Source: Gallionellales bacterium GWA2_55_18 (GTDB lineage: Bacteria > Pseudomonadota > Gammaproteobacteria > Burkholderiales > Gallionellaceae). From it: a stretch of DNA of 39,659 nucleotides. Location of the stretch: assembly GCA_001801055.1 (NCBI GenBank), contig MGWP01000024.1, positions 1-39,659 on the forward strand. The letters run 5' to 3'. Made by a program: the position numbers and the translations under genes. The notes below the pieces were generated by a model that saw nothing but the letters and a program-made list of their open reading frames with translations, made no database searches and was not told the origin of the DNA. Positions 1 through 39,659 of the stretch are shown here, piece by piece (position 1 is the stretch's first letter; every line of letters starts with the position of its first letter).

Positions 1-68
1 GTATGCGGGAGAACCGCACGTACGGTTTGATGAGGGAGGGCAGGCGAGAGCCTGTTCTCTACTCTACC
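1..68 (+). mobile_element. 3' end of a bacterial group II intron (domain V/VI), truncated by window start
   Basis: GTATGCGGGAGAACCGCACGTACGGTTTGATGAGGGAGG resembles a domain V hairpin, followed by a DVI-like hairpin (gcaggcgagagcctg) and CTCTACTCTAC at the intron 3' end. Confidence 0.8.
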
Positions 69-149
69 CATTAGCTCCGTTCGCCCTGATGTATCGAAGG
101 GTGCAATATTTGCAGCAAAAACAAATCAACACCGCCGGGGGTAGCCCGG

Positions 150-410
150 CAGCTAGTCACTTTTTCTTGCTTCGCCAAAGAAAAAATAACCAAAAAGAAG
201 GCGACCCCGGTTTGCCGCCCCTGCGGGGTTCCCTCGCTCAACCCCAAGCAAGCGGGGCTGCGGAACTCGCACTATGTGCTCAGACAGTCCTCGCCTAAAC
301 CTCCGCCTGCTTGCGGCTGATCGAGGCGGCGCTCAGGGGATGAAAATCAAAACCCAAAAGCAACAAAGCATGGTGAGCTGCGCTCACCATGCTTTTGGAA
401 TCAAATGCGA
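150..410. repeat. Intergenic repeat-like segment ending in a 14-bp perfect hairpin
   Basis: 'cactttttcttgcttcgccaaagaaaaaataaccaaaaagaaggcgacc' resembles a multi-copy proteobacterial intergenic repeat (recalled, not searched); AAAGCATGGTGAGC-tgc-GCTCACCATGCTTT at 365-395 is directly visible. Confidence 0.5.
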
Positions 411-431
411 TGCTGCCCCTATTAGCTTTGC

Positions 432-1343
432 TTATGCGGGTTGTGCTGGTCTTGGCGTAATAGGCGGATGAGCATCAAAATACTCAAGTAAGTGCGAGTA
501 ACGAAACGCAAGCTTTGTGTTGAGATCAGTCTGGTGTTTAACCAATTGCTCGCACACGAACTTTCGAGCGGCATCGTAAAGCTCGGTGTGATGATCATGA
601 CTTACTGCATGCTGAAATTCTTCGCCGAGGTAATGTAACAACCAAAAACCATCTACGTCTTGAACAATCATTCCGAGACAAAATTCGGCCAATGCTTTGT
701 TGGTCTGCGCAAACGGATCCTGCTCTAGATTAGCACGATGAGCTTCCAGAAGTTTCACAGTTTCTGAGCCGACTACTATTCTGGGATATTGTGCGACCTC
801 GCTTTCAAGCTCATACGCGCGAGCCACGGCAGCGCCATACAACTCACCAGGATGAAGCTCGACACCCCATGCGACTTCAATAGCGCCTCGGACTGGACGC
901 TGAGTTGCCAGACCAAGAAAGCAGAGGGTTCCTGCCAAGCAAAACAACCCGAATACCCCGTTCATTTGGCACTTCACTTCCCTATCACCCAAACACACGA
1001 ATGACACCAAACCATCAGACCATCGCTGTGTCTTTACTTGCGCGCGTTGTATCTCGTCCCAGATGGTGTGTTGCTCTGGAGGAAGTGAGGCTCTAAAAGG
1101 AGACTCTGGGTTTGGGTTAAGAATGCCGTGCAGCATGTCTTCAGCTTGGCTCTGGAGTTTGGAGATTGCGCCAATGCTCTCTCTCAATATCGCGTTGAAT
1201 TTCTTTTGCTCATCTTCAGACTTGAACGTGGGCAGCAACCCTTGACCTTGCAAAGCGGCTCTTTGCCCCAGCAGGTCAATAAAACTGACGCAGTAGTTGC
1301 CGATCAATAAGTCTGAATCTGAGTTTTTTGGCGTGATATTCAT
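432..1343 (-). CDS. Hypothetical protein, possible class III nucleotidyl cyclase-like fold
   Basis: 303 aa ORF; motifs SFIDLLG, RWSDGLVSF, RGAIEVAWGVE...LYGAAVARAYELESEVAQYPRIVVG. Confidence 0.65.
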   Translation of the reverse strand: MNITPKNSDSDLLIGNYCVSFIDLLGQRAALQGQGLLPTFKSEDEQKKFNAILRESIGAISKLQSQAEDMLHGILNPNPESPFRASLPPEQHTIWDEIQRAQVKTQRWSDGLVSFVCLGDREVKCQMNGVFGLFCLAGTLCFLGLATQRPVRGAIEVAWGVELHPGELYGAAVARAYELESEVAQYPRIVVGSETVKLLEAHRANLEQDPFAQTNKALAEFCLGMIVQDVDGFWLLHYLGEEFQHAVSHDHHTELYDAARKFVCEQLVKHQTDLNTKLAFRYSHLLEYFDAHPPITPRPAQPA

Positions 1344-1353
1344 GGGATGATGG

Positions 1354-4059
1354 CTACACCAGCTTCTTCAGCTGATAAATTCTTTCCAGCGCTTCCTTCG
1401 GACTCAATTCATCCGGCTGCAATTCGCGTAGCGCTCCCAGCAGCGGATGCTCTTCCGGTTCCGGCATCTCCGGTTTGCGGTCGAACAGGTCGCCCTGCGG
1501 GTTTTGTGCGGCGCTGTTCTGTTCCAGTTTGCGCAGTTGTTTCTTGGCGGCCTTGATGACATCGTTCGGAACGCCCGCCAGCGCGGCGACTTGCAGGCCG
1601 TAGCTCTGGCTGGCGGCGCCTTCGTTGACGCTGTGCAGGAACACGATGCTGTGCTGGTGTTCGATGGCGGCGAGGTGGACGTTGGCGAGTTGCTGGAATT
1701 CTTCGGCGAGGCGGGTCAGTTCGAAATAGTGGGTGGCGAACAGGGTGTAGCTGCGGTTCTTTTCCAGCAGGTGGCGCGCGATGGCGTAGGCGAGCGCGAG
1801 GCCGTCGAAGGTGGAGGTGCCGCGGCCGATTTCGTCCACCAGCACCAGACTTTTTTCGGTGGCGTTGTGCAGGATGTTGGCGGCCTCGGTCATCTCGACC
1901 ATGAAGGTGGAGCGTCCGCTGGCGAGGTCGTCGGATGCGCCGATGCGGGTGAAGATCTGGTCGATCTCACCGAGTACCGCCTGCTGTGCCGGGACGAAGC
2001 TGCCGATATGCGCGAGCAGCGCGATCAGCGCAACCTGGCGCATGTAGGTGGATTTGCCGCCCATGTTCGGGCCGGTGATCAGCAGCATGCGGCGTGCGTC
2101 AGAAAGCGAGGTGTCATTCGGCGTGAACGTATCGACTTGCGCTTCCACTACCGGATGGCGGCCTTTGATGATGTTGATCTGCGGCTCATCTGAAAATTGC
2201 GGCGCGCTGAAATTCAGCGTGGTGGCGCGCTCGGCGAAGGTGGCGAGTACATCCAGTTCGGCAATTGCGGCGGCGATGCGTTGCAGTTGTGGGATGAACG
2301 GCGCTAACTGGTCGAGCAGTTGTTCGTAGAGGAATTTCTCGCGCGCCAGCGCGCGGTCGTTGGCGGACAGCGCCTTGTCTTCGAAGGTTTTGAGTTCCGG
2401 CGTGATGTAGCGTTCGGCGTTTTTCAGCGTCTGACGGCGGCGGTAATCGTCCGGCACATTCACGGATTGGGCCGCGCTCACTTCGATGTAGAAACCATGC
2501 ACGCGGTTGTATTCGACCTTCAGCGTGGTGATGCCGGTGCGCGCCCGTTCGCGCGCTTCCAGCGCCAGCAGAAAATCGCCGCAGTTGGTCTGGATGCCGC
2601 GCAACTCATCAAGTTCGGCATCGAAGCCGTCGGCGATCACGCCGCCTTCGCGCAGCACCGAGGAGGGTTCGGGTTTCAGCGAGGTTTGCAGGATGGCGAC
2701 GAGTTGCGTGTCGGTTTGCAGCGCGTCGGCGAGTGTTGATAGCAAGGTGGGTGATTCCCCCCTCTCCCCAACCCTCTCCCGCGAGGGGAGAGGGGGCAGG
2801 GCGGTGTGTAATGCCGGGAGTCGCTGTAGGGTATCGCGCAGGCCGGAGAGATCGCGCGGTCTTGCGCTGCGCAGCGCGATGCGCGCGGTGATGCGCTCTA
2901 CATCTACACAGGGTTTTAGTTGCTCATGCACGCTGCGGTATAACTCCCTCGCCCCTTGAGGGGAGAGGGTGGGGGAGAGGGGTGATGCCGCCGCTCTCCC
3001 GCAAGCGTGAGAGGGGAGTGACAACAGTTGTTCTACCGCATCCAACCTTGCGCGCAGCACATTCCGGTCGCGTAGCGGATGATGCAGCCAGTGCGCCAGC
3101 AGGCGGCTGCCCATGTTGGTGGCACAGGTGTCGAGCAGGGACAGCAGGGTGGGGGCGGGTTCGCCGCGCAGGGTTTGGGTGATCTCCAGGTTGCGCCGCG
3201 TGGCGGCATCCATGCGCACGTAGCGGTCGGCGCTGTATACCTGCACGCTGCGGATGTGGCTGATGGCCTGGCCTTGGGTGAGCTTGGCGTAGCCGAGCAG
3301 CGCGCCCGCCGCTTCCAGTCCGACGCTGAAATCGTCGCAACCGAAGCCGGCCAGATCGAGTGTGGCGAACTGCTGGCACAGCGCGCGGCGCGCCGTTTCG
3401 AGTTCAAAATGCCAGTCGGGCAGTGTCTTGAAAGCCGCGTGGATACTGGTTTGTAGGTTAGTGTTCTCGGCGCGCAGAATCTCGGAGGGTTGCAGCCGTT
3501 CGAGTTCGGCGGGCAGGTTTTCGGCGGAGGTTTCGCAGACGAAGAATTGCCCCGAGGCCAGATTCAGCCAAGCTAAACCAACCCTAACCCCTCCCGGCCT
3601 CCCCAACCCCTCCCGGCCTCCCCTTGTCAGGGGAGGAGTATTGGAGGAGGCGATTGCCAGCAGCAGGCAGTCGCGTTTTTCTTCCAGCAATGCGGAATCG
3701 GTGACGGTGCCGGGGGTGACGATGCGTACCACCTTGCGTTCGACCGGGCCTTTGCTGGTGGCGGGATCGCCGATCTGTTCGCAGATCGCGACCGATTCGC
3801 CGAGCTTGACCAGCCTCGCCAGATATTGCTCGGCGGCGTGATACGGCACACCGGCCATCTTGATCGGCTGGCCGTTGGATGCACCGCGCTGGGTCAGCGT
3901 GATGTCGAGCAGCTTGGCCGCGCGCGCCGCATCTTCATGGAACAGCTCGTAGAAATCCCCCATGCGGTAGAACAGCAGCATATCGGGATGCTGTGCCTTG
4001 ATGCGCAAATATTGCTGCATCATCGGGGTGTGAGCTGGCTCTTTGATTTTTTCACCCAC
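1354..4059 (-). CDS. mutS: DNA mismatch repair protein MutS
   Basis: 901 aa; [48 protein letters not shown] Walker [21 protein letters not shown]; contains three low-complexity inserts. Confidence 0.97.
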
Positions 4060-4167
4060 GTTGTTTGATTTAAACTTGAGTTAGGAACGATAATAATTTC
4101 GTAGAGTGTATTCCGTACATTGTTTGGCAATGGCGCGTAGAACTCACCCTACGTTTTTTTGTTTCTA

Positions 4168-4458
4168 TTATTTTTTGGAGGAGGCAGCAAGAAATTCTGC
4201 ATGGGCTTCTTTTTTGGCCTTGTCGATGCGAAGGTAGGTCCATGCGATATAGAGCGCCAGGCCGGCAACTGCGAGGTAGATGCCTAGCCATGCTCCCGGC
4301 CCGTTGTGCGCTGCGTCTTGCCCGGAAGGCAGGAAGACTATGCCGATAGCGATCGATACGAGCACGATCACGCCGCCGTGCATTACCTGGACAGGGCGAT
4401 AGGGGACGTACTTTTGCATTTTCTCTTTGATCAGGAGGTCAAGTTTTGGGTCGTTCAT
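4168..4458 (-). CDS. Small hypothetical membrane protein, 2 predicted TM segments
   Basis: 96 aa, hydrophobic segments VIVLVSIAIGIVFL and WLGIYLAVAGLALYIAW. Confidence 0.6.
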   Translation of the reverse strand: MNDPKLDLLIKEKMQKYVPYRPVQVMHGGVIVLVSIAIGIVFLPSGQDAAHNGPGAWLGIYLAVAGLALYIAWTYLRIDKAKKEAHAEFLAASSKK

Positions 4459-4486
4459 AATTTTATATCCCTAAAAATATAAATGT

Positions 4487-5305
4487 TTATTTTACCGGCC
4501 TTGTGAGCTGTCCACTCAGGGCCGGGGTCAAATGCGGTGCCATCGTTTGCAGCAGCAACGGGTGGATGCTGGGGTTGCCCGCGCAAATATAGCCAGTCTT
4601 GAGATAGGTGTCCGAGCCATACAGGTCGCTGACCATGCCGCCCGCTTCGGTAATCAGCAGGCAACCTGCGGCCATGTCCCACGGTTTGAGGCCGATTTCG
4701 AAAAAACCGTCGTAGCGCCCCGCCGCCACCCACGCCAGATCCAGCGCAGCAGAGCCCGGGCGGCGCAGTCCGGAGGTCTTCTGTATCAGGTCTTTGAAGA
4801 TCGCCATGTAGGCATCCATGTGCTCGAACCGGGTGTAGGGGAAGCCGGTGCCGATCAGGCTGTCGGCAAGGTGCAGGCGTTTGGTGACGCGCAGGCGTTT
4901 GTCGTTGAGGAATGCGCCGCGCCCGCGCGTGGCGGTGAACAATTCGTTTTTGACCGGATCGTACACCACAGCTTGGGTGATGATGCCTTTGTGCTGCAAC
5001 GCGATGGACACGGAATACTGTGGCAGGCCGTGCAGAAAATTGGTCGTACCATCCAGCGGATCGATGATCCACAGAAATTCCGATTCGCCTTGGCTGCCGC
5101 TCTCTTCTGCTAGAATCGCATGGGTCGGATAGGCTTCCAGCAAGGTCTGGATGATGGTTTGCTCGGCAGCGCGATCCACTTCGCTGACGAAATCCGCGTG
5201 GGATTTTTTGGTGATGGTGAGGTGGTCGATCTTGTCGGCGGAACGGTGGATCAGGTTGCCGGCGCGACGCGCGGCTTTCACCGCGATGTTGAGCATGGGA
5301 TGCAT
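4487..5305 (-). CDS. suhB: Inositol-1-monophosphatase family protein
   Basis: [62 protein letters not shown]. Confidence 0.95.
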
Positions 5306-5313
5306 GGGTTGCC

Positions 5314-6135
5314 TTGAGTTTAATGAGCGGTCGGAAAATCCCGATTGCGCATTTTAGTTGGTATTACGCTTTGAATAAACCAAATAGTTTTGACAATATC
5401 CGTGTGGTGCTCAGCCACACCACCCATCCGGGCAATATCGGTGCGGCGGCGCGCGCGATGAAGACGATGGGGCTGCGCCATCTGTATCTGGTCAATCCGA
5501 GGTATTTTCCCGACCCGCAGGCCGAGGCGATGGCTGCCGGGGCCGACGACCTGCTGCGCGCTGCGGTGGTGTGCGGCTCCATTGATGAGGCTTTGCAGGA
5601 TGTGGTGTTTACCGTGGCGATGACGGCGCGGCTGCGCGATATTTCCATCGAAGTGAAGAGCCCGCGCGAGGCGATGCCGCTGTTGCTGCAACAGGCTACC
5701 GCGCAACCGGTGGCGTTGCTGTTCGGCACCGAGATGTCCGGCCTGACCAATGAGGAAATGGGCAAGGCGCAGGTGCTGGTCAATATTCCCGCCAACCCGG
5801 ATTTTTCGTCGCTTAATCTGGCGGCTGCGGTGCAGGTGATGGGTTACGAGTTGAATGTGGCGGCGCAAGGCGATATACCGGTCGCGCCGGAAACATGGCC
5901 TGCGCCGCATGAGCAGGTGGAGGGATTGTTTGAGCATATGGAAAAAACCCTGCTCGAAATCGGTTTTTTCACCACCCAGAATCCGGCACGCCTGATGCAG
6001 CGCCTGCGCCGTTTGTATGCGCGCGCGCGGCTGGAGCCGGAGGAGATCAACATCCTGCGCGGCATACTGAGCGTGACAACCGGGTACAATGCGCGGCTTA
6101 AAAAACGCTATCTGGAAGAGCATCAGGATGTTTAA
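5314..6135 (+). CDS. trmJ: tRNA (cytidine/uridine-2'-O-)-methyltransferase TrmJ
   Basis: [46 protein letters not shown]; SpoU family motifs; true start may be internal. Confidence 0.9.
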
Positions 6136-6859
6136 AAATATTAGAGAAGACATCGCCAGCGTATTCGACCGCGATCCGGCGGCGCGCACCACTTTTGAGG
6201 TGTTGACCTGCTATCCAGGTTTGCACGCGCGCGTCCTGCATCGCATGGCGAATGCCTTGTGGCACGCCAACCTGAAATGGCTGGCGCGCTTCCTGTCGCA
6301 TTTCGCGCGCTGGTTTACCGGCATCGAGATTCATCCGGGTGCGACCATCGGGCGGCGTTTTTTCATCGACCACGGCATGGGCGTGGTGATCGGCGAGACT
6401 GCCGAGATTGGCGATGATGTCACGCTCTACCATGGCGTCACGCTGGGCGGCACTTCGTGGAAGGAAGGCAAGCGGCATCCCACGCTGGGCAACGGCGTGG
6501 TGGTGGGTGCGGGCGCCAAGATACTCGGCCCGATCAGCATCGGCGACGGCGCAAAAATCGGTTCGAATGCGGTGGTGGTGAAAGATGTTCCACCAGGGGC
6601 GACGGCGGCGGGTATTCCCGCGCGGATTCTCGATGAGGAGAAGAAAAATGCCATCGGTTTCAATGCCTATGGCATCGGCAACGACCAAAACGACCCGGTG
6701 AATAAAGCCCTGCACGGCCTACTCGGACATAGCGTGACGGTGGATCAGCGCATTGATTTTATCCTGCAACAGCTCGAAAAAATGGGGGTGCGCGTGGATG
6801 AAGAACGCGCCACTGCCGACAAATTTGACCCTAATCACCTGAATAAAATAGTTGACTAA
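6128..6859 (+). CDS. cysE: Serine O-acetyltransferase
   Basis: [21 protein letters not shown]; left-handed beta-helix hexapeptides; [39 protein letters not shown]; overlaps trmJ end by 8 nt. Confidence 0.95.
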
Positions 6860-6872
6860 ATGATTGGGGTAT
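6848..6872 (+). promoter_or_regulatory. Candidate type 1 IscR operator upstream of iscR
   Basis: ATAGTTGACTAAATGATTGGGGTAT matches ATASYYGACTRWWWYAGTCRRSTAT at 22/25 positions by eye. Confidence 0.75.
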
Positions 6873-6880
6873 TTTATCAT
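6852..6880 (+). promoter_or_regulatory. Candidate sigma70 promoter of iscR
   Basis: TTGACT (6852-6857), N17, TATCAT (6875-6880), overlapping the IscR site. Confidence 0.7.
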
Positions 6881-6958
6881 TCACACATCGAAGCTTGGAA
6901 GTAATTTCTGATTATTTTTTATGGTAATTAGAATGCAATCAACTAGTTGGAGAATGAT

Positions 6959-7432
6959 ATGCGATTAACCACCAAAGGGCGATTCGCCGTGACGGCAATG
7001 GCTGACCTGACGATGTGCGGCGGACAGAATCCGGTGACCATGGCGGCGATCAGCGAACGACAGAAGATTTCGCTCTCATATCTGGAGCAATTGTTCGGCA
7101 AGCTGCGCCGCAGCAAGATCGTGGAAAGTGTGCGCGGTCCGGGCGGCGGCTATTACCTTGCCAGGCCTGCGGAAAAAATCACGATAGCCGAAATCATTTT
7201 GGCGGTGGACGAGCCTCTGGATGCGACCAGTTGCGGCGGGAAGGGCAACTGTCATGATGATCGGCAATGCCTTACCCATGAGCTGTGGATGGGGCTTAAC
7301 GAAAGGATTTTCGATTATCTGGCCTCTGTCACGCTACAGCAGTTGGTGGATAGCCAAACCCAAACACAATCCAGGGCAAACTTCGGAACTGCGCATATTA
7401 CGGTGAGGAAAAAGACATCTGACACGCAGTGA
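6959..7432 (+). CDS. iscR: Fe-S cluster assembly transcriptional regulator IscR
   Basis: [17 protein letters not shown]; three-Cys cluster motif [23 protein letters not shown] at 6959 (ORF track start is a TTG). Confidence 0.96.
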
Positions 7433-7458
7433 TTTCGGCTCAACGCAAAGAAAGTGCA

Positions 7459-8676
7459 ATGGATAAAATGAAGCTTCCTATTTACATGGATTACTCTGCA
7501 ACCACGCCGGTCGATCCGCGCGTGGCTTCGATAATGATCCCCTATCTCACCGAGAAATTCGGCAATCCGGCCAGCCGTTCCCATGCTTTCGGCTGGGAGG
7601 CCGATGCAGCAGTGGAGTTGGCGCGCGAACAGGTTGCCGCGCTGGTGAACGCCGATCCCAAGGAGATCGTCTGGACTTCCGGCGCGACCGAGTCGAACAA
7701 CCTCGCCATCAAGGGTGCGGCGCATTTCTACCAGGGCAAGGGCAAGCACATCATCACCATGCATATCGAGCACAAGGCGGTGCTGGATACCGTGCGCGAA
7801 CTGGAGCGCGAGGGTTTCAGCGCGACCTATCTCGGTCCCGAGTCGAACGGCTTGCTGGATCTGGACAAGTTCAAGGCGGCGTTGCGCCCCGATACGGTGC
7901 TGGTGTCCGTCATGCTGGTGAACAACGAGATCGGCGTGATTCAGGACATCGCCGCCATCGGCGAGATCTGCCGTGACAAGGGCATCCTGTTCCATGTGGA
8001 TGCGGCACAGGCAACCGGCAAGGTGGCGATTGATTTGCAGCAGTTGAAAGTCGACATGATGTCGTTTTCCGCGCACAAGACCTACGGCCCGAAAGGCATC
8101 GGCGCGCTGTACGTGCGGCGCAAGCCGCGTGTGCGCCTTGAAGCGCAGATGCACGGCGGCGGGCACGAGCGCGGCATGCGCTCCGGCACGTTGCCGACGC
8201 ACCAGATCGTCGGTATGGGCGAGGCGTTCCGCATTGCGCAGGCCGAGATGGCACAGGAAAACGAGCGGATACGCATGTTGCGCGATCGCCTGCTGAAGGG
8301 CCTGATGGCGATGGAAGAGGTGCATATCAACGGCGACATGGAGCATCGTGTGCCGCATAATCTCAATTTGAGTTTCAATTTTGTCGAAGGCGAATCGCTG
8401 ATGATGGCGGTCAAGGATGTCGCGGTGTCCAGCGGTTCGGCCTGTACTTCGGCGAGCCTGGAGCCGTCCTATGTGCTGCGCGCATTGGGGCGTAGCGATG
8501 AGCTGGCGCACAGCTCGATCCGCTTCAGCATCGGGCGTTTCACCACGGTTGAGGAAGTCGATTACGTCGTCGAACTGCTGAAGAACAAGATTGGCAAGCT
8601 GCGTGATTTGTCGCCGCTTTGGGAAATGTACAAGGACGGAGTGGATTTGAATTCCGTGCAGTGGGCAGCACATTGA
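7459..8676 (+). CDS. iscS: Cysteine desulfurase IscS
   Basis: [57 protein letters not shown]. Confidence 0.97.
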
Positions 8677-8680
8677 AAGA

Positions 8681-8764
8681 CAGGGGCTAGAGGATAGGGG
8701 CTAGAGAATGGTGGGTTGGAAAACTACGGGGTTCCAGCCCCTAGTCCCCAACCCCTAAGCCCTG
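8681..8764. repeat. Imperfect inverted repeat (AGGGGCTAG family) between iscS and iscU
   Basis: caggggctagaggataggggctag vs ccagcccctagtccccaacccctaagccctg, imperfectly complementary. Confidence 0.75.
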
Positions 8765-8784
8765 CGACTGAAAGGAGTATCAAA

Positions 8785-9201
8785 ATGGCATACAGCGAAA
8801 AAGTATTGGATCACTACGAGAACCCGCGCAATGTTGGCTCATTCGGCAAGGACGAAGACGGATTGGGGACCGGTATGGTCGGTGCGCCGGCGTGCGGCGA
8901 CGTGATGAAGTTGCAGATCAAGGTCGGCAAGGACGGCGTGATCGAAGACGCCAAATTCAAGACTTACGGTTGCGGCTCGGCGATTGCATCCAGTTCGCTG
9001 GTGACCGAGTGGGTCAAGGGCAAGACGGTCGACCAGGCTCTGCAAATCAAGAACACGCAAATCGCCGAAGAGTTGGCGTTGCCGCCGGTGAAAATCCACT
9101 GCTCGATTCTGGCGGAAGATGCGATCAAGGCGGCGGTGGCGGACTACAAAGCCAAACACGGCGAAAATGTTGAAACTGCCGCCTGCAAGGGCAGTTGCTG
9201 A
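8785..9201 (+). CDS. iscU: Fe-S cluster scaffold IscU
   Basis: MAYSEKVLDHYENPRNVGSF; GAPACGDVMKLQIKV; LPPVKIHCSILAEDAIKAA. Confidence 0.97.
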   Translation: MAYSEKVLDHYENPRNVGSFGKDEDGLGTGMVGAPACGDVMKLQIKVGKDGVIEDAKFKTYGCGSAIASSSLVTEWVKGKTVDQALQIKNTQIAEELALPPVKIHCSILAEDAIKAAVADYKAKHGENVETAACKGSC

Positions 9202-9217
9202 ACAGTAAGGAAAAATT

Positions 9218-9541
9218 ATGGCAATCACGTTGTCTGAAAACGCGGCCAAACATGTGCAGAATTTCATCACTAAGCGCGGCAAGGGTGTCGGTTTGCGCAT
9301 TGGGGTGCGCACCAGCGGTTGTTCCGGTATGGCCTATAAACTGGAGTTTGCCGATGAGGTGAGCAGCGAGGATATCCAGTTCGCCAGTCATGGTGTTACG
9401 TTGTTGGTCGACCCGAAAAGTTTGCCATATATCGATGGCATGGAGCTGGATTACACCCGCGAAGGCTTGAACGAGGGGTTCAGGTTCAATAACCCGAATG
9501 TGAAGAATCAGTGCGGCTGCGGCGAGAGCTTCGGTGTTTAA
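9218..9541 (+). CDS. iscA: Iron-sulfur cluster assembly protein IscA
   Basis: [38 protein letters not shown]. Confidence 0.96.
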
Positions 9542-9681
9542 GGGCGCCTCTAAAAACCCATATTTCATCCCAACTGCTGCGTTGCAGAAAAAATTTCTTG
9601 CTTACATATTATCTATATGCGCGCGGCGAAATTTTTTCTGCGCCTTGCATTTGGGCGAACTCTGAATTTTTAGAGGCACCC
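9542..9681. mobile_element. 140-bp MITE-like inverted-repeat element (element A)
   Basis: Termini GGGCGCCTCTAAAAA / TTTTTAGAGGCACCC; internal arms GCAGAAAAAATTTC / GAAATTTTTTCTGC; central palindrome CATAT-tatct-ATATG. Confidence 0.75.
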
Positions 9682-9684
9682 CTG

Positions 9685-10227
9685 ATGCAACTTTCCAGCT
9701 TCGACTTCCAGCAAAATCATTTCCAACTGTTCGGCCTCGCGCAGTCCTACCGGATAGATGCGGCGCAGCTTGAACAGCAGTACCGCGCCTTGCAGGCGCA
9801 GGTGCATCCCGATAAATCCGCACACCTGCCCGATGCCGAACAGCGTTTGTCCATGCAGCGCGCCACGCTGGTGAACGAGGCTTACCGGACACTGAACAAT
9901 CCGCTACGGCGCGCGCGCTACCTGTTGTCGCTGCACGGCGTGGATATTCAGGAAGAAAACAATACCATGATGCCGCTGGATTTTTTGACGGCGCAGATGG
10001 AGTGGCGCGAAGCGGTCAGCGAAGCACAGCAGGCTCGGGATGCAGCGGCACTTGCGCAACTTGAAACCCGCATGAAGCTCGAAACGCGCGAATTTGAAGC
10101 GCAACTTGCGGTTAAAATCGATACTGAAAAGGATTATGCGGCGGCCGCCGGATTGGTGCGCAAACTGCGCTTCATGGAAAAACTTGCGGAAGAAATCCAT
10201 GCCGCTTACGACGCGATAGATTTATAA
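9685..10227 (+). CDS. hscB: Fe-S protein assembly co-chaperone HscB
   Basis: FQLFGLAQSYRIDAAQLEQQYRALQAQVHPDKSA; J-domain HPD motif; start at MQLSSFDF. Confidence 0.95.
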   Translation: MQLSSFDFQQNHFQLFGLAQSYRIDAAQLEQQYRALQAQVHPDKSAHLPDAEQRLSMQRATLVNEAYRTLNNPLRRARYLLSLHGVDIQEENNTMMPLDFLTAQMEWREAVSEAQQARDAAALAQLETRMKLETREFEAQLAVKIDTEKDYAAAAGLVRKLRFMEKLAEEIHAAYDAIDL

Positions 10228-10390
10228 ACCTAGAAAAAGCAGTTGTCCACGAAAGTCACGAAAAACACGAAAAAATTCATAAACCTATATAGTTTTCAAC
10301 TACACCTAATGGGTGGTTCACAGCATGAGGGTAACCCATTGCGTTATTTCGTGCCTTTCGTGTTTTTCGTGGATGAATTGCAGTTTTTAG
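10227..10390. repeat. Inverted-repeat element with CACGAAA iterations
   Basis: Left arm CTAGAAAAAGCAGTTGTCCACGAAAGTCACGAAAAACACGAAA; right arm TTTCGTGCCTTTCGTGTTTTTCGTGGATGAATTGCAGTTTTTAG. Confidence 0.85.
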
Positions 10391-10402
10391 AATAAAACTA
10401 AT

Positions 10403-10427
10403 GTAGGGTGCATGGAATGCAACCTAC
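10403..10427. repeat. Short hairpin of the GTAGGGTGCAT family
   Basis: GTAGGGTGCAT-gga-ATGCAACCTAC, one stem mismatch. Confidence 0.7.
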
Positions 10428-10445
10428 CAACCAACGACTACAAAA

Positions 10446-12371
10446 ATGGCTTTACTACAAATCTCCGAACCCGGCATGAGCACTGCCCCGCACCAGCACC
10501 GGCTGGCGGTGGGTATCGACCTCGGCACGACCAACTCGCTGGTGGCCACGGTGCGCAACGGCATCAGCGTGGTGCTCAACGACGAAAACGGGCGCGCCAT
10601 GCTGCCTTCGGTAGTGCGCTATCTGGCCGATGGCGGCGTTGCGGTGGGCGAGGCGGCGCAGACCATGCAGAGCGAGGATGCCGCCAACACCATCGTTTCG
10701 GTGAAACGCTTCATGGGGCGCGGCCTCAAGGATGTCGGCGAGATCAGCCGCCTGCCCTATCGCTTTGCCGATGCTCCTTCTTCAGGGCAGGCCGCTTCGC
10801 CCTTCGCTACCTCAGGAGGCTCAGGACAGGGTTCCGGCATGTTGCAACTGCGCACCGTGGCGGGAATCAAAAGCCCGGTCGAGGTATCCGCGGAAATTCT
10901 CAAGGTGTTGCGCAGCCGGGCCGAGGCCGCATTGGGCGGCGAGCTGGTCGGTGCGGTCATCACCGTGCCGGCCTATTTCGACGATGCGCAACGGCAGGCC
11001 ACCAAGGACGCGGCGCGCCTGGCCGGACTGAACGTATTGCGCCTGCTCAACGAGCCGACCGCCGCGGCGATCGCCTACGGGCTGGATAATGCCGCCGAGG
11101 GTGTGTATGCGGTGTACGATCTGGGCGGCGGCACCTTCGATATTTCCATCCTGCGCCTGTCGCGCGGCGTGTTCGAGGTACTGGCGGCCAACGGCGATTC
11201 CGCATTGGGCGGCGACGATTTCGACCACCGCATCCATTGCTGGCTGCTGGAAAAAAATCGTCTCTCCGCGCTCGGCCCACGGGATACACGTCTGCTGCTG
11301 ACCCATGCGCGCGCCGCCAAGGAACAGTTGACCGAACATGCCGAGGCGCGCATCACAGCGGTGCTGTCGACGGGCGAAATGATTGACAGCGTGCTGACGC
11401 GCAGCGAGTTCCATGCGATGTCGCAGAATCTGGTGCAGCGCACCTTGCAGCCGTTGCGCCGCGCATTGCGGGACGCGAAGTTGGACATCGCGGATATCAA
11501 GGGTGTGGTGATGGTCGGCGGCGCGACGCGCATGCCGCAGGTGCAGCACGCCGTAGGAGAATTTTTTGGCCAAACGCCGTTGACCAACCTCGATCCCGAC
11601 AAGGTCGTGGCGTTGGGTGCGGCGATCCAGGCCAATTTGCTGGCGGGTAATCGTAGCGGTGATGATTGGCTGTTGCTCGATGTGATTCCGCTTAGCCTCG
11701 GCATCGAAACCATGGGCGGCCTCGTCGAAAAAATAATTCCGCGCAACAGCACCATTCCCACCGCGCGCGCGCAGGAATTCACCACCTTTAAGGATGGGCA
11801 GACCGCAATGAGCATCCATGTGGCGCAGGGCGAGCGCGAGCTGGTGAGCGATTGCCGTTCGCTGGCGAAATTCGAGTTGCGCGGCATTCCCGCGATGGTG
11901 GCGGGCGCGGCGCGCATTCGTGTGACTTTCCAGGTGGATGCCGATGGATTGTTAAACGTGTCGGCGCGCGAGATGGGCAGCGGTATCGAGGCGGCGATTG
12001 CCGTCAAGCCTTCCTACGGGCTGTCGGACGCCGAGATCACGCGCATGCTGCAGGAATCCACACAGCACGCACAGGGCGACATGCAGGCGCGCGCGTTGCG
12101 CGAGCAGCAAACCGAAGCCGGGCAATTGCTCGAAGCGGTGCAACATGCGCTGGAGCAGGATGGCGGTTTGCTCGATCAGGCAGGGCGCACGCAAATAGAA
12201 ATCCGGATGGGTGCGTTGCGCGATACTTTGCACCTTGCCGATCACCTGTCCATCAAGCGCGCCGTTATCGCATTGAACGACGCTACCGTTGGTTTCGCGC
12301 AAGCGCGTATGGATAAAAGCGTGGCGCGTGCCCTGGCGGGCAGGAATATTTCCGAACTGGATGAAAAGTAA
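10446..12371 (+). CDS. hscA: Hsp70-family Fe-S chaperone HscA
   Basis: [58 protein letters not shown]; 641 aa with an extra low-complexity insert. Confidence 0.97.
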
Positions 12372-12703
12372 TGCCGCAGATCACTGTGCTGCCGCATGAG
12401 GAACTGTGCCCCAAGGGTGCACTGTTTAATGTCGAACCGGGCATTTCGATTTGCGATGCGCTGTTGCAGCATGATGTGGAAATTGAGCATGCCTGCGCGC
12501 AAGTAAGCGCTTGCTCCACCTGTCATGTCATATTGCGCGAGGGCTTCGGTTCCCTGGAGCCGGCGGATGAAATGGAAGAAGATATGCTCGACAAGGCCTG
12601 GGGCCTGGAACCGACTTCGCGCTTGTCCTGCCAGGCGCTTGTGGCGGATAAGGATCTGGTGGTGGAGATTCCGAAGTACACTATTAACCTGGCGAAGGAG
12701 TAA
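12371..12703 (+). CDS. fdx: ISC-type [2Fe-2S] ferredoxin
   Basis: EHACAQVSACSTCHVILREGFGSLEPADEMEEDMLDKAWGLEPTSRLSCQA. Confidence 0.96.
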   Translation: MPQITVLPHEELCPKGALFNVEPGISICDALLQHDVEIEHACAQVSACSTCHVILREGFGSLEPADEMEEDMLDKAWGLEPTSRLSCQALVADKDLVVEIPKYTINLAKE

Positions 12704-12733
12704 TTCCATTTTTTTCAAAACAACAATAACCAT

Positions 12734-12784
12734 GTAGGGTGCATTCCATGCACCAGTGCTAATGGTGCATGGAATGCACCCTAC
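12734..12784. repeat. Perfect 22-bp stem hairpin, GTAGGGTGCATTCCATGCACCA family
   Basis: GTAGGGTGCATTCCATGCACCA-gtgctaa-TGGTGCATGGAATGCACCCTAC. Confidence 0.95.
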
Positions 12785-12820
12785 GAGTTATTTGATTTTA
12801 TCTGGAGCCGGAGGATTGAA

Positions 12821-13015
12821 ATGAAATGGACTGATGTCAGGCTGATCGCCATCGAGTTGGCGGAAGCGCATCCCGAGGTCGACCCAAAGACCATACGCTT
12901 CACCGACTTGCACAACCGGGTGCTGGCGCTGGACGATTTCCACGACGACCCGAAACACGGCGGCGAAAAGGTTCTCGAAGCGATACAGGCGGCGTGGATA
13001 GAGGAAGCTGAGTAG
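12821..13015 (+). CDS. iscX: Fe-S cluster assembly protein IscX
   Basis: MKWTDVRLIAIELAEAHPEVDPKTIRFTDLHNRVLALDDFHDDPKHGGEKVLEAIQAAWIEEAE. Confidence 0.95.
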   Translation: MKWTDVRLIAIELAEAHPEVDPKTIRFTDLHNRVLALDDFHDDPKHGGEKVLEAIQAAWIEEAE

Positions 13016-13016
13016 C

Positions 13017-13523
13017 ATGTTCAGACTTTGGCGAAACGCCTCCAACCGCTGGTTGTACCTGTGCGGCGCACTGTTTGCCAGCGGCTTGATGGGTTTCGGC
13101 CTGTTCCTGCAATATGTCAAACATCAAGACCCCTGTCCGCTGTGCATGGTGCAACGGGTGATTTTTATCGCCATCATGGCGGTGTTTATATTGGCTACAC
13201 TGCATGGTCCGAAGCGCGCGGGGGAACGCGTGTATGCCGTTTTGATCGGGATTCTCTCGCTCTCCGGTGCCGGTGTCGCAGGACGCCATATCTGGCTGCA
13301 AAACCTCCCCAAGGATCAAGTCCCCGCCTGTGGCCCCGGGCTGGACTACATGCTGGAAACCATGCCGATGGCCGAGGTGTTGAAGCAACTCATGCACGGC
13401 TCCGGCGAATGCGCGGCAAAGGGCTGGACATTCCTTGCGCTCGGCATCCCTGAATGGTCGCTGCTGTGCTACCTTGCGCTGTGCATATGGGCATTAGCGA
13501 TTTCGTTCAGAAAGAGGCCATAA
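13017..13523 (+). CDS. dsbB: Disulfide bond formation protein B
   Basis: GFGLFLQYVKHQDPCPLCMVQRVIFI; 4 TM pattern; PACGPGLDYML; second Cys pair. Confidence 0.93.
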   Translation: MFRLWRNASNRWLYLCGALFASGLMGFGLFLQYVKHQDPCPLCMVQRVIFIAIMAVFILATLHGPKRAGERVYAVLIGILSLSGAGVAGRHIWLQNLPKDQVPACGPGLDYMLETMPMAEVLKQLMHGSGECAAKGWTFLALGIPEWSLLCYLALCIWALAISFRKRP

Positions 13524-13673
13524 TTCTCTTTGCTGCCATGCTACACTTATCAATATGGTCAGTATTCAGAAAGCAGTGTTATCAAAAATATTTGACATAA
13601 TAACTTGACGCTCCCCAGCATACCCTTATCTACCAACCGGTCGAAGTTTACCGATCGGCCAAGCCCGGCGCAT

Positions 13674-16600
13674 ATGGCGGGTTGGTATCGCGCGCATTTA
13701 TTACCCTGGCTGATTCTTGCCATATCCCTGTTTATCACCTATCTGGCGTGGAAAGACGCGCAGCACGACGCCGCGCAGGTACTGAAAACCAGATTCGATT
13801 ACCAGGTGCACGAAATCGCCGGCGATATCGACAAGCGCATGAAGACCTACGAGCAGGTGATGCGCGGGGTGGATGGGTTGTTCGCCCATGCCGACACCGT
13901 CAGGCGCAAAGAATTCCGTGATTACATCGCCAGGCTACAGTTGAAAGAAAGTTACCCCGGTATCCAGAGCGTCCGTTTTGTGCCGATCGTGCGGCGGGCG
14001 GAAAAGGACCGGCATATCGCCGCCATCCGCAAGGAAGGCTTACCCGCATACACCATCTGGCCGGAGACGCAAAACGGCATTTACGCCCCCGTTGTTTATG
14101 CCGAGCCGGACGACGAGCGCAACCGGCAGGTATTCGGCTACGACATGCTCTCCGATCTCGAATATCCGCGGCCCGGCGATTCCGGCATCGGGCTACGCCA
14201 CCTCGCCATGGAGCAGGCGCGCGATTCCGGCAACATCACCATCTCCGGCAAGATCCGGCTGGTGTTCGAAACCGACAAGGACAAGCAGGTCGGCTTCGTG
14301 ATGTTCCTGCCCGTGTACCGGCACGATGCGCCGCATGGCACCGTCGCCGAGCGCCGCGCCAACATCATCGGCTGGATATGTTCGGTGTTCCGCGTGGGCG
14401 ACTTAATGACCGGCATTCTCGGCGAGCGCACTGGCGAAATCGACATTGAAATCTACGATGGTGAGGAAGTGTCGGACAAGACGGTGATGTACGACGCCAA
14501 CCCCCTCGTCCAGCACCAAAATCCCCGTTTCAGAAGCTTCAAGCGTACCAGTATCGCCGGGCATACCTGGACGATCGGCATCCATTCCCTGCCCGAATTC
14601 GATGCGCGGCTCAACAAGGAAAAACCCCGCACCGTTGCCGCCATCGGCATCGGCGCAAGCCTGTTTATTACGCTGTTCGTCTGGTTGCTGATATTTTCTC
14701 GAACACGCGCCCTGCAAGCCTCCCGGGTGATAAAACAGGAGCTGGTCGAGCGCCAGCAGGCAGAGCAGGCGTTGCGCGCAAGCGAGAAACGGTTCCGCTA
14801 TATTTTCGATTATTCCAAGGTGGGCATGAACCTGATCGGCCCGGATTACAAGTACCTGAAGATCAACCGGGCATTCAGTGAAATGACCGGCTATTCAGAA
14901 AATGAATTGCTGGCGCACGATTTCAAGAAAATAACCCACCCGGACGATATTGAGATGAACTCGATGTGGGCAAATAAGCTGCTTGCGGGTGAAATTGAAC
15001 ACTTCAATATGCAGAAGAAATTTATCCGCAAGAATGGCAGCATATTGCACGGGGATCTGACCGTCTCCGCCATGCGCGACGAAAACGGGAAGCTCATGTA
15101 TGGCATAGCCATTATTCAGGATATCACCGAGCGCGTTGAGGCCCAGAAAAAACTGCTCATGCTTTCCCGCGCCGTGGAAAACAGCCCGGCCACCGTGGTC
15201 ATCACCGATCCGAACGGCACAATCGAGTATGTCAACAAAAAATTCACCGCAATCACCGGATATTCCTTCGAGGAAGCCATCGGGCAGAACCCGAGAATGC
15301 TCAATTCCGGCAAGCAGAGCGCGGATTTCTATGCGCAGCTCTGGAAAACCATATTGGCCGGCAATGAATGGCATGGCGAGATGTGCAACCGGAGAAAGAG
15401 CGGCGAACTGTACTTTGAGCAGGTATCCATTTCTCCCGTCATGGACGAGCAGGGCACGATCAATAATTTTGTGGCTGTCAAGGAAGACATTACCGACAAG
15501 AAGAAAACCGAAGAAACGATCTGGAGACAGGCGAACTTCGACACATTGACCGGCCTGCCAAACCGGCGCATGTTCCGCGAGCGGCTGGAACAGGAAATCA
15601 GAAAATCCAACCGCAGTAGCATTCCGATAGCGCTGATGTTCATCGACCTCGACCATTTCAAGGAAATCAACGATTCCCTGGGGCATGACATTGGCGACAT
15701 CCTGCTGATCGAAGCATCGCGCCGCATCGCCGATTGTGTGCGCGCGACCGATATCGTGGCCCGGCTGGGCGGCGACGAATTCACCGTGCTGCTGGTAGAG
15801 GTTGAAGATGTCGCCAGCGTAGAGCGGATCGCACAGTCTATCATCGAGAAACTCGCCGCTTCTTTCCAGTTGAAAGAGGAGGTGGCTTACGTGTCGGCCA
15901 GCATCGGCATCACGTTGTACCCGAACGATGCCGATACCATAGAGGGGCTGTTCAAGAACGCCGACCAGGCGATGTATGTCGCCAAGGAACAAGGGCGCAA
16001 CCGCCACAGCTATTTTACCCATGCCCTGCAGGAGGCTGCACAAATCCGGCTGCGCTTGATCAACGACTTGCGCGGCGCGTTGGCTGCAGACCAGTTCATG
16101 GTTTATTTCCAGCCCATCGTCGAGCTGGCTACCGGACGCATCGACAAGATGGAGGCATTGATTCGCTGGAATCATCCTGAACGCGGGCTGGTCAGTCCCG
16201 CCCAATTCATCCCGCTGGCAGAGGAAACCGGACTCATCCTGGAAATCGGCGACTGGGTGTTCTATGAATCAATGCGCTGGGTCAAGCGCTGGAGAACGCT
16301 GTACAACCCCGTGCTTCAGGTCAGCGTGAACAAGTCGCCGATACAATTCTACAAGGATGGCGACGAACATGCGGTATGGCTGGCGCACTTGCGGGATATC
16401 GACCTATCCGGGCAAGGCCTGGTCATCGAAATTACCGAGGGGTTACTGCTGGATTCGAACAAGTCGATTAACGGCGCGTTGCTGACCCTGCGCAACTCCG
16501 ACATCCAGGTATCCATCGATGATTTCGGCACCGGCTATTCGTCGCTGTCCTACCTCAAGAAATTTGATATCGACTATTTGAAGATCGACCAATCATTCGT

Positions 16601-16823
16601 GCGCCATCTTGAGACGGACCATAACGACCTGGTGTTGTGCGAAGCCATCATTGTGATGGCGCACAAGCTCGGCATAAAAGTGATCGCCGAAGGGGTGGAA
16701 ACGAAGCGCCAGCGCGATATGCTGGGTATTGCCGGGTGCGATTATGCGCAAGGATATTTGTATTCAAAACCTATACCGGCGGAGGAATTCGAGGAGTTGC
16801 TGAAACGGGGCTTACCTGCATAG
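13674..16823 (+). CDS. CHASE/PAS/PAS/GGDEF/EAL signalling protein
   Basis: N-terminal periplasmic CHASE-like region between two TM segments; two PAS segments; RATDIVARLGGDEF; EALIRWNHPERGLVSP; start taken as ATG 13674 (ORF extends to TTG 13605). Confidence 0.93.
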   Translation: MAGWYRAHLLPWLILAISLFITYLAWKDAQHDAAQVLKTRFDYQVHEIAGDIDKRMKTYEQVMRGVDGLFAHADTVRRKEFRDYIARLQLKESYPGIQSVRFVPIVRRAEKDRHIAAIRKEGLPAYTIWPETQNGIYAPVVYAEPDDERNRQVFGYDMLSDLEYPRPGDSGIGLRHLAMEQARDSGNITISGKIRLVFETDKDKQVGFVMFLPVYRHDAPHGTVAERRANIIGWICSVFRVGDLMTGILGERTGEIDIEIYDGEEVSDKTVMYDANPLVQHQNPRFRSFKRTSIAGHTWTIGIHSLPEFDARLNKEKPRTVAAIGIGASLFITLFVWLLIFSRTRALQASRVIKQELVERQQAEQALRASEKRFRYIFDYSKVGMNLIGPDYKYLKINRAFSEMTGYSENELLAHDFKKITHPDDIEMNSMWANKLLAGEIEHFNMQKKFIRKNGSILHGDLTVSAMRDENGKLMYGIAIIQDITERVEAQKKLLMLSRAVENSPATVVITDPNGTIEYVNKKFTAITGYSFEEAIGQNPRMLNSGKQSADFYAQLWKTILAGNEWHGEMCNRRKSGELYFEQVSISPVMDEQGTINNFVAVKEDITDKKKTEETIWRQANFDTLTGLPNRRMFRERLEQEIRKSNRSSIPIALMFIDLDHFKEINDSLGHDIGDILLIEASRRIADCVRATDIVARLGGDEFTVLLVEVEDVASVERIAQSIIEKLAASFQLKEEVAYVSASIGITLYPNDADTIEGLFKNADQAMYVAKEQGRNRHSYFTHALQEAAQIRLRLINDLRGALAADQFMVYFQPIVELATGRIDKMEALIRWNHPERGLVSPAQFIPLAEETGLILEIGDWVFYESMRWVKRWRTLYNPVLQVSVNKSPIQFYKDGDEHAVWLAHLRDIDLSGQGLVIEITEGLLLDSNKSINGALLTLRNSDIQVSIDDFGTGYSSLSYLKKFDIDYLKIDQSFVRHLETDHNDLVLCEAIIVMAHKLGIKVIAEGVETKRQRDMLGIAGCDYAQGYLYSKPIPAEEFEELLKRGLPA

Positions 16824-16858
16824 AATGTCCGGCTTCCTAAACCGGATGCCTTAACTAA

Positions 16859-16939
16859 ATGTAGGACTCTGCCCGACCGCTTCGCCCTTCGATACCTCAG
16901 GAGGTTCAGGGCAGGCATGGTGGGCAGAGTCCACCTTAC
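16859..16939. repeat. Nested palindromic repeat
   Basis: Outer arms GGACTCTGCCC (16864-16874) / GGGCAGAGTCC (16922-16932) enclose a 39-nt repeat (16877-16915) also found inside hscA. Confidence 0.85.
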
Positions 16940-17020
16940 GGTTACTCAAATTTTTGGGGTGCAGGGAATTACAGTATAATTTTTTCGGCTAATATCGTTT
17001 AAATATCAAAGGAGCTCATC

Positions 17021-17953
17021 ATGGAAAGCAATAAATTTCGTCTGGTTACGCGTAGCGATTTCGATGGTTTGGTATGCGCCGTGTTGCTCAAGCACCTCGA
17101 TATGATCGACGAGATCAAGTTCGTCCACCCCAAGGATATGCAGGACGGCAAGATCGAGATCGGTCCGCGCGACATTACCACCAACCTGCCATATGTCGCC
17201 GGCGCGCATCTGGTGCTCGACCACCATTCTTCCGAAATCATACGCAACACCGGTGAGCGCACCAATCACATCATCCATGCTGATGCGCCCTCCGCCGCGC
17301 GCGTGGTATTCGTTCACTTTGGCGGATACAAGGTGTTTCCGCGCGAATGGGACGATATGATGGCCGCGGTGGACAAGGCCGATGCCGCCCAATTCTCACG
17401 CGAGGAAATTCTTCACCCCAGCGGCTGGGTGCTGCTCAATTACCTGATGGATTCGCGTACCGGTTTGGGGCGATTCCGCGATTTTCGCATTTCCAATTAT
17501 GATTTGATGATGGAGTTGATCGATTATTGCCGGAAGCACAGCATCGAGCAGATCATGCAACTGCCCGATGTGAAAGAGCGGTCTGATCTGTATTTCGAGC
17601 ACGAGGAGAAATTCAAGGCGCAACTGAAAGCATGTTCGACGGTGCATAAAAATCTGGTGGTGCTCGACCTGCGCAACGAGCAGACCATATACGCCGGTAA
17701 CCGTTTCATGATCTACGCGCTATTCCCGGAAACCAATATCTCCATCCATGTGCTGTGGGGGGTAAAACACCAGAATACAGTGTTCGCCACCGGGAAGTCC
17801 ATCGTCAACCGCACTTCAAAAACCAATATTGGCGAATTGATGCTGCAATATGGCGGTGGCGGTCACGCGAATGCCGGTACTTGCCAGATTGATAAGGAAA
17901 AAGCGGGGGAGGTGCTTCTGGAGTTGGTAGCCAAAATCAACGCGGACGGCTGA
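17021..17953 (+). CDS. DHH-family phosphoesterase
   Basis: RSDFDGLVCAVLL, LVLDHHSSE, GGGGHANAGTCQI (DHHA1-like). Confidence 0.85.
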   Translation: MESNKFRLVTRSDFDGLVCAVLLKHLDMIDEIKFVHPKDMQDGKIEIGPRDITTNLPYVAGAHLVLDHHSSEIIRNTGERTNHIIHADAPSAARVVFVHFGGYKVFPREWDDMMAAVDKADAAQFSREEILHPSGWVLLNYLMDSRTGLGRFRDFRISNYDLMMELIDYCRKHSIEQIMQLPDVKERSDLYFEHEEKFKAQLKACSTVHKNLVVLDLRNEQTIYAGNRFMIYALFPETNISIHVLWGVKHQNTVFATGKSIVNRTSKTNIGELMLQYGGGGHANAGTCQIDKEKAGEVLLELVAKINADG

Positions 17954-18000
17954 ACCTAGAAAAAGCAGTTGTCCGCAGATTACGCAGATTTTCGCCGATT
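17953..18000 (+). repeat. Half-element sharing the left arm of the 10227-10390 repeat
   Basis: AACCTAGAAAAAGCAGTTGTCC identical to 10227-10248, followed by GCAGATTACGCAGATTTTCGCCGATT. Confidence 0.85.
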
Positions 18001-18137
18001 AAACAACAGGCGGATTCAACTCTGAAGCGCAACTTTTGTAAGGCATGGATTCAGATTTCGAAGTGCAACCCAAAATGGTGGCTTGAGGTGGTGCGGGATA
18101 GGGTGCGTTTTAGTGTGCCATTTTTTAAAATTTGCCG

Positions 18138-18578
18138 CTATGTAATTTCCAGATGGTGGCTCGTCAGACGCGTGTTCAGGTAGCCGCGGTCTGATACCAT
18201 TTCAAATTCAGTAAAAGCAATGCCAACCCTAAAGAGTAGATCATCTGAATCGTGGACAGTGTAGCGTATCATACCGTGGACTGTCAGAATGGTCGGTGGG
18301 TAAGGGCCGGTTATTGAGGGTATGTAAATGCGTAGCGTTACTTTGATGTCTGTTTTAAGGTTGCGCCCAAGCAGGATTGATGCCCCATGCAGGGAAATAT
18401 CATTAAGTCTCCCGTCATGCAAGTCTTCGCCTTCGACGGAGACATCGACTTTCCACGTGACCCTGTAGCGAGTTTCCTTGCGGTGTTCCCTGCCGTCTTG
18501 CGGCGGCAAGGATTGAATAGGCGATACATCGTCGATAGTGCTAAACACACCGAGCGGGTCGTTATCATCATTGGTCAT
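18138..18578 (-). CDS. PilZ domain protein
   Basis: EHRKETRYRVTWKVDVSVEGEDLHDGRLNDISLHGASILLG. Confidence 0.85.
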   Translation of the reverse strand: MTNDDNDPLGVFSTIDDVSPIQSLPPQDGREHRKETRYRVTWKVDVSVEGEDLHDGRLNDISLHGASILLGRNLKTDIKVTLRIYIPSITGPYPPTILTVHGMIRYTVHDSDDLLFRVGIAFTEFEMVSDRGYLNTRLTSHHLEIT

Positions 18579-18621
18579 CGTGTCCTTCCTGCAAGCGGCA
18601 GTTTTCCAACGGATACATTAA

Positions 18622-18674
18622 CCCATCCCCTGAAGGGGATGGGGGCAAACGTATCCCCGCAGCAAGACTGCGGG
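18622..18674. terminator. Two adjacent hairpins 3' of nrdJ, possible terminator/repeat
   Basis: CCCATCCCC-tgaa-GGGGATGGG (18622-18643) and CCCGCAG-caaga-CTGCGGG (18656-18674). Confidence 0.5.
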
Positions 18675-18684
18675 TAATCACAAG

Positions 18685-21507
18685 TTAACCGCACGCCCCT
18701 ATCGTCCCGCAACTGGTGCAGAACTCGCAACCGTCTTTCTTGATCAGCGTGGCGTTGCCGCATTCCTTGCACACCTTGCCGGTCATCGGTTTTATCCCGG
18801 ATGACTTGTTTTGCGTCGTGGGGACTTCCAGTACGCCCATTTGCTGTACCGGATAGCCATGCTCGTCGAGGATGCCGAGCATGGCGTAGCGGTGAATAAT
18901 CAGCTTCGCGACATAGGAAACCGTCGAGGGGTAGCTTTCCATTTTTTCTCCGCCCGGCACGCGCGCCATGAAGTCGCCCAGCGGCTCGCCGAAATTGAGC
19001 AGCTTGCGCAGCTTCATGCCGATCCAGGCAGGGTCGATGACGCGCATGTCGAGGCTCAATACCTTGCACAGGCCGTCGAGGGCGCGCGGATAAACGCCGG
19101 ACAGCCACATCGAATAGGGGCGGCGTTGCCCATCCGGCAGCACCAGCTCCTTCAAGCCCAGCACGAAATCATCGCCGGTGCCGGCGTTGGAAATATCCAC
19201 CGTCCAGCTCATCGTGCCATCGGTGCCGGTCTTCGGTTCTTTTTTGGCGAACAATGCGTCCATCATCGGCGTGGTGACGCCTTCTATTACTTCCAACGCG
19301 CCCAATTGTTCGATGCGGAATTTCAGCAAATATGCGAACGCCGCCACTAGGCTGGGCATACGCTTCACTTCGCCGTCAGGCGGCATCGGCATGTCGAAGG
19401 CATCATCCCCGGCAGTCTTCATCAGCATTTCCAGCTTCATGCGCAACCATACCGGGTCGCGTGCGCGCATGTCCATCGACAGTGATTTCGCCAGCGCGCC
19501 CAAGCCGCGCGGCTGTTCGGAGCCGTTTACCCAGACTTCGAACGGGTGGTTGACTCCATTCTCGGTGTGGGAAACAAAGGTCACGAAACTGCCGAGCGGG
19601 TGCTTGACTACCTGCGATGCCCAGCCCGCGCTACCGCCCGGCAATTTCGGGCGGCCCGGCCAGCGCAATGAGGCGAGAGACGGTTTCGGCGCGGCTTCCA
19701 GCACGATGCGCCGATCCTGGTCGAACAGCAGATCCTGCGGCTGCTCTTCCGTTTTTGCCGGAGTGACGGACAGCACGGAACCCAGCACACTGTTGGGACG
19801 ATAGGTTGCCAGCCCCTTCAGTCCGGCCTTCCACGCTTCCGTGTAGAGCTCCTTGAAATCCTCGTAAGGATAGTCGGCCGGCACGTTGACCGTCTTGCTG
19901 ATTGCCGTGTCGATGAACGGCGCGACGGCGGCCACCATGTTCATATGGTCGATGGCCGAAATTTCCAGCGCGGTCACGAATGCGGGCGGCAGGTTATCTA
20001 CATCGCCGCCCATTTTCCGATATACGCGCCAGGCATGGTCTTCCACCTGGTAATCCTTGGTGCTGCCATCCATCATCCGTTTCTTGCGGGTATAGAACCA
20101 GGAGAACGGCGGCTCGATGCCGTTGGAGGCGTTATCGGCAAACGCCAGTGAGATTGTTCCGGTAGGTGCGATCGACAACAGGTGGCTGTTGCGGAGGCCA
20201 TGCTTGCGTATCTTGTCCTTGATCTTTTCCGGCAGGCGCGAGGCAAAGCGCGGCGCGGCGAGGTACTGCTCTGCATCCAGCAACGGAAAGGCGCCGCGTT
20301 CGATGGACAAATCAACCGAGGCGAGATAAGCCTCATCGCGCATGACGCGCGTCAGCTCGGCGGCGAATATCCGCGCTTTTTCGGTGTTATAGGGCAGGCC
20401 CAGCATCACCAGCGCATCGCCCAGCCCGGTATAGCCCAGCCCGATGCGCCGCTTATTCTGCGCTTCCTGATGTTGTTCGGGCAGCGGCCAGGAGGTGACA
20501 TCCAGCACGTTGTCCAGCATGCGCACGCCGACATGCACCAGTTGCTTGAATTGTTCATGATTGAATGCCGCCTGGGGAGTGAATGGATTGTCCACCATGC
20601 GGGTCAGGTTGATCGAACTCAGGCAGCAGCAGCCATAAGCCGGCAACGGTTGCTCGGCGCAGGGATTGGTCGCTTCGATCACTTCGATATAGCCGAGGTT
20701 GTTGTCGCGGTTCATCAGGTCGATGAACAATACGCCCGGTTCGGCATGGTCGTAGGTGCTTTCCATGATCTGCTTCCACAGCTCGGCGGCAGGCACTTTA
20801 CGGTATACCCAATTGCCGTCGGTGCGTTTCGTGGCACCTTGTTCCTTGAACAGGGCAGACGGCTCCGCCACATGCACCAGTTCGAAGTCTTCGTTGTTTG
20901 CCACGGCGTGCATCAAGGCATCCGTGACACCGACGGAAATGTTGAAATTGCGCAGGTCGCCCTTGTCCTTGGCGTGGATGAATTTTTCGATGTCGGGATG
21001 GTCGCAGCGCAGCACGCCCATTTGCGCACCGCGCCGCGCACCGGCCGATTCGACGGTTTCGCAGGAGCGGTCAAATACGCGCATGTAAGAGATCGGGCCG
21101 CTGGCGCGGGAATTTGTGCCCTTGACCATCGCGCCCTCCGGGCGGATGGTCGAAAAATCATAACCGACACCGCCGCCGCGCCGCATGGTTTCTGCGGCTT
21201 GCTGCAAGGCGTCGTAAATGCCCGGTTTACCGTTGCTGATGCCGGAGATTGAGTCTCCCACAGGTTGCACAAAGCAGTTGATCAGGGTCGCCTGTATTTT
21301 CAATCCGGCAGCTGAATTGATGCGCCCGGCGGGCACCAGGCCATTTTCCTGCGCCAGAAAAAATGCCTCCTCCCATTCCGCGCGCTGTTCCGGTTTTTCG
21401 GCTTGCGCCAAGCCGCGTGCCACGCGGCGGCGCACATCCTCAATGGAGGTTTCACCGGGTTCCGCATATTTTTCCAGCAAAACTTCGGTGCTGATCTCTT
21501 GCGTCAT
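18685..21507 (-). CDS. nrdJ: Adenosylcobalamin-dependent ribonucleoside-diphosphate reductase (class II)
   Basis: [48 protein letters not shown]-terminal [22 protein letters not shown]. Confidence 0.95.
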
Positions 21508-21585
21508 TTTAATTGCTCCTTCGAAAGCTAATTTGTTTGATAATCAGTCGACTCGCAACCCGGTGTCGGTGCTCTTGGTTTTTCG

Positions 21586-21606
21586 GCCTTGGTTTGCTGG
21601 CAAGGC
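21586..21606 (-). promoter_or_regulatory. Hairpin in the nrdJ 5' leader region (function unknown)
   Basis: GCCTTG-ccagcaaac-CAAGGC on the minus strand, about 80 nt upstream of the nrdJ start. Confidence 0.35.
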
Positions 21607-22221
21607 AAAGCGATAAAACGGTTAATCTTATCATGTTAAATTATCAACTTTAGCGTAGTCAAAGAAACAATATTTCTATTTTGACGGTTGACACGCGGTT
21701 CAATAAATGAGTCAAAAACGGGCTTTGCGATGAATGTGTGCCAAGGGTTTATGTGTGTGCCTGATCGGGCGGCTATCCGCTATTGACGTTGCCTAAGCAC
21801 GAATGTTGATATGGGAGGGGCGACTGTGTGTCGGGTTATGTCGCACGGGGGAGGGTAGATGCAGCGGCGGGTGCTGCTGAAGGTATAAATGCGCGCCTTT
21901 TTGTTGCGGCTGGTTTCTGTTTAAGTGGGTATCTGCCGGAGCCGCATCCGCTAGTCCATCGGGCGGCGACGGTGGGCGAGATTGTCGCGCTGAAGGCTAA
22001 CGTCGCCAGGTTTGAAACGGAGGTCAGCGGGTTGTGGGCGATGATGGAACGGTTGTGCAAGGAACTTGGCGTTTCAGCCTAATAGCCGCCATGCTTGATG
22101 CAGCTATTCTGTTTGGTTCCGGTTCGCCGGGTTTTATGATGAAAACAGGCTGCACGGCTGCACCTAACCCAAATACAATACGCCTGTTGCCGTAGCTTCA
22201 AGACATAAGGAACATCCCGAA

Positions 22222-22801
22222 ATGATAGGTCGCTTGACAGGGATATTGCTGGAGAAGAATCCGCCGCAGATTTTGCTGGACGTGCAGGGCGTTGCTTACG
22301 AGCTGGATGTGCAGATGAGCACTTTTTACAATCTGCCGGTGTTGCATGAAAGGGCGGTGCTGCACACGCAGCTCATCGTGCGCGAGGATGCGTATTTGCT
22401 GTACGGTTTTTGAGCAATGAGGAGCGCATCGCGTTCCGCCTGTTGCTCAAGATCAGCGGGGTAGGCCCGAAACTGGTGTTGTCGGTGTTGTCCGGTTGAG
22501 CCTGAACGATCTGGCGGTGGCGGTGGTGAATAAGGAAGCAGGTCGCCTGACCAAGATTCCCGGCGTGGGCAAGAAAACCGCCGAGCGGTTGCTGCTGGAA
22601 TTGCAGGGCAAATTTTCTGTGACCGGCGGAGGTTCGGCACAGGGTGCGGTTGCCGCATCATCTGGCAGCGATATCGTGAACGCCTTGCTGGGTCTTGATT
22701 ACAGCGAGAAGGAGGCGGATTGGGCGGCCAGACAATTGTCCGAAAATGTCAATATTTCGGATGGCATCCGGCAGGCGCTCAAGGTGTTGTCGAAGGCGTG
22801 A
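22222..22801 (+). pseudogene. ruvA: Holliday junction DNA helicase RuvA, disrupted by two frameshifts (or assembly errors)
   Basis: [28 protein letters not shown]...[13 protein letters not shown] / [28 protein letters not shown] / [36 protein letters not shown] lie in different frames. Confidence 0.88.
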
Positions 22802-22956
22802 TTTGCAGTGAGCCGTTTGTCTGTAAAACTTATAGCTGGACACCTGCGGGAGCGGGGTAGGCATGTGACTAAGCGGACAGGTCGCTGGTTATCTCACACT
22901 TGTGGGAGATGTGAGCAAAAGGATGGGCTTCAACTTGCTGAACTTTGTGGCTGATT

Positions 22957-23096
22957 CTACTGTGTCATAAAACGCTGAAGGGCGCATTGCGGCGTTAAGA
23001 TTTGGACTCAAAACGCTTATTTACGCCATGTAAGCTCCGCTTTCTCGTCCGATTTTGCCTTGCACTGCATCCCTTGATCGCTTTGTGACACAGTAG
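22957..23096. mobile_element. 140-bp MITE-like inverted-repeat element (element B)
   Basis: Perfect 11-bp terminal inverted repeats CTACTGTGTCA / TGACACAGTAG extending imperfectly inward; central palindrome TTAC-gccat-GTAA. Confidence 0.8.
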
Positions 23097-23206
23097 AGCT
23101 AATCAGGGCAATTTAATGATTGCTTCCGATTTCGCGAATGGATTTGCTGCCGCTTCCGGATTTGTCCGATAATCCGCAGCTTATCGACAACAGAGGATTT
23201 TAGAAT

Positions 23207-23815
23207 ATGAGCCACCCGGATTTCTATGATGCAGTTCCAAAAATCAGCCTGTATGACCCGCTGGCTGAATTTCTCGGCGCGACGGAAGGCGGGATTCTGC
23301 AATATGGTTATTTCGACGCAGTGCGGTTAGCCGGGCATTCCTGCCCGACGGTCGCCTCGGCCTATTGGGCTACCTGCAAGGCGCTGGCCGCCCTTTATCC
23401 GGGCGCAATGCCGGTGCGCGGCGATATCCGGGTGGAGTTCAACCAGGGCAGCGCGAGCGGAGTCACGGGCGTAATCGCGAATGTAGTGAGTATGCTGACT
23501 GGCGCCATGTCAGACAATGGCTTCAAGGGGATTGGCGGGCGCTTCGACAGACGCAAGCGGCTGTTGTTTGCGGTGGAGATGCCGGGGGAAATGCGCTTCA
23601 CTAGGCTTGACACGAATCAAGCCGTATCCGTTGCGGCCTACTTGCAACTGGTACCCGCTTCGCCACAATTGCCCGAACTCATGTCAAGTTGCATGTCCGG
23701 TACGGCCACCGTGGAAGAGACTGCCGAATTCCGGCGGCTGTGGCAGGAGCGGGTGCGCAGTATCTTGATGGATTATCGCGACGATCCGGAAGTATTTGTT
23801 GTGATGCCCGGTTGA
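23207..23815 (+). CDS. FmdE-like domain protein
   Basis: YGYFDAVRLAGHSCPTVASAYWATCKALAALYPG...VRGDIRVEF resembles the FmdE cysteine/histidine motif. Confidence 0.6.
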   Translation: MSHPDFYDAVPKISLYDPLAEFLGATEGGILQYGYFDAVRLAGHSCPTVASAYWATCKALAALYPGAMPVRGDIRVEFNQGSASGVTGVIANVVSMLTGAMSDNGFKGIGGRFDRRKRLLFAVEMPGEMRFTRLDTNQAVSVAAYLQLVPASPQLPELMSSCMSGTATVEETAEFRRLWQERVRSILMDYRDDPEVFVVMPG

Positions 23816-23824
23816 GGCCCTCAT

Positions 23825-24238
23825 ATGAAGAGAAGCGCAGCCCTGCAACCCCTGTCGCGTGAACACCACACTGCTCTTGCCCTGGCGAAGGCCTGCGAGC
23901 GGGCCGTGCAATCGCGCGATGATGGGAAGGTGAATAAAGCCTGTCAGCGCGCAATTCAGGTGTTCTCCGGTGAACTGGAGCCGCATTTTCAGTATGAGGA
24001 GCAGTCGTTGTTGCCGCTACTGCATAGCTCGGATGACAAGCTGCTTGAGCAGCGCACATGGGCGGATCACCAGCAGATGCGCGCGCTGCTCGATGGTTTA
24101 CGGCAGAACAATATCGGCGCATTGGATAATTTCGGCAAGCTCTTGTCGGCCCATGTCCGGTTTGAGGAAAGAGAGCTTTTTCCGGTACTTGAAAGCTTGT
24201 TGCCAGAATTACCTGCATTTGGTTCAGGCATTCACTGA
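23825..24238 (+). CDS. Hemerythrin HHE-domain protein
   Basis: LSREHHTALALAKACERA; ELEPHFQYEEQSLLPLL; WADHQQMRALLDGL; HVRFEERELFPVLESLLP. Confidence 0.85.
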   Translation: MKRSAALQPLSREHHTALALAKACERAVQSRDDGKVNKACQRAIQVFSGELEPHFQYEEQSLLPLLHSSDDKLLEQRTWADHQQMRALLDGLRQNNIGALDNFGKLLSAHVRFEERELFPVLESLLPELPAFGSGIH

Positions 24239-24304
24239 TTCACTATATGAATGAGGATATAGCATTTTGAACGATCTAAAACCAGTGCCGAGAAGGATAA
24301 TGTC

Positions 24305-25504
24305 ATGAGCAAACAAATCCAGGAAGCCTACATCGTCGCCGCGACGCGCACACCGGTGGGCAAGGCGCCGCGCGGGATGTTCCGCAACATCCGTCCCGAC
24401 GATCTGCTGACGCATGTGCTGAGGAGCGTGCTGGCGCAGGCGCCGTCGCTCGATGCGGCGGTCATCGGCGATGTGATCGTCGGTTGCGCGATGCCGGAGG
24501 CGGAGCAGGGGATCAACGTGGCGCGCATCGCGTTGCTGCTGGCCGGGTATCCGAACGTGGTGCCGGGGCTGACCGTCAACCGGTTCTGTTCTTCCGGCTT
24601 GCAGGCGGTGGCGCTGGCGGCAGATCGGATTCGATTGGGCGAGGCGGAGGTGATGGTGGCGGCGGGCATGGAGAGCATGAGCATGGTGCCGATGATGGGC
24701 AACAAGATCGCGTTCAACCCGGAAATTTTTGCGCGTGATGAAAATCTCGCCATCGCTTACGGCATGGGTATCACCGCCGAGAAGGTGGCGCAGCGCTGGA
24801 AGGTTTCGCGCGAGGCGCAGGATGAATTCGCCTACCAGAGTCACCAGCGCGCGTTGCGGGCGATGGCTGCGGGTGAATTTAACGACGAGATCACGCCGTA
24901 CCGCATCGCCGAACATCAGCCGGATCTGGACGAGCGCGATGTGAAAATAAAAATCAATGAGGTGGCGCAGGACGAGGGGCCGCGCGCCGATACGTCGGTC
25001 GAGGCGCTGGCGAAGCTCAAGCCGGTGTTCGCGCAGAAAGGTTCGGTCACGGCGGGCAACAGTTCGCAGATGTCGGACGGTGCGGCAGCCGTGCTGCTGT
25101 GTTCCGAATCAGCGCTGAAGCGTTACAACCTCACACCCATCGGGAGATTTCTTGGTTTCAGCGTGGCGGGCGTACCGCCGGAGATCATGGGCATCGGGCC
25201 GAAAGAGGCGATCCCGCGCGTGTTGAGCCAAGTCGGTTTGAAACTGGACGACATGGGCTGGATCGAACTCAACGAGGCTTTCGCCGCGCAATCGCTGGCG
25301 GTGATCGGCGATGTCGGCCTCAATCCGTCTATAGTCAATCCGCTCGGCGGCGCGATTGCGCTTGGCCATCCGCTCGGCGCGACCGGCGCGATCCGCACCG
25401 CCACGCTGCTGCACGGCCTGCGCCGTCGCAAGCAGAAGTACGGCATGGTGACGATGTGCATCGGGACGGGCATGGGTGCGGCAGGCATCTTCGAGGCGCT
25501 ATAA
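24305..25504 (+). CDS. Thiolase / acetyl-CoA C-acyltransferase
   Basis: AYIVAATRTPVGKAPRGMFRN; NRFCSSGLQAVALAADRI; NPLGGAIALGHPLGATGAIRTATLLH; MCIGTGMGAAGIFE. Confidence 0.95.
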   Translation: MSKQIQEAYIVAATRTPVGKAPRGMFRNIRPDDLLTHVLRSVLAQAPSLDAAVIGDVIVGCAMPEAEQGINVARIALLLAGYPNVVPGLTVNRFCSSGLQAVALAADRIRLGEAEVMVAAGMESMSMVPMMGNKIAFNPEIFARDENLAIAYGMGITAEKVAQRWKVSREAQDEFAYQSHQRALRAMAAGEFNDEITPYRIAEHQPDLDERDVKIKINEVAQDEGPRADTSVEALAKLKPVFAQKGSVTAGNSSQMSDGAAAVLLCSESALKRYNLTPIGRFLGFSVAGVPPEIMGIGPKEAIPRVLSQVGLKLDDMGWIELNEAFAAQSLAVIGDVGLNPSIVNPLGGAIALGHPLGATGAIRTATLLHGLRRRKQKYGMVTMCIGTGMGAAGIFEAL

Positions 25505-25632
25505 AATCTACTGCGCCTCGCCATGACTGCGTTGCTCAAAAACTCAAAATCCTCATGTACTGATTTGTACATTCCGGTTTTTCGCTTTCTCGCGCCTTGT
25601 CCTGACGACGCTCGCGACGGTTTTGGGGGTTA
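25504..25632. repeat. Intergenic repeat with central palindrome (element C)
   Basis: ctgcgttgctcaaaaactc ... ATGTAC-tgattt-GTACAT ... cgcgccttgtcc; organisation resembles elements A and B. Confidence 0.6.
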
Positions 25633-25651
25633 TGGCTGATGGGCATGCTGG

Positions 25652-26920
25652 ATGACTAATGGGGTGGAGCTTACTGACAAGCTGGATCGCGCCGCGTTGC
25701 AGCGTGCGCTGCAGGCACAGGGCGACGCGTGGTACGGGCTGCTGACGGAGCGTTGCCCGCATCTGTTTGCTGCTTATCCGGTGTTAATCACTGCTGCGCA
25801 GATGCGCCAGATGTGCGAGGTGATCGGGGCGGTGGAGCGGGTGGTGAAGTTGCCTGGGTGGGATGTTCATCCCCGGCAAGCCCCTCTCCTCAATTCTCTC
25901 CCGCAAGCGGGAGAGGAGGCAAACGTGAAAAGCAATTTTCAATCCCTTGGTGTGTTCTTCGGCTACGACTTTCATCTTAACGAGCAGGGTGCGCACCTGA
26001 TCGAAATCAACAGCAACGCGGGTGGCGGATTTTTGAATGCGCTGCTGCTTGATAGCCAGCGCGATGCCGGTTTACCCGGCAAGGCGATCGCTGTCGAAAA
26101 TCTCGAACAAGTCTTTCTCGATATGTTTCGCAACGAGTGGCGGTTGGTGCATGGCGATATGCCGCTCCGCAGCATTGCCATCGTGGATGAGCAGCCCGAG
26201 ATGCAGTACCTGTATCCTGAGTTCCTGCTGACAAAAAATTTGTTCGAGCGCGCCGGAATTGCGGCGCATATCGTTGATCCGTCTGCTCTGAAAGCGCGCG
26301 ATGGCGGCCTGGGCCTGTATCTTGAATCTTCTGGGAGTGAGCAGAAGATCGATTTGGTATACAACCGCCTGACCGATTTTTCGTTGCAGCGACATCCGGT
26401 ATTGCGGCAGGCGTATCTGGATGGCAGTACGGTGCTGACGCCCGACCCGGCACACTACGCCCGCTATGCCGACAAGCGCAATCTGGCGCGGCTGACCGAT
26501 GCGGACGGGCTGCGCGCGCTCGGCGTTGCCGAGACCGATATCGCCGTGTTGCAGGCGGGCATTCCGCACACTCGGCTGGTGGGGGCGGCAGATCAGGAAC
26601 AATGGTGGGCGGAGCGCAAGCAATGGTTCTTCAAACCGAATGCTGGCTACGGCAGCAAGGGCGCGTACCGCGGCGAGAAGCTGACCAGGCGGGTGTTTGA
26701 GGAGATCATGCAGGGCGGTTATATCGCGCAAAAACTGGCCTCACCCGGCGAGCGCACAGTGTGCGTAAACGATGCCGAACCTGTCGCACTCAAGTACGAT
26801 GTGCGCTGTTACGTTTACGACGGCCATGTGCAACTGGTCGCGGCGCGGCTCTATCAGGGACAGACCACCAACTTCCGCACACCGGGCGGCGGCTTTGCGC
26901 CGGTGCGTGTTGTAGAATAA
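25652..26920 (+). CDS. ATP-grasp-like hypothetical protein
   Basis: FFGYDFHLNEQGAHLIEINSNAGGGFLNALLL; WFFKPNAGYGSKGAYRGEKLTRRVFEEI; ALKYDVRCYVYDGHVQLVAARLYQGQTTNFRTPGGGFAPV. Confidence 0.8.
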   Translation: MTNGVELTDKLDRAALQRALQAQGDAWYGLLTERCPHLFAAYPVLITAAQMRQMCEVIGAVERVVKLPGWDVHPRQAPLLNSLPQAGEEANVKSNFQSLGVFFGYDFHLNEQGAHLIEINSNAGGGFLNALLLDSQRDAGLPGKAIAVENLEQVFLDMFRNEWRLVHGDMPLRSIAIVDEQPEMQYLYPEFLLTKNLFERAGIAAHIVDPSALKARDGGLGLYLESSGSEQKIDLVYNRLTDFSLQRHPVLRQAYLDGSTVLTPDPAHYARYADKRNLARLTDADGLRALGVAETDIAVLQAGIPHTRLVGAADQEQWWAERKQWFFKPNAGYGSKGAYRGEKLTRRVFEEIMQGGYIAQKLASPGERTVCVNDAEPVALKYDVRCYVYDGHVQLVAARLYQGQTTNFRTPGGGFAPVRVVE

Positions 26921-27008
26921 CGGCGAATGGTAATCCTGCAAAATAACAGCTTGTCCTGATGAACTAACTAGCCATCTGACTAAGCGCGATGAAACATGTG
27001 CTAAGTCA

Positions 27009-27193
27009 TTGGTTAACGAAATACACGAAAAGCACGAAATGGTGGTAAGCAGGTATTTCGCTGCAACGCTCAGGCTTTCAAAATTTTCTAGGAGGCATCA
27101 GTGCAGGCCGTTACCTATAAACGAATGGCATAATTACTTCCGCATAACGATTTGTTTCGTGTCTTTCGTGGATAAATTGCAGTTATTGGTTTA
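27009..27193. repeat. Second CACGAAA-type inverted-repeat element
   Basis: ttggttaacgaaatacacgaaaagcacgaaa ... tttcgtgtctttcgtggataaattgcagttattggtt. Confidence 0.7.
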
Positions 27194-27209
27194 ATTAAAA
27201 AACAATTTT

Positions 27210-27593
27210 ATGACCCTTTACGCTTTTCTTGCGATAGGCATCGGCGCGGCGCTTGGCGCGTGGCTGCGCTGGGGCTTCGGGTTGTGGTTCAATCCGGTAC
27301 TGCCGGAATTGCCGCTTGGCACGCTCGCGGCTAACTTGGTCGGCGGCTATCTGATCGGGCTGGCGATCGCGTTCTTTCTTCAGCATCCGACACTGTCGCC
27401 GGAATGGCGGCTGTTCATCATCACCGGTTTTCTCGGCGGATTGACCACTTTTTCCACTTTTTCGGCGGAAACTGTCACGCTGTTATTGCGTGGGCAATAT
27501 GCGTGGGGAACGGGTATCATCATGGCACATCTCGGCGGCTCGCTGCTGATGACGGTGCTGGGTATCCAGACTTTCAAATGGCTTCACCAATAG
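27210..27593 (+). CDS. crcB: Fluoride efflux channel CrcB/FluC
   Basis: [53 protein letters not shown]. Confidence 0.95.
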
Positions 27594-27602
27594 GATACAA
27601 CG

Positions 27603-27908
27603 ATGGATCAGCTCATTTTCTATGTCAAGGAAAAACATCTTCATGCCGGTATGCCTTTATATGAGTGGCTGCTGGAAGAGGCCAGGACTCTCGGTGTTCT
27701 GGGTGGTTCGGCGTTTCGCGCCATCGCCGGGTTCGGGCGGCATGGCAGGTTGCGCGAGGAGATTTTTTTCGAGCTTGCCGGAGAGTTGTCGGTGAAGGTC
27801 GAGTTTATTCTGGACGACAATCTCGCCGAACAGGTCATTCAACGGGTGCGTACGCAGGGCTTGAATATCTTTTATGTGCGCTGCAAAGTCGAATCCGGAA
27901 TTGTTTAA
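27603..27908 (+). CDS. DUF190 family protein
   Basis: MDQLIFYVKEKHLHAGMPLYEWLLEEARTLGVLGGSAFRAIAGFGRHG; adjacent to crcB. Confidence 0.88.
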   Translation: MDQLIFYVKEKHLHAGMPLYEWLLEEARTLGVLGGSAFRAIAGFGRHGRLREEIFFELAGELSVKVEFILDDNLAEQVIQRVRTQGLNIFYVRCKVESGIV

Positions 27909-27922
27909 AGGAGGTTAGTTCC

Positions 27923-28504
27923 ATGAATCAATCAACCTTGACGAGATTATTTGTAGTGGCAGGGCTGTTGCTGCCATCTTTTGCCTATGCGCATGTTGGT
28001 GCCGGAGAAGCCAGCGGTTTCATGCATGGTCTCGCGCATCCAATCGGCGGACTAGATCACATCTGTGCAATGCTGGCGGTCGGACTGTGGGCGACCCAGA
28101 TGGGTGGGCGTTCATTGTGGGCAGTACCGCTTACCTTTGTCGGTGTGATGGCGTTGGGTGGAGCGTTGGGAACGCCGGGCATCGGCCTGCCGTTCGTTGA
28201 ACAGGGTATCGTGCTGTCGGTGCTGCTGCTGGGCGTGTTGATCGCCGCGTCGGTGCGTCTGCCGCTGTGGTTGAGCAGCGGCATGGTCGGAACATTCGCA
28301 CTATGGCATGGATATGCGCATGGCGCAGAGATGCCGGAGCTGGCATCCGGGATCGGATATACGCTGGGCTTTATGCTGGCAACCGCGCTGCTGCATGCCG
28401 CCGGTATTGCGTTCGGTCTGGGTATGCAGCGCATATCGCGTGAGCGGCTGGTTCAAGCGGCAGGCGCGGGTATCGCGCTGTGCGGGGTGTATCTGGCGGC
28501 GTAG
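27923..28504 (+). CDS. HupE/UreJ family protein
   Basis: HVGAGEASGFMHGLAHPIGGLDHICAMLAVGLWATQMGGRSLWAVPLTFVGVMALGGALG; multi-TM; start ATG at 27923. Confidence 0.92.
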   Translation: MNQSTLTRLFVVAGLLLPSFAYAHVGAGEASGFMHGLAHPIGGLDHICAMLAVGLWATQMGGRSLWAVPLTFVGVMALGGALGTPGIGLPFVEQGIVLSVLLLGVLIAASVRLPLWLSSGMVGTFALWHGYAHGAEMPELASGIGYTLGFMLATALLHAAGIAFGLGMQRISRERLVQAAGAGIALCGVYLAA

Positions 28505-28540
28505 CCGGTTAACGGAAGCGCTGATGATCCAGGTGTTTTC

Positions 28541-29503
28541 ATGAAGCAGGACAGCAATGCTAAAACTCTGGAGTGGTTGAAAACCAATCCGTCTTTTGAT
28601 GAGCTTTGTGCCAGATATCCTGAAGACTGGGCAACAGTGCAGCAGGATATTTCCGCCATTATCGGGCGCGGCGTGGCGGAAGAATTGAAGGAATATCTGG
28701 AGCGCCTGTCCGCGCCTGTGGCACCGCTTAAACCTCTCCATGCAAAGCAGCAAGGCGGCAAATCGGCAGAAGCCGCGCTGTCGCAATTTGTCCGCAGCCG
28801 GATGGCCCATGAGGCCGTCAAAAAACTTTGCCTGTCCACATTGGCCGCAGACACCGGAGTAACCAAAGGCAAGCTCCGCTTCAACCTGTTCAACGGTTAT
28901 GTCGCCCAGAAGTTGCTCTTTTCCAGCGGGTTGAAGCGCAAACCGGTTTCTTCGTCATGGTTTCGCCTGCTCTGGCCGCTGGTCTGGCAGAAGAAGCGGC
29001 TCATGCCGCTGGTGCAGCCGAAGGGGATCTATTGTTTTTATTCGCGCGAACTGATCGAAGCGCTGGCCGAAATGATCGCTTCCCGAAACTGCATCGAGAT
29101 CGGCGCGGGAGATGGCACTCTGGCGCGCTTCCTGAAGGATCGGGGCGTCAAGATAACCGCAACGGACAACTATAGCTGGAAGAATGCCGTGGAATATCCC
29201 GAGGGGGTCATCAAACTCGATGCGCGTGAGGCTCTTGGCAGCTATGCTCCAGAGGTGGTTATCTGCTCGTGGCCGCCGTCCCAGAACGATTTTGAACGCC
29301 AGGTATTCAATACTCCCAGCGTACAGCTATACATCGTCATCGGCAGCCGTCACCAATTTGCCTTCGGCAACTGGAATGATTACAGGAAGCAAGCGCTTTT
29401 CGACATCGAAGAAGATAAAAAACTGGGCGCGCTGGTATTGCCACCGGAACTGGAGTCTGCCGTTTATGTGTTTCGGAGAAAACCTGATGCCAGAATGCGT
29501 TAA
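28541..29503 (+). CDS. Hypothetical protein with SAM-methyltransferase-like C-terminal domain
   Basis: ASRNCIEIGAGDGTLARFLKDRGVKITATDNYSW; VVICSWPPSQNDFERQVF. Confidence 0.7.
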   Translation: MKQDSNAKTLEWLKTNPSFDELCARYPEDWATVQQDISAIIGRGVAEELKEYLERLSAPVAPLKPLHAKQQGGKSAEAALSQFVRSRMAHEAVKKLCLSTLAADTGVTKGKLRFNLFNGYVAQKLLFSSGLKRKPVSSSWFRLLWPLVWQKKRLMPLVQPKGIYCFYSRELIEALAEMIASRNCIEIGAGDGTLARFLKDRGVKITATDNYSWKNAVEYPEGVIKLDAREALGSYAPEVVICSWPPSQNDFERQVFNTPSVQLYIVIGSRHQFAFGNWNDYRKQALFDIEEDKKLGALVLPPELESAVYVFRRKPDARMR

Positions 29504-29555
29504 GAAAACTAATAATCCGCCTCGCATTTCATTTTTTCATCAATAGCGCAATATC

Positions 29556-29605
29556 AAGGGTGTATTCCATGCACCAATGGCAACGGTGCCTGGAATGCAA
29601 CCTAC
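29556..29605. repeat. Degenerate copy of the GTAGGGTGCATTCC hairpin family
   Basis: aagggtgtattccatgcaccaatggcaacggtgcctggaatgcaacctacg. Confidence 0.75.
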
Positions 29606-29706
29606 GATTACTGTTGAAAGACAAATGGAATCACGCACTGCTTCCCATGACCAACAAGTGAATCGACTATAATTCACACCGCGTATAACTTCCCATATCA
29701 ATCAAA

Positions 29707-30669
29707 ATGAACTATGACGTTTTTAACGGCGATGCGGACGGCATTTGTGCGCTGCATCAATTGAGACTCGCTTTCCCCGCAGCAAATAACCTTGTCACCG
29801 GCACCAAGCGCGAAATCGATCTGCTCCAGCGCGTGGAGGTCGGCTCCGGCGACGAGGTAACAGTGCTCGATCTGGCCTTGAGTAATAACCGGGATGCCTT
29901 GCTGGCAATGCTCGGCAAGGGGGTGAAGGTTCAATATTTCGACCACCATGTTTCGGAGAATATTCCCGATCACCAGAACTTGACCGCAATGATCGACACC
30001 AGCCCGGATATTTGCACCAGCCTGCTGGTAAACCATTATCTGGGCGGAAAGTATCTGGTCTGGGCGGTCATCGGTGCGTTCGGCGATAATCTCCATGAGG
30101 CTGCTTGCGAGGCCGCCAAGCCACTTGGTCTCAAGCCACCACAACTTACTGCGCTACGCGAACTTGGCGAGTATCTTAACTACAACAGCTATGGCGAGTC
30201 CGTGGAAGACCTGAATTTCCACCCGGCGGAACTGTATCGCATCATGCATCAACAAAAAAATCCGTTCATTTTTATTCGCGAAGACGGCATTTTTGAAATA
30301 CTGAAGAATGGATATAACGAAGATATGGCTCTCGCCCGCGCCATCCGCCCGGAATATGAAACCCCGGGTGGCGCGGTTTACATCCTTCCCGCTAAACCGT
30401 GGAGCCGCCGTGTGAGCGGCGCTTTCGGCAACACCCTCGCCAGTGCCTCACCCGACTGTGCACATGCCGTTTTGACGCAGCGCCGCGACGGCGCTTTCGT
30501 GGTCAGCGTGCGTGCACCTTTGTCCACCAATAGCGGTGCCGACACCCTGTGCTCCCGCTTCGCAACCGGAGGCGGCAGGAAAGGGGCGGCGGGAATCAAC
30601 CTGCTCCCGGAAAATGAGCTGCCGCAGTTCATGCAGGCATTCGACGAAGCGTTTCCCGCCGCATCGTAA
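29707..30669 (+). CDS. DHH-family phosphoesterase
   Basis: MNYDVFNGDADGICALHQLRLAFP; VQYFDHHVSENIPDH; SRFATGGGRKGAAGINLLP. Confidence 0.85.
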   Translation: MNYDVFNGDADGICALHQLRLAFPAANNLVTGTKREIDLLQRVEVGSGDEVTVLDLALSNNRDALLAMLGKGVKVQYFDHHVSENIPDHQNLTAMIDTSPDICTSLLVNHYLGGKYLVWAVIGAFGDNLHEAACEAAKPLGLKPPQLTALRELGEYLNYNSYGESVEDLNFHPAELYRIMHQQKNPFIFIREDGIFEILKNGYNEDMALARAIRPEYETPGGAVYILPAKPWSRRVSGAFGNTLASASPDCAHAVLTQRRDGAFVVSVRAPLSTNSGADTLCSRFATGGGRKGAAGINLLPENELPQFMQAFDEAFPAAS

Positions 30670-30709
30670 CTACAGGCCGCATGTCACACAATGGCAGCTT
30701 GATAGCGAG

Positions 30710-30755
30710 TGTAGGGTGCATTCCATGCACCATGGTGCATGGAATGCACCCTACA
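30710..30755. repeat. 46-nt perfect palindrome, GTAGGGTGCATTCC family
   Basis: TGTAGGGTGCATTCCATGCACCA|TGGTGCATGGAATGCACCCTACA. Confidence 0.97.
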
Positions 30756-30780
30756 AGTGCTACCGATTTTTCTTTGAAAA

Positions 30781-32361
30781 TTGCTGTACATGCCCCCTGA
30801 AACTTCCGAGCTGGTGTTAACCGAACCCGGCGCCATCGGCCCTTGTCATGTCGGCCCCGATGCCTTGCTGGGCATCAAGCGTCAGCAGACCAACCCCACA
30901 CGCTGGAACGGACAGCGCTGGCATCCATTCGCCGCCGCGTTGCGCGACGGCGGCATCGAACTGCGCGAAAACATTGCCGCGTGCGGCACCTTTGCCACCG
31001 ATGCGGGTGGCACGGCTTATGGCCTGCCGCATGGCGTGGTGATCGCGCGCAGTGCCGCGCAAGTTTCTGCGTTGCTCAAGGCGGCGCAACAATTCCGCGT
31101 ACCGGTCACGGTGCGCGGCGGCGGTCTGACCACCGAGGGCGAGTCGGTTGCATTCGGTGGCGTGCTGCTGGATATGACCGGGATGAGCCGGGTGTTGCAC
31201 GTCGATACCGAGGCGCTGACGGTGCGCACCGAGGGCGGAATTTTCTGGCACAGCCTGGCCGAGGAGTTGCGCCGCTATGGTATGGACTATCTTTCCGCGC
31301 CGCTCAACCTGACTTCTTCGGTCGGCGGCACGCTGGGTGTCGGCGGCATCGATGTCAATTCGCCGCGCCTCGGTTGCAGTGCTGATCAGGCATTGGCGTT
31401 GCAGGTGGTCACGCCGCGTGGCGACATCGTCGAATGTTCCGATACGCAGAATGCCGAATTGTTTCAGCGCGTAGTTCTGGGCTACGGACAGTTTGGTGTG
31501 ATCACCGAGGCCACGCTCAAAATACGCCGCTATACGCCGCTACGCATGCATTATTTTTATTACGACTCGTTGCGTACCGCAGTTGAGGATATGCAATTGT
31601 TGAACCGCAACGATGCCAGCGATTATTCGGGTATTCTGACCATCATGGATTGCGCGGTGAACCTGCTGGTGGCCTTCGATTCGGATGAGCGTGAAACGGC
31701 ATTCCGCGCGAACTGGCAATCGAAACTGCGCGGCCACGGCGAGCCCGGCTTTGCGCTGTGCATGCTGCGGCGCTATGCGCTACGTCCGTGGAAGCTGCCT
31801 GAAGCGTGGTATTTGTTGCAGCGCAAGCGCGAGCTGTTCCCCGAGTTTCGCCGCTCCGAATACATGCACGATGGCCTGATGTACGACCGCACCGTGGTGT
31901 TTTCGCGCGCGGTGTGGAAGTTCTGGGGCAGCAAGCAGATGGTCATTCCCGATCTCGCCACTTCGGCGGAAAAATTTGCCGAGGCGGTGGAACGCGGCAA
32001 CGCGGTATGCCGCAAATATTTTCCGCATTACACGCTGTACTGTGTCGGCATCAGGCTGCGCCCGGAGCACAAGCCGCATTACGAAATGTCCTGCATCCCG
32101 CCCGATGCCGAAGGATGGGCCTACGGCTGCGAATTCGAGCCGATGATGGATGACCGGGTGTACAGCCGCGATTACCTGCAATCGTTCAAGAACGCGATCT
32201 ACGACATCGGCGTCGAGCTGGGCGGCAGCTATTACCGCTTCGGCGGCATGATGAAAGGCTATATCCGGCGCGTGTTCGGCGATGAGGTGGTGGATCGCCA
32301 CCTGGCGATGAAACGCGAGGCCGACCCGGCGATGATCCTGAATAGGGATGTGATTTTTTGA
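30781..32361 (+). CDS. FAD-binding (GlcD-like) oxidoreductase
   Basis: GLPHGVVIARSAAQVSALLKAAQQFRVPVTVRGGGLTTEGESVAFGGVLLDMTGMSRVLHVD; SSVGGTLGVGGID. Confidence 0.88.
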   Translation: MLYMPPETSELVLTEPGAIGPCHVGPDALLGIKRQQTNPTRWNGQRWHPFAAALRDGGIELRENIAACGTFATDAGGTAYGLPHGVVIARSAAQVSALLKAAQQFRVPVTVRGGGLTTEGESVAFGGVLLDMTGMSRVLHVDTEALTVRTEGGIFWHSLAEELRRYGMDYLSAPLNLTSSVGGTLGVGGIDVNSPRLGCSADQALALQVVTPRGDIVECSDTQNAELFQRVVLGYGQFGVITEATLKIRRYTPLRMHYFYYDSLRTAVEDMQLLNRNDASDYSGILTIMDCAVNLLVAFDSDERETAFRANWQSKLRGHGEPGFALCMLRRYALRPWKLPEAWYLLQRKRELFPEFRRSEYMHDGLMYDRTVVFSRAVWKFWGSKQMVIPDLATSAEKFAEAVERGNAVCRKYFPHYTLYCVGIRLRPEHKPHYEMSCIPPDAEGWAYGCEFEPMMDDRVYSRDYLQSFKNAIYDIGVELGGSYYRFGGMMKGYIRRVFGDEVVDRHLAMKREADPAMILNRDVIF

Positions 32362-32380
32362 TGGGCGAGTTTGATAAGTT

Positions 32381-32415
32381 GTAGAAGGTTGGGCACGCTA
32401 CGCTTTGCCCAATCT
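32381..32415. repeat. Imperfect hairpin with GTAG...CTAC ends
   Basis: gtagaaggttgggcacgctacgctttgcccaatctac. Confidence 0.7.
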
Positions 32416-32444
32416 ACGCCTAGTCTATTTTTAGAGGTTTCTTA

Positions 32445-33437
32445 ATGTTCGATTTTGTTATAAATACACCTGCTGCGCACAAAAGCTACAGCGATTGCAG
32501 CGGGTGCGGCCTGTGCACACTGGTGTGCCCGGTGTGGCGGCGCAAGCGCGACCTGCAACACAGCCCGCTTGGATGGGCAAAGGCGCTGCAACACGGTGCT
32601 GCGCCAGGCGATCTGGTCGATGCGCTGTGGAATTGCACCCTGTGTCGTGCGTGCGACCCGGTATGCCCGGAGCGGATAGATGTCAGCGGTATGATACTGA
32701 AGCTGCGCGCGCAACTGGTGCATCCGCAAACGGCAGTGTTACAAGGGCGCATGGCGGCGCAGGCGAGGCGTCCCGCTCCTGCATGTCAGGAAAAGACCGC
32801 GTTGCTAGCGGGCGAAGCGTTGCGTGCGCACCCCGCCCTGCTGAGTCGCATTACGGCGCTGCTTGATAAAGCGGGTGTGCTTGTCGTGGCGCATGATGAC
32901 GGCGCCGACATTTCACTGGCGTTGGAAGCTGGCGTGACCGTTTCCCCAGAGAGACTGGCCGCATTGATCGAACCGTTGCGGCGCGCGGATAAGGTCATTG
33001 TTGCCGATGGTTTGCTGCTGCCCTATCTGGCGCAGTGGTTGCCCGCCGCCAGGATATTCAGCCTGGGCGAAACATTAAGCTCGCTAGAAATAATTCGCCG
33101 CAACCTGCGCGTCACCGACCTGTATGTGATCGAACCGCGCGCCTATCATGCCGACTACGTGCGGCTGATCAAATACTATGATCGCTTGCGCAAGGAACGC
33201 GGCTGCGACTTCAACCTCGACTTGCAGCGCATCGCCATTCCCGCCACCGTGCGCGGGCTGCCGCAGCGGCTGGGGTTGATGGTGCCGGATGATGATGCGC
33301 AAGCGAGCTGGGTGCTGCATGGCCGCAGCATTACCCGCATCGTAGTCGAGAGCTTGGAAGATCGCGCGGCCTTTGAAAAGGTCAGCAATGTTCCTGTGGT
33401 GCATCTGGCGGAGTTGGCAGATAGCTTACGTAGGTAG
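32445..33437 (+). CDS. 4Fe-4S protein, GlpC/GlcF-like partner subunit
   Basis: SDCSGCGLCTLVCPVWRRK and CTLCRACDPVCPERIDV. Confidence 0.85.
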   Translation: MFDFVINTPAAHKSYSDCSGCGLCTLVCPVWRRKRDLQHSPLGWAKALQHGAAPGDLVDALWNCTLCRACDPVCPERIDVSGMILKLRAQLVHPQTAVLQGRMAAQARRPAPACQEKTALLAGEALRAHPALLSRITALLDKAGVLVVAHDDGADISLALEAGVTVSPERLAALIEPLRRADKVIVADGLLLPYLAQWLPAARIFSLGETLSSLEIIRRNLRVTDLYVIEPRAYHADYVRLIKYYDRLRKERGCDFNLDLQRIAIPATVRGLPQRLGLMVPDDDAQASWVLHGRSITRIVVESLEDRAAFEKVSNVPVVHLAELADSLRR

Positions 33438-33506
33438 GGTTAGCGCAGCCCGCTGGATGGCTCGAACATCCGGCGCATTACGCCTTGCGGCTAATGTGCC
33501 CTACGC
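33433..33506. repeat. Intergenic inverted repeat GTAGGG...CCCTAC
   Basis: gtagggttagcgcagc ... ggcgcattacgccttgcggctaatgtgccctac. Confidence 0.6.
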
Positions 33507-33690
33507 GGAATCGGATATCAGACAAGTCGCTCCATGATCGCGAAACTCATCAAGAATGTTTGACTGTTGAAGGTGAATGATCCGGCTAAGCGGCGAGGGC
33601 AGGGCGGTTGCCCGGCGAATTTCATGAGAGATAATGTAAAGTGGCAAGAACGCCATATTATTTCGCAGAGGCTTGTCGCATGAACATCGC

Positions 33691-35052
33691 CTAAAACTCC
33701 GCCTGCGCGAACTGTGGTTTCGATAGTGCAGGATTTTGCGCGAAGTAGCGTTTTGTGCCATTCAGGATCGCATTGGCTATTTTCATCTGGTAGTCCTCGT
33801 CGTTCAGGCGGCGCTCTTCGCTGGGGTTGCTGATGAAGGCGGTCTCGACCAGGATCGACGGGATATCCGGCGATTTCAGCACGGCGAATCCGGCTTGTTC
33901 GACCTGGCCGCGATGCAGGTCGTTGATGTCGCCCAGTTCATGCAGCACATGCTTGGCCAGTTTCATGCTGTCGTTAATGGTGGCGGTCTGCGACAGGTCG
34001 AGCAGGGTACGCGCTAGGTATGGGTCTTTTACCGCGATATTCACGCCGCCGATCAGGTCTGCCTCATTTTCCTTTTTCGCCAGCCAGCGCGCCGCAGCGC
34101 TGGTTGCGCCGTGTTCGGAAAGCGCGAATACCGATGAGCCGCGCGCGTCCGGTTTGATGAAGGCATCGGCGTGGATGGAGACGAACAAGTCCGCGTTCAC
34201 CTTGCGCGCCTTGGTGACGCGTCCGATGAGCGGGATGAAGTAATCGCCATCGCGGATCAGTACGCCGCGCATGTTTGGCGTGTCATCCACCAATGCTTTT
34301 ACCTTGCGCGCGATTGCCAGCGTGACGTTTTTTTCGTGGGAACCGTTTCTGCCGCGCGCGCCGGGGTCTTCGCCGCCGTGCCCGGCATCGATTGCGACGA
34401 TCAGTGTGCGGGCGCGCAGCTCGGGTATGTTTTTGGGCTGCGCGGCGGGTAGCTGGGTGTCGATTTTGCCGATGCCCTGCTTTGCGGTCGGTTCGGGTTT
34501 TTCTTCAGCGGGATGTTCTTTTGCGGCGGACGGTTCTGCCGCAATCTGGCTGGTTACGGTGGGCGTGTTGGTGGCTTCGGGAATGGTTGCTTTGGGTTTT
34601 TCGAGCAAAGCCATCAGCGGGTCAAGCGGTCGGGCGGGATACACGTCCAGCACCAGACGATAGCCGTATTCGCCGACCGGTTTTAGGATGAACAACTGCG
34701 GCTTGACCTCGCTCTTCAAGTCGAGCACGAGGCGCACCACGCCGGGCTTGAAACGCCCGACGCGCACACTGGCGATGTAGGGGTCGTCGCTGCCAACCAG
34801 TTTGGTCAGTTCGTTGAGCGTGCTGCCGAGTTCAACATCCTCCAGATCGATGACCAGACGCTCCGGCTTGCTCACGGTGAACATGTTGTGGCGGATAGCC
34901 TGTTTGGATTCGAGCGTCAGGCGCGTGTAATCTTGCGCCGGCCAGACGCGCGCCGAGCCGACGGCAATGGCGGCATGCGCCCCGGATGCCAAAAATAGGG
35001 GCAGCCAGCTAAAAATCAAAAGTGTCGTGAGCTTTACAACTGCTTTAAGCAT
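33691..35052 (-). CDS. amiC: N-acetylmuramoyl-L-alanine amidase with AMIN domain
   Basis: TLIVAIDAGHGGEDPGARGRNGSHEKNVTLAIARKVKALVD; LFVSIHADAF; SILVETAFISNPSEERRL; N-terminal AMIN-like domain. Confidence 0.94.
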   Translation of the reverse strand: MLKAVVKLTTLLIFSWLPLFLASGAHAAIAVGSARVWPAQDYTRLTLESKQAIRHNMFTVSKPERLVIDLEDVELGSTLNELTKLVGSDDPYIASVRVGRFKPGVVRLVLDLKSEVKPQLFILKPVGEYGYRLVLDVYPARPLDPLMALLEKPKATIPEATNTPTVTSQIAAEPSAAKEHPAEEKPEPTAKQGIGKIDTQLPAAQPKNIPELRARTLIVAIDAGHGGEDPGARGRNGSHEKNVTLAIARKVKALVDDTPNMRGVLIRDGDYFIPLIGRVTKARKVNADLFVSIHADAFIKPDARGSSVFALSEHGATSAAARWLAKKENEADLIGGVNIAVKDPYLARTLLDLSQTATINDSMKLAKHVLHELGDINDLHRGQVEQAGFAVLKSPDIPSILVETAFISNPSEERRLNDEDYQMKIANAILNGTKRYFAQNPALSKPQFAQAEF

Positions 35053-35792
35053 TGCTTGCCTATTTCCGTATTGGCATGGATTTCCGTGTTGCGGCCTTGC
35101 TCCAGAATTTCAAACGCAATCTCCATATCGGCATGGGGGATCAATCCTTGAGCGTTTTCCGGCCATTCGATGAAAAAAATATTTTGCCCGTCGAACTCAT
35201 CGCGGAAGCCGGCCGCTTCCCATTCATCCTCGTCGCGCAGGCGATACAGGTCGAAGTGACGCAAGTCTAATCCGGCGGCATGGTATGGCTCAACCAGTGT
35301 GTAGGTTGGACTTTTCACGCGCCCGCCATAGCCCAGCGCATTCAGCATGCCGCGTACTAGCGTGGTCTTGCCCGCTCCCAGATCGCCGCGCAGATAGATC
35401 ACCATGCCGGGTTTTAGCCGTGCGGCGAGGCGTTGCGCCAGGGCGATGGTCGCGTTTTCATCGGCGAGGTGTAATGAGAGATTCGCGCAGCGGTCGTTAG
35501 TTTCCTCTCCCGAGGATTCAAGGTTGCCTTTCTCGTTTGTCCTTTCTCCCGCTTGCGGGATAACCAGCGACTTGGCTGCGGTCGTTTGCAGCCTAGTCGA
35601 ATGGCTAGTTGTCTCATCCAGAGAGTTAGAGAGAGGGGTTCTTTGCGGGGGATAACCAGCGACTTGCCCGCTTGCGGGCTTAGTCGAATGGCTAGTAGTC
35701 CCATCAGGGTTAGGGAGGGGGGCGGGCTTGGCGAGTACCATCATCAAAGTGGCATCTTTACTCTGCCCGCAGGGTGATTCGGCTATCATCAC
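35034..35792 (-). CDS. tsaE: tRNA threonylcarbamoyladenosine biosynthesis ATPase TsaE with long repeat-derived N-terminal extension
   Basis: LAARLKPGMVIYLRGDLGAGKTTLVRGMLNALGYGGRVKSPTYTLVEPY; first ~95 aa are unrelated low-complexity; start uncertain. Confidence 0.88.
   Translation of the reverse strand: MMIAESPCGQSKDATLMMVLAKPAPLPNPDGTTSHSTKPASGQVAGYPPQRTPLSNSLDETTSHSTRLQTTAAKSLVIPQAGERTNEKGNLESSGEETNDRCANLSLHLADENATIALAQRLAARLKPGMVIYLRGDLGAGKTTLVRGMLNALGYGGRVKSPTYTLVEPYHAAGLDLRHFDLYRLRDEDEWEAAGFRDEFDGQNIFFIEWPENAQGLIPHADMEIAFEILEQGRNTEIHANTEIGKQCLKQL
35558..35705. repeat. Two direct copies of a ~56-61-nt hairpin repeat
   Basis: ggataaccagcgacttg...agtcgaatggctagt.gtc.catc at 35558-35618 and 35650-35705. 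Confidence 0.92.
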
Positions 35793-35796
35793 GGCT

Positions 35797-36882
35797 ATGC
35801 AAAATGAAAATCCTCATCAGGTGAATTATGCCGCGTTTGCCATACGGATACGCGCATGGGCGCATGAGCTTGGCTTTCAGGCCGTGGGTATCAGCGACAC
35901 CGATCTTTCAGCGGCGGAGAGCGACCTGCTGGAATGGCTCGCGCTCGGCCTGCACGGCGAGATGGATTATATGGCAAAACACGGCACCAAACGCAGCCGT
36001 CCGGCGGAGTTGCTACCCGGCACGTTGCGGGTGATTTCGCTGCGCATGAACTGCACGCCGCCCGGCGCGCGCGACAGTTGGCAGGTATTGGCGGACGGTG
36101 AGCACGCCTTCATTTCACGCTATGCGCTGGGGCGCGATTACCACAAGGTGATGCGTAACCGCCTGGCAAAACTGGCCGATAAAATTCGCACCGAAATTGC
36201 CGGATTTGACGGCCCCAATTTTGAAGGAAGAGTCTTTACCGACAGCGCGCCGGTGCTGGAGGTGGCGTTGGCGCGCAAGGCCGGTTTGGGTTGGCGCGGC
36301 AAACACACCCTGCTGTTGTCGCGCGAGCATGGCTCGCGGTTTTTTCTCGGCGAGATTTATGTGAACCTGCCGTTGCCGGTGGATGAACCACAGCAGGAAC
36401 ATTGCGGAACCTGCACGCGCTGTATCGATATTTGCCCGACCCAAGCCATCATCGCGCCGTATCGCGTCGATGCACGCCGTTGCATCTCCTATCTGACCAT
36501 CGAACTCAGGGGCAGTATTCCCGTCGAGTTGCGCCCGCTGATCGGCAACCGCATCTACGGTTGCGACGATTGCCAGTTGGCATGCCCGTGGAACGGTTTC
36601 GCGCAGCCCAGCGTCGAGCCGGATTTTGCGGTGCGCCACGGCTTGGACGATGTCGGGTTGATTGAATTGTTTGCTTGGGACGAGGCAGAATTTAACAGCA
36701 AGCTGGCAGGCACGGCGATCTATCGTATCGGCCACGAACAATGGCTGCGCAACATCGCCGTGGCTCTGGGCAATGCGCCGAAAAGTGCCGCCGTGATTGA
36801 TGCGTTGGAATCGCGTATGGAGCATCCTTCGGGGATGGTGCGGGAGCATGCGGCTTGGGCCTTGGCGCAGCATACTGATTAA
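35797..36882 (+). CDS. queG: Epoxyqueuosine reductase QueG
   Basis: GRDYHKVMRNRLAKLADKI; GWRGKHTLLLSREHGSRFFLGEIYVNLPL; CGTCTRCIDICPTQAI; CDDCQLACPWN. Confidence 0.95.
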   Translation: MQNENPHQVNYAAFAIRIRAWAHELGFQAVGISDTDLSAAESDLLEWLALGLHGEMDYMAKHGTKRSRPAELLPGTLRVISLRMNCTPPGARDSWQVLADGEHAFISRYALGRDYHKVMRNRLAKLADKIRTEIAGFDGPNFEGRVFTDSAPVLEVALARKAGLGWRGKHTLLLSREHGSRFFLGEIYVNLPLPVDEPQQEHCGTCTRCIDICPTQAIIAPYRVDARRCISYLTIELRGSIPVELRPLIGNRIYGCDDCQLACPWNGFAQPSVEPDFAVRHGLDDVGLIELFAWDEAEFNSKLAGTAIYRIGHEQWLRNIAVALGNAPKSAAVIDALESRMEHPSGMVREHAAWALAQHTD

Positions 36883-36933
36883 CTAGCATCTGGTTAATTA
36901 AAAATTCCGTTCGCCCTGAGCTTGTCGAAGGGT

Positions 36934-37770
36934 TCAGTAAATAAACCGCTCCCGCAACTCCTCCAGATTTAATTCGCACAGAATCTGCTCCAGCCTTTGC
37001 TGTGCATTCTTTCGCGGCGTATCCGTGCGGCGGGCGATGATGAGCTCATTCTTCATCGAGTGTTCCCAGCCGACCAGTTCCGTTACCGTGACCTGATAGC
37101 CGTGCGTTTCCAATAGCAAGCAGCGTAGTACATTGGTGAGGTGGCTGCCGAATTCGCGGGTGTGGATCGGATGGCGCCAGATTTCTGAAAGCGGTGTTTT
37201 GCCGAATGACTGGTTCTTGTGCTTGTTCAATATGGCCGCAACCTCGGCCTGGCAGCAAGGCGCCAGCACAATAAATTTTGCCTGCTTGTGCAGCGCGAAT
37301 TTGATCGCGTCGTCGGTGGCGGTGTTGCAGGCGTGCAGTGCGGTGACGACATCGACTCGTTCGGGCAGTTGCGGAGAGTGGATGGATTCTTCCACCGAAA
37401 AGTTCAAGAACGACATGCGTGCAAAGCCCAGCCTTTCGGCCAGTTCGCGGGATTTGCCGACTAGCGTTTCTCGGGCCTCTATGCCGTAAATATGGCCGAC
37501 CTCGCGTGCCTTCAGGAATAGGTCGTAGAGGATGAAGCCCAGATAGGATTTGCCCGCGCCGTGATCCACCAGCGTCAGGTCTTGTCTGGCAGCGAGTACC
37601 TCATCCAGCAACGGTTCGATGAAATGATACAAATGATAGACCTGTTTCAGTTTGCGTCGGCTGTCCTGGTTGAGCTTGCCGTCGCGTGTCAGGATATGCA
37701 GCTCCTTGAGCAGTTCGACAGACTGGCCGGGTTTGATTTCTGAGATGTTGATTTCGGGGGTGGAATTCAT
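36934..37770 (-). CDS. SAM-dependent methyltransferase
   Basis: LTLVDHGAGKSYLGFILYDLFLK; VDVVTALHACNTATDDAIKFAL; FIVLAPCCQAE; start taken as MNSTPEINISEI. Confidence 0.8.
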   Translation of the reverse strand: MNSTPEINISEIKPGQSVELLKELHILTRDGKLNQDSRRKLKQVYHLYHFIEPLLDEVLAARQDLTLVDHGAGKSYLGFILYDLFLKAREVGHIYGIEARETLVGKSRELAERLGFARMSFLNFSVEESIHSPQLPERVDVVTALHACNTATDDAIKFALHKQAKFIVLAPCCQAEVAAILNKHKNQSFGKTPLSEIWRHPIHTREFGSHLTNVLRCLLLETHGYQVTVTELVGWEHSMKNELIIARRTDTPRKNAQQRLEQILCELNLEELRERFIY

Positions 37771-37784
37771 GGTGTAGTTGCGTG

Positions 37785-38039
37785 CTATCCAAATTTTAAT
37801 TTCATCACTAATACCAAGCCCGCCAACAGCAGCGTAATGCAGTTCGCAATGATGATCGGCCATGATTCCAGCAGGACGCCATAGACCAGCCACAACGCAA
37901 CACCGAGCGTAAACAGCGCGTACATGCCCAGCGAAATGTCTGCGGTATGGCGGGTGTGCCACACTTTCCAGGCCTGCGGGATAAAGGCGGTTGTGGTAAG
38001 CGTTGCAGCAGCGCTGCCTATCCAGTCGATAGTATTCAC
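37785..38039 (-). CDS. SemiSWEET-like PQ-loop protein
   Basis: IGSAAATLTTTAFIPQAWKVWHTRHTADISLGMYALFTLGVALWLVYG; probable GTG start at 38039. Confidence 0.85.
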   Translation of the reverse strand: MNTIDWIGSAAATLTTTAFIPQAWKVWHTRHTADISLGMYALFTLGVALWLVYGVLLESWPIIIANCITLLLAGLVLVMKLKFG

Positions 38040-38201
38040 GGGGGGTGTTTTCAGTGTTTTTGTCAATCGGCCAAAGGTGGCGTATATTTGGCAGCGGATA
38101 ATAACGTGTTTCATTCGTGGCGGGTTGTGCAGGCTATTGATCCGATAATATTTCAATATTGGCTGGCATTAAGCAAAATTACTTATGAAGTGGAGGATGG
38201 C

Positions 38202-39485
38202 ATGAAGAAGCGACTGGCAATGGCTGTATTTTTCGGGCTGGCAGTGAGCATTAGCGCGTTTGCGGAGGAGGAAAAAGCGCCAGACTGGAACGCGGAAACG
38301 TTGTCGGGCAATTGGGGCGGGTCTCGCTCCAGCCTTTACGATAAGGGTGTCACGGTGGAATTGACCCATAAGAGCGACATGCTGGCGAATACTTCGGGTG
38401 GCGTTAGCCGAGGTTCGGTCTGGTTGGCGAACAGCGAAATTGCGCTCAACATGGATCTGGGTAAACTGGCCGGTTGGGATGCCACTACCGCCTTCGTCCA
38501 GTATCACGTTCAGCACGGCAACAAGTCCATCAATAATTATGTCGGCAGCTTTGCCGGGGTGGACAACATCGAGACGGGCACCAGCACCGGGCAGTTCTAT
38601 CAGGCATGGCTGCAAAAGAATTCAGCCGACGACAGTCTGTCGGTGTTGGCCGGACTATATGCGATCGACTCCGAGTTTTATGTTACTGACACTTCCGGGT
38701 TGTTCCTCCAGCCCCCCTATGGCATGTCGGCAGAAATGGCACCAACCGGGCAAAATGGCCCGCCGGTATTCCCGATGGGCGCATTGGCGTTGCGCGTGAA
38801 ATACGCCTCATCCGGCTATTACGTGCAAGGTGCCCTGACCGACGGCGTACCGGGTAATCTCAATAATTCGCAGGGTACACATATCCGGCTGGACAACGGC
38901 GACGGCACGCTCGCGGTCGTCGAGCTTGGTTATAACACATCAGAGGAGGGGAAGTCTTTCAACAAGACTGCGGTTGGTTTGTGGCGCTATTCGGCGCGCA
39001 CTGACGATCTGGTGGATGTGGATATACTCGGCAATCTGGTGCGTCGCCGTGATCAGGGATTCTACGTCTTAGCGGAACGCACCCTGCGTGCCGAGCAAAA
39101 TAATCCTGCGCAGGGTTTGTCCGGCTTTGTTCGTTTCGGTACGGCCAGCAAAGATATTGATCGTGGATTGGCGGATAGCGCACCAACGGTGGATTGGTCT
39201 GGAAGCTTGGGTTTGCACTATCAGGGGTTGTTTGACGGGCGCGATGACGATACGGCAGGTATTGCCGTGACTACCAGTCATGCCAGCAGCAAGTATCGCG
39301 ACGCTCAACTTGCGTTGGGAAATGTCTTCGAATCATCCGAGACGGTGGTCGAAATCACCTACCGCGCGCAATTGCAGCCGTGGCTGGCCATGCAACCGAT
39401 GGTGCAGCGCATTTTCAATCCTAATATGGACGCAACCTTGCGGGATGCATGGGTAGCCGGTGTGCGGTTTGAGGTGGCGTTTTAG
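38202..39485 (+). CDS. OprB-like carbohydrate porin
   Basis: Signal peptide MKKRLAMAVFFGLAVSISAFA; LSGNWGGSRSSLYDKGVTVELTHKSDML; C-terminal AWVAGVRFEVAF. Confidence 0.88.
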   Translation: MKKRLAMAVFFGLAVSISAFAEEEKAPDWNAETLSGNWGGSRSSLYDKGVTVELTHKSDMLANTSGGVSRGSVWLANSEIALNMDLGKLAGWDATTAFVQYHVQHGNKSINNYVGSFAGVDNIETGTSTGQFYQAWLQKNSADDSLSVLAGLYAIDSEFYVTDTSGLFLQPPYGMSAEMAPTGQNGPPVFPMGALALRVKYASSGYYVQGALTDGVPGNLNNSQGTHIRLDNGDGTLAVVELGYNTSEEGKSFNKTAVGLWRYSARTDDLVDVDILGNLVRRRDQGFYVLAERTLRAEQNNPAQGLSGFVRFGTASKDIDRGLADSAPTVDWSGSLGLHYQGLFDGRDDDTAGIAVTTSHASSKYRDAQLALGNVFESSETVVEITYRAQLQPWLAMQPMVQRIFNPNMDATLRDAWVAGVRFEVAF

Positions 39486-39524
39486 CGGTTGGCTTGCTTT
39501 GCCCGCGCTCAAGCAAGCCAACCG
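39486..39524. terminator. 14-bp stem hairpin after the porin gene
   Basis: CGGTTGGCTTGCTT...AAGCAAGCCAACCG; no strong T-tract. Confidence 0.6.
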
Positions 39525-39596
39525 TTCCGTTATGAGTAATTACTGAATACTCCGCAGATTCACCGTCACGCCCAAGTAACAAAATTCATATAGTGT

Positions 39597-39625
39597 TTGA
39601 CGGGGGCGAGATAGTTTGCTATATT
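39597..39625 (+). promoter_or_regulatory. sigma70 promoter of the initiator tRNA
   Basis: TTGACG (39597-39602), N17, TATATT (39620-39625). Confidence 0.75.
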
Positions 39626-39640
39626 TCGCCTCTTCGCTGA

Positions 39641-39659
39641 CGCGGGGTGGAGCAGCTCG
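39641..39659 (+). tRNA. tRNA-fMet (initiator), 5' fragment cut by window end
   Basis: CGCGGGGTGGAGCAGCTCG matches the conserved 5' end of bacterial initiator tRNA. Confidence 0.8.

Follow-up and report, generated by a model that had tools for sequence, protein, structure and literature searches.

How does a conserved chaperone come to hold, in frame, a stretch of DNA that is also found between genes? The question is raised by the hscA gene of a Gallionella-like MAG (G000, a 1.69 Mb draft), which lies within the window, that is, the whole stretch of 39,659 nucleotides that was analysed. Most of the well-documented examples of protein sequence supplied by repeats are from the Rickettsiales. An earlier note on this DNA claimed that a disseminating short element had donated protein sequence to HscA, and we weigh that claim here against the rest of the genome, against relatives (most of the genomes compared are MAGs) and against other proteins.

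Results

The hscA gene (10446-12371, forward strand) encodes an isc-operon Hsp70-type chaperone with an in-frame insert (Pfam HSP70, E 2e-179), whose 641-residue translation agrees with the one given earlier. Pfam assignments around it describe an isc operon with IscS, IscU, IscA, HscB, HscA and ferredoxin, and the closest named HscA is that of a Gallionella sp. MAG (89-92% identity). The match reported between positions 10792-10830 of hscA and noncoding DNA at 16877-16915 was recovered at precisely these coordinates, with 36 of 39 bases identical and both copies on the forward strand. The genome-wide search with the 39-mer, which the earlier note had proposed, was run on the 1.686 Mb of G000 and returned 36/39 at 16877 and, as the next best hit, 32/39 at C58:18907 (contig 58), against at most 27/39 for the reversed 39-mer and at most 26/39 for ten shuffled ones; the match is therefore not due to chance. 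A dinucleotide-shuffle control gave two matches in the real sequence versus none in 100 shuffles. The description of the matched element as a palindrome holds for the intergenic copy only, which is nested as the central unit of a mosaic (16861-16940, forward strand) between GTAGG-type REP-like arms (GTAGGACTCTGCCC ... GGGCAGAGTCCACCTTAC) and folds strongly (z -5.3), whereas the hscA copy alone folds no better than its shuffles (z +1.3). Additionally, GTAG and CGTC tags are both absent from the hscA copy, which is not a dimer.

The extra in-frame segment itself is real, although its extent is not the 20 residues first proposed: relative to the ancestral loop (DAP-GM), the net insertion covers 10779-10835 on the forward strand (57 nt, or 19 residues, 112-130), giving a loop of 22 residues versus 3. 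Two parts can be recognised in this region, both on the forward strand. The 15 nt directly before the matched unit (10776-10790, CCTTCTTCAGGGCAG) are the decayed remnant of an earlier, B-type repeat copy (compare CCTTCGACAGGCTCAGGACAG in the relatives L012 and L015), and they are followed by a V-type unit at 10792-10830 (39 nt, or 13 codons, 10791-10829 in codon register). The two are joined head to tail, with CAGG running directly into CCGCTTCG, and TCAGGRCAGG is present as a direct repeat flanking the V unit.

Three related repeat units, which we call A, B and V, are found in G000. The A unit (CTTCGACARGCTCAGGGCGAACGG) often occurs as inverted dimers starting CCGTTCG, and one A-type copy (CTTCGACAAGCTCAGGGCGAACGG), of the same family as the hscA repeat, lies in the window between two open reading frames (36907-36930, reverse strand). 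The B unit (CCRCTTCGACARGCTCAGGACAGG) is 24 bp, or 8 codons, long and is often the middle part of GTAGG-REP pairs, while the V unit (CCGCTTCGCCCTTCGNTACCTCAGGAGGNTCAGGRCAGG, 39 bp, 13 codons) is a variant of a dispersed palindromic family with the core CTTCGACARGCTCAG. This core has 32 exact copies in G000. Within the genus it is found in 36 of the 41 genomes, and a sample of 299 genomes from across the phylum has it in 33, with up to 148 copies; its reversed pattern, counted as a control, has none in the genus. The V core is rarer (nine exact copies, in 4 of the 41 genus genomes). By inspection, the B unit is free of stops in five of six frames and the V copy of hscA in four of six. Two V copies, one in the G000 hscA gene (10802-10819) and one in a CusB-type gene of G017 (L359, near 1500-1530), read CTTCGCTACC, the other seven having CTTCGATACC instead, and the CTTCGCTACC copies are possibly a coding subtype.

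In the alignment of HscA to relatives, 28 HscAs come from outside the genus, and in 26 of them the loop from PYRF to GM(L/V)QL is a bare 3 residues long, so the segment is not the older, order-wide feature that, by the earlier note, would have refuted its claim; moreover, one of the two exceptions (L069, from another lineage) holds a B-type copy at the same hscA codons, and its nearest rows (L070, L067 and L068) have loops without it. Inside the genus, the same loop ranges from 3 to 22 residues (25 HscAs), and only one other large internal length change is seen in these proteins (8 residues, in one species). A clean B copy, encoding PSTGSGQ, occupies the loop of L012 and L015, two B copies in tandem occupy that of L013, and the loops of L009, L011 and L065, near G000, are almost bare. 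A recognisable core is absent today from 26 of 30 HscA loops, and many of these are therefore bare, decayed or of other origin. The insert of L019 holds another small palindrome (CTGCCGACCGGCAGGCA), of which two further one-mismatch copies occur in the same genome; this hints weakly at a repeat-derived insert there as well.

It could be argued that the segment is an old, HscA-specific low-complexity linker that resembles the repeat by chance, with intergenic copies that either have nothing to do with it or stem from hscA, and a Gly/Ser-rich composition is indeed common in linkers. However, controls reach at most 27/39 where the real DNA match is 36/39, the loop outside the genus is bare, and the same DNA is present in other genes and species, all of which makes this origin extremely improbable. 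The extra segment of HscA very probably consists of two head-to-tail units of the dispersed palindromic family, B and then V.

The most informative comparison is with G016, the sister species of G000 (100% bootstrap). The two share the shortened first B copy in hscA, whose remnant reads CCTTCT and then NCAGGG in both, and the following 39 nt are present in G000 and absent from G016. A chimera created during assembly of the MAG might be suspected in a draft genome that is 71.5% complete, but it is scarcely credible for a segment lying in a single open frame, whose first part recurs in the sister species and whose kin are found at the same codons in relatives. The comparison of the sisters therefore leads to a building in two steps, or else to a loss of the second unit in G016 via the flanking TCAGGRCAGG. 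The difference between the sister species is plain, and from it we infer its direction, a gain in G000; precise loss in G016 through these direct repeats fits the data equally well.

In the first step, which the comparison of the relatives shows, a 24-bp B unit (CCRCTTCGACARGCTCAGGACAGG) entered hscA in this lineage, in the codons of a turn on the protein surface, where, read in a stop-free frame, it yields the Gly/Ser-rich PSTGSGQ; this unit is clean in L012 and L015 and has decayed or been deleted elsewhere. In a second step, the 39-bp V unit would have been added where the decayed first unit ends in CAGG, making the loop 13 residues longer. Since B amounts to 8 codons and V to 13, head-to-tail growth keeps the frame, and, with units whose lengths are divisible by three and which are open in most frames, gain, tandem growth and loss can all spare the gene.

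The effect of the insert was approached with an AlphaFold model of HscA, built on a 53-sequence alignment. Residues 111-130 have pLDDT values below 50 and lie between the strands 106-108 and 134-137, and the insert is thus predicted to form a disordered loop in the ATPase domain; in the alignment to DnaK, its place is at about residues 90-100, towards the N-terminus of that domain. Judging from Hsp70s in general, we take this position to be distant from the HscB and IscU contacts. As this loop is predicted to be disordered and sits in an ATPase-domain turn, we think it most likely that HscA tolerates the insert rather than making use of it. The alternative is an adaptive insert, kept by selection, which tunes HscA (its ATPase rate or its contacts with partners); long loops do persist in much of the genus, and the role of HscA in iron-sulphur cluster assembly is plausibly important in an iron oxidiser. 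Nevertheless, loop sequence and length differ between close relatives, with L009, L011 and L065 nearly bare, unrelated proteins show the same phenomenon and the loop is predicted to be disordered, so that we regard adaptation as unlikely and tolerance as the better reading.

HscA is not the only protein affected. In-frame copies are found in G000 in purL, recG, rlmM (an inverted pair), lpxK, hsdM, a type III mod gene, a gene for an MshM-like ATPase and others (names beyond Pfam hits were assigned by inspection), and recurrence of repeats at the same site, with turnover of length, was tracked across the genus for RecG, LpxK and PurL. A CusB-type protein of another species (G017) contains an in-frame V stretch identical to that of hscA at 30 of 30 nt, and the same 11-residue peptide is encoded in both. 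Together with the kin copies at the same hscA codons, this stretch supports the earlier claim of a disseminating element as donor of protein sequence. The aat gene of G013 (L404, 1305-1405) holds an in-frame array of four 24-bp B units, encoding GHFDKLRT four times, in which CAGG meets CCACTTCG at the B-B junction, nearly identical to the junction in hscA; the latter, CAGG followed by CCGCTTCG, also joins V and B in the intergenic tandems of L356 and L358. Beside aat, the arginyltransferase-like gene in L404 has another copy (FDHVQDRQ).

The stretch of RecG between KG and EPHQLMMSATPI varies across the genus from almost nothing to more than 50 residues (recG loci L323-L352). At this place, L326 and others hold a full CCGTTCG...CGAACGG dimer, and L324 holds a full GTAGGTCG...CGACCTAC dimer; the site is a hot spot of insertion for at least two unrelated repeat families. 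In three relatives (L295-L297), LpxK holds a separate, CTCTCCC-type repeat in frame, encoding PLPNPLPEGEG and kin.

The repeats are dispersed, reside in frame and recur at the same sites, and their dispersal probably proceeds by transposition or recombination. In the search for a mobilising gene, the CTTCGAC core was found next to none of 30 Y1_Tnp loci checked in the genus, and a comparison by eye of the junctions at hscA, mod and recG revealed no consistent target-site duplication. A Y1-type (RAYT-like) transposase gene does lie on contig 55 of G000 (L292, about 1465-1972), with GTAGGGCGGGC REPs on both sides; these flanking REPs are GTAGG only, without CTTCGAC units, and the transposase may move GTAGG dimers, and with them the B or V units that form their centre. 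On contig 39, two A-type copies 1.7 kb apart lie on either side of one open reading frame. On contig 12, an open reading frame flanked by A-type copies 1.2 kb apart reads as hemC.

The 39-nt unit could also have reached hscA with no transposase at all, if the decayed hscA copy and other copies sharing TCAGGRCAGG took part in ectopic recombination, slippage or template switching; this would concern the mechanism and not where the sequence came from. The old unit ends in CAGG, and it is precisely there that the new one begins, TCAGGRCAGG stands as a direct repeat on both sides of the new unit, 24-bp tandem arrays exist and the CTTCGAC-type repeats have no adjoining transposase. On the other hand, first copies in bare loops (such as L069) and in many genes require some mechanism of dispersal, and at the recG site, GTAG-type dimers are present as complete units that resemble inserted elements; overall, we place this route at a little under an even chance. 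For the 39-nt step, recombination or slippage adding the unit head to tail onto an existing copy has about the same likelihood as transposition.

Discussion

REPIN/BIME elements consist of two inverted REPs with a spacer and are mobilised by RAYT (TnpA-REP), and in REPIN/RAYT systems the RAYT gene is flanked by the same repeat. Similarly, the GTAGG dimers of this genus flank the Y1-type gene of G000 (L292) and sit in recG of L324; in contrast, the CTTCGAC family has no transposase gene alongside it (30 loci), and the hscA copy is not a dimer; A-type copies elsewhere, including that in recG of L326, are dimeric.

That palindromic repeats can lie both between genes and inside them is established for Rickettsia palindromic elements (RPEs), their Wolbachia counterparts and intragenic REPs. 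RPEs and their counterparts in Wolbachia, studied by Ogata, Claverie and co-workers, occur between genes and in frame in conserved proteins, where they are tolerated (PMC2229807), and RPEs of different groups have been found at the same orthologue loci, hot spots having been considered (PMC3767692). The present family resembles them in being both intergenic and in frame in conserved proteins and in the presence of different repeat groups at one locus, as at the RecG site. However, RPEs were described from Rickettsiales and measure about 100-150 bp, with terminal inverted repeats; the units here have another sequence, are 24 and 39 bp long (about 70 bp in the dimers), belong to a Gallionella-like betaproteobacterial lineage and include an hscA copy that does not fold above shuffles. 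Another comparison is with the intragenic REPs tagged GTAG/CGTC, short palindromes within ORFs of free-living bacteria, often dimers coding for 20-30 residues, for which insertion at about the same site of recB is reported in two Xanthomonas species (PMC3733652, BMC Genomics 2013). Our family likewise consists of short palindromes that occur within the ORFs of free-living bacteria and recurrently at the same site, but the hscA copy bears neither tag and A-type copies start CCGTTCG. The main text of PMC3733652 mentions neither Gallionella nor the core CTTCGACARGCTCAG, and our search of a limited literature library found no match for this core, for an in-frame coding REPIN or for palindromic repeats of Gallionella. 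As in protein-coding palindromic repeats generally, the same repeat occurs noncoding and in frame in conserved genes, and the orthologues without it are intact, missing just that segment (HscA, LpxK, RecG and PurL).

What this case adds is a single lineage in which fresh, doubled, decayed and lost copies are seen at the same codons, in several conserved proteins. Some 30 species provide a near time series, from bare loops through insertions and tandem doublings to decay or loss, and permissive loops (in HscA, RecG, LpxK and PurL) have been colonised repeatedly by short repeats. With several stages present at the same codons, it therefore becomes possible to measure the rate at which repeats add protein sequence, how long such sequence persists and any role that it gains, in ordinary enzymes with known assays. 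A more speculative reading, possible but rather improbable, is that the family is adapted to life inside genes, with units in multiples of three, stop-free in most frames, that lengthen head to tail without loss of frame, pass from one gene to another and go on remodelling fixed loops of essential proteins; if so, short repeats would drive part of loop evolution across the whole lineage.

Other repeats in the window

The window contains further repeats. REPs of the GTAGGGTGCATTCCATGCACC type, a different REP family from the hscA repeat, lie at 10407-10427, 12734-12784, 29557-29607 and 30706-30756, three of them as inverted dimers; one immediately precedes hscA and another immediately follows the ferredoxin gene. 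Repeats of the CCCTCTCCC type are found at 2756-2780 and 2961-2985. Finally, GCCTAGTCGAATGGCTAGTTGTCTCATC forms a pair of direct repeats (35591-35618 and 35678-35705), 89% alike and 87 nt apart.
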